NCBI GenBank assembly: GCA_035556555.1
Contig: DATMES010000063.1
Span: 1-64,000, forward strand
DNA length: 64,000 nucleotides
Reading direction: 5' to 3'
Source: Frankiaceae bacterium
Lineage (GTDB): Bacteria; Actinomycetota; Actinomycetes; BP-191
The notes beneath the pieces are model-generated. The model had not been told where the DNA came from. It searched no databases and saw only the letters and a list, made by a program, of their open reading frames with translations. A program made the translations under genes and the position numbers. How positions within the stretch are numbered: the first letter of the stretch is position 1; every line of letters starts with the position of its first letter. Below, one piece after another: positions 1-64,000 of this stretch.

Positions 1-47
1 AGCCCTTTGAGCAGACCGATCTTGGGCACCTTGGGCACTGTGGGCAT
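1..47 (-). CDS. nuoI2: NuoI2, complex I 23-kDa ferredoxin-like subunit (5' end only)
   Basis: Only the first 15 codons (MPTVPKVPKIGLLKG) are inside the window; the gene runs off the left edge. The ATG overlaps the nuoH2 stop as TGATG, which implies translational coupling. The call rests on position directly after nuoH, as in the main operon, and on an N-terminus compatible with NuoI. No iron-sulfur motif is visible, so the call is mainly contextual. Confidence 0.55.
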   Translation of the reverse strand, partial: MPTVPKVPKIGLLKG

Positions 48-1078
48 CAGGCCACCACCTTCGCGATGGCAACGATCACGATGTTGAACAGACCCAGCGG
101 GATCATGACCAACCACGACATGCGCTGCAACTGGTCCTCGCGCAAGCGCGGGAACGTGGCCCGCAGCCACACCATGACGAACACCAACGTCATGATCTTG
201 CCGACCGACACGCCCGCGGCAACGATCGCCGTCAGCCACACCGGCCACCCCGCAGGGTAGGCGATGCCGGGCCAGATGTACCAACCGCCGAGGAACAGCA
301 CGGTCGCCAGCGCAGCAAGCACCACCATGCCCGCGTACTCCGTCAGCATGAAGAAGGCGTAGCGCAGACCCGTGTACTCGGTCATGTGCCCGGCGATGAT
401 CTCGGAGTCGGCGATCGGCATGTCGAACGGCGGGCGGTTGAGCTCGGCGAGCGACGACGTGAAGAAGATGAAGATGCCGGGCGCCAGCGCCAGCAGCCAC
501 CACCAGCGCCACGCCTCGGCGATGCCGGTGAGCGACAGCGTGCCGGAGAGGATGACGACGGAGACGGCGCTGAGGATGAGCGGGAGCTCGTACGCGATGA
601 GCTGGGCCGCGCCGCGGATGCCACCGAGGAGCGAGAACTTGTTGGCGCTCGACCAGGCGGCCATGAGCATGCCGATGACGCTGACCGAGGAGATGGCGAG
701 CGCGTAGAACAGCCCGATGTCCAGCGGCTCCGCGACGATGTCGGGACCCACGGGGATGACGACGAGCACGAACATCGCGGGGAGCAACGACACCGCGGGC
801 GCGAGCTTGAACACGCTCCGGTCGGCGTTGTCCGGGACGACGTCCTCCTTCTGCACGAACTTGATGCCGTCGGCGACCAGCTGAGCCCAGCCGTGGAAGC
901 CGCCGGCGTACATCGGGCCGAGGCGCGCCTGCATGTGCGCCATGCCCTTGTGCTCGAGCATGCCGACGGCGAGCGGCACCGTGAGGAAGACGAGCAGCAC
1001 CGCCGCGATCTTCACCGCGAGCAGGAAGCCGAACGAGTGCAGGATGCCGCCGTCGGCGGCGAGGATCTCCGGGCTCAT
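47..1078 (-). CDS. nuoH2: NADH-quinone oxidoreductase subunit H, second copy
   Basis: Membrane subunit H of a second complex I (343 aa, normal length), which forms part of the quinone chamber at the membrane/peripheral-arm junction. Visible are about eight hydrophobic segments, the conserved loop LADGIKFVQKED (about 68-79) and ELNRPPFD (about 214-221), both NuoH signatures. It is clearly diverged from the nuoH at 10556-11734. It follows nuoC2 directly, with no nuoD, E, F or G between. ATG start after a spacer containing the 28-bp repeat; the stop is coupled to nuoI2. Confidence 0.93.
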   Translation of the reverse strand: MSPEILAADGGILHSFGFLLAVKIAAVLLVFLTVPLAVGMLEHKGMAHMQARLGPMYAGGFHGWAQLVADGIKFVQKEDVVPDNADRSVFKLAPAVSLLPAMFVLVVIPVGPDIVAEPLDIGLFYALAISSVSVIGMLMAAWSSANKFSLLGGIRGAAQLIAYELPLILSAVSVVILSGTLSLTGIAEAWRWWWLLALAPGIFIFFTSSLAELNRPPFDMPIADSEIIAGHMTEYTGLRYAFFMLTEYAGMVVLAALATVLFLGGWYIWPGIAYPAGWPVWLTAIVAAGVSVGKIMTLVFVMVWLRATFPRLREDQLQRMSWLVMIPLGLFNIVIVAIAKVVA

Positions 1079-1100
1079 GCGGGGGCCCCGTCGTACGAGC

Positions 1101-1128
1101 GCGAGCGCAGCGAGCAGCGTCGTGGGGT
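1101..1128. repeat. 28-bp nuo spacer repeat, copy 1 (nuoC2-nuoH2)
   Basis: A 28-nt sequence containing GAGCGCAGCGAGCAGCG is identical, base for base, to 17328-17355 in the nuoC-nuoD spacer. A diverged copy lies at 14120-14145. In each case it fills the gap between a stop codon and the next ATG, next to a GGGGCCCC- or GGGGTCCCC-type stretch near the start codon. Function unknown; possibly a spreading RBS/spacer repeat. Confidence 0.8.
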
Positions 1129-1130
1129 GT

Positions 1131-1631
1131 TCACTCGTGGCCGCCTTCGCCTGGCTCCTTGGCGCCCGGCCATGGCTTGACCACGCGGCTGGCGAGCTGG
1201 AACTCCTTGCGCAACGGGTGTCCCTCGAACTCGTCGGAGAGCAGCAGCTTGACGAGGTTGGGGTGGCCGTCGAAGACGATGCCGAACATCTCCCACGCCT
1301 CGCGCTCGTGCCAGTTGGCGCCGCGGAACACGCCGGTGCACGAGGGGACGGTGGGGTTCTCGCGCGGCGTCGTCGTCCGCAGCAGGAGGTGGTGCCTATG
1401 GATCGGCGAGTAGAGGTGCGTGACGACGCTGAAGCCGTCCTCCCCTTCGTCGACCGCGGCCATCATGTCGAAGAACGTGAGGTCCAGGCCGCGCGTCGTC
1501 TTGGCGTACATGGCGGCGGCGGCGTAGCTCTCGCGCGGCACGGTGACGGTGGCGGTGTCGTACGACACGTCGGTCACGACGTCGTCGCCGAACTGCGCCA
1601 CGAACCGCTGCGCGATCTCGTCAGGGGTCAC
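1131..1631 (-). CDS. nuoC2: NADH-quinone oxidoreductase subunit C, second copy
   Basis: Peripheral-arm subunit C (166 aa) of the second complex I. It has the 30-kDa subunit signature: [18 protein letters not shown] (about 107-124) then EGHPLRKEF (about 136-144). The start is GTG at 1631, overlapping the nuoB2 stop as GTGA. It is shorter than the nuoC at 17358 because it lacks an N-terminal extension. In many bacteria nuoD follows nuoC; here nuoH2 follows after 52 bp. Confidence 0.9.
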
Positions 1632-2134
1632 CGCGACGCCCCGGCGGAGATCGGCTCGCGCGTGTAGCGGTCCTTGAGGGACTCGTTCTGGATCTTGGTC
1701 TGCAGCGTGATGATGCCCTGCAGCAGCGCCTCCGGCCGCGGCGGGCAGCCAGGCACGTAGACGTCGACGGGGATGATCTGGTCGACCCCCTTGGTGACGG
1801 CGTAGGAGTCCCAGTACGGGCCGCCGCAGTTGGCGCAAGAGCCCATCGAGATGACGTACTTGGGCTCGGGCATCTGCTCGTAGAGGCGCTTGACCGCGGG
1901 CGCCATCTTGTCGGTGAGCGTGCCGCTGACGACCATCAGGTCGGCCTGGCGCGGGCCGTGCGCGAACGGGATCACGCCCAGGCGGATGAAGTCGTGCTCG
2001 GCCATCGACGTCGCGATGAACTCGATCGCGCAGCAGGCCAGGCCGAAGTTGAAGACCCACAGGGAGTACTTGCGCCCCCAGTTGAGGACGAACTTGATCG
2101 GCTGGGGAACGTCCAGCTGGTCGCTCAGACCCAT
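1628..2134 (-). CDS. nuoB2: NADH-quinone oxidoreductase subunit B, second copy
   Basis: Peripheral subunit B (168 aa), expected to bind the terminal cluster N2 that passes electrons to quinone. All four ligands are present: the CC pair in LACCAIEF, the Cys in MGSCANCGG and the Cys in VPGCPPRP. Its start lies 10 nt inside the end of nuoA2, the same overlap length as nuoA/nuoB in the main operon. It ends with TGA overlapping the nuoC2 GTG. Confidence 0.95.
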
Positions 2135-2505
2135 TCGAGGACCTTCTTCTTCCAGGCGTACAGCAGGCCGACGAGCAGGATCCCGACGAAGACCACCATC
2201 TCGACGAAGACGGGGCCGCCCTGGCCGGCGCGGCTGAACTCGTTGAGCACCGCGGCGAACGGGAACAGGAAGACCGACTCGACGTCGAAGATCACGAAGA
2301 GGAAGGCGAAGACGTAGTAGCGGATCTGGGTCTGCGACCACCCGGCGCCGACCGGGTCGATGCCGCACTCGTACGTGAGGTACTTCTCGCGGTTGGGCCT
2401 GGTCGGACGGATCAGCCGCGCCGCGGAGAACGCCACGACGATGAAGCCGAGCCCCGCGAGGATGACGGAGCCGACGGTGGTGTACGACCCGAAGTACGCG
2501 CGCAT
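2125..2505 (-). CDS. nuoA2: NADH-quinone oxidoreductase subunit A, second copy
   Basis: Small membrane subunit A (126 aa) with three hydrophobic segments and the family signature YECGIDP (about 45-51) followed by [13 protein letters not shown] (about 70-82). ATG at 2505 was chosen because the NuoA homology begins there; GGGAGGA lies about 14 nt upstream. It is first gene of the second cluster, behind a 388-bp non-coding region with a likely promoter. A frame open further upstream has no NuoA-like sequence. Confidence 0.93.
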
Positions 2506-2579
2506 CGGGGGTCCGCTCGTCCTCCCTGGTGAGGCGGCCCGCAGGACGGACCGAACCGCCAGATTCGGCGGCCTTGGGC

Positions 2580-2608
2580 ATCCTAACGGGGCGCGCGCGC
2601 CAGTCCGA
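2580..2608 (-). promoter_or_regulatory. Putative promoter of the second nuo cluster
   Basis: On the minus strand a TAGGAT -10 box (2580-2585) stands 17 bp from TCGGAC (2603-2608). The architecture resembles the better TTGGAC-N17-TAGGCT promoter of the main nuo operon. It would give a leader of about 70 nt before nuoA2. Motif-based only. Confidence 0.4.
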
Positions 2609-2659
2609 ATCGGGGGCCGTTCGGCGCGCCGGGGACGTCTCCGGCGGGGCTGCGCCGGA

Positions 2660-2717
2660 CCCGTTCTTTGAAGATCACCACGCTCGAGACCGGCATGTGG
2701 GCTCCAGAGAACGAGGG
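2660..2717 (+). repeat. 58-bp intergenic repeat, copy 1
   Basis: The first 35 nt (2660-2694) match the reverse complement of 20296-20330 at 34 of 35 positions. Similarity continues more weakly to a shared GAACGAGGG at the end (2709-2717). Both copies contain GATCACCACGCTCGAG and lie in intergenic DNA bounding the nuo region. Read as protein, both give a short M-x-ITTLETG peptide followed by NEG, so a leader peptide is conceivable; a DNA-level repeat is equally possible. Confidence 0.8.
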
Positions 2718-2736
2718 TGGCGCGGGCCGGGGCCGA

Positions 2737-2780
2737 GCGGTGACTTTGGACTCGAAGCCGTGCGGAAGCGGTGACTTTGG
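2737..2780. repeat. Paired 13-bp direct repeats
   Basis: GCGGTGACTTTGG occurs at 2737-2749 and again at 2768-2780, 31 bp apart, about three helical turns. This spacing would suit two regulator molecules on one DNA face upstream of nuoA2, but no family can be assigned. Confidence 0.55.
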
Positions 2781-2811
2781 CGGTCCAGAACCACCGCTCG
2801 CGCGCGTGCAT

Positions 2812-2867
2812 CGTGATCTTGGCTGCGTCTGTGTGCGCCGGGCAGCACGAACGTCGCCAAGATCACG
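2812..2867. repeat. 12-bp perfect inverted repeat
   Basis: CGTGATCTTGGC (2812-2823) is mirrored exactly by GCCAAGATCACG (2856-2867) across a 32-nt spacer. It lies just after the 3' end of the polyprenyl synthase gene and could be a terminator stem or a palindromic intergenic repeat. No U-tract follows. Confidence 0.6.
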
Positions 2868-2893
2868 ACATTGCGGGGCGTGCGACGCGCCGC

Positions 2894-3886
2894 TCAGCCG
2901 GTACGGGCGACCACGAAGTCGGCGAGCGCCACGAGCGCGGCCCGGGCGGGGGTGTCCGGCAGGTCGGCGGCGATGCGCTTGGCCTCGTCGGCGTACGACT
3001 CGAGCGTCGCCCGCGCCTCCCCCATCGCCGGGTGCGCCCGCAGGGCGGCCAGCGCCGACGCGTGCCGGGCGTCGTCGGAGAGGTCCCCCGTGAGCAGCGA
3101 GGCCAGCGAGGAGTCCGAACGCAGCGCCAGCAGGACGGGCAGCGTACGGATGCCCTCCCGCAGGTCCGTCCCCGGCGTCTTGCCCGACTGCGGCGACTCG
3201 CTCACCACGTCGATGAGGTCGTCGGAGAGCTGGAACGCCATGCCGATGGTGGCGCCGTACCGCGTCAGCACGTCCACCTCGGCCGACGACGCGCCCGACA
3301 GCAGGGCACCCAGCCGGCCGGACGTCGCGATGAGCGACCCCGTCTTCTCGGCGAGCACCGACAGGTAATGGCCCACGGGGTCGTCGCCGGAGCCGGGCCC
3401 GAGCGTCTCCCGGATCTGCCCCTCGCAGAGCACCGCGATGGTCTGCGCGAGGATCCGCGTCGCCTCGGTGCCGAGGTCGGCGGTGATCTCCGACGCCCGC
3501 GCGAAGAGGAAGTCGCCGGTGAGGATGGCGACGGTGTTGTCCCAGCGGGAGTTCGCCGACCGGGTGCCGCGCCGCAGCGTCGCCTCGTCCATGACGTCGT
3601 CGTGGTACAGCGTCGACAGGTGCGTCAGCTCGATGGCGACGGCGGCGGGTACGACGCCCGGCGCCAGCGGGTCGCCGAACTGCGACGCCAGCAGCACGAG
3701 CAGCGGCCGGAACCGCTTGCCGCCCGCATCGACGAGGTGCCGGGACGTCTCGGTGACGAACGGGTAGTTGCTCTTGACCGACGCGCGCAGCATCTCCTCG
3801 ACCGCGTCGAGGCCGGAGCGGATCGCGGCCTCGAGCGCCGGGTCGTCGAAGACGACGCTCCGCCGCGGGTCCTCGGAGACGGTCAC
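2894..3886 (-). CDS. Polyprenyl (heptaprenyl-type) diphosphate synthase
   Basis: Trans-prenyltransferase (330 aa) that extends allylic diphosphates with isopentenyl diphosphate; from context it makes the menaquinone side chain. The first Asp-rich motif is in TLYHDDVMDEATLRRG (about 92-107), the second in FQLSDDLID (about 218-226), and GGKRFRP is near residue 55. The GTG start overlaps the nuoN stop (GTGA), so it is the last gene of the main nuo operon. Residues before the first motif suggest a medium or long chain product, but chain length cannot be read from sequence. Confidence 0.9.
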   Translation of the reverse strand: MTVSEDPRRSVVFDDPALEAAIRSGLDAVEEMLRASVKSNYPFVTETSRHLVDAGGKRFRPLLVLLASQFGDPLAPGVVPAAVAIELTHLSTLYHDDVMDEATLRRGTRSANSRWDNTVAILTGDFLFARASEITADLGTEATRILAQTIAVLCEGQIRETLGPGSGDDPVGHYLSVLAEKTGSLIATSGRLGALLSGASSAEVDVLTRYGATIGMAFQLSDDLIDVVSESPQSGKTPGTDLREGIRTLPVLLALRSDSSLASLLTGDLSDDARHASALAALRAHPAMGEARATLESYADEAKRIAADLPDTPARAALVALADFVVARTG

Positions 3887-5403
3887 CGGATGAAGCCGCG
3901 CGACGCGACGTCCGCGAGGCGGACCATCTCCCCGGGTACGACGCCGAGCAGGATGGTCACGGTGACGGCGAGGCCGAGCGCGGCGGCGGCCGGCACCGAC
4001 GGCAGCACGACGACGGGCCCGTCCTCGGCCGGCTCCTGGAAGAACATCAGCACGATCACGCGCGCGTAGAAGAACGCCGCGATGGCCGAGGTGACGACAC
4101 CGACGACGACGAGCGGCGTCGCGCGCCCCTCGACCGCGGCCTCGAAGACCGCGAACTTCGCCGTGAAGCCCGACGTCAGCGGGATGCCGGCGAGCGCGAA
4201 GAGGAAGAACGCGAACACGCCCGCGACGAGCGGCGACCTGCGGCCCAGGCCTTGCCACTTCGACAGGTGCGTCGCCTCCCCGTCGGCGTCGCGCACCAGC
4301 GTCACGACGCCGAACGCGCCGAGCACCGTGAAGCCGTACGCCAGGAGGTAGAACAGCACCCCGCGCAGGCCGACGGTGTTGGCCGCGGCGATGCCGGTGA
4401 GGATGAACCCGGCGTGCGCGACGGAGGAGTACGCGAGCATCCGCTTCACGTCCTGCTGCGTCACCGCGACGACCGCGCCGACGACCATCGTGAGGATCGC
4501 GACGGCCCAGATCGCCGGCCGCCAGTCCCACACGAGCGCGCCGCCGATGACGTACAGCACGCGCGCGAGCCCGCCGAACGCCGCCACCTTGGTCGCCGCC
4601 GACATCAGCGCGGTGACCGGCGTGGGCGCGGCCTGGTAGACGTCGGGGGTCCACGCGTGGAACGGCACCAGGCCCGCCTTGAACAGCAGCCCGACGCCGA
4701 GCAGCGCGACACCGGCGTACATGAGCGGCTCGGCGGTGCCGACGCGCAGCGTCGCGTCGTGGATGCCGGCGAACGACGTCGTGCCCGCGTAGCCGTAGAG
4801 CAGGGCGATGCCGTACAGCAGGAACGCCGAGGAGAACGCGCCGAGCAGGAAGTACTTGAGCGCGCCCTCCTGGCTCACGATCTTGCGCCGGCGCGCGAGG
4901 CCGGTGAGCAGGTACAGCGGCAGCGACAGCACCTCGAGCGCGAGGAACAGCACGAGCAGGTTGGTCGCCGAGACGAACAGCATCATGCCGCCGACCGCGA
5001 ACAGCGCCAGCGGGAACGACTCCGTCGGCAGGTCGCGCGCGACCGCGGAGTCGGGGTCGTTCTTGGCGCCGCGCTCCGCGAGCAGCAGCAGCGACGCGAT
5101 GGCCAGCGCGACGAGCGTGCCCTGGAGGAACAGCGCGGGCGGGTCGACCGCGACGACGCCGTCCGCGACGACCTTGGGCGCGTGCTCGCCCCACAGCTTG
5201 ACGACGAACAGCAGCGCGAGGAGGAGGCCGCCGATCGACACGACGAGCTGGCCGATGCGGCGGTACGCCGCGGGCGCGAACGCCTCGACGAGCACGCCGA
5301 TCGTCGCGGCAAGGAACACCGCGAGCATCGGCGACAGCTGCATCCACTCGATCGCCGGGGTCTGGATCGTCTCCGGGTCCTGGAGGGCGTACATCAGGTT
5401 CAT
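3883..5403 (-). CDS. nuoN: NADH-quinone oxidoreductase subunit N
   Basis: Antiporter-like proton-pumping membrane subunit N (506 aa), with many hydrophobic segments. The ion-channel signature KAGLVPFHAWTPDVYQ (about 244-259) and AYSSVAHAGF (about 326-335) are visible. The ATG at 5403 overlaps the nuoM stop (ATGA) and the stop overlaps the next GTG. Length and motif order are normal for NuoN. Confidence 0.95.
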   Translation of the reverse strand: MNLMYALQDPETIQTPAIEWMQLSPMLAVFLAATIGVLVEAFAPAAYRRIGQLVVSIGGLLLALLFVVKLWGEHAPKVVADGVVAVDPPALFLQGTLVALAIASLLLLAERGAKNDPDSAVARDLPTESFPLALFAVGGMMLFVSATNLLVLFLALEVLSLPLYLLTGLARRRKIVSQEGALKYFLLGAFSSAFLLYGIALLYGYAGTTSFAGIHDATLRVGTAEPLMYAGVALLGVGLLFKAGLVPFHAWTPDVYQAAPTPVTALMSAATKVAAFGGLARVLYVIGGALVWDWRPAIWAVAILTMVVGAVVAVTQQDVKRMLAYSSVAHAGFILTGIAAANTVGLRGVLFYLLAYGFTVLGAFGVVTLVRDADGEATHLSKWQGLGRRSPLVAGVFAFFLFALAGIPLTSGFTAKFAVFEAAVEGRATPLVVVGVVTSAIAAFFYARVIVLMFFQEPAEDGPVVVLPSVPAAAALGLAVTVTILLGVVPGEMVRLADVASRGFIR

Positions 5404-6962
5404 TCGTCGGCCCCGATCTCGGCGTCGGTGTCGGCGCCGACCTCTTCGGCGAGAGCCGGCGCGGGGTCGCCGACGTGCACGCGTTCGAGCATCCGGTCGA
5501 CGGGCGGCCGTACGAGGTCGAGCACCGGCCGCGGGTACACGCCGAGCACGACGATCATGAGCAGAACCGGCGCGATGACGACCTTCTCGCGCAGCGAGAG
5601 GTCCGCCATGTCGCGGTTGGCCTCGACGGTGACGGGACCGGTCATCGTGCGCTGGTACGCGATGAGGATGTACAGCGCGGCGAGCACGATGCCGAACGTC
5701 GCCACGATGCCGAGCGCGCGGTGCCGCGAGAACGTCCCGACCAGCACCAGGAACTCCGACACGAAGCCGTTCAGGCCGGGCAGCGCGAGCGAGGACAGCC
5801 CTGCGATCAGGAACGACCCCGCGAGCACCGGCGCCACGGACTGGATGCCGCCGTAGTCCTCGATGAGGCGGGTGTGCCTGCGCTCGTAGAGGAATCCGAT
5901 GATCAGGAAGAGCGCGCCGGTCGAGAGGCCGTGGTTGACCATGTAGAGGACGCCGCCGGACCCGCTCTGCGTCGTGAACGCGAAGATGCCCAGCACGATG
6001 AAGCCGAGGTGCGCGACGGAGGTGTACGCGACGAGGCGCTTGACGTCCTTCTGCACCATCGCGACCAGCGAGCCGTAGAGGATCCCGATGACGCCGAGCA
6101 CCATCATCGTCGTCGCGAAGTACCGCGCCGCCGACGGGAACAGCGGGATGGCGTAGCGCAGGAAGCCGAACGTCCCGATCTTCAGCATGACCGCGGCGAG
6201 GATGACCGAGCCGCCGGTGGGCGCCTCGGTGTGCGCGTCCGGCAGCCAGGTGTGGAACGGGAACAGCGGCACCTTGACCGCGAACGCGATGAAGAAGCCG
6301 AGGAACAGCACCTTCGCGGTGCCGGCCGACATCGTCAGGCCGAGCAGCTTCTCGTAGTCGAACGTCCCCTGCGCCGCCGCGCCGATGGCGCCCGCCTGCT
6401 TCCTGGACATGAAGTACAGGCCGAGGATCGAGACGAGCATCAGCAGCCCGGCGAACAGCGTGTAGAGGAAGAACTTCACCGCCGCGTAGACGCGCCGCTC
6501 GCCGCCCCAGACGCCGATGAGGAAGTACATCGGGACGAGCATCGCCTCGAAGAAGACGTAGAAGAGGAACAGGTCGAGCGCGCAGAACACGCCGACCATC
6601 GCCGTCTCCAGCACGAGGAACAGCGCGAAGTACGACCTGACCCGCTCCTCCTGCCGCCACGACGCGAGCAGCACGACCGGCGTGAGGAACGTGGTCAGCA
6701 GCACCATCGCGAGCGCGATGCCGTCGACGCCCACCTTGTAGCGGACGCCGAACTGCGCGATCCACGCGCGGTCCTCGACCAGCTGGAACGCCTGGTCCGA
6801 CCCGGAGTCGAACTGGAACGCCATCAGCAGGCTGAGCACGAACGTCGCGAGCGACGCGACGAGCGCGATCTCCTTCCCGAGGTCGGGCTTGTCCTTGGGC
6901 GACGCGGCGACGGCGATCGCGCCGACGAGCGGCACGAAGAGCAGGAGCGAGATCCAGTTCAC
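5400..6962 (-). CDS. nuoM: NADH-quinone oxidoreductase subunit M
   Basis: Antiporter-like membrane subunit M (520 aa). It has the conserved stretch VKVPLFPFHTWLPDAH (about 229-244), followed by EAPTGGSVILA, and VAYTSVAHLGFI (about 314-325). A C-terminal tail rich in Asp and Glu after the last helix is unusual but small. GTG start at 6962 overlaps the nuoL stop (GTGA). Confidence 0.95.
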   Translation of the reverse strand: MNWISLLLFVPLVGAIAVAASPKDKPDLGKEIALVASLATFVLSLLMAFQFDSGSDQAFQLVEDRAWIAQFGVRYKVGVDGIALAMVLLTTFLTPVVLLASWRQEERVRSYFALFLVLETAMVGVFCALDLFLFYVFFEAMLVPMYFLIGVWGGERRVYAAVKFFLYTLFAGLLMLVSILGLYFMSRKQAGAIGAAAQGTFDYEKLLGLTMSAGTAKVLFLGFFIAFAVKVPLFPFHTWLPDAHTEAPTGGSVILAAVMLKIGTFGFLRYAIPLFPSAARYFATTMMVLGVIGILYGSLVAMVQKDVKRLVAYTSVAHLGFIVLGIFAFTTQSGSGGVLYMVNHGLSTGALFLIIGFLYERRHTRLIEDYGGIQSVAPVLAGSFLIAGLSSLALPGLNGFVSEFLVLVGTFSRHRALGIVATFGIVLAALYILIAYQRTMTGPVTVEANRDMADLSLREKVVIAPVLLMIVVLGVYPRPVLDLVRPPVDRMLERVHVGDPAPALAEEVGADTDAEIGADE

Positions 6963-8881
6963 AGCGCGGTCACCACCACGAGCGCCGCGACGAGCAGCAG
7001 CGCGCCGCCGGCGATGCCGAGCGCGTACGACCTGACGTAGCCGGTCTGCACGCGGCGCAGCCGCCCGGACGTGCCGCCGACCAGTGCCGCCGCGCCGTTG
7101 ACCGCGCCGTCGATGCCGCGGCCGTCGAAGAAGACCAGCGCGCGGGCGAGGTACTGGCCGGGGCGCATGAGCACCGACTCGTACGCCGTGTCGAAGTAGA
7201 GCTTCTTGCGCGCCCAGCGGACGGGCGGGGTCACCGACTCGGGCGCCGTACGGTCGATCGGGCGGTCGAGGTACATGACCTTCGCGAGGTACGCGCCCGC
7301 CAGCACGACGGCGAGCGTGATGACCGTCAGCACGAGCGGGCTCACCGACGAGTGCGGGTGCTCGGCGTGGCCGAAGACCGGCTCGAGCCAGTGCGTGAGG
7401 CGACCCTCGGTCGTGGTGTTCATCGCGACGCCGCCGACGAGCGAGAGCCCGGCGAGGATGACGAGCGGCGTCGTCATGACCGACGGCGACTCATGCGGGT
7501 GGACGTCCTTGTCGACCCGCGACGGGCCCCAGAACGTCATCGCCATGAGCCGCGTCATGTAGAACGCCGTGATGCCCGCGCCGAGCAGGCCGAGGCCCCA
7601 GAGCAGGTAGTCGCCCTTGACGAACGCCGACTCCAGGATCTGGTCCTTCGACCAGAAGCCGGCGAACGGGAACATGCCGATGATCGCGAGCCAGCCGAAG
7701 AGGAACGTGAGGTACGTCACCGGCATCGCCTTGCGCAGCCCGCCCATCCGGCGCATGTCGGTCTCGTCGTGGAGACCGTGCATGACCGACCCGGCGCCCA
7801 TGAACATCAGCGCCTTGAAGAAGCCGTGCGTCAGCAGGTGGAAGATGCCGATCGCGTACGCCGTCGGCCCGAGCCCGACGCCGAGGAACATGTAGCCGAT
7901 CTGGCTGATCGTCGAGTACGCGAGGACCTTCTTGATGTCGTCCTGCACGCAGGCGATGACGCCGCCGATGAGGACCGTGACGATGCCGACCGCGGTGACG
8001 AGGTTGAGCGCGAGCTGCGACTGCTCGAACAGCGGGTGCGCGCGGCCGATGAGGTAGACGCCGGCGGTGACCATCGTCGCGGCGTGGATGAGCGCCGAGG
8101 CGGGCGTCGGGCCCTCCATCGCGTCGGGCAGCCAGACGTGCAGCGGGAACTGCGCGGACTTCGCGCACGCGCCGAGAAGAAGCAGCAGGCAGATGCCTGT
8201 GGCGGTGCCCGACGGCAGGGCCTCGGCGCGTTCGAACACCTCGGCGAAACCCACCGTCCCGAACGTCGCGAAGATCGTGACGATCGCGAGCGACAGCCCG
8301 ACGTCGCCGACGCGGTTGGTGATGAACGCCTTCTTCGCCGCCGTCGCCGCGGACGGCTTGAACGACCAGAAGCCGATGAGCAGGTACGACGAGACGCCGA
8401 CCAGCTCCCACCCGACGTAGAGCACGACGAAGTTCGACGCGAGGACGAGCAGCAGCATCGAGCCGAGGAAGAGGTTCAGGTACGCGAAGAAGCGGCGGCG
8501 CTGCGCGTCGTGCTCCATGTAGCCGATGGAGTAGACGTGCACGAGCGTGCCGACACCCGTGATGAGCAGCGTGAACGCGCTCGACAGCGGGTCCAGCGCG
8601 AGGTCGAGGCTGATGTCGAAGCCGCCGACGGGGACGTACGTGAAGAGGTGCTTGGCGACGCTGCGCGAGTGCTCGTCGAACGACATGAGCCGCAGGAACG
8701 ACGCCAGCGACAGCACGAACGTCGTACCGCTGACGACGGTCGCGAGGACGTGACCCCACGCGTCGGTGCGCTTCGCGCCGAGGAGCAGCACGAGCGCGCC
8801 GCCGAACGGCAGCACGAGGAGTAGCCAGAGGAGGCCGTGGACGCCGGTGGCGGCGTGCGCGGTCTCGGCGGCGAGCGACAT
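6959..8881 (-). CDS. nuoL: NADH-quinone oxidoreductase subunit L
   Basis: Distal proton-pumping subunit L (about 640 aa) with the long C-terminal lateral-helix region expected of NuoL. Motifs include SAQFPLHVWLPDAMEGPTP and STISQIGYMFLG, and the N-terminal FDISLDLALDPLS strand. ATG at 8881 is used; GTG at 8887 would give the GTGA overlap with nuoK that is usual in this operon, so the start is uncertain by two codons. Confidence 0.95.
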   Translation of the reverse strand: MSLAAETAHAATGVHGLLWLLLVLPFGGALVLLLGAKRTDAWGHVLATVVSGTTFVLSLASFLRLMSFDEHSRSVAKHLFTYVPVGGFDISLDLALDPLSSAFTLLITGVGTLVHVYSIGYMEHDAQRRRFFAYLNLFLGSMLLLVLASNFVVLYVGWELVGVSSYLLIGFWSFKPSAATAAKKAFITNRVGDVGLSLAIVTIFATFGTVGFAEVFERAEALPSGTATGICLLLLLGACAKSAQFPLHVWLPDAMEGPTPASALIHAATMVTAGVYLIGRAHPLFEQSQLALNLVTAVGIVTVLIGGVIACVQDDIKKVLAYSTISQIGYMFLGVGLGPTAYAIGIFHLLTHGFFKALMFMGAGSVMHGLHDETDMRRMGGLRKAMPVTYLTFLFGWLAIIGMFPFAGFWSKDQILESAFVKGDYLLWGLGLLGAGITAFYMTRLMAMTFWGPSRVDKDVHPHESPSVMTTPLVILAGLSLVGGVAMNTTTEGRLTHWLEPVFGHAEHPHSSVSPLVLTVITLAVVLAGAYLAKVMYLDRPIDRTAPESVTPPVRWARKKLYFDTAYESVLMRPGQYLARALVFFDGRGIDGAVNGAAALVGGTSGRLRRVQTGYVRSYALGIAGGALLLVAALVVVTAL

Positions 8882-8883
8882 GG

Positions 8884-9183
8884 TCACCACTTGAGGAGGC
8901 TCGCGTCGTCGACGGAGGCGGACTTACGGGTGCGGAAGATGCTGACGATGATGGCGAGCCCGACGACGACCTCGGCGGCGGCGACCACCATGACGAAGAA
9001 CGCGAGGACCTGGCCGTCGAGGCGGCCGTTGATCCGCGAGAACGTGACGAGCGTGAGGTTGACGGCGTTGAGCATCAGCTCGACGCACATGAACACGACG
9101 ATGGCGTTGCGGCGGACGAGCACGCCGACGACGCCCACCGTGAACAGCATGGCGGCGAGGAACAGGTAGTAGGCGGGGTTCAC
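8884..9183 (-). CDS. nuoK: NADH-quinone oxidoreductase subunit K
   Basis: Small membrane subunit K (99 aa) with three helices. The conserved membrane glutamates are in [12 protein letters not shown] (helix 2) and [11 protein letters not shown] (helix 3). GTG start overlaps the nuoJ stop. Length is exactly typical. Confidence 0.95.
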
Positions 9184-9902
9184 TCGTCACCGCCCCACGT
9201 GTCCGTGTCGGCGGCGGGCGCGGGGGCGTGGCCGGCCTGCGTCTCGGCGTAGACGCCCGGACCGGACAGCGGCGTGGGGTGCGTACCGCGGAACCGCGCG
9301 ATCGACTGCTCGCGCTGGCTCGACTTCGTCGTCTTCGGCGTGTGCGTCAGCACCATCGCGCCGATGGCCGCGGTGATGAGCAGCGCCGAGGTGATCTCGA
9401 ACGCGAGGAAGTACGAGTCCTGGTTGCGACCCGCCTCGCCGAACAGGTGGCGGGCGATGCCAAGGACGTTGCCGCCGCTGTTGGCGTCCTCGAGGCCGAG
9501 CGCGCCGACGTCGAGCGTCGCCGAACCGAGCGCGCCGACGAGCAGCCCGACGAGGCCGAGCCCGACGACGATCGCGCCTATCCGATGGCCGCGCAGCGTC
9601 TCGCGTAACGACTCGTGGGCGTCGACGCCGATGAGCATGAGCACGAAGAGGAACAGGATCATGATCGCGCCGGTGTAGACGATGATCTGCACCGCCGCGA
9701 GGAACGGCGCGTCCTGCGCGGCGTAGAACACCGCGAGGCAGAAGAAGTCGAGGACGAGCAGCAGCGCGGCGTGCACGGCGCTGCGCGCGAACACCATCGC
9801 GATCGCGCTGCCGAGCGCGACCGGCGCGAGCGTCCAGAAGACGACGGCCTCGGCGACGGACGTCTGCGTCGTCGGGTCCTGGAGAGCGAGCACGTCGATC
9901 AC
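9180..9902 (-). CDS. nuoJ: NADH-quinone oxidoreductase subunit J
   Basis: Membrane subunit J (240 aa) with five predicted helices and the pi-bulge helix region [18 protein letters not shown] (about 73-90). A hydrophilic Pro/Ala/Asp-rich tail of about 50 residues follows the last helix. GTG at 9902 begins the NuoJ homology; the frame stays open upstream but runs through a repeat, so a longer start is rejected. It is one of the few nuo genes not overlapping its upstream neighbour (109-bp gap to nuoI). Confidence 0.92.
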
Positions 9903-9922
9903 GCGCCACCCCCGGTACCAAA

Positions 9923-9977
9923 CGCAACCCGGTTGCGGCTCGTGCGGGGAAAAGGAGCAAAACGCAACCGGGTTGCG
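9923..9977 (-). repeat. 31-bp 3'-flanking repeat, copy A, with an extra palindrome
   Basis: The core at 9923-9953 reads on the minus strand TTTTCCCCGCACG followed by a CGCAACC-GGTTGC near-palindrome. A second CGCAACC/GGTTGCG palindrome stands at 9963-9977. The same 31-bp core occurs at 52512-52542 and 60151-60181. It lies just 3' of nuoI, in the same orientation as the gene, inside the operon. Confidence 0.85.
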
Positions 9978-10011
9978 CAACGGTCGGCGGGGCCGGGACG
10001 GAAGGCGCGCA

Positions 10012-10563
10012 TCAGTCGGCCTTGCTCTCGTGCGAGGCGGGGAGCACGTCGCCATCGGCCGTACGCACTGCCTCACGGCGCTCGGGACCGTAGTACGCCT
10101 TCTCGTCACCCAGGCGCATCGGGTGCGGCGGCTGCTCCATGCCTGCGAGCAGCGGCGCGAGCAGCTGCTCCTTCGTGAAGATGAGGTCCTCGCGGCTGTC
10201 GTCGGCGAGCTCGTACTCGTTCGTCATCGTCAGCGCGCGCGTCGGGCACGCCTCGATGCAGAGGCCGCAGAAGATGCAGCGCAGGTAGTTGATCTGGTAC
10301 ACCGCGCCGTACCGCTCGCCCGGCGAGAAGCGCTCGGCCTCGGTGTTGTCGGCGCCCTCGACGTAGATCGCGTCGGCGGGGCAGGCCCAGGCGCAGAGCT
10401 CGCAGCCGACGCACTTCTCGAGACCGTCGGCGTGCCGGTTGAGCTGGTGGCGGCCGTGGAAGCGCGCCTGCGTCTGCTCCTTGACCTCCGGGTACTGGAC
10501 GGTGTTCACCTTCTTGAACATCGTCTTGAACGTCAGGGCGAAGCCCTTGAACACGTCAAACAC
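10012..10563 (-). CDS. nuoI: NADH-quinone oxidoreductase subunit I
   Basis: Peripheral 23-kDa subunit (183 aa) carrying clusters N6a and N6b. Two 8-Fe ferredoxin motifs are intact: [12 protein letters not shown] (about 51-62) and [12 protein letters not shown] (about 95-106). GTG start lies 8 nt inside the end of nuoH. The C-terminal 60 residues are a hydrophilic extension. Confidence 0.96.
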
Positions 10564-11734
10564 GTCGGGCGTCCTTCCGCTCCTTGGCGTCGTCGGAGCC
10601 CCACGGCAGCGCCGCGATGACGAGCACGATGACGACGGCGACGCCGAGCGCGGTCACGAGCTGCTGGCGGGAGAACTCGTTGACGGCGGTGCGCGCGGTC
10701 GCGACGACGAGCACCCAGCCCAGCGCGAACGGCACCAGCCGCTTCCAGCCGAGCTGCATGAACTGGTCGTACCGGTACCGCGGCAGCGTGCCGCGCAGCC
10801 AGATGAAGCCGAAGAGGAACAGCGACACCTTGAGGAAGAACCACAGCAGCGGCCAGAAGCCCGAGTCGAGACCCGACAGGCCGGGGATCGGCGGCGGCAT
10901 CCAGCCACCGAGGAACATCGTCGTGGCCAGCGCCGAGACGGTGACCATGTTGATGTACTCGGAGAGGAAGAACAGCGCGAACTTCACGCTGCTGTACTCC
11001 GTGTGGAAGCCGGCGACGAGCTCGCTCTCGGCCTCCGGCAGGTCGAACGGCGCGCGGTTGGTCTCGCCGACCGCCGCGACGCAGTAGATGGCGAACGAGA
11101 TCGGCAGCGACGCGATGAACCACCGCGACTCCTGCGCGGCGACGATCTCGCTCGTCGAGAGCGTCCCCGCGTAGAGGAAGACCGCGACGAACGACAGGCC
11201 CATCGCGACCTCGTACGAGATCATCTGCGCCGACGAGCGGAGCGCACCGAGCAGCGGGTACGCCGAGCCGCTCGACCAGCCGGCGAGGACGACGCCGTAC
11301 ACGCCGATGCTCGACATCGCGAGGATGAACAGCACGCCCACCGGCAGGTCGGTGAGCTGCAACGGCGTCGTCGTGCCGCCGATCGTGACCGAGGGCCCGA
11401 ACGGGATCACGGACATCGCGAGGAACGCCGGGATCGTGGACATGATCGGCGCGAGCAGGTAGACGATCCGGTCCGCGGAGCGCGGGCGGATGTCCTCCTT
11501 GAGGAACAGCTTGATGCCGTCGGCGAGGCTCTGCAGCAGTCCGAACGGGCCGACGCGGTTGGGTCCCGAACGCTGCTGCATCCGCGCGACGATGCGGCGC
11601 TCGGCCCAGATCGTGAGCAGCGTGATGACCGGCAGCATCGCGAAGATCACGAGGACCTTGACGATGATGACGATCAGCGAGTCGTTGCCGAACGCCGTCG
11701 GCACCTCGGGGTCCTGGAACGCCAGCAGGCTCAC
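10556..11734 (-). CDS. nuoH: NADH-quinone oxidoreductase subunit H
   Basis: Membrane subunit H of the main complex I (392 aa). It shows [20 protein letters not shown] (about 57-76), FLKEDIRP, and the quinone-loop motif [20 protein letters not shown]. It is longer than nuoH2 by about 50 residues, mainly at the C-terminus, which adds a hydrophobic segment and a charged tail. GTG start overlaps the nuoG stop (GTGA). Confidence 0.96.
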
Positions 11735-14097
11735 TGCGTGACCTCCACCTTGACGACGGCGCCGGAGCCGGGCGCGAGGTCGGTGCGGACGGCGGAGCCC
11801 TTCGAGTTGGTCGGCAGGAAGACGACATGGTCGGGCATGTCGGCAACGGCCGCCGGCAGCGTGATCGAGCCGCGCTCCGACGACACCGTGACGTCGGTGC
11901 CGGGCTCGGCGCCGAGCGTCGCGAGCGCGTTGGCGGACAGGTACGCGCGCGCCTGCCGCGCCGTCCCCGCGAGGTGCGGCTCGCCGTCCTGGAGGCGGCC
12001 GTTGTCGAGGAGGTACGGCCACGTCGCGAGGACGTACTGGCCGTCCTCGCGCTCGGCCGGCGCGGGTGCCTCGGGCGCGGAGAAGGCGGGGCGGGGGCCG
12101 GTCCACGACGACAGCGCGGTCAGCTCGGCGCGGGCGCCTGCCGCGTCGTCGAAGCCGATCGAGAAGCCCATCTCGCGGGCGAGGAACCCGACGACCTTGT
12201 GGTCGGGCAGCGAGAGGCCGACCTGGCGCAGCGTGGCGGAGAACGTACGGACGCGGCCCTCCCAGTCCATGTACGACCCGTCCTCCTCGGCCGCCGCGGC
12301 GACCGGCAGGACGACGTGCGCGAGGTCGGTGATCGCGCTGCGGCGCACCTCGACCGAGACGAGGAAGCCGACGTTGTCGAACGCCTTCAGGGCGGCCGCG
12401 GGGTCGGGCAGGTCGTACGGGTCGACGCCCGCGACGAGCAGCGCGTCGATGCCGCGGGTCGATGCGGCGTCGAGCATCGCGACGACGTCCATGCCGGGCT
12501 CGGCGGGCAGCGACTCGGCGCCCCAGACGGTGGCGACCTCGGCACGGGCGGCCTCGTCGGAGACGGGCCGGCCGCCGGGCAGCAGCGAGGGGAACGCGCC
12601 CACGTCGAGCGCCCCGCGGTCGCCCGCACGGCGCGGCACCCAGCCGAGCTTGGCGCCCGTCGAGTGCGCGAGAGCGACGGCGGCGGCGAGCGCGCCGGGC
12701 GAGGCCGCGAGACGTTCGCCGACGAGGATCACGGAGCCGGGCGCGGACAGGTGCTCGGCGGCGCCGGCGAGGACCGCGGCCTCCTCGCCCGGCGCGGCGA
12801 GCAGCGGCGTGGCCCACATCTTGCGCAGGCTCTCGGTCGCCATCGGCGTGACGGCGTAGACCTTGGTGGCGTTCTTGCGCGCGGCCTTGCGGAGCCGCAG
12901 GAAGACGATCGGCGACTCCTCCTCCGGCTCCAGGCCGGCGAGGAGGACGGCGGGGGCGGCGTCGAGGTCGGCGTACGTGACGTGGAGCGGCTTCCCCGCG
13001 ATCTCGCTCGCAAGGAACGCGTCCTCCTCCGCGGAGCCCGCGCGGGTGCGGAAGTCGACGTTGTTGGTACGCAGGCCGAGGCGCGCGAGCTTGGCGTAGG
13101 CGTACGCGTCCTCGACGCTCAGCCGCCCGCCCGTGAGGACGCCCGACCTGCGGGACGCCTTCAGGCCCTGCGCGGCGCGTTCGATCGCCTCGGCCCACGA
13201 CGCCTCGCGCAGCGCGTGGCCCTCGCGGACCATCGGCGACGTGAGGCGGTCGGGCTGCGTGGCGTACGTGAACGCCCAGCGGCCCTTGTCGCAGTTCCAC
13301 TCCTCGTTGACGTCCGGGTCGTTGCCGGCGAGGCGGCGCAGCACGGTGTTGCGCCGCGCGTCGACGCGCATCGCGCACCCGCTCGCGCAGTGCTCGCAGG
13401 CGCCCGGCGTCGAGACGAGGTCGAACGGCCTGGCACGGAAGCGGTACGACGCGCCGGTCAGCGCGCCGACCGGGCAGATCTGCACGGTGTTGCCGGAGAA
13501 GTACGACTCGAACGGCTCGTCGGCGTAGATCGCGACCTGCTCCAGCGCGCCGCGTTCGAACAGCTCGATGAACGGGTCGCCCGCGATCTGCTGCGAGAAC
13601 CGCGTGCAGCGCGCGCAGAGGACGCAGCGCTCGCGGTCGAGAAGCACCTGCGACGAGATGGCGAGCGGCTTGGGGTAGGTGCGCTTCTGGTCGACGAAGC
13701 GGCTCTCGCCAGGGCCGTTCGTGAGGGTCTGGTTCTGCAGGGGGCACTCGCCGCCCTTGTCGCAGATCGGGCAGTCGAGCGGGTGGTTGATGAGCAGCAG
13801 CTCGAGCGTGCCCTCCTGCGCCTTGCGGGCGACGTCGGAGGTCATCTGCGTACGGACGACCATGCCGTCGGCGACGGTCGTCGTGCAGGCGGTCAGCGGC
13901 TTGCGCTGCCCCTCGACGTCGACGATGCACTGGCGGCAGGCGCCCACCGGGTCGAGCAGCGGGTGGTCGCAGAAGCGCGGGATCTGCACGCCCATCTGCT
14001 CCGCCGCGCGGATGATGAGGGTGTTCTTCGGGACGGTGACCTCGACGCCGTCGATGGTCAGCGTGACGGTGTCGGTCTGCACCGGGGCCTCAGTCAT
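11731..14097 (-). CDS. nuoG: NADH-quinone oxidoreductase subunit G
   Basis: Large peripheral subunit G (788 aa). The N-terminus is a 2Fe-2S ferredoxin domain ([15 protein letters not shown] and a later Cys in TACTTT), then a His/Cys cluster region ([17 protein letters not shown]), a 4Fe-4S pair ([10 protein letters not shown]), and a molybdopterin-oxidoreductase-like domain beginning at [12 protein letters not shown], the possible N7-type Cys set. The rest is the inactive molybdopterin-type fold. ATG at 14097 is preceded by the diverged spacer repeat. Confidence 0.95.
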
Positions 14098-14119
14098 GTC
14101 GGGGTCCCCGCGGCGGCGT

Positions 14120-14145
14120 GAGCGGAGCGAGCGGCGTCGTGGGGT
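14120..14145. repeat. nuo spacer repeat, diverged copy (nuoF-nuoG)
   Basis: About 26 nt ending GGCGTCGTGGGGT resemble the identical copies at 1101 and 17328, with a few changes (GAGCGGAGCGAGCGG). It fills the gap between the nuoF stop and the nuoG start. Confidence 0.65.
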
Positions 14146-14148
14146 GGC

Positions 14149-15432
14149 TCATACCGGGACTCGTTCCAGCTTGAACGGGCAGCCGGCCTGCTCGACGTGG
14201 GCGATGTACTCGTCGCGGAAGTACTTGATCGTCGACACGATCGGCGAGGTCGCGCCGTCGCCGAGCGCGCAGAACGACCGGCCGAAGATGTTGTCGCAGG
14301 TGTCGAGCAGCGTCTGCAGGTCGGCCTCGGTGCCCTTGCCGTTCTCGAGGCGTTCGAGGACCTTGACCATCCAGTACGTGCCCTCGCGGCAGGGCGTGCA
14401 CTTGCCGCAGGACTCGTGCGCGTAGAACTCCGTCAGCCGCAGCACCGTCTTGACCATGCACGTCGTGTCGTCCATGACCATGACGGCCGCGGTGCCGAGC
14501 AGCGAGCCGGCCTCGCCGACGCCCTCGAAGTCGAGCTTGGTGTCGAGGTGCTCCGCGGTGAGCATCGGCGTGCTCGACCCGCCTGGCGTCCACGCCTTCA
14601 GCGTGCGGCCGCCGGGGATGCCGCCGCAGATGTCGTAGATGAGCTCGCGCGCGGTGGTGCCGAGCGGGACCTCGTAGTTGCCGGGCTTGTCGACGTGCCC
14701 GGACACGCTGAAGATCTTCGGGCCCGGCGACTTCTCGGTGCCCCACTGGCGGAACCAGTCCACCCCGTTGTTCACGATGAACGGCACCGAGGCGATCGTC
14801 TCGACGTTGTTGACGACCGTCGGCGCGCCGTACAGGCCGTGGATCGCGGGGAACGGCGGGCGCAGCCGCGGCTGCCCGCGGTAGCCCTCCAGCGAGTCGA
14901 GCAGCGCCGTCTCCTCGCCGCAGATGTACGCGCCCGCGCCGCGGTGCAGCGTCAGCTCGCAGTCGAAGCCGGAGCCGAGGACGTTCTTGCCGAGGTAGCC
15001 CTTGGCGTACGCCTCGGCGATGGCGCGTTCGAGGCGGCGGCCGGCCTGCACCAGCTCGCCGCGCAGGTAGATGAACGCGTGGTTGCAGCGGATGGCGTAC
15101 GACGCGATGACGATGCCCTCGATGAGCGAGTGCGGGTCGGCCATCATCAGCGGCGCGTCCTTGCACGTGCCTGGCTCGCCCTCGTCGGCGTTGACGACGA
15201 CGTAGTGCGGCTTGCCGTCGCCCTGCGGGATGAAGCCCCACTTCATGCCGGTCGGGAAGCCGGCGCCGCCGCGGCCGCGCAGGCCGGAGTCCTTGACCAT
15301 CTGGATGATCGCGTCGGGCTCCATCGCGAGCGCCTTGCGGAGCGCCGCGTAGCCGTCGGTGCGCTCGTACGTGTCGAGCGTCCACGACTCGTGCTCGTTC
15401 CAGCGGCGCGTGAGGCCGGAGATGACGGGCAT
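14149..15432 (-). CDS. nuoF: NADH-quinone oxidoreductase subunit F
   Basis: NADH-oxidising 51-kDa subunit (427 aa) binding FMN, NADH and cluster N3. GLRGRGGAGFPTGMKWGF (about 50-67) is the NADH/FMN glycine-rich site; ESCGKCTPCREGT (about 344-356) with a later Cys near CDNIFGRSFC holds the 4Fe-4S cluster. ATG at 15432 overlaps the nuoE stop by 1 nt (TGATG). Confidence 0.96.
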   Translation of the reverse strand: MPVISGLTRRWNEHESWTLDTYERTDGYAALRKALAMEPDAIIQMVKDSGLRGRGGAGFPTGMKWGFIPQGDGKPHYVVVNADEGEPGTCKDAPLMMADPHSLIEGIVIASYAIRCNHAFIYLRGELVQAGRRLERAIAEAYAKGYLGKNVLGSGFDCELTLHRGAGAYICGEETALLDSLEGYRGQPRLRPPFPAIHGLYGAPTVVNNVETIASVPFIVNNGVDWFRQWGTEKSPGPKIFSVSGHVDKPGNYEVPLGTTARELIYDICGGIPGGRTLKAWTPGGSSTPMLTAEHLDTKLDFEGVGEAGSLLGTAAVMVMDDTTCMVKTVLRLTEFYAHESCGKCTPCREGTYWMVKVLERLENGKGTEADLQTLLDTCDNIFGRSFCALGDGATSPIVSTIKYFRDEYIAHVEQAGCPFKLERVPV

Positions 15433-15992
15433 CAGGCCTCGCTCCCGCTGAACCCGGCGAGCTCGCGCTCGATCTCCTTGAAGGTCTTCAGCGCCTCGCC
15501 GCGGGTCGGCATCGGCCGGTCACCGCGCGCGAGGTCGTCCACGATCCGCTCCGCCGACGCGACGGTCTGGTTGTCGAAGAACTCGTAGTTGACCGTGACG
15601 ACCGGCGCGAAGTCGCAGGCCGCCAGGCACTCGGCGTGCTCCAGGGTGAACGTCCCCTCCGCGTCGGTCTCGTCGTGATGGAGGCCGAGCTTCTCCGAGA
15701 GGCGCTCGTAGATCTCCTCGCCGCCGCGGAGCTGGCAGGAGAGGTTGGTGCAGACGGAGACCAGCCAGTCGCCGCAGGGGCGGCGCTTGTACATCGTGTA
15801 GAACGTCGCGACCGCGCCGACCTCGGCCTTCGTCAGCCCGAGCACGTCGGCGCAGAGCGCGACGCCCTCGCTGGAGACGTACCCCTCCTCGGACTGCACG
15901 AGGTGGAGCATCGGGAGCAGCGCGGAGCGCGGCTTCGGGTAGCGCGCGACGATCGCGAGCGCCTGCTCGCGCAGGGTGTGTGGCAGCGTCAC
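15432..15992 (-). CDS. nuoE: NADH-quinone oxidoreductase subunit E
   Basis: 24-kDa thioredoxin-like subunit (186 aa) carrying 2Fe-2S cluster N1a. Ligand motifs CTNLSC and CLAAC are present in the right order, and ATFYTMY precedes them. GTG start overlaps the nuoD stop (GTGA). Confidence 0.96.
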
Positions 15993-17308
15993 CGGTCGAC
16001 TCCGCCCATGACCGGGTCGATGGAGGCGACCGCGGCGATGACGTCGGCGATGAGGCCGCCCTCGGTCATCGCCGGCGCGGCCTGCAGGTTGACGAACGAC
16101 GCGTCGCGCACGTGCACGCGGAACGGGCGGTTCGAGCCGTCGGCGACGACGTGGTAGCCGAGTTCGCCGCGCGGCGACTCGACGGGGACGTAGACCTGAC
16201 CCGCGGGCACGCGGAAGCCCTCCGTGACGAGCTTGAAGTGGTGGATCAAGGCCTCCATCGAGTCGGCCATGATGTGCTTGACGTGGTCGAGGGAGTTGCC
16301 GAGCCCGTCGCCGCCGAGCGCCAGCTGCGCGGGCCAGGCGATCTTGCGGTCGGCGACCATGACCGGGCCAGGACGCAGCCTGTCGAGCGCCTGCGCCACG
16401 ATCTTCAGCGACTCGCGCATCTCGTCCATGCGGACCTTGTAGCGCGCCCAGACGTCGCAGTCGTCGCGGACAGGGACATCGAAGTCGTACGTCTCGTAGC
16501 CGCAGTACGGCTCGGTCTTGCGCAGGTCCCAGGCGTAGCCGGCCGAGCGCATGATCGGGCCGGTGACGCCGAGCGCGACGCAGCCCGTGAGGTCGAGGTA
16601 GCCGACGCCCTGGGTGCGCTTCTGCCAGATCGGGTTGCCGGTGAGGAGGTCCTCGTACTCGTCGAGGCGCCCCGGCATGAGCTCCAGGAACGAGCGGATC
16701 TTCTGCTCGGTCCCCGGCGCGAGGTCCACGGCGAGGCCGCCGGGGCGGACGTACGCGTTGTTCATGCGCAGCCCCGACACCATCTCCTTGATGTCGAGGA
16801 TGAGCTCACGCTCGCGCCAGCCGTACAGCATGATCGACAGCGCGCCGAGCTCCAGGCCGGTCGTCGCGAGCCAGACCAGGTGCGATGCGATCCGCTCCAG
16901 CTCCATCATGAGGACGCGGATGACGGTGGCGCGCTCCGGCACCTCGATGCCGAGCAGCTTCTCGACCGCGAGGCAGTACGCCGTCTCGTTGAACATGTTG
17001 GACAGGTAGTCCATGCGCGTGACGAGCGTGACGCCCTGCACCCAGTTGCGGTACTCAGTGGTCTTCTCGATGCCGGTGTGCAGGTAGCCGATGACCGGCT
17101 TGCAGCTGATGACGGTCTCGCCCTCGAGCTCCAGCACGAGGCGGAGTACGCCGTGCGTCGAGGGGTGCTGCGGGCCCATGTTGACCGTCATGCGGTCGTC
17201 GGTGCCGTCCTGGGTCGCGGCGATGACCTCGTCCCAGTCCTGGCCGCCGACGTTGATCACCTTGGCGTCGGTCGTCTCGCCGGGCCCGGCGTACAGGTCG
17301 TGGCTCAT
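15989..17308 (-). CDS. nuoD: NADH-quinone oxidoreductase subunit D
   Basis: 49-kDa subunit (439 aa) that lines the quinone site with NuoB and Nuo[21 protein letters not shown] carries the quinone-site His region; [11 protein letters not shown] and [16 protein letters not shown] are also typical. It is the only nuoD in the window, so the second nuo cluster must borrow it or use one elsewhere. ATG at 17308 is preceded by a spacer with the 28-bp repeat. Confidence 0.96.
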
Positions 17309-17327
17309 TCGGGGCCCCTGCGGCGGT

Positions 17328-17355
17328 GCGAGCGCAGCGAGCAGCGTCGTGGGGT
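17328..17355. repeat. 28-bp nuo spacer repeat, copy 2 (nuoC-nuoD)
   Basis: Identical at all 28 positions to 1101-1128 between nuoC2 and nuoH2. Both exact copies therefore lie directly downstream of a nuoC gene. Confidence 0.8.
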
Positions 17356-17357
17356 AT

Positions 17358-17969
17358 TCATGCCCACGCCCTGCGGTCTTCCGGGGGCGGGATCTCGGCG
17401 CCCTTGTACTCCACGGGGATGCCGCCGAGCGGGTAGTCCTTGCGCTGGGGGTGGCCCTCCCAGTCGTCCGGCATCTCGATGCGCGTCAGCCCTGGGTGGC
17501 CGTCGTAGACGATGCCGAAGAAGTCCCACGTCTCGCGCTCGTGCCAGTCGGCCGTCGGGTAGACGGACACGGCGCTCGGCACGTGCGGGTCCTCGACGGT
17601 GACGGCGACCTCGACGCGGATGCGGCGGCGGAACGTCAGCGACGTCAGGTGGTAGACGGAGTGCAGCCTGCGATCGTCGGCGAGACCCGGATGGTTGAGG
17701 TAGTCGACGCCGCTCACGCTCGACAGCAGCTCGAACCGCAGGTCGTGGTGGTCGCGCAGCAGCGTCAGCACGTCGAGCAGCCGGTCCCTGTCGACGTGCA
17801 GCGTCAGCTCGCCGCGGTCCTGCACGGCGTTCTCGACGACGTCGGGGAGGCGCTCGCGGACGAGGTCGGCGATGCGGGTGTACGCCTCCGCCGGCGACTC
17901 GTCCTCGCGCACGCGCGGCGACGTCGTGTGCCTCGGCATCCCCGAGGTCGCGTCCCTGGACACGGTCAT
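17358..17969 (-). CDS. nuoC: NADH-quinone oxidoreductase subunit C
   Basis: 30-kDa subunit (203 aa) of the main complex I. It carries [20 protein letters not shown] and [13 protein letters not shown]. Compared with nuoC2 it has about 35 extra residues at the N-terminus. ATG at 17969 overlaps the nuoB stop (ATGA). Confidence 0.95.
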
Positions 17970-18463
17970 CGGGCCGCCGTGATCCGGCGCGACGCGTGCA
18001 GGGACTCGTTGCCGATCTTGTCGTGCAGCTTGAGGATCGCGTCCATCAGCATCTCGGGCCGCGGCGGGCAGCCAGGCAGGTACATGTCGACGGGTACGAC
18101 GTGGTCGACGCCCTGGACGATGGCGTAGTTGTTGAACATGCCGCCGCTGCTCGCGCAGACGCCCATCGCGATGACCCACTTGGGCTCGGCCATCTGGTCG
18201 TAGATCTGCCGCACGACGGGGGCCATCTTCTGGCTGACGCGGCCCGCGACGATCATGAGGTCGGCCTGGCGCGGCGACGCGCGGAAGACCTCCATGCCGA
18301 AGCGCGCGAGGTCGTAGCGGCCCGCGCCGGTGGCCATCATCTCGATGGCGCAGCAGGCGAGACCGAACGTGGCCGGCCACAGCGACGACTTGCGCGACCA
18401 GTTGACGAACTTGTCGACGCTCGTCAGGAGGACGCCACTGGGGAGCTTCTCCTCTAGTCCCAC
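17966..18463 (-). CDS. nuoB: NADH-quinone oxidoreductase subunit B
   Basis: Cluster N2 subunit (165 aa). Ligand Cys residues are in [21 protein letters not shown] and [10 protein letters not shown]. The GTG at 18463 lies 10 nt inside the nuoA 3' end, as in the second cluster. Compared with nuoB2 it lacks the extra Cys (ANC versus ASS) that is not an N2 ligand. Confidence 0.96.
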
Positions 18464-18819
18464 TCGAGGCCTCCACGGCGCCAGACGTACGCGTACGCCA
18501 CGAACACGGTGAGCAGGAAGAGGACCATCTCCAGCAGCCCGAACCAGCCACTGAAGCGCGAGAACGCCACGGCCCACGGGTAGAGGAGGACGATCTCGAT
18601 GTCGAAGATGATGAAGAGCATCGCCGTCAGGTAGAACTTGATCGGGAACCGCGTGCTCTTCGGGATCGGCTCGACGTCGATGCCCGACTCGTACGGCGCT
18701 TCCTTGGCCTTGTTGTAGCGCTTCGGCCCGATCACGGCGCCGGCGATCACGGAGAAGATCGCGAACAGCAGCGCGAGCACGAAGAGGACGAGGACCGGCA
18801 GGTACTGCTCGAGTATCAC
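18454..18819 (-). CDS. nuoA: NADH-quinone oxidoreductase subunit A
   Basis: First gene of the main nuo operon (121 aa), three membrane helices, with [11 protein letters not shown] (about 43-53) and [15 protein letters not shown] (about 68-82). The usual Cys of the YECG loop is Ser here, whereas nuoA2 keeps Cys. The GTG start is fixed by a strong AGGAGG about 7 nt upstream. Confidence 0.95.
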
Positions 18820-18855
18820 TGGCGTTCCTCCTCTCGTCGTCGGTCTCGGTCGGCA

Positions 18856-18884
18856 AGCCTATGGGCGGCGGCGCGGGGGTCCAA
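18856..18884 (-). promoter_or_regulatory. Promoter of the main nuo operon
   Basis: Minus-strand TTGGAC (18879-18884), a 17-bp spacer and TAGGCT (18856-18861) form a good housekeeping sigma-type promoter. It would start transcription near 18849, giving a leader of about 30 nt that contains the AGGAGG site of nuoA. It lies in the 78-bp gap behind the reductase gene. Confidence 0.6.
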
Positions 18885-18897
18885 AGTCGGGTCGGTG

Positions 18898-20169
18898 TCA
18901 GGCGGCGGGGGCCAGCTTGCTCATGGCGTTGATGACCCTGTCCATGGCGTCGCCGCCGCGCGGGTCGGTGAGGTTGGCGAGCAGCTTGAGCGTGAAGCGC
19001 ATCAACGTCGGGCGCGGCAGGCCGTACTTGGTGGCGTACTTCATGACCTGGGGGTTGCCGATGGCGTGCACGAAGATCCGGCCGAGCGTGTAGTAGCCGC
19101 CGTAGCGGGCCTTGAGCTCGGTGTTGTAGCGGTGGAGTACGCGCTCGTCGCCGCGCCGGAGCCCGTGCGTCGCGATCTCCGCGGCGAGCTCGCCGGTCTC
19201 CATGGCGTACGCGATGCCCTCGCCGTTGAACGGGTTGACGACCCCGCCGGCGTCGCCGACGAGCATGAGGCCGCGGGTGTAGTGCGGCTGGCGGTTGAAG
19301 CCCATGGGGAGCGCGCCGCCCTGGACCTTGCCGACGGCGTTCTCCTCGGTGAAGCCCCACTCCTCCGGCATGCCTTTGAGCCAGGAGGCCAGGAGCGCGC
19401 GGTAGTTGGTGCCCTGGAACGCCTCGGACGTGTTGAGCAGGCCGAGGCCGACGTTGGAGGTGCCGTCGCCGACCGGAAAGATCCAGCCGTAGCCGGGCAG
19501 CAGCGTGTCGCCCTGCCAGAGCTCCAGCCAGCTTTCGAGGTAGTTGTCGTTGGTGCGGGGGCTCGTGTAGTAGCGGCGTACGGCCACGCCCATCGGGCGG
19601 TCGTCGCGCTTGGCGAGGCCCATGGAGAGCGGGAGCCTGCCGGAGACGCCGTCGGCCGCGATGACGAGGCGGGCGGTGTACGTCTGCTCCTCGCTGGTGT
19701 GGCGTTCGCGCGGGTCTTCCGGGACACGTCTCGCTGTGACGCCCGTGATCCGGCCGGCGTCGTCGAGGACCGGGCCGGTGACCTCGGTGAGCTCCTGCAG
19801 CCGTGCGCCGGCCTTCTGCGCGGTGCGGGCGAGGATCTCGTCGAAGTCGAGTCGCGTGCGGACCAGGCCGAAGTCGGGGTACGTCGCGAGCTCCGGCCAG
19901 CGCAGCTCCAGCCGGCACTTGCCGCCGATGATGCGCAGGCCCTCGTTGCGCATCCAGCCGGGGCCGGTCACGTCGACACCCATCGAGATGAGGGACTTGA
20001 CGGCGCGCGGCGTGAGGCCGTCGCCGCAGACCTTCTCGCGGGGGAACGCGCTCTTCTCCAGCAGCAGGACGTCGAGGCCGGCCTGCGCGAGGTGGTACGC
20101 CGTGGCCGAGCCGCCCGGGCCCGCGCCGACGACGATGACGTCCGCGTCCGTCGTGCGCGTCGGCGTCAT
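18898..20169 (-). CDS. Geranylgeranyl reductase family FAD-dependent oxidoreductase (menaquinone-tail reductase-like)
   Basis: Flavoprotein (423 aa) with an N-terminal dinucleotide fold [18 protein letters not shown] (about 10-27), [12 protein letters not shown] (about 45-56) and the second FAD motif [19 protein letters not shown]. Family members saturate isoprenoid double bonds of geranylgeranyl groups or menaquinone tails (MenJ-like); proximity to nuo, menG and mqn genes favours the menaquinone role, which is inference. ATG at 20169 was chosen because the dinucleotide fold begins just after it and GGAG stands about 8 nt upstream. A frame open to 20322 reads through the 58-bp repeat and is rejected. 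Confidence 0.88.
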
Positions 20170-20187
20170 CGGCGTGCTCCAGACTTT

Positions 20188-20211
20188 GTGAACGTTTTCA
20201 CGAGCAGTGTA
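20188..20211 (-). promoter_or_regulatory. Possible -10 box with overlapping operator of the reductase gene
   Basis: On the minus strand a TACACT -10-like box (20206-20211) is followed at once by GTGAAAACGTTCAC (20188-20201), an imperfect palindrome with GTGAA/TTCAC arms. The site would cover the transcription start, suiting a repressor of LacI or similar type. No clear -35 is visible. Confidence 0.3.
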
Positions 20212-20272
20212 CGCCGGGGCGGTCGCCCCTTGCGACCCTAGTCCGGCCGGCGCCGTTGCACCGCCGGGACTC

Positions 20273-20330
20273 CCCTCGTTCCTTGCAGCCGGTGCGCCGG
20301 TCTCGAGCGTGGTGATCATCAAAGAACGGG
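20273..20330 (-). repeat. 58-bp intergenic repeat, copy 2
   Basis: Reverse-complement copy of 2660-2717; the 35-nt core at 20296-20330 has one mismatch. It lies between the menG 3' end and the reductase promoter. Confidence 0.8.
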
Positions 20331-20347
20331 CGCTGCGTGCGGTGGGT

Positions 20348-21046
20348 CTAAGGACGGCGGGCGCGGTGGATCGCGACGATGCCGCCGGTGCGGTCGCGCC
20401 ACGCGACGTTGCGCCAGCCGTTCTCCCCGATCCGCAGGGCGAGCGCGCGCTGGTCGGGCCAGGCCCTGATCGACTCGGCCAGGTAGACGTACGCCTCGGG
20501 GTTGCTGCTGACCTTCGTGGCGATCGCGGGCAGCGCGCGCATGAGGTAGTCGACGTACACCGCGCGGAACGGCGCCCACGTCGGGTGGCTGAACTCGCAC
20601 ACCACGAGCCGCCCGCCCGGCTTCGTGACGCGGGCCAGCTCGCGCAGGCCGGCGTCGAGGTCGTGCAGGTTGCGCAGCCCGAACGAGATCGTCACCGCGT
20701 CGAACGACGCGTCCGCGAACGGCAGCCGCAGCCCGTCGCCCGCGACGTACGAGACGCGCGGGTGCTCGTTGCGCCGCACGCCGACGCGCAGCATGCCGAG
20801 GCTGAAGTCGCACGCGACGACGTCCGCGCCGGAGGCCGCCAGCGCGACCGACGACGTGCCCGTGCCGGCGGCGAGGTCGAGCACGCGCTCCCCCGGCTTG
20901 GCGCCGACCGCGGCGGCCGTCGCGCGCCGCCACGAGCGGTCCTGGCCCAGGGAGAGGACGGCGTTGGTGAGGTCGTAGCGCGGCGCGACGTCGTCGAACA
21001 TCGCCGCCACGTCGTGCGGCTGCTTGCCCAGGTCGGCGCGGGTCAC
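20348..21046 (-). CDS. menG: Demethylmenaquinone methyltransferase (UbiE/MenG family)
   Basis: SAM-dependent C-methyltransferase (232 aa) for the last step of menaquinone synthesis. Motif I is [14 protein letters not shown] (about 56-69); [24 protein letters not shown] and [16 protein letters not shown] are UbiE signatures. The GTG start overlaps the upstream mqnX stop (GTGA), making it the last gene of the menaquinone transcription unit. Confidence 0.93.
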
Positions 21047-22290
21047 GACGCGACCCTACGGTGCACCATCCGGCCACCCAGCACCGTGACCACGCAGCGG
21101 CCCGCGCCGTGCGCGACGAGCGCGTCGTACGGATCGCCGTCGACCGGCACGTCGAACGCCGTCAGGTCCGCCCGCGCGCCCGGCGCCAGCACCCCCACGT
21201 CGGTCCGGCCGAGCGCGTACGCCCCGCCGGCCGTCGCCGCCTCGACCAGCCGCTTGGCAAGACCGGACGGCGGAAAGCCTTGGGAGACAGCGGTTTCGTA
21301 GAGTGCGCGCAACTCCTCGACGAGGTCGAGTGAGGGCGACGACGCGCGTGAGTCGGTGCCGACGGCGATCGGGCTGCCCTCGTCGAGGTACGCCGCCACC
21401 GGCGCCGTCCCCGCCCCGAGCGTCGCGTTCGAGCGCACGCACAGCGCGACCGCCGTGCCGTGCCCGCGCAGGGTCTCGCGGTCGCCGGCGGAGACGTGGA
21501 CGCCGTGCGCGACGTGCACGTCGGGGCCGAGCAGCCCGAGCGCGTCGGCCTCGGCGACAGGCGTACGGCCGCTGCCGTTGCCGATGTGCTCGAACGTCAG
21601 CCCCCGCCCCTCGCCGAACTCCGCGATCGGACCTGTGCCGCAGGCGATGTACTCGACCTCGTGCTCGGTCTCGGCGACGTGGGGGTGCAGGCGGAGCGCG
21701 CGTTCGCGGGCGACGGACACCGCGCCGCGTACGGCGTCCAGCCCCAGCGAGTAGAGCGCGTGCGGGCTGACGCCGAGGTCGATGCCGTTCGGGGCGCCGT
21801 CGAGCTTGGCGAGCAGTGCCGCCCGCGCGTCAGGCCAGCGGTACGACTCCACGCCGACGACCTCGATGTACGCGATCCCCGCCAGCCCCGACCGCGCCAG
21901 CACCGGCAGCATCGCGACGTCGGAGACGACGTCCGCGATACAGGTCGTGCCCGTGCGCAGCACCTCGTGGACGCCGCGCCGCGCGCTCTCCTGCCACTGC
22001 GCGGGGACCCAGGTGTGGCGGCGTTCGGTCAGCGTGCGGATCCACTGGTGGAACGGCATCCCCGCCGTCGCGAGGTCGGCGAAGTCCGTGTACTGCAGGT
22101 GCGTGTGCGCGTTGACGAGGCCGGGGAGCAGGACGCCCGGCCACTCGCGGACCCGCGCGGTGCCGGTGTCGACCGACGAGCGCGGGCCGACCGCGACGAT
22201 CCGGTCGCCTTCGACGAGGACGGCGCCGTCGCGGATCGGCTCTGACGCGATGGGCAGGACGACCGGCGCGCAGTGAAGCGTCGCGCTCAC
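21043..22290 (-). CDS. mqnX: Amidohydrolase, probable aminodeoxyfutalosine deaminase
   Basis: Metal-dependent amidohydrolase (415 aa) related to cytosine/chlorohydrolase-type enzymes. Metal ligands are visible in NAHTHLQ (about 60-66), a His in HPHVAET, a His in HVAHGVHVS and the Asp of GTDSRAS. In the futalosine pathway such an enzyme deaminates aminodeoxyfutalosine; the assignment comes from its place between mqnC and menG and could be wrong about substrate. GTG start, 10 nt after the mqnC stop. Confidence 0.75.
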
Positions 22291-22300
22291 GCCGCGGACG

Positions 22301-23473
22301 TCACGCCGGCGTCAGCGTGAGGGCCGTCGACGAGACGTGGGAGGAGACGTTCTCGACGGGGTCGTTGGCGGGGTCGTCGTGGACGACGAGGTGCCGGTAC
22401 AGCGTGTCGCGCTGCGCGGGGATGCGCCCCGCCGCGCGGATGAGGTGGATCAGCTCGAGCCGGTTGGAACGGTGCTTGGCGCCGGCCGCCGACACGACGT
22501 TCTCCTCGAGCATGATCGAGCCTAGGTCGTCGGCGCCGAGGTGCAGCGTGAGCTGGCCGACGTCCTTGCCGACGGTGAGCCATGAGCCCTGCAGGTGCGC
22601 GATGTTGTCGAAGAACAGCCGCGCCACCGCGATCATCCGCAGGTACTCCATCGTGGTCGCCTGCGTGTGGCCCTTGAGGTGGTTGTTCTCCGGCTGGTAC
22701 GTCCACGGGATGAACGACCGGAAGCCGCCCGTACGGTCCTGCACGTCGCGGATCATCGACAGGTGCTCGATGCGCTCGGCGTTGGTCTCGCCTGTGCCCA
22801 TCATGAACGTCGCCGTCGACTCCACCCCGAGCCGGTGCGCCGTCTCCATGACCGACAGCCAGACGTGACCCGGCTCCTTCAACGGCGCGATGACCTGCCG
22901 CGGCCGCTCCGTGAGGATCTCCGCGCCGGCGCCCGCGAACGAGTCGAGGCCGGCGTCTCGGAGGCGTTCGATGACCTGCTCGTGGGTGAGGCCGCTGACC
23001 CGCCCGATGTGCACGACCTCGCTGGCGCCCAGCGAGTGCAGGGCCAGCTGCGGGAACGCCGCCTTGATCGCGGAGAACGTCCGCTCGTACCACTCGATCC
23101 CGAAGTCGGGGTGGTGCCCGCCCTGCAGCATGATCTGCGTCGCGCCGAGGTCGACCGCCTCCGCGCAGCGGCGCAGGATCTCGTCGAGGTCGCGGACCCA
23201 GCCCTCCTCGTGGCCCGGCGCGCGGTAGAACGCGCAGAACTTGCAGGCCGTCACGCAGACGTTCGTGTAGTTGATGTTGCGGTCGATGAGGTACGTCGCG
23301 ACGTTGTCGGGAAAACGCCTGCGGCGCACCGTGTCCGCGGCGTGGCCGAGGGCGTGGAACGGCGCGTCCGTGTAGAGCGCCAGCGCCTCCTCCGGCGTGA
23401 TGCGGCCGCCGTCGGCGGCGCGGTCGAGGACGTCCTGGAGGTGGCTGCTCACGCCGTCAGCGTAGAACGTCAC
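22301..23473 (-). CDS. mqnC: Cyclic dehypoxanthinyl futalosine synthase
   Basis: Radical SAM enzyme (390 aa) cyclising dehypoxanthine futalosine in menaquinone synthesis. The cluster motif CVTACKFC (about 73-80) fits CxxxCxxC, and MLQGGHHPDFGIEWYE, SFIPWTYQPENN and ENVVSAAGA are typical of MqnC. GTG at 23473 overlaps the DUF1501 stop (GTGA). A second GTG at 23452 would remove seven residues and is possible. Confidence 0.93.
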   Translation of the reverse strand: MTFYADGVSSHLQDVLDRAADGGRITPEEALALYTDAPFHALGHAADTVRRRRFPDNVATYLIDRNINYTNVCVTACKFCAFYRAPGHEEGWVRDLDEILRRCAEAVDLGATQIMLQGGHHPDFGIEWYERTFSAIKAAFPQLALHSLGASEVVHIGRVSGLTHEQVIERLRDAGLDSFAGAGAEILTERPRQVIAPLKEPGHVWLSVMETAHRLGVESTATFMMGTGETNAERIEHLSMIRDVQDRTGGFRSFIPWTYQPENNHLKGHTQATTMEYLRMIAVARLFFDNIAHLQGSWLTVGKDVGQLTLHLGADDLGSIMLEENVVSAAGAKHRSNRLELIHLIRAAGRIPAQRDTLYRHLVVHDDPANDPVENVSSHVSSTALTLTPA

Positions 23474-24738
23474 CGGAAGAGGCGCAGCGGACGTACGCCG
23501 CGGTACAGCGGGTCGGGGTCGTGCAGCCAGTCGTCGAGCACCGTGGCGTAGAGGCGGCGTACGTCGGTCGTCATGACGAGGTTGTCGGCGGGCGCGGCGG
23601 TCGTGCCGAGCGGCGGGGTGTCGCCGTGGAGGCCGTGACGTACGCGGCCGCGCGGTCCGATGACGAACACCGGCGCCGACGCCCCGTGGTCGGTGCCCGC
23701 GCCGCCGCCGCTGCCGTTCTCGCCGATGCGCCGCCCGAACTCGCTCAGCACCAGCACCGTCGTCCGGGACGCGAGTGACGCGGGGAGCGCGCCTCCAACG
23801 CCCAGCGACTCGCCCGCGGAGGTGCCGTAGAAGAACGCCTCGAGCGCCGCGTCGAGCTTGGCGAGCAATTGCTCGTGCCGCCCCTTCTGCTCGGTGTGCG
23901 TGTCGTAGCCGCCGGCGCGGACGAACACCACCTCGACGCCGAGGTCGAGCCCGAGCAGCGTCCGCGCGGTGAGCATCGCGTCGCCGAGGGGGTTGCCCGT
24001 GCTCTTCGCGGCGGGCACCTTGCTCAGCACGTCGACGAGGTCCACCGCCTGCCGCGCGCCGAGGCCGACGTGCCTGCGGAGGACGTCGTCGCGCGCGTGG
24101 TGCCCGAACAGCGCCAGCGCGTCGTGCCGCGCGTTCGCGATCGCGCTCGTGCCGTCGGCGAAGCGCGCGCTCGCGATCGACGCGATCTCGATCCCGGAGG
24201 TCTTGTTGCCGCGCAGCATCAACGGCAGCTCGCGGCCGATGCCGACGCCGCGCAGCTCGCCGTCGCCGACGCCGACCCGGTCGAGGTGCCTGCCCAGCCA
24301 GCCGGACGTCGCGGCGCGCCCCGGCTCCCCCGAGTGCCACACGTCGGCCGACGTGAAGTGCGAGTACGAGTGGTCCGGGTAGTCGACGCCCTGCACGATC
24401 GCGACCCGGTCGTCGCCGTAGAGCCGGTGCAGCGTCTTCAGCTTGGCGTTGAGGCCGAGATTTCCCGTCAGGCGCAGCGTTTGTGACGGCTTGTAGGCGA
24501 GCGCGGGGCGGACCTTCCGGTAGACGTCGTACGCCCTGCCTGCCGTCGGGATGACGGTGTTGAGGCCGTCGTTGCCGCCGTCGAGGTGGATCACGACGAG
24601 CCGGTTCCTCTTGCTCGAGTGGGGCGCGGCGCGGCTCTCGCCGAACGCGGTGCCCACCCGCCCGACGGCGGGCAGGACCGTGTGCGTGGCGGCCGCGCCC
24701 GCTCCTGCCGCGATGAGCTGCCTGCGGGTCAGCGCCAT
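23470..24738 (-). CDS. DUF1501 family Tat-exported protein
   Basis: Protein of 422 aa with an N-terminal twin-arginine signal (MALTRRQLIAAGAGAA, cleavage near residue 36). The body begins LVVIHLDGGNDGLNTVIP and ends with a metal-site-like TDHGASAPVFVIG, as in DUF1501 proteins, which share an alkaline-phosphatase/sulfatase-like fold. DUF1501 and DUF1800 genes are commonly paired; their role is unknown. ATG overlaps the DUF1800 stop (TGATG) and the stop overlaps mqnC, so it is embedded in the menaquinone unit. Confidence 0.85.
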   Translation of the reverse strand: MALTRRQLIAAGAGAAATHTVLPAVGRVGTAFGESRAAPHSSKRNRLVVIHLDGGNDGLNTVIPTAGRAYDVYRKVRPALAYKPSQTLRLTGNLGLNAKLKTLHRLYGDDRVAIVQGVDYPDHSYSHFTSADVWHSGEPGRAATSGWLGRHLDRVGVGDGELRGVGIGRELPLMLRGNKTSGIEIASIASARFADGTSAIANARHDALALFGHHARDDVLRRHVGLGARQAVDLVDVLSKVPAAKSTGNPLGDAMLTARTLLGLDLGVEVVFVRAGGYDTHTEQKGRHEQLLAKLDAALEAFFYGTSAGESLGVGGALPASLASRTTVLVLSEFGRRIGENGSGGGAGTDHGASAPVFVIGPRGRVRHGLHGDTPPLGTTAAPADNLVMTTDVRRLYATVLDDWLHDPDPLYRGVRPLRLFR

Positions 24739-26039
24739 CAGAGCACCACCCACTCCGGGCTCGACAGCAGCAGCGTGAGGACGCCGGCCTGGCGGTCGTA
24801 CGGTGTCGCCTTCTTCGCCGAACGGAGGTACGCGCCGAGGGCGTTCTTCGTGTTGGTCGAGAGCGCTGTCAGCCCGAGTCTGCGCGTCCAGCCCGCGGTG
24901 TCCTCGGCCACGGGCAGCGGCGTGGCGGCGTTCTGCGGCGCTTCGGTCGCGAGCCGGTGCAGGAGCAGCCCGGCGTCGTACCGCGCGATCGCCGTCACCG
25001 GCGACACCCAGTCGCGGCCGAGCGGCCAGCCGCTCACGTCCACCGGGTCGAACAGCGACTGACCCATCCCCTCCAGCGCCCACGGCAGGTCGCCGCCGGC
25101 GATGCGGACGTCGAGCACCTTGGCGGCGTGGACGACGCACTCGACCGGCGACCGTACGAGCCTTCTCGTGCTGCTGGCGGCCCTGAAGTCCTTGTGCAGC
25201 AGCAGGGTGCGGACCGCGGCCTTGACGTCCCAGTCGTTCTTCGTGAACGCGGTGGCGACGGCGTTGACGAGCGCGTCGTTGCCGGAGGGGAGGTAGGCGA
25301 GGTTGGCGACGAGCTTGTACGCGAGGAACTTCTTCGCCACCGGCTGGTCCAGCGCGACGTCGGCGAGCGCCTTGTGCTCGTCCGCGCCGAGGTTGTCGAT
25401 CGTGCGGCCGAGGACCTTCTTCTTCTTCGTGTTGTGCCTGCTCGCGGCGAACTGCGCCATGTTGTTGCCGTCGACGTACCAGCCGGTGAACGCCTTGGCG
25501 GCCTGACGGATGTCGGTCTCCGTGTAGACCTGCGGGCGCTTGCCGAGGGTGAACAGCTCGAAGAACTCGCGGGCGTAGTTCTCGTTCGACTTCGGCGGGG
25601 CGTTCTCGACGCCGTTGAGCCAGTAGAGCATCGCGGGGTCGGTGTTGACCACCTCGACGAGGGTGCGGACGTTGCCGAGGGCGTGGGCGCGCAGCGTCTG
25701 GTTCTGGATGACGAGGTGCGCGAGCGTCGGCGGGTAGCGGATGCCGGTGGCGAAGTGGCCGTGCCAGAGCAGCGTCATGCGTTCCAGCAGCGGGAACGGT
25801 GTCGTGCGCATCCGTTCCAGCCACCATGCGCGCGCGGCGCTCTCGTCGAGGCTCGCGCCCGTCTGGAACGTCAGGCGCACCGCGTCGTCCGGCAGCGGCG
25901 CCGTCGCGTCGGCGGTGAGGAGCACCTCGACCAGGTCCTCGTACGGGCGCCCGGTCCACGTGTCGAGGTCGGTGCTCGTCGCGCCGAACGCGACGCGGCC
26001 AAGCAGCCTGCTGACGTCGGTGGCCGTGAGCGTGGGCAC
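24738..26039 (-). CDS. DUF1800 family protein
   Basis: Protein of 433 aa with the DUF1800 layout: RLLGRVAFGAT near the N-terminus, LLWHGHFAT, a stretch ending NENYAREFFELFTLG (about 173-187) and AAKAFTGWYVD (about 199-209). No signal peptide is evident, so export may depend on the DUF1501 partner. The GTG start shares one base with the upstream stop codon. Function unknown. Confidence 0.85.
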   Translation of the reverse strand: MPTLTATDVSRLLGRVAFGATSTDLDTWTGRPYEDLVEVLLTADATAPLPDDAVRLTFQTGASLDESAARAWWLERMRTTPFPLLERMTLLWHGHFATGIRYPPTLAHLVIQNQTLRAHALGNVRTLVEVVNTDPAMLYWLNGVENAPPKSNENYAREFFELFTLGKRPQVYTETDIRQAAKAFTGWYVDGNNMAQFAASRHNTKKKKVLGRTIDNLGADEHKALADVALDQPVAKKFLAYKLVANLAYLPSGNDALVNAVATAFTKNDWDVKAAVRTLLLHKDFRAASSTRRLVRSPVECVVHAAKVLDVRIAGGDLPWALEGMGQSLFDPVDVSGWPLGRDWVSPVTAIARYDAGLLLHRLATEAPQNAATPLPVAEDTAGWTRRLGLTALSTNTKNALGAYLRSAKKATPYDRQAGVLTLLLSSPEWVVL

Positions 26040-27382
26040 TACAGCGCCCGGACGAGGGTGATCGCGCCGGTGGCGAAGTCGGCGACGTAGAGACCGTCGG
26101 GGCCGAACGCGAGGTCCAGCGGCGCGGCGCTCGTCATGACGTCTTGTGGTGCCTGGGGGCCGATCCTCGTGATCGGCACGCGGACGACGCGGTGGCCCTG
26201 CGCGGAGGGCGAGTTGCTGCCGTACTCGGCGATGTAGAGGTCGTTGCCCCACGCGCCGCCGGGTCCGAACGCGACGCCGTTGGCGGAGACGTGCAGGCCG
26301 AGCGCGAGGACGGGCTTGGCGTTCGGGCGGCATTTTCTGCTGGTGTAGACGGGACTCTGGGCGGGTCCGACCGGCTTGGCGCCGCTGGACTTGTAGACGC
26401 AGGCGGGGAAGCCGTAGTCGGCTGTGCCCTTCGTGACGTCGGTCCTGTGCAGCAGGTCCTCGCCCCACGGATCGAGCGCGTCGGGGCCGTTCGTGGGGAA
26501 CCACGCCTCGTTCGTGCCGGGGCGGAACGCGACGTCGTAGGCGTTGCGGAGACCCTTCGCCTCGACCGTCGGCCTCGACTTGAGGCTGACGGGGAGCTTG
26601 TAGCTCAGGAGCGTTCCGGAGAGCGGCGCCTCGGGGTCGCCGCCGGTGACGCCGTCGTCGGTGGAGTTGCCGTTGGTGACGTACAGGCGGCCGCGGTGCA
26701 CCGCGAGGTTGTTGGTGTTGTGGCGGCCGTTCGGGAGCCCGTCGACCACCGTGGTCTTGGTGCCGTTCGGCTTCACGGCGGTGACTCGGCCGAGGCGGCG
26801 GGTGGGGCCGTCGTGGGAGTCGGCGACGTACAGCGTGCCGTCGGGCCCGAACGCCAGGCCGAGCGGGGAGTCGAAGCCCGTGGCGTACGGCGTCGCGGGC
26901 CCCAGCGCGCCGCCGGGAAGGATCGGCAGCCGCATCACCGTGCCGGCGCCGTAGCTGGTGACGTAAACGGCGTTCTTATGGACCGTGAGGGCGGTCGGGG
27001 TGGGGACGTTGCCGCCGGTGGGGGTGGGCGCGAACGTCGTCGGCGTGCCGCCGGTGACCGTGAGGACGCCGCGCATGCTCGGGTGGAGCGAGCAGTAGAA
27101 CGGATAGGTGCCGGCCTTCAGCTTGTCGACGCCCTTGACGTCGGCGCTCTGGCCGGTGGTGGCGACGGCGCTGCGGAAGAGCGCGCCGTTGTTGGTGGTG
27201 TCGTCGGCGACGACGTTGTGCGGGGCGGCGTCGGCGTTGGCGAACGTGAGCCTGCTGCCCTGCGTGACCGTGACGTTCGAGGGGGCGAACGCGTTGCCCG
27301 CGGCCGTGATGACGGCGTCGGCGGCGTACGTCGGCTGGAGGGTCGCGGCGACGAGCGCGGCGGCGAGGAGCGTGGCGCGCAC
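26039..27382 (-). CDS. Exported cupredoxin and beta-propeller (sorbosone-dehydrogenase-like) protein
   Basis: 447 aa: a Sec signal peptide (residues 1-20, ending TYA-ADA), a plastocyanin-like domain (about 22-112) with type-1 copper ligands H55, C97, H100 and M103 (FYCSLHPSM), then an NHL/sorbosone-dehydrogenase-type propeller (about 125-447) with repeats such as GLAFGPDGTLYVADS. A redox role outside the membrane is likely; substrate unknown. GTG start with AGGGAGGGGAG upstream; 18 nt after mqnA. Confidence 0.85.
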   Translation of the reverse strand: MRATLLAAALVAATLQPTYAADAVITAAGNAFAPSNVTVTQGSRLTFANADAAPHNVVADDTTNNGALFRSAVATTGQSADVKGVDKLKAGTYPFYCSLHPSMRGVLTVTGGTPTTFAPTPTGGNVPTPTALTVHKNAVYVTSYGAGTVMRLPILPGGALGPATPYATGFDSPLGLAFGPDGTLYVADSHDGPTRRLGRVTAVKPNGTKTTVVDGLPNGRHNTNNLAVHRGRLYVTNGNSTDDGVTGGDPEAPLSGTLLSYKLPVSLKSRPTVEAKGLRNAYDVAFRPGTNEAWFPTNGPDALDPWGEDLLHRTDVTKGTADYGFPACVYKSSGAKPVGPAQSPVYTSRKCRPNAKPVLALGLHVSANGVAFGPGGAWGNDLYIAEYGSNSPSAQGHRVVRVPITRIGPQAPQDVMTSAAPLDLAFGPDGLYVADFATGAITLVRAL

Positions 27383-27400
27383 GACGTCGCTCCCCTCCCT

Positions 27401-28261
<861 letters not shown>

Positions 28262-28308
28262 TCACGTCCTACGTGGTGTCGCCGCGTAGTCCCTCGTCCG
28301 GCCCTGTC

Positions 28309-28328
28309 TTGTGGGCCAAGTGTGGGCC
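28309..28328 (+). other. Left arm-type integrase site (tandem TGTGGGCC)
   Basis: Two copies of TGTGGGCC, 11 bp apart, about 70 bp before the integrase start. The same 20-nt arrangement, with one mismatch, recurs at 38772-38791 in direct orientation. Paired short repeats flanking an att core are what arm-binding domains of tyrosine integrases recognise. Confidence 0.6.
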
Positions 28329-28398
28329 GTGATCTTGGTCCGAAACATGGCGCAACTGCTGGCTACCGTGCGATGGAGACGTGTTGTGGAGGTCGGTC

Positions 28399-29577
28399 AT
28401 GGCCACTCGTACTCGCACCCGGACGAGCGGGATCAGGCGCAAGAGACGGACGAGCGGAGACGTCTACGAGGTCCGCTTCCGCGACGCCGAAGGCATCCAG
28501 CGGTCGCGCACGTTCGCCTCGATGGACGAGGCGCGCACCTTCCAGAACGCGACCCTGGCCGACGTCCGCGAAGGCTCGTACGTCGCCCCTACCGCTGGCT
28601 TGGTGAAGTTCAAGGTCGTGGCAGAGGAATGGTTCGCAGGACAGGCGCACCTCAAGCGCCGGACGCAGATCACCTACCGCTCCGCGATTGACCACAACCT
28701 CGCGTCCCTGCACGACCGCCCGGTCGGGCGCATCACGTACGGCGAGGTCCAGGCGCTCGTGAACGCCATGACCGCCGCCGGTCGTCGCCCCTCGACTGTC
28801 CGCAACGTCCTCATGGTCTGCCGCCTGATCCTCGACGAGGCGATGCGCCGCAAGATGATCCGGACGAACCCATGCCGCGACGTGAAGCCGCCTCGACTGC
28901 GTCCGCGAGACAACGTGTTCCTGACCGTCGAGCAGGTCCAGGCGCTCGCGGAGGAACTGCCGCCGCCGCTCGACCTGCTGGTCCTCACCGCGGCTGGCTC
29001 CGGTCTGCGCGCCGGGGAGCTGAACGGACTGCGCGTCCGCGATGTCGAGCTGCTCCGCCGCCGCGTGAACGTCCGCCAGACCGTCGCGGACCTCGGCACC
29101 GAGCTGATCGTGGACACGCCGAAGAGCGCGGCCGGACGCCGGACGGTGCCGCTGTCTCCGGCTCTGTGCGACCTGCTCGCCGCGCACATCGGCCGCGCGG
29201 AACTCGACATGGACGACTTGATCTTCGGTGACAACGGCAGGCCGCGACGGCACAACGCCTTCTACACGCAGGTGTTCCAGCCCGCCGTCATCCGTGCCGG
29301 GCTGCCAGCCGAGACGCGGTTCCACGACCTACGACACACGTACGCATCGCTGATGATCGCGGCCGGCGTCAACCCGAAGCGGCTGTCCGTCTGGATGGGC
29401 CACACGACCGTCTCGCTCACGATGGACCGCTACGGCCACCTGTATGACGACGAGCCCGCTCCGGCCGTTCTGGACACCCTCTGTGCTCGCCCTTCCCGCT
29501 CCCTAGAACCCTCTACTCCTGCTGCTTCTGTCACTCCCCTCCCGACCCAACTCCGTACTGCCGTTCCGCCTGGCTGA
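28399..29577 (+). CDS. Tyrosine recombinase / integrase
   Basis: Site-specific integrase (392 aa). Order: an N-terminal arm-binding-like region (about 1-65, basic, with VYEVRFRDAEG), a SAM-like core-binding domain (about 68-155), and a catalytic domain with R204 (GSGLRAGE), K242, H309-x-x-R312 (HDLRHTYASL), H335 (MGHTT) and nucleophile Y345 (MDRYGHL). All catalytic residues are present. ATG at 28399 has GGAGG 8 nt upstream; an in-frame GTG at 28381 lacks a site. It is transcribed away from mqnA, as is usual for int beside its att site. Confidence 0.93.
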   Translation: MATRTRTRTSGIRRKRRTSGDVYEVRFRDAEGIQRSRTFASMDEARTFQNATLADVREGSYVAPTAGLVKFKVVAEEWFAGQAHLKRRTQITYRSAIDHNLASLHDRPVGRITYGEVQALVNAMTAAGRRPSTVRNVLMVCRLILDEAMRRKMIRTNPCRDVKPPRLRPRDNVFLTVEQVQALAEELPPPLDLLVLTAAGSGLRAGELNGLRVRDVELLRRRVNVRQTVADLGTELIVDTPKSAAGRRTVPLSPALCDLLAAHIGRAELDMDDLIFGDNGRPRRHNAFYTQVFQPAVIRAGLPAETRFHDLRHTYASLMIAAGVNPKRLSVWMGHTTVSLTMDRYGHLYDDEPAPAVLDTLCARPSRSLEPSTPAASVTPLPTQLRTAVPPG

Positions 29578-29607
29578 CCTCCCTCTCTTTCACCAAGTTC
29601 ATGTCGA

Positions 29608-29660
29608 GGGAGTGCTACTTGGTCGGGGGCGCGAAGCGGCTCCGACCAAGTAGCACTCCC
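29608..29660. repeat. Long hairpin 1 (19-bp perfect stem)
   Basis: The left arm 29608-29626 (GGGAGTGCTACTTGGTCGG) pairs perfectly with 29642-29660 around a 15-nt loop. The same design with compensating changes occurs at 31095-31139, with near-identical loop sequence (GGCGCGAAGCGG versus GGCGCGAGGCGG). Located just after int. Confidence 0.85.
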
Positions 29661-29738
29661 GACCCCGCGCTGAGCGCATCGCCGCAGGTCAGCCAGGCGG
29701 AACGGCTGGCGAAAGGATCGCGCCAGGGTGGTCCCTCG

Positions 29739-29772
29739 GGTGGTACCTCGGTGGCCCAACCGAGGAACCACC
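29739..29772. terminator. Hairpin between convergent int and whiB-like genes
   Basis: GGTGGTACCTCGGT (29739-29752) pairs with ACCGAGGAACCACC (29759-29772), one A-A mismatch, six-base loop. It ends two bases before the stop codon of the minus-strand gene and lies between convergent genes, so a bidirectional terminator is likely. There is no U-tract. Confidence 0.5.
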
Positions 29773-29774
29773 TC

Positions 29775-30263
29775 TCAAGACGCCTGACGCTCGCGGCACC
29801 GCGCTCGAAGCCGATTCACCGTGCGCCGCGTCACGCCAAGTCGGAGCCCGATCTGCCGCGCCGTCTCGCCGTCCTCCGTCCACCGCGCGACGGCGTTCAG
29901 AATCGCCTCCGACCGGCCGCGCCCCCACGTCGTGTCCGCGCTGACGACCTCCGCGAGCAGGAAGTCCTCGACCATCACGACCGGCTCTGGCTCGCCTGCC
30001 TCTTGTCGCCACCCCGCGCGCTCGGCGGCGGTCATGCCGCCCGCAATGCCGTCAACGGCGTTGGTCAGCGCCCACCGCCGACACTGCCGCCGCACCGGGC
30101 AGACGCCGCAGACCGCCAGCGCCTCGTCGGCGAGCTGTTCGTCGCCGAACAGCGCCGTCCGTCCCGCACACTTCGCGCGCCGTACCCATGACGAGTACGG
30201 CTCGTCTCCTTCGCGGCCGCTCGTGATCCGCGGCGCGCACACCCGTTCGTCCACCGCCGTCAT
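29775..30263 (-). CDS. WhiB-family iron-sulfur regulator with C-terminal HTH
   Basis: 162 aa. Four cluster cysteines C32, C52, C55 and C61 follow the WhiB pattern (one Cys, then CGVCPVRRQC), and GIAGGM (about 72-77) stands for the family's glycine turn. Unlike ordinary Wbl proteins of about 80-130 aa, it carries a C-terminal helix-turn-helix-like segment (ETARQIGLRLGVTRRTVNRL, about 132-151). It is on the element, 9 nt downstream of a small unknown gene, and may regulate element genes. ATG start preceded by GGTGG. Confidence 0.82.
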   Translation of the reverse strand: MTAVDERVCAPRITSGREGDEPYSSWVRRAKCAGRTALFGDEQLADEALAVCGVCPVRRQCRRWALTNAVDGIAGGMTAAERAGWRQEAGEPEPVVMVEDFLLAEVVSADTTWGRGRSEAILNAVARWTEDGETARQIGLRLGVTRRTVNRLRARCRERQAS

Positions 30264-30272
30264 GCGCGCCTC

Positions 30273-30599
30273 CTACGCCGCATCGATCGCGCTGGCGAGC
30301 CACGCCGCGTCGTACGTCGCGCAGGTGGACACGACGACATGCAGGCCGGCTAGGTCGTCGGCCGTGACGCCGAACGGCCCGAGTTCTCCGGCGACGACCG
30401 CGGCCCATGCCGTGACGGCGAGCGCGTCCCGGGCCGCGGTCAGCGAGTCACCGAACGCGTAGAGGCCAGCCAGCGGGCTCGCCGGGTCGTTGACCTCAGC
30501 GCGCCAGGCCCCGAGATTGCCCGGGTCGTCGTGAACCGCGACTACCCGCAGGACGAGATACGTACTGCTGCTCTCAGTGGTTAGAACCGGCTGCGACAT
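30273..30599 (-). CDS. Hypothetical protein, 108 aa
   Basis: No family recognised. The sequence is acidic and Ala-rich, with LVLRVVAVHDDP and GLYAFGDSLTAARDALA, and has no signal or membrane segment. The ATG at 30599 has GGAGG five bases upstream, which argues for a real gene. It is first of a two-gene unit with the WhiB-like gene and is divergent from the XRE regulator across 56 bp. Confidence 0.65.
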   Translation of the reverse strand: MSQPVLTTESSSTYLVLRVVAVHDDPGNLGAWRAEVNDPASPLAGLYAFGDSLTAARDALAVTAWAAVVAGELGPFGVTADDLAGLHVVVSTCATYDAAWLASAIDAA

Positions 30600-30655
30600 G
30601 CGTCCTCCAAGATCGCGAAAGGGAGCGGCCGATCGCGTCCTGCGGCGGCCGTAGG

Positions 30656-30910
30656 GTGAGCGCCGTGCAGCCAGGTACCGAGAACGACGGCGATCCGCCG
30701 CGCGTGCTGTTCGGTCGACGGCTGCGCGAGCTCCGCGAGTCCGCAGGGCTGCGCCAGGTCGACGTCGGCACGCGCGCCGGCGTGAGTACGGCGTACGTCT
30801 CCGAGCTGGAACGCGGTGGCCGCGGTCCCACGCTCGACGTGATCTACGCACTCGCGCGCGCACTCGGCGTACCCGTTGCCCGGCTCTTCCCGGACCCCGA
30901 CGACGACTGA
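30656..30910 (+). CDS. XRE-family helix-turn-helix regulator
   Basis: 84 aa with one Cro/CI-type HTH: LFGRRLRELRESAGLRQVDV, then GVSTAYVSELERGGRGPTLD. Typical of small repressors on integrative elements. GTG at 30656 or, nine bases later, a second GTG. It probably controls the divergent 108-aa/WhiB-like pair and perhaps element maintenance; that is inference. Confidence 0.8.
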   Translation: MSAVQPGTENDGDPPRVLFGRRLRELRESAGLRQVDVGTRAGVSTAYVSELERGGRGPTLDVIYALARALGVPVARLFPDPDDD

Positions 30911-31094
30911 CCTCGTTACACTCACAGTTGAATAATGACGGTCGCGCAACCCCTACCGACACCCCGATCAGAAATTTGTGGAAGAACCTCACCCCGGCCA
31001 GCAGCCTGTGGATACACCTCCAGATCCTTCGATCCCCTGCCTCCGCCGCAGCCCCGTTGACCCACTCCTCTCCTCCTTCTGTCCTGACGAGGGA
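30911..31094. other. Non-coding stretch, less GC-rich
   Basis: No convincing gene. It includes an AT-richer part (TTGAATAATGACGG, then GAAATTTGTGGAAG) and a TGTGGATAC word one base off a DnaA-box-like sequence. A single such word is not enough to call an origin. Confidence 0.4.
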
Positions 31095-31139
31095 GTGGGA
31101 CTAGGTCGGGGGCGCGAGGCGGTCCCGACCTAGTCCCAC
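31095..31139. repeat. Long hairpin 2 (16-bp perfect stem)
   Basis: GTGGGACTAGGTCGGG (31095-31110) pairs perfectly with 31124-31139 around a 13-nt loop. It is the partner of hairpin 1 at 29608: positions that differ between the two left arms are compensated in the right arms. Both are preceded by pyrimidine-rich DNA and GACGAGGG or GTCGAGGG, and followed by CCGCAGGTCAGC. Confidence 0.85.
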
Positions 31140-31240
31140 GACCGAGTCCCCCACGGCGCAAAGCCGCAGGTCAGCGGGGGTGCGGCGGAGGCTTCAAGAT
31201 CTTTTAGGGGTGCCCCGCAGGGTGCCTCGAACCTCGGTGA

Positions 31241-31276
31241 CCCTGCGAGGCACCCTGCGAGGCACCCTGCAAGGCA
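31241..31276 (+). repeat. Three 12-bp iteron-like tandem repeats
   Basis: CCCTGCGAGGCA occurs twice exactly (31241, 31253) and once with one change (31265). An inverted part-copy GGGTGCCTCG lies just upstream (31220-31229). The arrangement resembles iterons that bind a replication or regulatory protein. Confidence 0.6.
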
Positions 31277-31523
31277 TCCAAAGTCGACAGTTCAGAGCTC
31301 GCGCCGGCCGTTTCGAGACCGGCTGAGAGCGCCGCGGGCCGCGCGCTCGGCGGGCAGGCCGTGGCCTGCCCGCTTCACCTGACCGGAGGGGCCGCAGGGG
31401 CCCGCGGGTCGAGACCCGGCCGAAGGCCGGCCGCGAAGCGGCGCGAAGCGGTCTTGACGCGTGGGGGGGGCGGCCCCTCACCCTGCGCGGCCCGCGGCGC
31501 TCGACCGAGCACGCGGTTCTCTA
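31277..31523. other. Non-coding GC-rich segment with palindromes
   Basis: About 250 bp with no supportable gene. It holds an 11-bp perfect palindrome GCGGGCAGGCC-GT-GGCCTGCCCGC (31350-31373) and shorter ones (GGGGCCGCAGGGGCCC, GGCCGAAGGCCGGCC) and a run of eight G. It borders the 3' end of the methyltransferase gene and could be an origin, a transfer site or a recombination-scarred boundary. Confidence 0.4.
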
Positions 31524-32849
31524 CTAGCCCTTGAGAAACACGACGCTCTCACGCAAGAACGCGCTGTCTACGCTTCGACGTCGCGGATACCGCGCGACCG
31601 CAATGCGCTGCACGCTTAGACCGGCGACCTCCGCAACCTGTGCAATTATGATATCCGCAGCCACGACAAATGCCGCTTCCCGTCCGCCGTGAGCCGAGTT
31701 TCCTACGACATATACCACATCTGCTCCTGGTCGAAGCGTCCGTCGCACGGCACGCAGAGTGCGGTACATGTCCACGGCGTAACCGCGAAACATCCGACGG
31801 CGACCTTCGAAGTAGCGATCCGCTGGAAGTGCGTCGACAACTGGATCGATGCAACCCGCCACGCGCCGATTCTCCTCCTCCGACAGCTCTGGCGCAGGCA
31901 TCGGGTCAACTCGCAGAATGCTCGGGTGGCTGTAGGCCGTCCGCAGGCGCTGGCTTGTGAACTCCTCTCCAGACGTGATGAAACCAAGCAGCCAGTTTTC
32001 TAGTTTATATACTTCGGTGTAGTCAATGTTGTTCGGATATGGTGGCGAAAACAATGCAAGGTCACACGTCCAGTCTGGCGCAATATCGTCGAGCGTCCTC
32101 GCATCGCCGCGGTGTACGTCACCATCAACCGCGATACCGGTCGTCGGGAGGTCTGCCTCAATCTGCGCTACCTTCGCTCGCCACGCTTCAATCACGGGCG
32201 GCCGTGTCCGCTTCTCGCTATACCGCAATGTACGGCCGTCGCGTCGCAGGTTGCAAATTGGCTCAATGGTCGCCCCCAAAGCAACGCGCAGAAGCGCAAC
32301 TGCCTCCGCCGCGGACCCTCGTCGCTCTGTTGCATCAATTGCAAGCCTGAGCCGAACGAGCTGGGCAACGTCGTCTCGCTCAAAGTAGTCGCTATTCTGA
32401 AACGTTGATAACGCCGGAAGCTCTACACTGTCCTGACTTGCAAGCGCACGTGAAGCTACTCGTTCTGCCACCTCGTTGAGCCGCTTTGGAGGATTACGGA
32501 GCGCCGCTATCTTCGCACTTGCGACTAAATGCAGAAAGCCGTTGCACTCGACCCCGGCGACATTAGCCGCAGTGAACGACCCGTCTCGAACCGCCGCTGC
32601 GGCCGACGCGGCAGTCGTCCCAGAACCCGCATACGGGTCCAAAACCCGCAACTCCTCTGCCTCTGCGAGCCCGAGATCCTTTAAGACCCGGGGCAGCAGC
32701 CGGTGCGAGAATGCCTCCTTGACATGGAACCATCGATGCACCGGTTCGTCAGTGTTCCCGGTCGGGACAACCAAATCGGCATAGTCTGGCGCTTCTTCAA
32801 CCAAGAAAGGCGACTGGACGTCGCGGTAGTGGTCTTCCAGACTCGTCAC
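31524..32849 (-). CDS. SPPY-type DNA methyltransferase of the four-gene operon
   Basis: 441 aa. SAM-binding motif I is DPYAGSGTTA (71-80); catalytic motif IV is SPPYPNN (268-274). SPPY is typical of N4-cytosine and some N6-adenine DNA methyltransferases. Motif I precedes motif IV. About 190 residues between the motifs could hold the recognition region. The GTG start overlaps the nuclease stop (GTGA), so it is the last gene of a four-gene coupled unit. GC content is clearly lower than the chromosome. It could protect host DNA from the upstream nuclease/ATPase. Confidence 0.82.
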   Translation of the reverse strand: MTSLEDHYRDVQSPFLVEEAPDYADLVVPTGNTDEPVHRWFHVKEAFSHRLLPRVLKDLGLAEAEELRVLDPYAGSGTTAASAAAAVRDGSFTAANVAGVECNGFLHLVASAKIAALRNPPKRLNEVAERVASRALASQDSVELPALSTFQNSDYFERDDVAQLVRLRLAIDATERRGSAAEAVALLRVALGATIEPICNLRRDGRTLRYSEKRTRPPVIEAWRAKVAQIEADLPTTGIAVDGDVHRGDARTLDDIAPDWTCDLALFSPPYPNNIDYTEVYKLENWLLGFITSGEEFTSQRLRTAYSHPSILRVDPMPAPELSEEENRRVAGCIDPVVDALPADRYFEGRRRMFRGYAVDMYRTLRAVRRTLRPGADVVYVVGNSAHGGREAAFVVAADIIIAQVAEVAGLSVQRIAVARYPRRRSVDSAFLRESVVFLKG

Positions 32850-33970
32850 GAGGCGTCCTCATTACGTTCGACATCTAATGCCCCCGTGGCTAATTGTTGG
32901 TTGCGCCATGCTTTTGCGTTGCGGAACAGATGCCAATGTCGAAGTTCAATGCCGACACGCGATGCTAGCGCCTCGACGGGCGCAAAGCACGCGGAGCCGG
33001 CGTAGTCATCGCGCATGTCGAAGCAGCACAGTGCAGCCGCGCGAGCCTTCGATTCGGTGCGGTATGCAGCGGCTTGCACCACCCCGTCCTCGATCGCCTG
33101 CGCCGTCCTCGCGGCCCCTACACGCCTCCCGGTGTGTGAGCGTGACCGCAGCACCTTCAGTTCAAGAATCGCGTGAGTGACGGTCGTTCCCACATCACCG
33201 ACAACCGGCTCGTCGATGACGATGTCGATCCGACCCGCCGGGAGGGGCCTCTCAATATCGACATCGCACCAGGAGAACCGCCCCTGCAGCGCAATGAGCA
33301 CAACACTCGCGAGAACCCGTTCGGCGTGCTCAACGGGCGTGCCCGTCCGTGCGTCAGCCCAGACTTTGAGATCGGTGGGATGCGTCGCGGGCGTCACCAG
33401 TCGCTTGCGATATACCCCCTCTACAACCCGAAGTATCTCATCGAGCGGGATCTGCGCATTAGCCGGATGAAGTCGGTCCCACTTGTCGGGGCGTGACAGT
33501 CCATCGGGATAGAAGCGAAGTTCAATCTCGTCTTCATCGTCCACAATGACGGCTGGAACAGAGCCAAGCCCTAGATCATCAGTAACGAACCTGAACAGAT
33601 CGTCATCCGACTCGAACTCGCCGGGACACCAACGCGCGAGGCTACCGACGTGGTTCACGAACCAAATCCGTCCACCGAGTGGTTCGCGTGCTCGATCCAG
33701 CATCGTCACCCGCTTGCATGCGTCGGCGACAATATCGGGCACCTCAGCCGGGTACAACAAGAACACACTGAGTCCGCGGCTACCACGGGCCGCAGCGCCA
33801 GCTTCGCGTGCGCAATACTTGCCAACAAGTCGAGCCATCGCGGCCCGGAACCGATCCACGCGATCCAAGCCGGCATCGGATCCCACGCCGGCAAATTCGG
33901 AGGCGGTGGCGAGCAGCTCGGCATCGTCCCAACCCGTTGATCCGACACCTCTCTTCGTCGCGTTACTCAC
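32846..33970 (-). CDS. PD-(D/E)XK nuclease-like protein of the four-gene operon
   Basis: 374 aa. The C-terminal part (about 205-325) reads as a RecB-like restriction fold: a helix with E214, D249 in AGRIDIVID, E270-x-K272 in AILELKVL, then Q299 and Y303 (QxxxY). Nuclease assignment is from this motif pattern. The N-terminal 200 residues are not recognised. GTG start overlaps the small middle gene by 8 nt. By analogy with Lamassu/ABC-3C systems it would be the effector. Confidence 0.68.
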   Translation of the reverse strand: MSNATKRGVGSTGWDDAELLATASEFAGVGSDAGLDRVDRFRAAMARLVGKYCAREAGAAARGSRGLSVFLLYPAEVPDIVADACKRVTMLDRAREPLGGRIWFVNHVGSLARWCPGEFESDDDLFRFVTDDLGLGSVPAVIVDDEDEIELRFYPDGLSRPDKWDRLHPANAQIPLDEILRVVEGVYRKRLVTPATHPTDLKVWADARTGTPVEHAERVLASVVLIALQGRFSWCDVDIERPLPAGRIDIVIDEPVVGDVGTTVTHAILELKVLRSRSHTGRRVGAARTAQAIEDGVVQAAAYRTESKARAAALCCFDMRDDYAGSACFAPVEALASRVGIELRHWHLFRNAKAWRNQQLATGALDVERNEDAS

Positions 33971-34610
33971 GTTCGAGCCTCATGAACAAGTGCCGGACGT
34001 AGAGATGGAGCATGGCCGCCGGCGAGACGGACGTCTCCTGGCCCGTCAGGGCGGCGAACCTCCGCGCAACGTCGGCCGTTGCGTTGCCCTGCTCGTCCGC
34101 CAGGTCGATGACACCCCCTTCGCCGACGACGGGGTCGCCATACGCGGCATCGACGCTTGTGGCGTCCGCGATCCCCTCCCGCCCTAGTGCCGACGCGGCA
34201 AATACAACTTCTCGTACGAACTCCAACTCGCGGGTGCGATTCTCGTATTGGCGGACCGCGTTAAGGATCGGGTCTGCATATTCTCGGTGCAACGAGAAAC
34301 GCGCGTCGACCTGCCATTGAGCTCCCGCTTGGATGTAGGTCGCGCCGGCGACGGCAATCACACCAAGCCCCACGAGTTGATCGATGTCACGTTGCAGACT
34401 TGGAAAGTAGGGGCGCCGGCCCTTCAAGATCTGCGCGTCTACCAGCGGGAGACCCCACACGGGTGCTAGCGCATCAGACAGATAGGCAAGAGTGTGCAAC
34501 TCCAGGGTTGCGAGCGGCGTCAGGCCGACCTCGTCAGCACCGTCGAGAAGTCCGATCACTCGCAGTTGGCGTTCAATGCCTAGGCGAAGCGGCGCAATAC
34601 GTGTCTTCAC
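33963..34610 (-). CDS. Small middle-component-like protein of the four-gene operon
   Basis: 215 aa, no enzymatic motif. The segment from about 35 to 85, with LELHTLAYLSDALAPVW, PYFPSLQRDIDQLVGLGVI, looks like the winged-helix middle components that accompany SMC-like ATPases in ABC-three-component systems (LmuC of Lamassu). That match is from memory of family style, not a search. Located between ATPase and nuclease, coupled to both (GTGA with the ATPase stop). Confidence 0.5.
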   Translation of the reverse strand: MKTRIAPLRLGIERQLRVIGLLDGADEVGLTPLATLELHTLAYLSDALAPVWGLPLVDAQILKGRRPYFPSLQRDIDQLVGLGVIAVAGATYIQAGAQWQVDARFSLHREYADPILNAVRQYENRTRELEFVREVVFAASALGREGIADATSVDAAYGDPVVGEGGVIDLADEQGNATADVARRFAALTGQETSVSPAAMLHLYVRHLFMRLERE

Positions 34611-36610
34611 GGGGAAGGAACCTGCTTCGCCGCCCTACGGCCGAACATGCGATCGAACAGATCCCGGTACTCATCGCGCAACTCTCGCAGCGCGGCAGTA
34701 GGCGTTGCGATCGTCAGCAGATCTACTACGCGTGGACTCTTGGGTGAAGTGATGCGGGCCGCTCGGAGCATCTCGGGGACAAGTTGGCCATCAACAAGGT
34801 TGGACGTGGTTACTAGCCTGTTGTTCATTCCGGTGTCCGCGAAGCGAACAAGGACTGCCGCCGCTCTATGCGCGAATACTGCATCAAGGGATGCTTCTGG
34901 TGCGTCAACAACCATTGAACCCGACGCCTCATAACCAGCAACGTCCATCAGTGCCATTCGGAACGCTAGGTCGACAAACTCTCGCTGACTCTCAGACACC
35001 TGGTCGGCCGAGGATCGTCGGACGGGGGTCGCGAAGTCCGACCCAGTCATTTCCAGCTCGAACGCCGGGAATTCGAATGTTCGCCCAGTTTGGCCGACAG
35101 TCGTCTTGTGCGGAGCCCAACGGAGCTCGCTCTGCTCGAACAGGAAGCCTTCAGCAAACCGCTTGAACACGGAGATTATTTTGTCGCGCTCTCGCGCGAT
35201 CGTCGCAATATCGCGTCGCACTACTTGATCGAATTTGGTTCTTCGCTCGTCTAACTCGCGCTGCAGACCCGCCAGATGTGCGCGTAGGGTTGTCACTTGT
35301 TGCGACTGCGCCCGAAGCGTGCGCTCGTCTGGCGGTAGTTTGCGTATTAGTTCGTTTAGGGTCGCTCGATTAGTCGCGATCGAACTTCTTAAACGCTGGA
35401 GTTCCGTGAGGGCCGCGTCATATTCCTTCTCCGCTTGTTCCCGCTCCTCGGACGCAGCCTCTATCCGGATGTCAAGCGAATCAACTCTCGCTGCTTGCGC
35501 TGCGATCTTTTTCTCAGTTGCGCGTTGCTGAGGCGTTTGGTTCTGTACCGCCGAGTCGCACACCGCACACCGCGACGACCGGATCCGCTCCTCGATCTCG
35601 ACAACAAAATCAGGCACTTCAGTGCCGCAGGTCTGACACACGCCTGTAGACAGCAAACGTCCGAACAGATATCTAAATGCCTCGTCATAGGAAGGAAACG
35701 CGGCTTCAATACGGCTCAACTGTAACGTTTCAAGCCGCCGGAATTCTGACTCCCTTTCCTGTTCGGCTGTCAACATTAAGAGGCGCGCCTGCTGTCGCGC
35801 CGCTTCGAGTGCCGGCAGTCGCTCTTCGAGGACAGACAGTTGGTTGTCGTCACGGGACAACGCCGCCTCGGTATCCTCGATCTGCCGCGGTACGTCGGTG
35901 CCGCGTGTCGCCTTAGCCTTACCGGTCCTTTCCTCCTTCTCCTCCTTGTTTAGTGCGTTTCGGAGATTCCTGACACGGCTATCCAGCTCTAGCACCTCGC
36001 GTTCGTGCCGAGCCCACGCTGATGCAACCTTTGTCGGTAAGAGAAGAAGCCGAAGAATCTGACGCTGCGCCGTTGGATCCCAGATGAGCGAATGACGGTC
36101 TTCGAAGTAGAAGACTAGGAATCGGAGGATGAGAATGAAGTCCCCAAAAGTAGGGAGCTCGGTTAGATCCAGGATTATGCGCTGATAGCTGTCCTCGGTG
36201 CCTTGGCGCGACCGACCGTTCACCTTGAGGTCGAGTAGAGTCAAATCGTGAAGCGAACGCGTTATCTCGACCTTGTCCGTGCCGAAGGACACCACGAGCG
36301 TCGCCTGCGCGTCGGCGGCGTCGTCATTTACTCGTGCCGCGAATATCCTTCGGTCCCAGCGTTGGAGGCGCGTCGCCTCAAGGCTTCTGCTACCGAGGGA
36401 TGACGCTCCTGGAAGCCCCGGTATCTCATAAGGACCGGTCATCATTCGATAGATCATCGTTATGAGCGTGGACTTCCCGAGGCCATTGGCTCCGAGCACG
36501 AGCGTAAGACCGGGTTTGAACTCGACCCCGAGCCCAGCCCTGGCAGCGGTGCCCGGAAACATGCCGAAGCCATGCACGTCGAGGCGCTCCAAGATTGGGA
36601 AGCGGATCAC
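34607..36610 (-). CDS. SMC/Rad50-like ATPase of the four-gene operon
   Basis: About 667 aa. Walker A GANGLGKST (40-48); long charged coiled coils (about 200-300 and 360-480) flanking a zinc-hook-like insert with two CxxC pairs (C325/C328, C348/C351); a degenerate ABC signature VSESQREFVDLAF (538-550); Walker B MVVDAPEASLD (566-576). This is the layout of LmuB/ABC-3C ATPases rather than true SMC. GTG at 36610 starts the N-terminal strand; the frame stays open to an ATG at 36673, so the start is uncertain. First gene of the operon. Confidence 0.8.
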   Translation of the reverse strand: MIRFPILERLDVHGFGMFPGTAARAGLGVEFKPGLTLVLGANGLGKSTLITMIYRMMTGPYEIPGLPGASSLGSRSLEATRLQRWDRRIFAARVNDDAADAQATLVVSFGTDKVEITRSLHDLTLLDLKVNGRSRQGTEDSYQRIILDLTELPTFGDFILILRFLVFYFEDRHSLIWDPTAQRQILRLLLLPTKVASAWARHEREVLELDSRVRNLRNALNKEEKEERTGKAKATRGTDVPRQIEDTEAALSRDDNQLSVLEERLPALEAARQQARLLMLTAEQERESEFRRLETLQLSRIEAAFPSYDEAFRYLFGRLLSTGVCQTCGTEVPDFVVEIEERIRSSRCAVCDSAVQNQTPQQRATEKKIAAQAARVDSLDIRIEAASEEREQAEKEYDAALTELQRLRSSIATNRATLNELIRKLPPDERTLRAQSQQVTTLRAHLAGLQRELDERRTKFDQVVRRDIATIARERDKIISVFKRFAEGFLFEQSELRWAPHKTTVGQTGRTFEFPAFELEMTGSDFATPVRRSSADQVSESQREFVDLAFRMALMDVAGYEASGSMVVDAPEASLDAVFAHRAAAVLVRFADTGMNNRLVTTSNLVDGQLVPEMLRAARITSPKSPRVVDLLTIATPTAALRELRDEYRDLFDRMFGRRAAKQVPSP

Positions 36611-36848
36611 GACGTTCTGCCTAGAGCGGCGCGCGAGCCGTCCGCGATACTGACACATGTGGCTTGCCGGCACATCTGTAGCCGCAGGCGCGAGGGCACC
36701 TCGTGCAACTGTTCCCCCTGACGGGTGGCGCTCGGACGTGGTCGATCAATTCTGACATCTTGGTGGCCAGCGGACGGGGACCGCGAGCGGCTCGATACTC
36801 GCGTTTCGCTTCGTCGTGCGAGTGACGCTCTGAGGCGATGCGCCCAGG
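36611..36848. other. Gap between AbiE pair and four-gene operon
   Basis: About 240 bp that should hold the promoter of the four-gene operon (minus strand). No clear -35/-10 pair was found. If the ATPase starts at 36673 the gap shrinks to 175 bp. Confidence 0.4.
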
Positions 36849-37814
36849 TCAGAGCAGCACAGCCCGCTCTGTGACCCGGCGGCAGATCTCCTCCCACGTA
36901 GGGGGCTGGGCCGGCCCGAAGTAGAGATCGGGGATCGTTGCCTCGTATGCGGCGCGTAGCCGACGCGACGCGTCGCTCGTGACGTCGAACGCGAGACTTG
37001 ATCCGAAACCATCCGGAGGGCGGACGCTGACGGCCTCCTCGCGACCGAAGTAGGTGCGGTCAATGTCCTCGATGCTGGCGATGACCTGCTCGAACTCCTC
37101 ACGGTCGCTCAGCAGATCCAGCACGCGGCTGTCGCCGAGGAGTTGGAAGACGTCATAGAAGTGACGACCGCTGCGGCGGTCGGGACGTCGCGCACTGTCG
37201 GCCGCGAGTTGCTGCCCGACCGCATTGATGTGGACCAGCTTCTCCAGCAGCGTGCGTCCGGGATGCAGCACCACCACCTCGAAGGGTTCGAGATCTGCGA
37301 ACTCACGAAGATCCGTGCCGGCCGCGGCGAGGACGTCCCCAAGTAGACAGCCGACTGCAGCCGACTCGTTCGGATGGTGGCCGCCCCTAACTCCCATCTC
37401 TAGCAAGACGCTCGTCTGGATCAGCGCAGTCGGCTCCCGTGTGGCGGGATAGGTGACGCTGTACGAGCGGTGCCGACCGGTCTCGGAGCCGCCGACCGGC
37501 GATGCCGCGCCACCGACGCCGGCCGCGGCCGCGGCGCCCATCGCCTTCATGAGTTTGTCCGTCGTGCCGCGACCGCGGTCGCCCGCGATGACGAGCACGT
37601 CGATGTCCTCGGAGAACCGCTCCACGATTCGGTACGCCTTCGACAGGCTCGTGCCGCCCTTGAAGATGAAGTCGTTCCGAAAGTCCTGCGCCAGCACACG
37701 GAGGACTTCGCTGACCCAGTAGTCCTTCTCAACTGCCGTCGCGCTGATCCCGAGGCGCTCGGCAGCAGCGTCGAGGGTGGGGGCGAACTCGTCCGAGTCA
37801 CGGAACAGAGGCAT
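36849..37814 (-). CDS. abiEii: AbiEii-family nucleotidyltransferase toxin
   Basis: 321 aa. The nucleotidyltransferase signature FKGGTSLSKAYRIVERFSED (about 50-69) with DIDVLV supplies the GS...DxD metal site. AbiEii/MenT-type toxins transfer nucleotides to RNA and block growth. YDVFQLL and a C-terminal helical part follow the family. Its ATG stands 3 nt after the abiEi stop, the usual antitoxin-toxin order. Known role of AbiE is abortive phage resistance or stabilising mobile DNA. Confidence 0.88.
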   Translation of the reverse strand: MPLFRDSDEFAPTLDAAAERLGISATAVEKDYWVSEVLRVLAQDFRNDFIFKGGTSLSKAYRIVERFSEDIDVLVIAGDRGRGTTDKLMKAMGAAAAAGVGGAASPVGGSETGRHRSYSVTYPATREPTALIQTSVLLEMGVRGGHHPNESAAVGCLLGDVLAAAGTDLREFADLEPFEVVVLHPGRTLLEKLVHINAVGQQLAADSARRPDRRSGRHFYDVFQLLGDSRVLDLLSDREEFEQVIASIEDIDRTYFGREEAVSVRPPDGFGSSLAFDVTSDASRRLRAAYEATIPDLYFGPAQPPTWEEICRRVTERAVLL

Positions 37815-37817
37815 GGA

Positions 37818-38492
37818 TCAACCCGCCAACGAGTGGTCGTTGCGAACCGAACCGCTCCGCGCGGGCGGCACCGAGTTGGCGACAGCCCATCGACCCAAGG
37901 CGAGTAGTTGCCGCAGCCGCTCGCGAACGCGCGGCGGCTCAGTCACGGCCGCGCGGACCAGCCGATCGAAGCGAAGCACACCGGCATCCGCGAGACGAGC
38001 GATCCGATCGACGGCTTCGGCAGACGGCACTTCGACCAGGCCTTCCCAATCGCGGAGCACTTCGAGGAGTGCGACCTCAGCAGCACGGAGCCGCTCATCA
38101 CGGCGCTTCACGCTAGCGGCACGACTGACAACGTTGACGGACCCCGAGTTGCGCGGTGCGCGCCCTGGCACGGCGATCGTCTCCCACCGTGGCACTTGCG
38201 TCGACAGGCCAAGCAGCAGCGCCGCGCTCCAGCCAGCGGGTCCGATGCCGGGACCGCCGACGATCTCCTCCGCAAGGCGAGCCGCCGGCGGTGGAGCCAT
38301 GCCGAGCCGGGTGGGTGTTCCCCGCCAGTAGAGCCCTCGCCTCACCCGACGAAGCTCTCCGGCGCGAGCAAGGCGGGACAGTGCCTGCGCGACCGCGTCC
38401 GGAGAACCGTCGAAGTCCTCCGGACGCCAGAACCGGTCGCGCGAGCGGACGACCCGCTTACGCACCTCCGGCGCGACGCTGCTGACACTCAT
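37818..38492 (-). CDS. abiEi: AbiEi-family antitoxin
   Basis: 224 aa with an N-terminal winged helix (FWRPEDFDGSPDAVAQALSR, LARAGELRRVRRGLYWRG, about 20-60) that in the family binds the promoter, followed by a C-terminal antitoxin domain (PAGWSAALLLGLSTQVP). ATG at 38492. It is the first gene of the pair and a perfect inverted repeat lies about 80 bp upstream, a plausible autoregulation site. Confidence 0.82.
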   Translation of the reverse strand: MSVSSVAPEVRKRVVRSRDRFWRPEDFDGSPDAVAQALSRLARAGELRRVRRGLYWRGTPTRLGMAPPPAARLAEEIVGGPGIGPAGWSAALLLGLSTQVPRWETIAVPGRAPRNSGSVNVVSRAASVKRRDERLRAAEVALLEVLRDWEGLVEVPSAEAVDRIARLADAGVLRFDRLVRAAVTEPPRVRERLRQLLALGRWAVANSVPPARSGSVRNDHSLAG

Positions 38493-38570
38493 GGCTGACA
38501 GAGTACTTGGTGTGGCAGTAACTCGCTACGCAAAGTTGACACCGCCGTGGCAGCAGTCGCCACACGCGTC

Positions 38571-38601
38571 GGCCACTTTGCACAGCGCAGGCAAAGTGGC
38601 C
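38571..38601. promoter_or_regulatory. 10-bp perfect inverted repeat upstream of abiE
   Basis: GGCCACTTTG (38571-38580) and CAAAGTGGCC (38592-38601) with an 11-bp spacer; a related CAAAGTTG lies at 38531-38538. AbiEi proteins repress their own promoter by binding inverted repeats, so this is a candidate operator. The distance from the start (about 80 bp) is on the long side. Confidence 0.45.
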
Positions 38602-38771
38602 TTCCGGCGCAATCTCGGGTCCGCCCGGACGTGGGGCGAGGCAGGCCGCGCGGCCGGGGCCATACCTCGCGTGTTCCGCGGATCGGCCCGAACGCGGAAC
38701 GACCTCATCCCCTTGGCCGGCGGCGTACGCAGCGGCCAGCTTCGGTGCTCGTTCGTCGGTTCGCCGGAAAG

Positions 38772-38791
38772 TTGTGGGCCAAATGTGGGCC
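38772..38791 (+). other. Right arm-type integrase site (tandem TGTGGGCC)
   Basis: Direct copy of 28309-28328 with one mismatch (A for G in the middle). It lies about 100 bp inside the right junction block. Confidence 0.6.
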
Positions 38792-38881
38792 AAGGGCGCC
38801 TCGCGGCTAGCCGCGGGCACGACGACAGGGCCCCTGACCTGCGGTTTTGTCCACAACTTGGCCGTGGCGGCTTGACCGGGG

Positions 38882-38932
38882 CTAGGTTAGGAACTGGATG
38901 TGCCCGACTTTCGGCCGGCTCGGCGTTCGCAC
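38882..38932 (-). pseudogene. Truncated mqnA start at the right junction
   Basis: GTG at 38932 opens 16 codons (MRTPSRPKVGHIQFLT when read with initiator Met) then TAG. The last part matches the conserved VGHIQFL of MqnA, and the start is 2 nt after the stop of the dihydrofolate-reductase-like gene. It is the 5' end of an mqnA copy cut off by the element: either the original host start or an element-borne one. Confidence 0.75.
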
Positions 38933-38946
38933 GGTCAGAGGCTAGA
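38889..38946. repeat. Right junction block of the integrated element
   Basis: 58-nt counterpart of 28185-28261. It contains the end of the reductase-like gene, the mqnA start and the VGHIQFL codons. The 14-nt GGTCAGAGGCTAGA at 38933-38946 is exact in both blocks. Confidence 0.75.
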
Positions 38947-39600
38947 CCGACGGGTGAACGTCAGGTGCGTTACGCCGCTCGGGGACGAGACCGCTTCGAT
39001 GTCGTAGCGCTCCTCGACAGCCTCGATGCCGTCCCACAGGCGTACGCCGCGGCCGAGCAGGATCGGCACCTGAACGACGTGCAGCGTGTCGACGAGGCCG
39101 GCGGCGAGGAAGTCGCGGACGACCGTCGGGCCCCCGCCGAGGCGTACGTCGAGGTCGCCGGCCACCTCACGAGCCAAAGCGACAGCCTCCTGCGGGCTCG
39201 CGTCCACGAAATGGAAGACAGTCCCGCCCTCCATCTCGATGGACGGCCGCGGGTGGTGCGTGAGCACGAAGACCGGCGTGTGGAACGGCGGGTTCGGCCC
39301 CCACCAGCCGCGCCACTCGTCCTCGGTGCCGACGTCGGTCCACGGCCCGGTCTGCGTGCCGAACTTGCCCCGGCCCATGATCTCGGCGCCGATGCCGGCA
39401 CCGTGCCGCTCGGCGAACGCGTGGTCGACGCCGGTCGTGCCGCCGGTCTCCCCGACCATCGAGCGCCAGTACCGGGTCGCGAACATCCACTCGTGCAGCC
39501 GTTCGCCGGCGTGCCCGAACGGAGCGTCCGGCGTGATGCCGTCGCCCGTTCCGAAGCCGTCGAGCGAGATCGAGAAGTTGTGCACACTTAGCTGGGACAC
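38935..39600 (-). CDS. Dihydrofolate-reductase-like (RibD C-terminal type) protein
   Basis: 221 aa. It starts SVHNFSISLDGFGTG and has IMGRGKFG (about 74-81), FVLTHHPRPS, and LGGGPTVVRDFLAAGLVDTL (about 154-173), the NADPH-binding pattern of RibD-C/dihydrofolate-reductase-family proteins. Substrate unknown. GTG at 39600 fits the homology. Its stop is followed by CC and the mqnA start remnant, so before the insertion it was probably cotranscribed with mqnA. Confidence 0.82.
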   Translation of the reverse strand: MSQLSVHNFSISLDGFGTGDGITPDAPFGHAGERLHEWMFATRYWRSMVGETGGTTGVDHAFAERHGAGIGAEIMGRGKFGTQTGPWTDVGTEDEWRGWWGPNPPFHTPVFVLTHHPRPSIEMEGGTVFHFVDASPQEAVALAREVAGDLDVRLGGGPTVVRDFLAAGLVDTLHVVQVPILLGRGVRLWDGIEAVEERYDIEAVSSPSGVTHLTFTRRSSL

Positions 39601-39655
39601 CCGCCGAGTCTCCACCACGGCGGCCGCAGGCGTGCACCCGCTAGCCTGTCGCGCT

Positions 39656-40585
39656 GTGCCGCAGACGACCCCTACGTCCGAACGTCTCCGCCGGACCGCG
39701 CAGCGCGTGAAGCGCGTCTCCCGGCGGCTGCCCGACATGGCGCGCGCGGTACGCGATGCAGCCCACGGCTGGGAGCCCGGGCCGCCGGAGCTCGGCGGCG
39801 TGCATTTGCCGCCGGACGGCGACGCGATCACGCCGCCGTTCACGCTGCGGCCCGGCATCGACCGCGAGCAGTTCGCGAAGGAGGTCGCGGCGCGCGACTG
39901 GTTCCACTCGTTCGACTTCGGCGGCGGGATCGTCGCCGACGGCGTCGACAAGAGCCACTGGAAGACGCAGTTCATGGGGCTGCCCGACTCGTTCGCCGGG
40001 ATGCGCGTGCTCGACATCGGCGCGTACGACGGCCACTACGCCTTCGAGGCCGCGCGCCGCGGCGCCGCCGAGGTCGTGGCCGCGGACCACTTCGTGTGGA
40101 CCTGGCCTGGCTGTACGGCGCGCGACAACTTCGAGTTCGTCCGCGACGCGCTGGGCCTCGCCGACGTCGTGAAGGACGTCGTCGTACGCGTCGAGGACAT
40201 GACGCCGGACAACGTCGGCGGCGAGTTCGACCTGGTGCTCTTCCTCGGCGTGCTCTACCACGCGCCGGACCCGCTCGGGTACCTGAAGCGGGTGCGCTCG
40301 GTCACCGCCCCTGGCGGTCGCGCGGTGGTGGAGACGGTGGTCGACCTACTCGACGTACCGCGCCCCGCGATGGCGTACTACCCGGGCGCCTACCTGAACG
40401 AGGACGCGAGCAACCACGTCGGCCCGAACCTGCTCGGGCTCCAGGGGCTGCTCACCGACGCCGGGTTCAGCCGCGTCGACGAACCGTTCCTCTGGCGCTA
40501 CCACGAAATCGAGTCGACGAGCGGACGGCCGCTGCCGCCAGGCCCGCCGAAGAGCGGCCGGGCGGTGGTCACGGCCTACGCCTAG
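39656..40585 (+). CDS. SAM-dependent methyltransferase, CmoB-like
   Basis: 309 aa. SAM motif I is VLDIGAYDGHYAFEAARRGA (about 118-137). AADHFVWTWPG, FDLVLFLGVLYHAPDPL and the closing R-rich N-terminus resemble the Methyltransf_9/CmoB group of tRNA-wobble carboxymethylating enzymes, though actinobacterial relatives may act on other substrates. GTG at 39656, 55 bp from and divergent to the reductase-like gene. The N-terminal 40 residues are basic (RLRRTAQRVKRVSRRL). Confidence 0.75.
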   Translation: MPQTTPTSERLRRTAQRVKRVSRRLPDMARAVRDAAHGWEPGPPELGGVHLPPDGDAITPPFTLRPGIDREQFAKEVAARDWFHSFDFGGGIVADGVDKSHWKTQFMGLPDSFAGMRVLDIGAYDGHYAFEAARRGAAEVVAADHFVWTWPGCTARDNFEFVRDALGLADVVKDVVVRVEDMTPDNVGGEFDLVLFLGVLYHAPDPLGYLKRVRSVTAPGGRAVVETVVDLLDVPRPAMAYYPGAYLNEDASNHVGPNLLGLQGLLTDAGFSRVDEPFLWRYHEIESTSGRPLPPGPPKSGRAVVTAYA

Positions 40586-40747
40586 CCGGAAAACTCGCCG
40601 TAGCGCCGGTACCGCACGCTCCATTATCCTCGGTCCCCAAACGGGGAACGGGGCATCTCTGCGACGACGAGCGCGCCTTCGGCGCGTGAGGTCGCGCGAC
40701 GTCGAGAAGCCTGCCGGGGATCCGTCCACACAGCCCCAGGAGGCTCA

Positions 40748-41332
40748 GTGAGCATCACGGTCGACCCGGCGAGCATCCGCGCGTACGGCGCTGCCGCACA
40801 GGAGATCTTCGGAAGGATCCGCAGCGACCTCGAGGGCCTCGTCAACGACGTCGTCAACGTCAACTACACGGGTGAGAACGCCGTCGGGTTCAAGACCGAC
40901 TGCGGCACGCTCGCGGCGGACTTCGCGACGGCGCTGACGAAGGACCTGCGCGCGATCGCCGACGCGGTGCAGGCGTCCACGACGAACATCATGCAGTCGC
41001 TGGGCGGCGTGCCTCTGACCATCGAGTTCAACGGCGGCACGGTCAACGTCCCGCCCGTCCCGCCGGGCGACGGCACGTACTCCGCGGACCCGAGCGGGCT
41101 GGAGTCGCTGAAGGGAACGGCCAGGACGCGGTTCGGCTCGATCAACGAGCAGCTCAACACCCACCTCAACCGGCTCTCGTCGACCGCGTGGACGGGCAAC
41201 GCCAAGGACCAGGCGGTCCAGGCGGTGACGTCGTTCACCAACAGCGCGCGGGCGAAGGTGGACGAGGCGACCCGAACGCTGACCGGGTACATCGACCGTC
41301 AGGTCGAGTCGCTGCGCACCGCCGACAAGTAA
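40748..41332 (+). CDS. Tandem WXG100-like secreted protein
   Basis: 194 aa with two helical-hairpin halves: the first has Y40-T-G in place of W-x-G, the second has the canonical W148-T-G followed by an alanine-rich helix. A Pro/Gly linker (VPPVPPGDGT, about 101-110) joins them. WXG100 proteins are small type VII secretion substrates that usually act as dimers; here a dimer seems fused in one chain. GTG with AGGAGG 6 nt upstream. It opens the type VII-like locus. Confidence 0.75.
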   Translation: MSITVDPASIRAYGAAAQEIFGRIRSDLEGLVNDVVNVNYTGENAVGFKTDCGTLAADFATALTKDLRAIADAVQASTTNIMQSLGGVPLTIEFNGGTVNVPPVPPGDGTYSADPSGLESLKGTARTRFGSINEQLNTHLNRLSSTAWTGNAKDQAVQAVTSFTNSARAKVDEATRTLTGYIDRQVESLRTADK

Positions 41333-41347
41333 CGCGCGCTTCTGCCC

Positions 41348-44300
41348 ATGGAGCTCCTCCTCCGAGTCGAGCCACGCGCGGACGGCGCGACGCCACGGGC
41401 CGTCGCCGTCACGCTCGAGCCGTCGCACACGGTGGCGGCGCTCGCGGACGCGCTCGCCGCGTTCTGCGGTCTGACCGAGCGGGGGCTGTCGCTGGTCCGC
41501 GCCGCGACGGGCGAACGCCTGCCCGCCGACGCGACGGTGGCCGGCGCGGGGCTGCTGTCGGGTGAGGCGCTCGTCCTCGGCGGTGAGGGCCGCACGGTGG
41601 CGCAGGCCGCCACGGAGCCCCGGGGCGTACGGCTCGCCGTCGTCGGCGGGCGTTCCGCCGGCTACGCGCGAGTCCTCAGCCCCGGCACGTACACGCTGGG
41701 CCGCAACGAAAGAGACGACCCTGGTCACGTCACGGTCGCCGACGACACGGTCGGCACCGACCAGTTGACGCTGCGCATCAGCAACGACCTCTCGGTGTTC
41801 GTCACCGAGAAGCCCGACGCCGTCAACAAGGCCACCGTCAACGGCCGCACGGTGCGCGGACCGTTCTCCGTGGGCCCCGACGACATCGTGCGCATGGGCG
41901 CCGCGTCGATCGCGCTGAAGCCGGTCGGGCCTACGGTCCGCCGGCAGCAGGACATGCTCGGGCAGGTGCCGTTCCACCGCACGCCACGCCGTCCGCGGCA
42001 ACCGGTGGAGCGTACGTTCGCCGCGCTGGGCGACGTGCCGACCACGCCCGAGCGGAGCCGGTTCTCGTACCTCACCGCGCTGCTCCCGCTCGGCGGCGGC
42101 ATCGTCCTCGCGCTCGCGATGCGCGAGCCGCGGCTGCTGGTGTTCACGCTGCTCGCGCCCCTGGCCGCCATCGCGAACTACGTGGAGCACAAGCGCGAGC
42201 GCGGGCGTAAGCACGACGCCGCGGTCGAGCGCTTCCGCGGCCGGCTCGCGGCGCGGGCGGACGAGATCAGGGCCGCGCTCGACGACGAACGCTCCCGCCG
42301 GCTCGACAGCGCACCCGACGTCGCCGACCTGCGGCTGCGCGCCGAACAACGCAGCAAGGACCTGTGGCATCGAGGCCGCGACCTCGTCGAGTTCCTCGAC
42401 CTCCGGATCGGCGTCGGCACCGTCACCCCGCTGCTGCGCATCGAGCCCGAACGCGGCGGCGACGACGCGTTGCGCGACGAGGTCGACGCGGTCAACGCGA
42501 AGGCCGTTGCGCTGTACGACGTCCCCGTCGGGCTGCCGTTCGCCGAGCTCGGGGTCGTCGGCGTGCACGGCGAGTCCTCGGTCGTCGCCGGTCTCGCCGG
42601 CGCGCTGCTGGTCCAGGCCGTGTGCCTGCACAGCCCGGAGGACCTGGTCGTCGCGGCCGCGGTGGGCGACGAGTCGCGCATCTCCGACTGGCTGAAGTGG
42701 ACGCCGCACACCCGGTCGACGGGCTCGCCGATCGCGGGGCCGCACGTCGTACGCGACAAGGCAGGCGCCGACCTGCTGCTGCGCGCCGTGCTCGACGTCG
42801 CGGAGTTCCGCGCCGGGTCCGGGGGACACGGCGTCGACCGGCGGTGGCCGTGGATCCTCCTCACGCTGGACCGCGCGCTCGAGCCCGACGCCGCGCTCGT
42901 CGCGCAGGTCCTCGACCACAGCCCGGCGGCGGGGATCTCCGTTCTCTGGGTCAGCGACTCGCCCGACCGGATCCCCCCGCAGGCGCGCGCCGTCGTCGCG
43001 TGCGCACCCGCCCGTACGGGCGAGCTCTCGCGCGTGTGGTTCACGGACCCGGACCAGGCGGAACGCACGTTCGACGCGGAGGGCGTCGGGGCCGACGTTC
43101 CGGACGCCGTGGCGCGGGCGCTGGCGCCGCTGCGTGACGCCTCGGCGTCGAGCACCACGACCGCCATCCCGCGCGTGGTGCCGCTGTTCACCGCGCTCGG
43201 CGTGGACGACGTGACGACCGCGTGGATCGAGCAGGAGTGGGCCAAGGACAGGGGGTACGTCCTCGAGTCGACGGTCGGCCTCGCCGCCAGCAGCCCGCTC
43301 CGGCTCGACCTCGTCGACCACGGTCCGCACGGGCTGATCGGCGGCACCAGCGGGTCGGGCAAGAGCGAGCTGCTGCAGTCGCTCGTCGCCGGCCTGGTGG
43401 CGAGCCACTCGCCGGACGAGCTGACGCTGCTGTTCATCGACTTCAAGGGCGGGTCCGCGAGTGAGGTGTTCAAGGACCTGCCGCACGTCGTCGGCCGCGT
43501 GACGGACCTCGACGAGGCGCTCGCGCTGCGCGCGCAGACGTCGATCCGCGCGGAGCTGCGGCACCGCGTCAGCGGGTTCGCCGGCAAGGCGAAGGACCTG
43601 CGCGAGATGCGCGAGAAGTTCCCCGATGAGGCGCCGCCCTCGCTCGTCATCGTGGTCGACGAGTTCGCGACGCTGGTCAAGGAGCTGCCGGACTTCGTCG
43701 CGGGCCTCGTCGACATCGCGCAACGCGGCCGCAGCTACGGCGTGCACCTGATCCTCGCCACGCAGCGCCCGTCCGCGGCCGTCGACGAGAACATCCTCGC
43801 CAACACCAACCTGCGGATCTCCCTCCGCATGCTCGACAGCGCGGAGTCGGTCAGCGTCATCTCCTCGCCGGAGGCCGCCGAGATCCCGGTGCCCCTGAAG
43901 GGCCGTGCGCTCGCCCGGATGGGCCCCGGTCAGCTCGTGGAGTTCCAGTCGGCGTACTCCGGCGCGCCCCTCGTGCTGGGCGGCGGGCCACCGCCGATCG
44001 AGGTCGCGTCGTTCGACGGGCTGCCCGGAGCCGCGCCGGCGCGCGCGACCGTCGCGACGAGCGGCCGTACGCAGCTCGACCGGCTCATCGAGGCCGTCGA
44101 GGGGACGCAGCGGCCGCGCGCCGCGCAGATCTGGAACGACCTCCTGCCGTCGTTCCAGCCGCTGTCCGACGTCCGCGCCGAGCGGGGCCGCAGGGGCGAC
44201 GCGCTCGTACCCGGTCGCACGATCGCGATCGGCAAGCTCGACGACCCGGCCGGCCGCTCGCAGCACCCTGCCGTCGTCGACCTCGAGAGCACGGGCGGGC

Positions 44301-45694
44301 TGCTGGTGTTCGGCAGCGGCGGGTCCGGCAAGACGACCCTCCTCCGTACGGTGGCGGTCAGCGCGGCGCTGGACGACTCCGCTCTCGGCGGCGGGCACCT
44401 CGCGGTGTTCGCCATCGACTTCGCGTCGGGGGAGCTGCGCGGCCTCGCGTCGCTGCCGCAGTGCGCGGAGGTCGCGACCTCCGCCGACCTCGAGGCGACG
44501 ACGCGGATCCTGGCCCTGCTCGACGCGGAGATCGAACGGCGGAAGGGCGTCGCGGCGCACGGCGCGGGCGACGCCGCGGAACGCCACGAGCGCGTGCTGC
44601 TCCTGGTCGACGGCTACGCCAGCCTCGTCGAGGCTCTCGTCGCCTCGCCCGGCGGGCAGGAGCAGAGCACCGACCAGTGGCTCGCGGTGTTCCACCGGAT
44701 CGTCCTCGAAGGGCGTCAGGTCGGCGTCCACGCCGTCATGGCGGCCGACCGCGCGGCGTCCGTCAGGAACAGCGTGCTCGCCGCCGTGACGAGCCGCCTG
44801 GTCCTGCGGCAGGCCGACGACAACGAGGCGCGCGAGCTCGGGGCGCCGTCCACGCGTTCGCTCCGCCCGGGAGGCGGCTACCTCGCCGGCCTGCGCATCC
44901 AGGTCGCGACGATCGCGGCGAAGGAGGGCGAGAGCGACGCGATGGCGCTGTCCGCGATGGCGCCGACGATCAACGGCTCCGTCCCCGCGAGGCTCACGAC
45001 CCGCAAGCTCCCGTCCGACCTGGGTCTGGTCACCCGCACGGCCACCGGGCTCCGGGGTGTCCTCGGCATCGCGGACCTGACGGATGCCGCCGTCGAGTTC
45101 GACCTGACGTACTCGCACCTGTTCGTCTACGGCGCTCCCAGGTCGGGACGGTCGACGGCACTGCTCACGATCGGGCACCAGCTCGTCGCCGCGGGGGTCG
45201 ACGTCTTCGCCACGGGGCCCGACGACTCCCTGCTGACGCATCTGACCGGGGCCACGACCGGGTGGGGTGTCGACGGCGCGGTCGACGTGCTCGGCAAGCT
45301 GGACGGGTCGCTCGCGCACCCGAAGGCCGTGAGCCCCCGCGTCCTGCTGTTCGACGACGTGGACCTCATGGACGACAGCCGGCTCTACCCGTTCTTCGAC
45401 CCGCTGCTGGCGCACCGCGCCGTACGCATCGTCGCGTCCGTCGCGGGCGTGACGAACCTGTTCATGAACAAGCTCGTACAGGAGCTGCCGAAGAAGTCGC
45501 GGCAGATCCTCTTCCTGCAGCCGGGCAGCGCGCGCGAGGTGTCCGACCTGGTCGGCGTCCGGCTCCCGCTGCTGCGCCTGGGCCTCGAGATGCCCCGGGG
45601 GCGCGGCATGTTCGTGGCCAACCGCGTGCCGGTCGTCGCGCAGGTCTGCGACCCGCTGTACGACGCGGGAGAGGCCGGCGATGGTCTCCGGTAA
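41348..45694 (+). CDS. EccC/EssC-type FtsK-like ATPase with ubiquitin-like and FHA domains
   Basis: 1448 aa motor of the type VII-like system. Order: beta-grasp ubiquitin-like region (about 1-78, VTLEPSHTVAALADAL), FHA domain (about 112-192, TYTLGRNERDD), two membrane helices (about 241-257 and 262-278), a stalk, then three P-loop ATPase domains: GGTSGSGKSE (about 665), GSGGSGKTT (about 988) and a degenerate GAPRSGRST (about 1262, Lys to Arg). EssC of Firmicutes has FHA domains; a YukD-like domain fused in front is unusual. It directly follows the WXG gene. Confidence 0.88.
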   Translation: MELLLRVEPRADGATPRAVAVTLEPSHTVAALADALAAFCGLTERGLSLVRAATGERLPADATVAGAGLLSGEALVLGGEGRTVAQAATEPRGVRLAVVGGRSAGYARVLSPGTYTLGRNERDDPGHVTVADDTVGTDQLTLRISNDLSVFVTEKPDAVNKATVNGRTVRGPFSVGPDDIVRMGAASIALKPVGPTVRRQQDMLGQVPFHRTPRRPRQPVERTFAALGDVPTTPERSRFSYLTALLPLGGGIVLALAMREPRLLVFTLLAPLAAIANYVEHKRERGRKHDAAVERFRGRLAARADEIRAALDDERSRRLDSAPDVADLRLRAEQRSKDLWHRGRDLVEFLDLRIGVGTVTPLLRIEPERGGDDALRDEVDAVNAKAVALYDVPVGLPFAELGVVGVHGESSVVAGLAGALLVQAVCLHSPEDLVVAAAVGDESRISDWLKWTPHTRSTGSPIAGPHVVRDKAGADLLLRAVLDVAEFRAGSGGHGVDRRWPWILLTLDRALEPDAALVAQVLDHSPAAGISVLWVSDSPDRIPPQARAVVACAPARTGELSRVWFTDPDQAERTFDAEGVGADVPDAVARALAPLRDASASSTTTAIPRVVPLFTALGVDDVTTAWIEQEWAKDRGYVLESTVGLAASSPLRLDLVDHGPHGLIGGTSGSGKSELLQSLVAGLVASHSPDELTLLFIDFKGGSASEVFKDLPHVVGRVTDLDEALALRAQTSIRAELRHRVSGFAGKAKDLREMREKFPDEAPPSLVIVVDEFATLVKELPDFVAGLVDIAQRGRSYGVHLILATQRPSAAVDENILANTNLRISLRMLDSAESVSVISSPEAAEIPVPLKGRALARMGPGQLVEFQSAYSGAPLVLGGGPPPIEVASFDGLPGAAPARATVATSGRTQLDRLIEAVEGTQRPRAAQIWNDLLPSFQPLSDVRAERGRRGDALVPGRTIAIGKLDDPAGRSQHPAVVDLESTGGLLVFGSGGSGKTTLLRTVAVSAALDDSALGGGHLAVFAIDFASGELRGLASLPQCAEVATSADLEATTRILALLDAEIERRKGVAAHGAGDAAERHERVLLLVDGYASLVEALVASPGGQEQSTDQWLAVFHRIVLEGRQVGVHAVMAADRAASVRNSVLAAVTSRLVLRQADDNEARELGAPSTRSLRPGGGYLAGLRIQVATIAAKEGESDAMALSAMAPTINGSVPARLTTRKLPSDLGLVTRTATGLRGVLGIADLTDAAVEFDLTYSHLFVYGAPRSGRSTALLTIGHQLVAAGVDVFATGPDDSLLTHLTGATTGWGVDGAVDVLGKLDGSLAHPKAVSPRVLLFDDVDLMDDSRLYPFFDPLLAHRAVRIVASVAGVTNLFMNKLVQELPKKSRQILFLQPGSAREVSDLVGVRLPLLRLGLEMPRGRGMFVANRVPVVAQVCDPLYDAGEAGDGLR

Positions 45695-46136
45695 CCGGCA
45701 GCGCGTGCGCTTCGACTTCGAGGGCAGTCTCGCGCTGGCCCGAAGGCTCTGGGCGCTGGCCGACGAGCTGGAGAGCGCGCGCACCCGCCGCGCGGCCGAC
45801 GCCGACGCCGCGCGCCACGAGTGGCGCGGCAGGTACGCCGACGAGTTCAACCGGCGGATGGCCGACGAGGCCACGGGGTTCGTCAACGTCGTCCACGGGC
45901 TGCGCGAGGAGGCCCGCGGCTGGGCGGCCTCGTGGAAGCGGGCGATGGACGAGCAGAACCGCCGCAACCGCGCCCGCCAGGTCGACGCCGTACGCGCGGA
46001 CCGCGGCTGGTTCGAGCGCAACGTCGCCGACCGCTTCACCGGTGACCACTCCGACGACGAGGTGCCGGAGGCTCCGGAGGCGGACGTGCCGCAGCCTCCG
46101 TACTTCACGGCGACGCAGCGCGAGGTGACGTACTAG
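45681..46136 (+). CDS. WXG100-like protein
   Basis: 151 aa. W48-R-G50 followed by RYADEFNRRM gives the W-x-G turn and following helix of WXG100 proteins, between two long helices. A C-terminal acidic tail (DDEVPEAPEADVPQPPY) follows. The ATG overlaps the ATPase gene end by 14 nt. Probably a partner or chaperone of the RHS toxin encoded next. Its TAG stop is the first base pair of the nested palindrome. Confidence 0.75.
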   Translation: MVSGNRQRVRFDFEGSLALARRLWALADELESARTRRAADADAARHEWRGRYADEFNRRMADEATGFVNVVHGLREEARGWAASWKRAMDEQNRRNRARQVDAVRADRGWFERNVADRFTGDHSDDEVPEAPEADVPQPPYFTATQREVTY

Positions 46137-46294
46137 TGCCCCATCCGGCAACGTTCGCCCTGCTGCGCGACGCCCAGACGGCGATCGGCTGCGTTCTCGT
46201 CGGCCCCGATAGCGCTGCTATCGGGCCCTCCTCGGCCTTGCCGCTCATCCGCCTGACCGCCGCTCGCGACGGCCGACGTTGCCGGATGGGGCAC
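46136..46294. repeat. 159-bp nested palindrome before the RHS toxin gene
   Basis: Outer arms of 19 bp are perfectly complementary: 46136-46154 (GTGCCCCATCCGGCAACGT) and 46276-46294. A second perfect 9-bp hairpin, CCCGATAGC-GCT-GCTATCGGG, sits near the centre (46205-46225). The right arm contains GGATGGGG, the only candidate ribosome-binding sequence for the gene starting at 46297, so folding would hide it. It fills the whole spacer. Confidence 0.85.
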
Positions 46295-46296
46295 CC

Positions 46297-49200
46297 ATGG
46301 GCGTGACCTCGGCGAGCCCGGACGACCTGGCGCGGTTCGTGAGCGGCGGCGCGCGCCTGTCCGGCGCGGTGGAGTCGGGCTACAGCGGAGCCGCCACCGC
46401 CTCGGCGGTGGTCCGCGGCGCCTCCCCCGACTACTACACGACCACCAACGCGGTCGAACGCTGCGGCGCGCTGCTGCAGGCGCTCCGTACCAACGACAGG
46501 TTCGTCCAGGTCGTGCACGACGCGCTGGTCGACGCCGACAGGTACGACGGCTCGCCCACCGTGCGCGACAGCGCCATCGAGAGCGCGCTCGCCTCCCACG
46601 GGCTGCTCGGCCGGCCGGCCGTCGTCGAGGTCGAGAAGATGTCGTTGTACGGCATCGCGCCGACGTCCGGCTTCGTCGACGACCCGATCTGCGCGGCCAA
46701 CGGCAACTTCGTGCACGGCGACGAGGACGTCACGCTGCCGGGCTACGCGGGCTGCCTGTCGGTCGTCCGCATGTACAACTCGCTCGCCCACGACCAGCGC
46801 GGCGCGTTCGGCTGGGGCTGGTCGTCGGTGCTCGACCGGCGGGTGACGGCGGACGAAGCGACAGCCCGCGTCTCCCTCGCGGACGGGGCCGTCGTGACGT
46901 TCCACGAGGTGGCCGACGGCGAGTACGAGCGCGACGTGCGCCGCGGGCTGACGCTCTCGCGTACCGGTGAGGGCTGGACGCTGCGCCAGGGTCACACGGA
47001 GTCGTGGGAGTTCGACGAGGCGGGCGAGCTCGTCGCGTTCGCGTCGGGCATGGCGGTCGCGCGGGTCGAGCGCGACGGCTCCGGCGTGCGCATCACCGAG
47101 GAACGGTCGGGACGCTGGGTCGCGTACGAGCTAGCCGGGGACCTCGTCACCCAGGTCACGACGAGCGACGGCAGGACGTGCGAGTACGAGTACGCCGCCG
47201 GTCACCTCGTCGGCGTGAGCCGGGCGATCGGCGGGGTGACGTACCGCGTCGAGGACGGCTTCGTCACGGTCGTCGAGGACGCCGACGGCGTGGCACTCTG
47301 CCGCAACACGTACGACCCCGAGGGCCGCGTCCTCAGCCAGGTGACGCCGCACGGACGCACGACGACGTACGAGTACGGCGAGCTGGGCACGACGCGCATC
47401 GGCGACACCGCCGACGGCCCCGTCAACGTCATGGTCCACGACCGCCGCGGCAACGTCACCGCCGTCATCGACGGCGACGGCAACGCGATGCGCCTCGACT
47501 ACGACGCCGACGGCCACGTGACGCGGCTCGTCGACCGGACGGGCGCGGAGACGCGGTACGCGTACGACGCGGAGGGCCTGCTCACCGAGCGGACCGACCC
47601 GGACGACCTGGCGCACCGGTGGGAGTGGGACGAGCTCGGTCGCCTCGTCAGGGAGGTGGACCGCGCGGGCAGCGAGACGACGTACTCGTACGACGGGTCG
47701 CGGCGCGTCCCCGCCGTCGTGGTCGAGCCAGGCGGCGCCACCGTCCGTACGACGTACGACGACCGCGAGCTGCCGGTGGAGGTCGTCGACCCCGACGGCG
47801 TGACGACGGCGTTCGAGTGGGACCGCGACGGGCAGCTGACCGCCATCGTGGACGGAGCCGGCGCCCGCACGTCGTTCGCGCACGACGAGCGAGGCCGGCT
47901 CGTCGAGGCCGCCAACGCCTCCGGTGACGTGGCGCGCTTCGTGCTCGACGACGCGGGGCGCGTCGTCGAGACGCACACCGCGGCCGGCGTCGAGACGTAC
48001 GAGTACACGCCCGGCGGTCGCGTCGTCTCCGGCACCGTCCCCGGCGGTGCGGCCTGGAGCGCGGCGTACGACGCCGCTGGCGAGGTGGCCCGGCTGGTCG
48101 ACCCCGCGGGGGGCGTCCTCGCCCTGACGCGGGACACCGCGGGCAACGTCACGACGTTCACCGCGCCCGACGGCACGGCGTACGGCCACGTCTACGACGC
48201 GGTGGGGCGGCTCGTCGAGGCCGTCGACGCCGCGGGCAACGCGACGCGGCTGACGTACGACGCGGAGGGCCGCAGCGTCGCGGTCGTCGACGCGAGCGGG
48301 CGGGAGTGGCGCCGCGGCGTCGACCCGTTCGGCCGCACGACGACGCTCACCGGCCCCGACGGCGCCACCGTCACGCGCACCTACCACCCGAACGGCGAGC
48401 TCGCCTCGACCACCGACGCCGACGGGCGCACGTGGGAGTTCCGTGTCGACGAGGCGGGCCGGCTCGTCGCCGCGACCGACCCCGCCGGTGCGACCGCGAC
48501 GTTCGACCACACGCCCGCGGGCCGCCTCCTCCGCGAGCGCTCGCCGATGGGCCGCGTCGTGACGTACGCGTACGACGAGGCGGGCCGCCCGGCGTCGGTG
48601 ACCGCGCCCGACGGGACGGTCGTGCCGTACACCGACCGCCGTGAGACAGGGCGCCCGGCGGCGGCGTTCGACTGGGACCCGCGCGGGCTGCTCTCCCGCG
48701 CGACGGACCCCGCGGGAGTCGCCACCGACTTCGGCTACGACGTCCGCGGCAGGCTGAAGGAGCAGGTCACGGGCGGCGCCGTACGGCGCTTCGGCTACGA
48801 CGCCACCGGCTGGGTCGACTCGGTCACGGACCCGCTCGGCAACGTCACCTCGATGCTCAACGACGCCGTCGGCCGCGTGCTCGAGGTGCGGCTGCCCGAC
48901 GGCCGCGAGCTGCGTTACGAGCGCACCGCGGCCGGCGCGCCCGAGGCGCTGTTCGCGGCGGACGGCACCGAGCTTGTGCGGATGGCGTACGACCGTGCCG
49001 GGCGCGTCGCCGCGTCGGGCCCGACCCGGCTCGACCGCGACGAGGCGGGGCGGGTGGTCGGCGTCACCGCCGCTGCCGGCGCGGTGCGCTACGGGCGCGA
49101 CCTCGACGGCAACGTCGTGACCCGCACCGACGAGACAGGCTTCGTCGTGGAGTGGCTGCGCGGCGACTCCGGGGCGCTCGTGGAGTTCGGCACGCCGGCC

Positions 49201-50766
49201 GGCCGCGTGGGTCTGCCGGGCCCGAGCACCGCCGACCGCGACGACGCAGGTCGGGTGGTGGCCGACGAGCTCGGGCGCGTCTACCGCTACGACGACGCGG
49301 GCCGCCTCGCCGAGTCCGTCACGCCCGGCGGGACGAGGACGGCGTACGAGTACGGACCGTTCGGCCTGCTCGCGGCGGAGACAGGCGACACGGGGACGAG
49401 GCGTTACGACTACGACGTCGCGGGCCGCCTCGTGCGGCGGGTCGCCGACGGCGCGGAGACCACGTACTACTACGACGCGGCGGGCCGGCGCGTGGCCGCC
49501 GGCGGGTCCGACGGCGTACGGGTGCGCTACGCCTGGGACGACCTCGACCGGCTGGTCCGCATCGACACGACGGCCGCCGACGGTACGGAGCGGACGCAGC
49601 GGATCACGTACGACGGGTTCGACCGCCCCGTCGTCGTGGACGGCGTCGACATCGGCTGGGACCTCACCGGCAAGCCGGTGCGCGTCGGCGACGAGCGCTA
49701 CCTGCGTTACGGCGGCCAGGTCCGCCTCGCCACCGCGGACGGCGAGTGGAGCACGAACGTCCCCGACGACCCGTGGGGCGACGACGGCCGTGGCGGCGTA
49801 CGGATCGGTTATCGCGGAGAGCTCGCGCTCGACGGCCTCGTGCTGATGGGCGCGCGGGTGTACGACACCGAGGCCCGCTGCTTCCTCTCCCCCGACCCCG
49901 CGGAGCCGGTGCCGGGCGCGCTGACGTTCGCGGGTCCGTACAGCTACGCGTGGAACGACCCGGTCAACTTCGTCGACCCGTCCGGCCTCCGCCCGCTGTC
50001 GGACACCGAGTACGCCGAGATCCGCCGCCGCCAGGAGCAGGGTGTCTTCGAGAAAGCCTGGGAGTCCATGGTCGAGGACCCCTGGGGCACCCTCGCCATG
50101 GTCGGCGTCGTGGCACTGGGCGTCGGGCTGGTCGTGTTCGCCGGACCGGTCCTCGCCGCCGCGGGCACGGGCATCCTGCTGGCATCCGGTGTCAGTGCGG
50201 GACTCGGCCTCGTCACCGGAAGCTTCAACCCGCGCAGCGTCGCGCTGAACGGCATCGTCGGCGGTTTCGTTCCCGGCGGAGGTCTGGTGCGGACGGCCGC
50301 GACGGGTCTGGGGATCGGCGCCGGCTACAGCGTCCTCGACCAGGTCGTCGTCCAGGGCAAGGGCCTCGACGAGATCGACCTCGTCGCCGTGGGCAGAGAT
50401 TCCGTGATCTCCGGCGTGTCGTTCGGTGTGGCCAAGAAGTTCTTCAGCAGCGCCCCGCGCACGCGGAACGTGCCACCGAGAGAAGCGAGCATCCCGGTCG
50501 GAAGGCGGGGGTCCCCTATGAACGTACCTCGCGGCACGAACGCTCCCGCTGTCATAAACGGACGACTGTACGGGGGTCACGCTCTCGATGAAATGATGAG
50601 CGAGGGCATCGTGCCATCAGTCGTCGACGACGCGATTGCGAACGGCATTCCCAGCACTGGGAAGAGCGGACGTGTCGGCTACTACAGTCAGGACAACCAC
50701 ATCACGGTGGTCACGGAGAACGGAAAGGTCATCACCGTGTCCTCGGGTAGGCTGAAGATCAAATGA
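46297..50766 (+). CDS. RHS/YD-repeat polymorphic toxin with DUF4258-like C-terminus
   Basis: 1489 aa. Helical N-terminal region (about 1-120), DUF6531-like start (CAANGNFVHGDEDVTLPG, about 134-151), then dozens of YD repeats, ending in the RHS hallmark PYSYAWNDPVNFVDPSGL (about 1214-1231). A hydrophobic patch follows (about 1266-1310). The last 85 residues (after PMNVPRGTN) differ in base use and read GGHALDEMMSEGIVPSVVDD...YYSQDN...VVTENGKVITV, like DUF4258, a BECR-type RNase fold. Export by the adjacent type VII-like ATPase is inferred. The next gene overlaps as ATGA. Confidence 0.85.
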   Translation: MGVTSASPDDLARFVSGGARLSGAVESGYSGAATASAVVRGASPDYYTTTNAVERCGALLQALRTNDRFVQVVHDALVDADRYDGSPTVRDSAIESALASHGLLGRPAVVEVEKMSLYGIAPTSGFVDDPICAANGNFVHGDEDVTLPGYAGCLSVVRMYNSLAHDQRGAFGWGWSSVLDRRVTADEATARVSLADGAVVTFHEVADGEYERDVRRGLTLSRTGEGWTLRQGHTESWEFDEAGELVAFASGMAVARVERDGSGVRITEERSGRWVAYELAGDLVTQVTTSDGRTCEYEYAAGHLVGVSRAIGGVTYRVEDGFVTVVEDADGVALCRNTYDPEGRVLSQVTPHGRTTTYEYGELGTTRIGDTADGPVNVMVHDRRGNVTAVIDGDGNAMRLDYDADGHVTRLVDRTGAETRYAYDAEGLLTERTDPDDLAHRWEWDELGRLVREVDRAGSETTYSYDGSRRVPAVVVEPGGATVRTTYDDRELPVEVVDPDGVTTAFEWDRDGQLTAIVDGAGARTSFAHDERGRLVEAANASGDVARFVLDDAGRVVETHTAAGVETYEYTPGGRVVSGTVPGGAAWSAAYDAAGEVARLVDPAGGVLALTRDTAGNVTTFTAPDGTAYGHVYDAVGRLVEAVDAAGNATRLTYDAEGRSVAVVDASGREWRRGVDPFGRTTTLTGPDGATVTRTYHPNGELASTTDADGRTWEFRVDEAGRLVAATDPAGATATFDHTPAGRLLRERSPMGRVVTYAYDEAGRPASVTAPDGTVVPYTDRRETGRPAAAFDWDPRGLLSRATDPAGVATDFGYDVRGRLKEQVTGGAVRRFGYDATGWVDSVTDPLGNVTSMLNDAVGRVLEVRLPDGRELRYERTAAGAPEALFAADGTELVRMAYDRAGRVAASGPTRLDRDEAGRVVGVTAAAGAVRYGRDLDGNVVTRTDETGFVVEWLRGDSGALVEFGTPAGRVGLPGPSTADRDDAGRVVADELGRVYRYDDAGRLAESVTPGGTRTAYEYGPFGLLAAETGDTGTRRYDYDVAGRLVRRVADGAETTYYYDAAGRRVAAGGSDGVRVRYAWDDLDRLVRIDTTAADGTERTQRITYDGFDRPVVVDGVDIGWDLTGKPVRVGDERYLRYGGQVRLATADGEWSTNVPDDPWGDDGRGGVRIGYRGELALDGLVLMGARVYDTEARCFLSPDPAEPVPGALTFAGPYSYAWNDPVNFVDPSGLRPLSDTEYAEIRRRQEQGVFEKAWESMVEDPWGTLAMVGVVALGVGLVVFAGPVLAAAGTGILLASGVSAGLGLVTGSFNPRSVALNGIVGGFVPGGGLVRTAATGLGIGAGYSVLDQVVVQGKGLDEIDLVAVGRDSVISGVSFGVAKKFFSSAPRTRNVPPREASIPVGRRGSPMNVPRGTNAPAVINGRLYGGHALDEMMSEGIVPSVVDDAIANGIPSTGKSGRVGYYSQDNHITVVTENGKVITVSSGRLKIK

Positions 50767-51056
50767 CAGCGGAGCCCAGCAGCGCGTTGACAGATGGAAT
50801 GCGCGACCAGATCGAGTCGTACAGGGCGGGGGGGATGTCGCTCAACGCCCTGGCGTGGGAGTTGAAGAGTCGCATTGCGACCCTCTCGCAAACGGCCGAT
50901 CCTGAGTGGGTCGATGAACTAAAATCTACGTGGAATCAACTCGAGTATATCAACGCAATCTGGATCGAAAGCGGCCGCGAGTCGCTCACACTGAGCGAAC
51001 AAAACGACATAGACGAGATTCTCGGCGAGTTCTGCGCCATGCTGACTCCGTACTGA
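50763..51056 (+). CDS. Candidate immunity protein for the RHS toxin
   Basis: 97 aa, predicted all-helical and acidic (VDELKSTWNQLEYINAIW). No family recognised. The call rests on position: ATGA overlap with the toxin stop, small size, and the same lower GC as the toxin tip. Confidence 0.65.
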   Translation: MTAEPSSALTDGMRDQIESYRAGGMSLNALAWELKSRIATLSQTADPEWVDELKSTWNQLEYINAIWIESGRESLTLSEQNDIDEILGEFCAMLTPY

Positions 51057-51087
51057 CCGTGCCGCGACCGGGATGCGAAGGAGGTCC

Positions 51088-52485
51088 GTGACCGAGCCCG
51101 ACCGTCCCGAGATTCCCGGTGTCGAACGGCTCGAGCTCATCGGGCGCGGCGGGTACGGCACCGTCTGGCGCGGCGTCCAGCCGGCGGAGCAGCGCGTCGT
51201 CGCCGTGAAGATCCTGGCGGCTCGCGCCAAGGGGGAGAGCCGCCGCGCGTTCGAGGCCGAGACCAGGGCCATCCGCGACCTGCAGCCGCACCGCCACGTG
51301 GTCGAGCTCTACGACGCGGGAACGACGCGAGACGGCGAGCCGTACCTCGTCATGGAGCTCTGCGAACGCTCGTACGGCGCCGTCCTGACCGAACGCCTCG
51401 TCCACGGGGAGAGCCCGTTCGCCGCCGCGGAGGTCGCCGAGGTCGGCCGCAAGGTCGCGGACGCGCTGGCCACGGTCCACGCGCTCGGCATCGTCCACGG
51501 TGACGTGACGCCCGACAACGTCCTCCGCACGGTGGACGGGGAGCCCGTGCTGGCGGACTTCGGGCAGGCGGTCCGCCAGTCGGACCGCGAGCGCAAGGTC
51601 AGCGGCCTCAACCTCTCGCACGTCGCACCCGAGGTCATCCGCACCGCGCGCGCGGAACCGGCGTCCGACGTCTACGGCCTGGGCTCGACGCTGTACACGC
51701 TCCTCACCGGCCATCCGCCGTTCCCGTTCCGGGCGGGAGACAGCGCCGTACGGCATCAGCATCGGATCCTCAACGAGACCCCGGCGCCGCTGCCGGAGGC
51801 ACACGTGCCTGCGGTGCTCGCCGACGCGATCGACGCGATGCTCCGCAAGGACCCGGGCACCCGCCCCGACGCCTCCTGGGTGCGCGACGCGCTCGACACG
51901 GACCTGGGGAACATCGCTCCGGTGCCGCCGCCGAGAACGATGACCGTGCCGCACGACGGCGCGATCGAGGTCGACCGCGAGGTGGAGGACGACGGCGCGC
52001 CACCCGCGCCGCCGGCTGAGCCGCCGCCGCGTCGGTGGCCGGTCGCTGTGGGCATCGTCACGGGCCTCGCGGTGGCCGCGGCGCTCGTCACTGTCGCGGT
52101 GCGATCGGGTACGCCCGAGCCTGTGGCGAACCCCACCGCGTCGGTGGCGACGACGCCCGTGCCGACGACGGTGGCCGCGTCGCCGTCGTTGCGGGGGGCG
52201 TTCTACCTCTCGGTGAAGGACAACGGACGGACGGCCGAGCTGAGCTGGACGCCGTACCGCGGGGCGACGTACTACCTGCCCGGCCGGCTGCGGACCGCGC
52301 CGCGCCGCGGCGGCGACTCCGACCCGCTCGGCCCGGTACGCGCGCCGAGGACGAACGCCGTCATCCCCATCGACCCGGCCGCGAAGTACTGCTTCCAGGT
52401 GGCGGCGTTCGGCCGCGCCGGCGGCGATCCGCCCCGTTCCAACGTCGTCGCCATCCGTGGGGCGAGGTGCCCCGCCGAGGTCTAG
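51088..52485 (+). CDS. Membrane Ser/Thr protein kinase with extracellular C-terminus
   Basis: 465 aa. Kinase domain about 12-275: glycine loop GRGGYGTVW, K41 in VAVKIL, catalytic HGD (D139) with N144, DFG at 157-159, and APEV. HRD is HGD, so the kinase is of non-RD type but otherwise intact. A membrane helix (about 305-328) and an outer domain resembling a single fibronectin-III module (LSVKDNGRTAELSW) follow a Pro-rich linker. GTG at 51088 has AAGGAGG six bases upstream; an earlier ATG at 51073 lacks a site. Confidence 0.88.
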   Translation: MTEPDRPEIPGVERLELIGRGGYGTVWRGVQPAEQRVVAVKILAARAKGESRRAFEAETRAIRDLQPHRHVVELYDAGTTRDGEPYLVMELCERSYGAVLTERLVHGESPFAAAEVAEVGRKVADALATVHALGIVHGDVTPDNVLRTVDGEPVLADFGQAVRQSDRERKVSGLNLSHVAPEVIRTARAEPASDVYGLGSTLYTLLTGHPPFPFRAGDSAVRHQHRILNETPAPLPEAHVPAVLADAIDAMLRKDPGTRPDASWVRDALDTDLGNIAPVPPPRTMTVPHDGAIEVDREVEDDGAPPAPPAEPPPRRWPVAVGIVTGLAVAAALVTVAVRSGTPEPVANPTASVATTPVPTTVAASPSLRGAFYLSVKDNGRTAELSWTPYRGATYYLPGRLRTAPRRGGDSDPLGPVRAPRTNAVIPIDPAAKYCFQVAAFGRAGGDPPRSNVVAIRGARCPAEV

Positions 52486-52511
52486 TAGCGCTTCGGGGCG
52501 CGAATTGCGCT

Positions 52512-52542
52512 TTTTCCCCGCACGGGCCGCAACCCGGTTGCG
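52512..52542 (+). repeat. 31-bp 3'-flanking repeat, copy B
   Basis: TTTTCCCCGCACG followed by CCGCAACCCGGTTGCG, immediately 3' of the kinase gene and in its orientation. Like copy C it is preceded by TAGTAGCGCTT directly at the stop codon of the upstream gene. Convergent with the transglutaminase-like gene. Confidence 0.85.
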
Positions 52543-52557
52543 TACGTGACCGGCCTG

Positions 52558-54657
52558 CTAGCGGGCGAACAGGCTGCGCGGGTCGAACGCCGCCGTCGCC
52601 GCCCGCGCCGTGGACGCCCGCCGGAGGCGCCGCGCGACGGCGTCGGCGGAACGCCACGCCGTCGCGACGTGCTCGTCGCGCAGGTACCCGCCGGACCACA
52701 GCGCCAGGTCGACGCAGCCGGCGATGGTCCGCAGGTCGTCGCCACAGTCGCGCAGCCCGTCGGCGGGAAGGTCGGCGAGGTCGTACGCCGTGGCGCCGCG
52801 CGGCACGCCGACACCGTGGTCCCTGAGCCGGTCGCGTGCCTCCAGCCACGCTCCGACCACCGCGCGGCCGGGGTCGCCGGCACCGCGACGGCGCCGCCGG
52901 CGTACGGCCTTCGCGACCGGCACCGAGATCGGCACGGCGAGCGCGAGCCCCGCGACCGCCCACACCGCAACGGGCGCGCCCGAGCGGTCCGGTTGTGGCG
53001 CCTGCCCCTGGCCGACTGGCACCGCGGGGCCGCCGGACTCGCGCGGCGCGGGGGTCGCCGCCGCGAGCCGCGCCTTGTGCGTCGCGGTCGCGAGCTTGGT
53101 CCGCCGCTGCGCGTCACCGCCCTTCGACGGGGCCGGGTCGAGCGGCACCCAGCCGAGGCCGCTGACGTGGATCTCCGGCCACGCGAGCGCATCCTTGCCG
53201 CGGACGACGAACGTCCCGTCCGGCTCGGGCGTCTCCGGCTGCCGGAACCCCACCGCCACGCGGGCGGGAATGCCCGCCAGCCTGGCCAGCAGCGCGTACG
53301 CCGCGGCGAACTGCTCCGTGGTGCCCTGGCGGTTCTCGCTGCCGAGGAACGCCACGAGCGTCGCGAAGCTGTGCCCCGTCGGGATCCGGTCGCCACCGGT
53401 GACGAGGACCGATCCCGTACGCAGGTGCTCCTCGATCGCGAACGCCCCGGACAGCGTCGGCCCCGTGGCCTCGGTGAGCGTCCGGGCGAGCGAGACGGCC
53501 TGCTCGGGCACCGCGGTCGGAGCGGACACCCTGGTGCTCGCGGGGTCCGCGGCGAGCGCGAGGGTCGCGAGGTCGCGGTCACCGGGGTCCGGAGCGGACC
53601 AGTGCAGCCGGTACTGGAGCCCCGCGACGGGCCCGCCGCGTACGAGGGTCCCGGTGTCCGGGTCGACGCCGACGTCCGCTCCTGTGACGGCCGTCGTGCG
53701 CGGTTGGGAGGGCAGCCACGGCCCGGGGAGCGCCGCGACCTTGAACACCGCCTCGCCCGCCTGCGCCGGGCCAAGCGCATCGGGGTCGGGCGCGAGCTCG
53801 GCGCCGAGCGGGCGGAACCGCGCGCTGGGACGCCACTGCTCCCCGTCGTACGTATCGAGGACGGCGAGCGTCCAGCGGTCGACCGGCGCGACGGTCCGCG
53901 CCCTGAACACCTCGGCCTCGGGCTGCGCGAGGAGGTCGCCGACCTGGCCCAGCGGGTTGCCGACGACCTCCGGCAGGTCGGCGACCGGCCGGTGCTCCTT
54001 GAGCAGGTACGGGTCGCGGTGCACGATCTCGGGCGCCGCCACCGCGGGAGCGACGACTGCCACGCCCAGGGCCAGCGGGAGGCCGAGCCCGGCCACGCGG
54101 CGGACGCGGCGGCGCGCGCCGTCGCGGGCAGCGGGCCGGCTCCGGGCGGCGGCGAGGGTCACGGCGGCACACCCGGCGAACGCGGCGGCCAGCACCAGCG
54201 CGTCGCGTCCCGAGCGGGCGTCGTACGCCTGCGCCAGCACGAGGACCAGCAACGGCGGCCCGAGCGCCACGGCGGGCCATCGCACCCGCGCGACGAGCTC
54301 GACCGCGGCGACCGAGGCGAGCCCGGTGAGCAGCGGCACCCACGCCGCCGTGGCCGGCGTCGCGCGGACCGGCCAGACGCTGTCGAGGGTCCGCGCCCAG
54401 CCGTGCACCGCGCCACCGGCGAGGTCGCCGGGCCCGTCGAGGAGCAGCAGAGTCGCCAGCGTCACGAGGCCGGCCGACAGCACCGGGCGAGCCACCCGGA
54501 GGGTCCTGCGCCGTTCGGTCAGCGCCGCGACGACAGCGGGTGCGAGCCCCGCGACGGCCACCGCCGCGCCGAGGCCGCCGCCCCGGTAGACGCCGAGGAA
54601 CGCCCCGCCGGCGACCGCGGTCGCGCAGCCGGCACCGAGGAACGCCCAGACGATCAC
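52558..54657 (-). CDS. Transglutaminase-like membrane protein with lost catalytic residues
   Basis: 699 aa of the TgpA/DUF3488 type: about six N-terminal membrane helices, an outer transglutaminase-like domain (about 400-515), a further helix (about 548-565) and a cytoplasmic tail. In the catalytic core the Cys position is Thr (GTTEQF, T447) and the His position is Leu (DALAWPEI, L491); the Asp (D507) remains. It is therefore probably a non-catalytic protein. GTG overlaps the DUF58 stop (GTGA). Confidence 0.82.
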   Translation of the reverse strand: MIVWAFLGAGCATAVAGGAFLGVYRGGGLGAAVAVAGLAPAVVAALTERRRTLRVARPVLSAGLVTLATLLLLDGPGDLAGGAVHGWARTLDSVWPVRATPATAAWVPLLTGLASVAAVELVARVRWPAVALGPPLLVLVLAQAYDARSGRDALVLAAAFAGCAAVTLAAARSRPAARDGARRRVRRVAGLGLPLALGVAVVAPAVAAPEIVHRDPYLLKEHRPVADLPEVVGNPLGQVGDLLAQPEAEVFRARTVAPVDRWTLAVLDTYDGEQWRPSARFRPLGAELAPDPDALGPAQAGEAVFKVAALPGPWLPSQPRTTAVTGADVGVDPDTGTLVRGGPVAGLQYRLHWSAPDPGDRDLATLALAADPASTRVSAPTAVPEQAVSLARTLTEATGPTLSGAFAIEEHLRTGSVLVTGGDRIPTGHSFATLVAFLGSENRQGTTEQFAAAYALLARLAGIPARVAVGFRQPETPEPDGTFVVRGKDALAWPEIHVSGLGWVPLDPAPSKGGDAQRRTKLATATHKARLAAATPAPRESGGPAVPVGQGQAPQPDRSGAPVAVWAVAGLALAVPISVPVAKAVRRRRRRGAGDPGRAVVGAWLEARDRLRDHGVGVPRGATAYDLADLPADGLRDCGDDLRTIAGCVDLALWSGGYLRDEHVATAWRSADAVARRLRRASTARAATAAFDPRSLFAR

Positions 54658-55778
54658 GTCATCGCCGCGTTCCAGTCGCGGGCGGCCTGCGCCGCCGTGC
54701 CCGCGCGGATCACGAGGATCGGGGAGGCGACGGGCTCGGCGTCACCGAAGTCGGCCGCCGCCACGAACCGGAACCTCGGCCGCATGCGCGCGAGACGCAG
54801 CAGGGACTGTTCCGGGATCGCGCCGCCGACGAGAACGAGGCAGCTGCCCGTGGCGCCGCGGTCGAGGTGCGCGAGGACGTCCCCGCGCGCGACCTGTTCC
54901 ACGAGGGTCAGACGGTCGATCAGGCTCGAGCCGTCGAACGCCCCCGCGGTCACCGACGACGACACTCCGTCCGCCGTGACGAGCCGCGCCGGATGCGAGC
55001 TGTCGAGCGCGGCGCACAGCAACGACGCCGCGAAGTCGACGGCCTCCTCGAACCGCTCCGGGCCGAGCGCACCCGCCGTGTTGTCGAGCAGAACGGTCAC
55101 GTCGGGCGTGTGCGGGTCGATGTGGTCGCGCACCATCAGCTGCCCGACCCGCGCGCTGGTCCGCCAGTGGATCGTGCGGAAGTCGTCGCCGCGCGTGTAC
55201 TCGCGCAGCGCGTGGAACACCTGCGTGCCGCGCACCGTGTCGTCGACCGAGGCGCCCTCGTACTGCCGCGCGCGGCCGGCGCGCACGGGGACGACGGGGT
55301 ACGTCCGCGGCAGCACCCAGATCTCGGCGCGCGAGCCCGAACGGATCTCGGCGCGTACGAGGCCGAGCGCGTCCTGCCGCGTCAGCACCAGCGGTCCGAT
55401 CCGGAGCACGCCGCGGCGGCTGGTCGGCACGGGGTACGTCCTGGTGGTCTCCTCCCCTGCCTGCAGCGTCGCGACCTCGACGGGCTCACGGTGTTCGGCG
55501 ACGACGTCGAACGCCGTGAACGGCGCGCTGCGATGCCGGCCATCGTTGCGCACGGTGAGCTCGGCCAGGGCAGGGTCACCGCGCGGGACCCGGTCGGGGA
55601 ACACGGTCCGCCCGACCCACAGCGCCGTGCGCCGCCACACGTGGGCGTACGCCGCCACGACCGCGCCGAGGCAGGCACCGCCCAGGAGCCGCAGCACCTC
55701 GTAGCCCAGGACGACCGCCACCGCGTACAGCAGCGCGGCGGCAGCCAGGGCGCCCTTGCCCGCGCGGGTGAGGCGCAT
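54654..55778 (-). CDS. DUF58 domain protein
   Basis: 374 aa. Two N-terminal membrane helices, then the DUF58 signature LREYTRGDDFRTIHW (about 191-205) and SARVGQLMVRD, followed by a von Willebrand A-like domain (VTVLLDNT, about 220). DUF58 proteins accompany MoxR ATPases as their likely partners. ATG start, three bases after the MoxR gene. Confidence 0.88.
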   Translation of the reverse strand: MRLTRAGKGALAAAALLYAVAVVLGYEVLRLLGGACLGAVVAAYAHVWRRTALWVGRTVFPDRVPRGDPALAELTVRNDGRHRSAPFTAFDVVAEHREPVEVATLQAGEETTRTYPVPTSRRGVLRIGPLVLTRQDALGLVRAEIRSGSRAEIWVLPRTYPVVPVRAGRARQYEGASVDDTVRGTQVFHALREYTRGDDFRTIHWRTSARVGQLMVRDHIDPHTPDVTVLLDNTAGALGPERFEEAVDFAASLLCAALDSSHPARLVTADGVSSSVTAGAFDGSSLIDRLTLVEQVARGDVLAHLDRGATGSCLVLVGGAIPEQSLLRLARMRPRFRFVAAADFGDAEPVASPILVIRAGTAAQAARDWNAAMT

Positions 55779-55781
55779 CGG

Positions 55782-56789
55782 TCAGCGGCCGAGGCCGGCC
55801 GCGTTGACGGTCGGGACGGGGACCCGGTCGAGCAGCTCCGTGACGATGTCGAGCTGGCCGCGCCGGCGGATGACCGCCTCCTGCTTCAGCAGGACGCGGT
55901 GGGCCAGCACGGACGGCGCCACCCGCTTGACGTCGTCCGGCGTCACGAACGGCCTGCCCTCCGCCGCGGCGAACGCGCGCCCGGCGCGGACCAGGGCCAG
56001 CGAGCCGCGGGGGCTCGCACCGAGACGCACGTCGTCGTGGTCGCGGGTCGCCGCGGCGAGGCGTACGGCGTAGGAGTGGAGCTGCGTGTCGACGTGGATG
56101 CCGTGCGCGTAGGCGATGAGGCGCTCCAGCTCAGGCAGCGTGAGCACCGGGGACAGCGAGTCGGGGGAGACGCGGCGCTGCTCGCCCTGCAGCACGCGGA
56201 CCTCGGCGGCCTCGTCGGGGTAGCCCACCTTGATCCGCATGAGGAAGCGGTCGAGCTGCGCCTCGGGGAGCGGGTACGTCCCGTCGTGGTCGATGGGGTT
56301 CTGCGTCGCGACCACCATGAACGGGCGCGGCACGTCGTACGGCTTCCCCTCGCTCGTGACGCGCAGCTCCTCCATGACCTCGAGCAGCGCGGACTGCGTC
56401 TTCGGGGTCGCGCGGTTGATCTCGTCGGCGATGACGAGGTTGGCGAAGACGGCCCCGCGATGGAACTCGAAGTCGTTGTCCGCCTGGTTGTAGACGACGC
56501 TGCCGACGACGTCGCTGGGCAGCAGGTCGGGGGTGAACTGGATGCGGCCCAGCTTGCCGTCGACGCTGCGGCACAGCGAACGCGCCAGGCTGGTCTTGCC
56601 GAGGCCGGGGACGTCCTCGATGAGGAGGTGCCCCTCGGCGAGCAGGCAGACGATGGCCATACGTACGACGTCACGCTTGCCCTGGATGACCAGCTCGATG
56701 TTGTCCTCGAGCCGTTCGATCGCCTCGGCGGCCTCCGTCGCCTCCGGCGCCGGGTCCGCGACGTACGCGGCAGTGCCCACGTCAGTCAC
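55782..56789 (-). CDS. MoxR-family AAA+ ATPase
   Basis: 335 aa. Walker A is in EDVPGLGKTSLARSL (about 58-72), Walker B VIADEINRA (about 119-127), sensor VVATQNPIDHDGTYPLPEAQ (about 158-177). MoxR ATPases act as chaperones for proteins with vWA domains, here presumably the DUF58 gene product. GTG start 18 nt after the fibronectin-III gene. Confidence 0.92.
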   Translation of the reverse strand: MTDVGTAAYVADPAPEATEAAEAIERLEDNIELVIQGKRDVVRMAIVCLLAEGHLLIEDVPGLGKTSLARSLCRSVDGKLGRIQFTPDLLPSDVVGSVVYNQADNDFEFHRGAVFANLVIADEINRATPKTQSALLEVMEELRVTSEGKPYDVPRPFMVVATQNPIDHDGTYPLPEAQLDRFLMRIKVGYPDEAAEVRVLQGEQRRVSPDSLSPVLTLPELERLIAYAHGIHVDTQLHSYAVRLAAATRDHDDVRLGASPRGSLALVRAGRAFAAAEGRPFVTPDDVKRVAPSVLAHRVLLKQEAVIRRRGQLDIVTELLDRVPVPTVNAAGLGR

Positions 56790-56807
56790 CGCGGGGAGAT
56801 CCCTTCG

Positions 56808-59441
56808 TCACTGGAACCTGATGTGCGGCGACTCATGGCCGTTGGCCGTCACCCACACGGCCTGGCCGTTGCGGGCGTGCGAGCACTGCTGGCTCGTGTG
56901 CGAGCCGGAGGCGCCGACCTGCACCGTGTAGGTGCGCCAGTTGGGCGTGTCCTCGTCGGAACAGCTGATCGCCACGGGGCCGGCGGGGAAGTCGAACAGG
57001 CGCACGACGATGTAGTAGCACTCGCCGGAGCCGATCGTGCACGGCCCCTGGTAGCCGCCGACGCTGACCTCGACCCGCGGCGGCGGGTCGTTGGTGCGCA
57101 CCTGCGTGGAGGTCTCGTTGCCCTGGCCGTACCCGTTGCTCGCGGTCGCGGTCACGGTGTAGGTGCGGCGGTACTCGAGGCCGCCGACGTCGACGGTGAC
57201 GCTGGAGTCGCAGCCGCCCTGCCACCGCAGCGCCCCGTCGAACGACACCCGGCACTCGGCCGGCCCACTGTCGTGGCGGTTGACCCCGAACGACACCCGC
57301 ACCGTGCGGTCGCCGACGAGCGACGCCGACACCTGGCCGACCTCGGGCGCGCGCCCCGGCGCGGCCTGCGCGGTGGCGGCGGCGCCGTCGAGGCGCCCGC
57401 CGCCGCTCCCGTCGTCGGTGCGTGCGAGGACTGTGAAGGTGTACGTCGTGCCGTTGCGCAGGCCGGTGTACGACGCCGCCTCCGTCGTGACCTCGGTCGT
57501 CGTGCCGTCGTCCTGCCGCGTCACGGCGTAGTGGAGGAGCCGTCCGCCGTGGACAGCGGGCGTCGCCCACGTCAGGTCGATGCGGCCGTCGGAAGGCCGC
57601 GCCGTGAGGCTGACCGGGGCGTCGGCGGCGCGCCAGAAGAGTGCCTGCGCGGGCGACTGCGCGGTGGGCCCGACGCGGCCGGCGTCGTTGCGCGCGCGGA
57701 CCGTGACGCCGTACCGCACGCCGTACTGCAGGCCGTCGGCGGCCGTGAACGCGGTGGCGCGCGCGCCGGCCGCTGCCTGCCTGGTCACGGCGAAGCCGTC
57801 GGCGGTCAGCGTGACGTCGTACCCCGCGATCTCGTGGCCTTCGCCGCTGGCGGCGGTCCACGACGCGACGATCCGCGCGGCGCCCGGGTTGGCGGCGGTG
57901 CCGGGGACGCTCGTCACACCCGGAGTCCCGGGGGCGCCCGGCACGTCGGCACTCGGCGTGACGATGCCGGTGCGCGTCCGCGGCCCCGCTCCCGCCGCGC
58001 TGACGGCGGACACCCAGAAGACATAGTTGGAGCCGTTGCGGAGGCCGCTGACCTCCGCCGACCTGCTGGGGCCGGACGCCCGCGCCGTCGCGATCGGCGG
58101 GCCGTCCCTGACGACGTCGGCGTCGTACGCCTCGATCACGTAGCGCTCGACGACCGCGCCGTTGGGCACGGGCGCCGTCCACGTCACGGTGACCGTCGCG
58201 TTGCCAGGCCATCCGGTGACGTTGCGCGGGGCGAGCGGCCGGATCGGCTTCCGCGGCCCCGCCACGACCGGCGGCGCGGGCGCCGGCGCCTGCGGGACGG
58301 GCAGCGTCGGCGCCGGGGTGGCCTTCGGCGAAGGCTTCGGCTTCTCCCGCTTGGGCGGGCCGGGCACGCGGACCTCGTTGAGGTCGATCGGGTCGGAGAT
58401 CGCGCCACCGGCGTCCACGACGAGCGTCGTGCCGTTGGAGCCGTCGACGTAGACGTGGCCGTCGGGCTCGTTCGCCACGGCCGCCCCGGGTATGGGCGCC
58501 GAGCTCGACCGGACACGGCCGGTGTCGCGGTTGAGCGTCACCACGGGCCCGGTCCCCGACGGCGCCAGGACGACCGTCGGTCCGTTGACGTGCGGGACCT
58601 GGAACGGGCCCTTCCCTGCCACCGCGATGCGTTCGGCCCGGGTGGCCGTCGCGCGCGTCACGCCCGCGACGAGCAGCGACGAGCCGTCGAGCGCCACGAT
58701 CTCGCCGCCGGTGCTCGCGGGGGCGAGCTTCGCGTCGTCGGGGAGGTCGACCGCGAGCCGTACCGCCTTGCCGAGACCCTTGGCCGTGACGCCGTACGCC
58801 GAGTCGGACCTGGTGTCGACCGCGACAGGACGGCCGTCGACGAGGACCAGGCGGCTGCTCCGGCTCGGCAGGACGCCCTTGCAGTGGGGCAGCACCGCGG
58901 CCGCCGCGACCCAGCAGATCCGTCCGTCGTCGCGGCCGGTCACCCAGACCGTGCCGTCGGGCTGCGCGACCGCCTCGCCGATCGGCGTGCCGATCGTCAC
59001 GCTGTCGGGCCGCAGCGAGGTCAGCCGGCGTACGACGCCCGCCTCCTTGTAGACGAGCACCGAGAACTCGGCGGCGCGCAACTGTGCGGGCATCTCCGCC
59101 GGGCTGTCGGTCAGGCGGGTGTCGTGCACGAGGTCGCTGCCGCGGACCACGTCGAGGACTCCAGGACCGACACCGACGACGGCCTGCCTGCCGGAGGCGA
59201 CGTCGGTGATCCCCTTGTCGAACTCGCCCGTACGAGCGTCCGCTCGCCGCGCACCGCCGTCGACGTGGAACGCCGCCCGCAGCGACTCGACGAAGACCCA
59301 GTGGCCGTCGCGGCGGAACGTGAAGCCCTTCGGCGGGGCACCCGCGCCGACGAGCGCGACCACGACCAGGGACAGCACGGTGGTCAGCGCGGCGCTCACG
59401 GCCACGATCCGGCCGGGACGGCCTGATCGGAGCAGTCGCAT
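56808..59441 (-). CDS. Membrane-anchored protein with fibronectin type III domains
   Basis: 877 aa. An N-terminal membrane anchor or signal (RIVAVSAALTTVLSLVVVAL, about 11-30), a region with weak propeller-like repeats (about 35-370), a Pro/Lys-rich linker (KPKPSPKATPAPTLP, about 375-390), then several fibronectin-III repeats (about 410-800) and a Cys-containing C-terminal domain (CTIGSGECYY). ATG at 59441 has GGGGGA upstream. First gene of the FN3-MoxR-DUF58-transglutaminase unit, whose cell-envelope role is inferred. Confidence 0.82.
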   Translation of the reverse strand: MRLLRSGRPGRIVAVSAALTTVLSLVVVALVGAGAPPKGFTFRRDGHWVFVESLRAAFHVDGGARRADARTGEFDKGITDVASGRQAVVGVGPGVLDVVRGSDLVHDTRLTDSPAEMPAQLRAAEFSVLVYKEAGVVRRLTSLRPDSVTIGTPIGEAVAQPDGTVWVTGRDDGRICWVAAAAVLPHCKGVLPSRSSRLVLVDGRPVAVDTRSDSAYGVTAKGLGKAVRLAVDLPDDAKLAPASTGGEIVALDGSSLLVAGVTRATATRAERIAVAGKGPFQVPHVNGPTVVLAPSGTGPVVTLNRDTGRVRSSSAPIPGAAVANEPDGHVYVDGSNGTTLVVDAGGAISDPIDLNEVRVPGPPKREKPKPSPKATPAPTLPVPQAPAPAPPVVAGPRKPIRPLAPRNVTGWPGNATVTVTWTAPVPNGAVVERYVIEAYDADVVRDGPPIATARASGPSRSAEVSGLRNGSNYVFWVSAVSAAGAGPRTRTGIVTPSADVPGAPGTPGVTSVPGTAANPGAARIVASWTAASGEGHEIAGYDVTLTADGFAVTRQAAAGARATAFTAADGLQYGVRYGVTVRARNDAGRVGPTAQSPAQALFWRAADAPVSLTARPSDGRIDLTWATPAVHGGRLLHYAVTRQDDGTTTEVTTEAASYTGLRNGTTYTFTVLARTDDGSGGGRLDGAAATAQAAPGRAPEVGQVSASLVGDRTVRVSFGVNRHDSGPAECRVSFDGALRWQGGCDSSVTVDVGGLEYRRTYTVTATASNGYGQGNETSTQVRTNDPPPRVEVSVGGYQGPCTIGSGECYYIVVRLFDFPAGPVAISCSDEDTPNWRTYTVQVGASGSHTSQQCSHARNGQAVWVTANGHESPHIRFQ

Positions 59442-59534
59442 CGCAGTCCCCCTTGCGGACACGGGCCGTCCATGTGGCGCTCGAACCTTCGAGCCCGCTA
59501 TTACAGCACAGCCGTTCGCGTCTGCCGGGCGGAA

Positions 59535-60088
59535 CTACGCTGGTCGTGGGCTCACCGGTGCCACGGAGACCAGGCGCAGCAGCCCGCACAGCCCCTCGTA
59601 CCGGCCGCCCGGCACCACGCACTCGTCGCTCTGCCGCTCGAGAGCCTTGGTGAGCTGAGTCGTGCTCGCCCCGGAGAGCGCCCAGCCCAGCGGGGCGCTC
59701 ACCCCGGGCTCGGTCGAGGGGGCGATCAGGACGACGCCGTCCGGCAGCACGCCGCGACCTTCTGAACGGCCGCGTCGCATTCCGACGGGGCCGCCATGGG
59801 GCACACGTCCGCGAAGGCATGGCTGACACGCTGCAGCTGAGCCGCGGAGTCGCCGAGCACCGCCTTGGCGCCCAGTCCCACGAGGGGGACCAGCAGCTCG
59901 GGGGTCTCGTCGGACGGGCGGACCACCACGTCGGAGCGGGTCGCGTCCTCGAGGTACGCGACGAGCGGGACGACGATCGTCCCGCCCTTGGCGTTGTGGG
60001 CCTGGACGAGCGCCGCCACGTCGGGCGCGATGTCGGCGAGCGTCCCGATCCCGGACGCCTCGGCATGGCCGCCGTCGAGAGACGCACC
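59535..60088 (-). pseudogene. Frameshifted, 5'-truncated gene remnant
   Basis: Two reading frames join near 59755 as one protein: the first part (from about 60088) runs TLADIAPDVAALVQAHNAKG to ECDAAVQKVA, the second continues VLPDGVVLIAPSTEPG to SPRPA. A single-base indel in GTCGCGGCGTGCTG breaks the frame. A stop stands at 60089-60091 and no good start follows, so the 5' end is missing too. Family not recognised. Confidence 0.55.
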
Positions 60089-60096
60089 CTAGGAGG

Positions 60097-60268
60097 GCTT
60101 GGCGAAACGCCGCGCATGATCACGTGCGGTGACGGCGTCTGGGTCGGCTCCGCAACCGGGTTGCGGGCCGTGCGGGGAAAAGACGCAGATCGCACCCCGG
60201 TCAAAGCAAAGGCGCTCACCTGGGACACGGCCGGTCACGCTCGGCCACATCAGGCCGTTTCGCCAAGC
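60097..60268. repeat. Intergenic segment with 13-bp terminal inverted repeats and repeat copy C
   Basis: GCTTGGCGAAACG (60097-60109) is mirrored by CGTTTCGCCAAGC (60256-60268). Inside, at 60151-60181, is the third copy of the 31-bp 3'-flanking repeat, on the minus strand and just 3' of the yceH gene. Perfect 13-bp ends around a 146-bp interior suggest a small mobile or structured element. Confidence 0.65.
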
Positions 60269-60272
60269 GCTA

Positions 60273-60914
60273 CTAGTCCTCACCCCTGCCGGCAAGGCCC
60301 GTGACGATCGTGCGCAGGTCGGCCACCTCCGTACGCAACGCGGCCACCTCGCGCGCCAGCTCAGCCACGCTCGGCGGGCGCTCGCCGTCGGCGCGCTCCG
60401 CGGGCGGCGGCGCGGCCGCCAGGTCGCGCGGTACGAGGGCGTCGGCGTAGCGCGCCTCCTTGCGGCCAGGCTGGCGCTCGAGCCGTACGACCAGCGGCTC
60501 GGCCCGCGACGCCAGTCCATCGAGGACGGACTCGACCTCCTCCACCGACGCGAACGACTGCATCCGATCGGTCCGCGCCCGCAGCTCGCCCGCCGTCTGC
60601 GGGCCGCGCAACAGCAGGACGGCGAGCAGCGCGACCTCGGGCGCCGACAGGCCGAGAGCAGGGCCGAGCAGGTGCTCGTGCTTGTCCGCCCGCTCGCCGG
60701 TCCGGTGGGTGGTGCGCAGGAACCCGTTCTCCCGCAACGACCTCACGGCGAGCCGGACAGTGGCCGTGTCGTACGACACCACGGGGTCGCGGCTGGTCGT
60801 CTGGTTGCACGCGGCGACGAGCGCGTTGTCGGTGAGCGGGTACGCCTGCGGCGTCAGCAGCTGCTTCTCGACGAGGCACCCGAGGACGCGACCCTCGGCG
60901 AACGACAGCTCCAC
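60273..60914 (-). CDS. YceH family protein (DUF480)
   Basis: 213 aa. It begins ELSFAEGRVLGCLVEKQLL, with TPQAYPLTDNALVAACNQT (about 21-39), then a second winged-helix half (LRGPQTAGELRARTDRM) and a C-terminal coiled coil (VAELAREVAALRTEVADLR). DUF480 proteins are tandem winged-helix proteins of unknown role. GTG start; stop followed by TAGCGCTT and repeat copy C. Confidence 0.9.
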   Translation of the reverse strand: MELSFAEGRVLGCLVEKQLLTPQAYPLTDNALVAACNQTTSRDPVVSYDTATVRLAVRSLRENGFLRTTHRTGERADKHEHLLGPALGLSAPEVALLAVLLLRGPQTAGELRARTDRMQSFASVEEVESVLDGLASRAEPLVVRLERQPGRKEARYADALVPRDLAAAPPPAERADGERPPSVAELAREVAALRTEVADLRTIVTGLAGRGED

Positions 60915-60931
60915 GGCGCCAACTCTAGGGT

Positions 60932-61492
60932 TCAGCCCGACGCCGCGAGCCGCTGCAGCACGGTCTCGCCGTACTTCGCGGGATCGCGCGCGGCCTCGTA
61001 CTCCCCGGTCCACTCGCCCACGCTGATCGTCACCTGGATGGTGAGGGCGCGGCCCGACAGGGAGTACGCCACCTCGCCCACCCCCCACGAACGCTCCACC
61101 GGCCCCGCCGACCACACGCCGCGCGTCAGGACGACCGGCAGCAGGTAGCGCCGCCCCTCCGACAGCGCCAGCGCGGTCATGGGCGGCAGCTCCTCGCGGT
61201 CCGCCTCCGACTCGGCCCGCGCCTCGGCCACCGCGCCGCTGAGCTCGCCGCCCATCCCGCCGAAGATCGTGCGCAGCCCGCGCCCCTGCTCGGCCCGCGC
61301 CTGACGGCCGACGGCGCCGGCCGGTTGCAGGACCACCGCGTCGACCAAGGGCTCCGGGACGTACGGCTGGAGCACGGCGAGAAAGGCGTCGACGTGCGTA
61401 CGCCACCCGCGCCCGCGGCGCTTCCACAGGAAGAAGTTCAGGCCGAGCATCCCGACCATCAAGGCGACCACGTAGGGGCTCACGCGAGGCAT
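60932..61492 (-). CDS. Small membrane-anchored protein
   Basis: 186 aa. One N-terminal membrane helix (YVVALMVGMLGLNFFLW, about 6-22), a basic stretch (KRRGRGW), and a soluble part ending in a predicted beta-sheet (ALTIQVTISVGEWTGEYEAAR). No family recognised. ATG at 61492 or GTG at 61504. Ends 17 nt before the yceH start, so probably cotranscribed. Confidence 0.7.
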   Translation of the reverse strand: MPRVSPYVVALMVGMLGLNFFLWKRRGRGWRTHVDAFLAVLQPYVPEPLVDAVVLQPAGAVGRQARAEQGRGLRTIFGGMGGELSGAVAEARAESEADREELPPMTALALSEGRRYLLPVVLTRGVWSAGPVERSWGVGEVAYSLSGRALTIQVTISVGEWTGEYEAARDPAKYGETVLQRLAASG

Positions 61493-61522
61493 CGTAGGTG
61501 CCACCTGTTACCCTGGACAGGT

Positions 61523-61549
61523 CACGGGAGCGGCGCCGTCGCTCCCGTG
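61523..61549 (+). promoter_or_regulatory. Hairpin in the DEAD-box helicase leader
   Basis: CACGGGAGCG (61523-61532) pairs perfectly with CGCTCCCGTG (61540-61549) around seven bases, about 100 nt before the helicase start. It is followed by a conserved-looking GAAGAAAGACGCTCTCG. Long structured leaders are common on cold-induced helicase genes; regulation here is inferred. Confidence 0.5.
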
Positions 61550-61647
61550 CGGTCGTACCGAAGAAAGACGCTCTCGTCCGGGATCCCCCGCGCTTGCAGC
61601 ACATCGTCGCGGCCTGATCCCCACTCCATGGACGGAGCAACACCCGC

Positions 61648-62865
61648 ATGTCGTCACACCGCCCTGCGCCGCGCGCCCACCGAGGGCCGCGCCGCCCCCA
61701 GCAGTCCCGCCGCGCCCCCGTACGCGTGCAGGCACCGCTGGTCACCAAGGCCCCGATGCCGGCCGCCACGTCGTTCCAGAGCGCCGGCCTCCCCACTCCG
61801 CTGACGCGCCTGCTCACCAACCGCGGCATCACGACGCCGTTCGCGATCCAGGCCGCCGTGCTGCCGGACGCGCTCGCGGGCCACGACGTCCTCGGCCGCG
61901 CGCCGACGGGCTCGGGCAAGACGCTGGCGTTCGGCCTGCCGCTGCTGGCGCGCGTCGCCGGCAAGCAGCGCATGAAGAAGCGCCCCCGCGTGCTCGTCCT
62001 GCTCCCGACGCGCGAGCTCGCCGAGCAGGTCGGCACGGTGCTGGCACCGCTGGGCCAGACGCTGAGCCTGGAGGTCGCCACGGTCTACGGCGGCACGTCG
62101 ATCGGCCGCCAGATCACCCGCCTGGTCCGCGGCGTGGACGTTCTCGTCGCGACGCCGGGTCGTCTCATCGACCTCATGGAACGCGGCGCGGTCAGCCTCG
62201 ACAGCATCGAGATCGCCGTGCTCGACGAGGCCGACCACCTCTGCGACCTCGGCTTCCTCCCGGTCATGAAGCAGCTGCTCGACCTGGTGCCGGCGGGCGG
62301 GCAGCGGATGCTGTTCTCCGCGACGCTGGACGGCGCGGTGGACGTCCTCGTCCGCCGCTACCTGAACGAGCCCGTGCTCGTCGAGGTCGACGCCCCCGAG
62401 ACCGACACCGAGCCGGTGACGCACCGCCTGGTCGACGTCCGCAGCCGCGACGACAAGCCGGCCGCCATCGCCGACCTGGTGCGCGGGCTGAGCCGCTCGA
62501 TCGTGTTCGTCCGTACGAAGCACGGCGCCGACCGCCTCGCGAAGCAGCTGTCACGCCACGGCGTCGACGCGGGCTCGCTGCACGGCGGGCTCGCGCAGAA
62601 CGCGCGCACGCGCGCGCTGGCGGCGTTCAGCGAGGGTCGTTCACGCGTGCTCGTCGCGACCGACGTCGCGGCGCGCGGGCTGCACGTGGACGGCATCGAG
62701 CTGGTCATCCACGCGGACCTGCCGACGGAGTCGAAGGTGTTCTCGCACCGCTCGGGCCGTACGGGCCGCGCGGGCGCCACGGGCGAGGTCGTCACGCTGG
62801 TGCTCCCCGAGGAGACCGGCAGCGCCCGCCGCCTGCTCGCGCAGGCTCAGGTCAGCGCGGCGTAG
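61648..62865 (+). CDS. DEAD-box RNA helicase
   Basis: 405 aa ATP-dependent RNA helicase. Motif I is APTGSGKT (about 84-91), Ia PTRELAEQ, II DEAD (about 193-196), III SAT, then the second RecA lobe with VATDVAARGLHVDG and HRSGRTGRAG. The basic N-terminal 40 residues (RPAPRAHRGPRRPQQSRR) are probably an RNA-binding extension. ATG with GGACGGAG about 10 nt upstream. Confidence 0.93.
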   Translation: MSSHRPAPRAHRGPRRPQQSRRAPVRVQAPLVTKAPMPAATSFQSAGLPTPLTRLLTNRGITTPFAIQAAVLPDALAGHDVLGRAPTGSGKTLAFGLPLLARVAGKQRMKKRPRVLVLLPTRELAEQVGTVLAPLGQTLSLEVATVYGGTSIGRQITRLVRGVDVLVATPGRLIDLMERGAVSLDSIEIAVLDEADHLCDLGFLPVMKQLLDLVPAGGQRMLFSATLDGAVDVLVRRYLNEPVLVEVDAPETDTEPVTHRLVDVRSRDDKPAAIADLVRGLSRSIVFVRTKHGADRLAKQLSRHGVDAGSLHGGLAQNARTRALAAFSEGRSRVLVATDVAARGLHVDGIELVIHADLPTESKVFSHRSGRTGRAGATGEVVTLVLPEETGSARRLLAQAQVSAA

Positions 62866-62929
62866 CGCTCACCCGAAGATCCAGTACGGCAGGGAGGACC
62901 GGCAGGCGCGGCGCCGAAGTACGGGCGCC

Positions 62930-63409
62930 ATGAGGGGACGCCTGCTGGTCATCGCCGTCGCGGCCGCGCTCTGCGCGACGCCCGCTACCGCCGCGCCGAC
63001 GTCGTGCCGGTCCGTCGCCGACGAGGACTCGCCGGGTCCAGCTTCGTCGCTGGACATCCGCCGCGTGGACGTCGCGGAGGGCAAGAAGACCGTCGTGGTG
63101 GTGCTGACGCTCGACACCACCGACCCGGGCGGCGAGCCCGCGCGGGTGCTCGGCTACCGCTGGCGGGTGCGGGTCACCACCGCCGGGACGACGCGCACGT
63201 TCGAACGCCGTCGCGACGCCGGGCCCGCCGACACCTACCGGTACGCCGTCGATGGTGGCCGGACCTCGGTGACCGCGTCCGAGACGAGGACCCAGATCAA
63301 GTGGGTCGTACCGCGGTCCGCGCTCCCCGAGCTGCGCAAGCCGAAGGTCCGCCTCTGTGCGTTCGCCGACACCACCGTTGCGGGGACGACCGCGGACAGC
63401 GCGTCCTGA
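62930..63409 (+). CDS. Small secreted protein
   Basis: 159 aa with a clear Sec signal (MRGRLLVIAVAAALCATPATAA, cleavage near residue 22 or 23). The rest is predicted beta-rich with two Cys (about 26 and 143) that may pair. No family recognised. It ends one base before the convergent gene's stop. Confidence 0.7.
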   Translation: MRGRLLVIAVAAALCATPATAAPTSCRSVADEDSPGPASSLDIRRVDVAEGKKTVVVVLTLDTTDPGGEPARVLGYRWRVRVTTAGTTRTFERRRDAGPADTYRYAVDGGRTSVTASETRTQIKWVVPRSALPELRKPKVRLCAFADTTVAGTTADSAS

Positions 63410-63410
63410 C

Positions 63411-63995
63411 CTACCAGTCGCAGTGCACGTGGCCCTGGTGGCCGCCGTACGGGTCGTAGCGAGGGTGGAAGATCCGCGCCGCGCCGAACGCCCTGCAGGC
63501 GTCGAGCACGAGGCCGTACGACGACCCGCGGCTGACGTGCGCGCCGTTCACCCAGCTGATGTCGATGGCGCGGCCCGAGTAGTGCAGCGACCCGCGCGAG
63601 TGGCTGCCGCCGGCGATCTCGCTGACGGTGACGCGGCCGACGGCGCCCATGCGCCGCAGCGCCTTGAGCATCCGCCGGTCGAGCGTCGTGAACCCTCCAG
63701 GCGCGTTCTGGTACGCCGACCGCCGGGCCAGCTGACCCTCCGACACGTCGACGACGTTGGCCTTGGAGTGCGCCTGGTCGAGGACCCCGGAGACGTGCGT
63801 GGTCTCGAGCGTGATGCTGCCGTCGGCGCGGATGTCGAGGGCGATGTCACGCGCGTTCTCCGGCGCGACGGTCTGGCTCCACTTCGCGCTGATGCCGGAC
63901 GCGTGGTCGGCGTCGGCGGGCTTGACGACCCGCATCGGGTACGACGCCACGGCACCCGGCCGGAACGACACGCGGTACGCCGTGCTCGTCGTCAT
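63411..63995 (-). CDS. M15-type peptidase-like protein (D-Ala-D-Ala carboxypeptidase fold)
   Basis: 194 aa. Zinc-site pattern H-x6-D in LHYSGRAIDISW (about 138-149) and the closing HVHCDW (about 189-194), as in M15/VanY-like peptidases that act on cell-wall peptides. No signal peptide is present after ATG at 63995, which is five bases from the window edge, so an upstream start outside the window is possible. Confidence 0.7.
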   Translation of the reverse strand: MTTSTAYRVSFRPGAVASYPMRVVKPADADHASGISAKWSQTVAPENARDIALDIRADGSITLETTHVSGVLDQAHSKANVVDVSEGQLARRSAYQNAPGGFTTLDRRMLKALRRMGAVGRVTVSEIAGGSHSRGSLHYSGRAIDISWVNGAHVSRGSSYGLVLDACRAFGAARIFHPRYDPYGGHQGHVHCDW

Positions 63996-64000
63996 GCGGC

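Follow-up and report, generated by a model that had tools for sequence, protein, structure and literature searches.

Single-strand origins (sso) are known in the integrative and conjugative element (ICE) ICEBs1 (sso1) and have been inferred in several other ICEs (PMC4595007). Hairpin promoters of phage N4 are active on single-stranded or supercoiled DNA and, according to a review, require the loop G and A together with the closing pair (PMC4496689); GNA mini-hairpins are exceptionally stable in DNA (PMC4686876). For actinobacterial ICEs of the T4SS type, no published structured element like the one described below was found in the open-access literature, and a literature search for the motif returned only unrelated papers. 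To our knowledge, the route from the transferred single strand to double-stranded DNA has not been established in these ICEs.

The window (the whole 64,000-nucleotide stretch analysed) carries an island with two long hairpins. Each forms the inner part of one copy of a nested, strongly structured, non-coding element of ~145 nt, here called element A, whose second copy runs on into another structured element, B.

Element A on the window island

The island is bounded by a 14-bp direct repeat, GGTCAGAGGCTAGA. Its cargo is defence-like (31524-38492) and comprises a methyltransferase, a possible PD-(D/E)XK nuclease, an SMC-like ATPase and an AbiE pair; no conjugation genes were recognised on the island. 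ARAGORN placed a tRNA-Gly at 20685-20755 inside a ubiE-like gene, which is probably a false call. The features surrounding the hairpins are as follows.

28248-28261, + strand: left direct repeat GGTCAGAGGCTAGA, probable attL
28381-29577, + strand: tyrosine integrase of the island
29775-30263, - strand: WhiB-like regulator
30273-30599, - strand: conserved hypothetical gene of these islands, family F1
30656-30910, + strand: XRE/HTH regulator
30907-30936, + strand: sigma70-like promoter match 5' of copy 2, without conservation in the syntenic island of G002
38933-38946, + strand: right direct repeat GGTCAGAGGCTAGA, probable attR

From 5' to 3', element A consists of one arm of a ~20-bp outer helix, a pyrimidine-rich tract, CGAGGGAGTG (invariant at the start of the inner helix), the inner helix itself (16-19 bp), and then, after a short linker, the 3' arm of the outer helix, which includes CCGCAGGTCAGC. 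The parts of the two copies are listed below.

29561-29705, + strand: core of copy 1 (outer helix, pyrimidine tract, inner hairpin, CCGCAGGTCAGC arm), scored at 147 bits by model R1, itself partly built from copy 1
29560-29580, + strand: outer helix 5' arm of copy 1, pairing with 29686-29706 (21/21)
29608-29660, + strand: inner hairpin of copy 1, perfect 19 bp, with GCGAAGC in the loop at 29631-29637
29682-29693, + strand: CCGCAGGTCAGC within the 3' outer arm of copy 1
29739-29772, + strand: third hairpin 3' of copy 1, from folding
31044-31187, + strand: core of copy 2, 133 bits with model R1, partly built from copy 2
31039-31062, + strand: outer helix 5' arm of copy 2, pairing with 31169-31192 (22/24)
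31095-31139, + strand: inner hairpin of copy 2, perfect 16 bp
31164-31175, + strand: CCGCAGGTCAGC within the 3' outer arm of copy 2
31208-31267, + strand: third hairpin 3' of copy 2, with a perfect stem at 31216-31259

The original prediction had described perfect stems of 19 and 16 bp sharing a loop and differing in their arms by matched changes, and placed them on either side of the int-distal regulators. The stems were recovered exactly as claimed, as were the loop and the compensating differences (CT/GG vs AG/CC and T/A vs A/T), and WhiB, DUF and XRE genes lie between the hairpins. It had also reported CCGCAGGTCAGC after both hairpins. The sequence is present at both places, but not as a trailing motif, a reading rejected because CCGCAGGTCAGC pairs within the outer helix as part of its 3' arm (21/21 in copy 1, 22/24 in copy 2).

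When the entire 64 kb was searched for short-loop hairpins with a perfect stem of 14 bp or longer, the scan returned only the two inner hairpins and 31216-31259, which is part of the copy 2 block, and locally shuffled windows (n=5) gave none. Against dinucleotide shuffles, the two regions fold with z = -7.9 (copy 1) and -9.9 (copy 2). A protein-coding function of A was rejected, as the MSREWHLVGGAE frame shifts with loop length and has stops in copy 2 and in G097-C129 (read by eye).

Covariation, relatives and the companion element B

In an alignment of seven full copies of A (46 pairs), 97.8% of the cells were paired, compared with at most 46% when partners were slid. Thirty-three cells were doubly changed versus 11.0 ± 2.5 after shuffling, a count reached by 0/500 shuffles, and 13/46 pairs carried double changes. 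Compensation was also seen between orthologues: in copy 1, CT/AG of the window genome corresponds to GC/GC in G002, and in copy 2, T-A corresponds to A-T in G001. The step from covariation to selection for structure is therefore supported beyond the two original copies, and the proposed search of related islands recovered the same element with fold-keeping changes between copies. Uncompensated stem decay in homologues had been named as evidence to the contrary. Some decay was found: G001 has a truncated copy (C100), the outer stem of copy 1 in G002 is mismatched at two bases, and G001 has an apparent insertion. The last apparently splits copy 2 of A in its loop (L105 and L106 ends; C63, C30) and has IS-like inverted ends; GGCGCGAAGCGGTTC appears to be repeated on either side of it, as inferred from contigs that end there. 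Palindrome correction by template switching could mimic compensation, and the own-type pairing of a third strand, the pyrimidine tract, speaks against it, though not decisively.

Pairing of this tract with the inner hairpin's left arm is possible in every A copy (-13 to -19 kcal/mol); tracts of the copy 2 type fit arms of the copy 2 type best (-16.6 vs about -9 to -11). Two hairpins that exclude each other would be consistent with a folding switch made of either RNA or DNA, on a post hoc comparison of few independent types.

An initial pattern scan of the genome collection gave 20 loci, with one contig matching the G001 congener. With the covariance model, A was found in 5/394 class genomes: the window genome, both searched congeners, and two genomes from one genus of another family. 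Genomes with A carry few copies, about 1-5 each, all of them on islands, both conjugative and non-conjugative (the window island); within the window genome, A recurs on related ICE-like elements. On two conjugative elements (C11, G002-C23), A lies between a TrbL/VirB6-like gene and a pilin gene, antisense to both. Contig ends leave one side of this arrangement visible in G097-C18, G002-C28 and G002-C95, the TrbL gene has been lost from the neighbourhood in G159-C21, and in C12 A lies between a Replic_Relax gene and xis-int. The element was not found in the plasmid, phage and viral collections searched, and plain and permissive covariance-model searches of Rfam 15 gave only chance-level, miRNA-like matches. 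Element A is a previously uncatalogued element and represents a new family.

A sequence related to CCGCAGGTCAGC, AAARCCGCAGGTCAG, is also common elsewhere in G000, G001, G002 and G097, far above the reversed control (for G000, 16:0 when one mismatch was tolerated). Many of these sites adjoin the ends of integrase genes or the 3' ends of tRNAs; in all three genomes of the genus, one is located upstream of mraZ.

The element into which copy 2 continues has the following position.

31324-31506, + strand: element B, a multibranch fold that includes three mini-hairpins with GNA triloops and is conserved along with copy 2

The block 31039-31508 is kept in the syntenic G002 island, where copy 2 is 94% and B 97% identical, compared with lower values for the flanking genes (int 83%, WhiB 87%, DUF 83%, XRE 77%, partial length). 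The 128 bases 5' of copy 2 have no match in that island. Similarity between the two islands ends at the cargo junction, with different genes beyond. On G002 C23, too, the cargo is defence-like (cargo loci L098, L127) and encodes a DEAD helicase and ThiF/JAB proteins. Covariation was also found in B, where 17/53 pairs were doubly changed.

Genomes from several other families of the class contain strong matches to element B; weaker ones in GC-rich genomes are doubtful. This second structured family ranges in Actinomycetes well beyond A (L164, L165, L168, L169 and others) and often flanks cargo as direct copies. In G131, two identical B copies 10.6 kb apart enclose a large RHS-like gene. Other copies adjoin apparent IS110-type transposase genes (L131 3-528, L145 319-1657) or, on a Streptosporangium plasmid (L171), have IS3 genes and a group II intron nearby. 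Such folded sites may serve as insertion targets.

The folded strand and its possible roles

G-U wobbles exceeded A-C wobbles by 14:3 cells in A and 22:3 in B, which marks the + strand, as read in the original prediction, as the folded one. With DNA energies, the complement folded less well than this strand in 8/8 A and 11/11 B copies; with RNA energies, the same held for 6/8 and 11/11, respectively. These data favour folding of a single strand over a double-stranded, protein-bound palindrome. On 7/7 islands carrying more than one copy, every A and B has a single orientation, with the following sets of copies.

Window: A, A, B
C12: A, B, B'
G002-C23: A, B, B'
G002-C95: A, B
G159-C21: B, A, B
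G097-C129: A, B
G097-C72: B, B

Counted as copies beyond the first in an island, 11/11 were co-oriented, which is an upper bound on the evidence given shared ancestry. The XRE gene is inverted relative to A/B in C129 and shares their strand in 5/6 islands, so co-orientation may partly reflect an inherited backbone order.

GNA loops, the type stable in DNA, were enriched among triloop hairpins, with 53/134 in B and 12/40 in A versus 82/1423 in the rest of the window. Apical loops are often C-GNA-G, and in B the N varies among homologous sites. The heptamer GCGNAGC favoured the + over the - strand by 14:2 in A and 33:1 in B (background 65:42); loops of A vary, with GCGAGGC in window copy 2. Both the orientation and the GNA tests were devised after seeing the data and the copies are related and non-independent, which makes these statistics indicative only. 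Taken together, the evidence from strand, orientation and loops favours single-stranded DNA over RNA, although GNA triloops and G-U wobbles also suit RNA.

Our leading but tentative interpretation is that A, with its partner B, is a strand-specific site of ICEs that folds in single-stranded DNA, similar to a single-strand origin, which it would resemble in its several stems, its dependence on orientation, its intergenic position and its place on elements that move as ssDNA. Element DNA would become single-stranded as the strand transferred in conjugation or displaced in rolling-circle copying, and the + strand would then quickly adopt the nested-hairpin fold. Recognition of the folded A by a protein of the host or the element (RNA polymerase, primase or an SSB-linked factor) could start complementary-strand synthesis or ssDNA-templated transcription, as at single-strand origins. 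We infer that the active form is DNA, on the transferred strand, and that it primes replication. The lack of a conserved promoter 5' of copy 2, despite the high identity of copy 2 and B to G002, was counted in favour of such a site. Among the proteins scanned, no relaxase domain was found and no nic site or oriT was identified; a Replic_Relax protein is encoded near A in C12. Two A copies and B on one small island exceed the needs of an sso. A wider proposal, which we regard as possible but doubtful, is that A and B are two orientation-locked ssDNA families built around GNA triloops and acting jointly, as origins or promoters, on the strand that actinobacterial T4SS-type ICEs transfer, with B perhaps a widespread actinomycete ssDNA module.

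The main rival, conceivable though we lean away from it, is a structured + strand ncRNA ended by the third hairpin, which would act in trans (e.g. through the CCUCC-like pyrimidine tract as an anti-Shine-Dalgarno) or switch between two hairpins. Strand-specific folding with G-U wobbles agrees with it, as does a third hairpin after both window copies and the other inspected copies, and the tract-arm pairing in every copy, with its own-type preference, is what a bistable switch would give. A promoter-like match does precede copy 2, but it is not conserved in the orthologous G002 island, and the third hairpin lacks a U-tract. A transcript would moreover run antisense inside the T4SS gene block of the ICEs, its biogenesis gives no reason for A and B always to share a strand, and uninterrupted helices of ~20 bp are unusual in regulatory RNA. 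The convergent genes around the window copies (int/WhiB; XRE/methyltransferase) would instead suit a bidirectional transcription terminator or an insulator between element modules. This is improbable: neither strand of A has a T-tract or an intrinsic terminator match, A lies between divergent genes in C12, and on the T4SS elements it would block the second of the co-directional VirB6-like and pilin genes. Sequence conservation and the extra helices also go beyond what termination needs.

Two further explanations concern DNA movement. Direct copies flank the regulator cassette in the window and cargo in C12, G002-C23 and G097-C72, and cargo of the window and G002 islands diverges exactly past the conserved block, as might be expected of attC-like or origin-of-transfer-like recombination sites that exchange regulator or cargo modules. 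The attC core (GTTRRRY / RYYYAAC) is however missing in nearly all copies, with a single RYYYAAC match in one, no integron integrase was recognised and no relaxase was found near A, and we consider recombination sites very unlikely. Least likely of all, A and B would be mobile but non-autonomous repeats of the MITE/REPIN kind, structured so as to promote their own spread. The presence of several copies in differing contexts of one genome, inverted-repeat ends, and the far wider range of B, sometimes repeated around cargo, are in line with this; yet the terminal arms vary from copy to copy in a compensated manner, which a transposase site would not permit, no target-site duplication was seen by eye, and the A copies are few and confined to islands.

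Should A and B prove to be folded ssDNA sites, second-strand synthesis or ssDNA-templated expression would gain a testable candidate. The sites could also serve as a marker by which such elements are found, and would be a natural case of loops that are particularly stable in DNA.

Element A among described folded sites

Like A, the sso of rolling-circle plasmids and sso1 of ICEBs1 (PMC4595007) comprise several stem-loops over a similar length (~150-250 nt) and reside on elements that transfer as ssDNA. They are orientation-specific, to which the shared strand of A and B copies on each island may correspond, and the multi-stem-loop fold on one DNA strand by which an sso is judged was found in A. 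Unlike them, the candidate site A is actinobacterial and GC-rich, shares no sequence likeness and occurs in several copies per island. The ssoA type has a CS-6 box, TAGCGT/A. No resemblance to this box, of the only sso subtype compared, was seen in A.

Promoters of the phage N4 virion RNA polymerase (PMC4496689) are DNA hairpins, in which a loop G and A and a C:G closing pair are needed, but they are short and read by a phage enzyme, whereas A is long, nested and located on ICEs, where no such polymerase was seen. Integron attC sites, which are folded single-strand sites in direct orientation around cassettes, resemble the role proposed for A; they differ in architecture, in a consensus missing from nearly all A copies, and in their IntI, which was not found with A. 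STAXI (PMC2864571) is a repeated pseudoknot with UUCG loops, in contrast to the nested hairpins and GNA-type loops of A, which has no Rfam match. Both are repeated structured motifs near integrases or DNA-handling genes, and an ssDNA function has been proposed for STAXI, which by analogy makes it the closest earlier example of a structured repeat in the vicinity of integrases that is suspected to act as single-stranded DNA.
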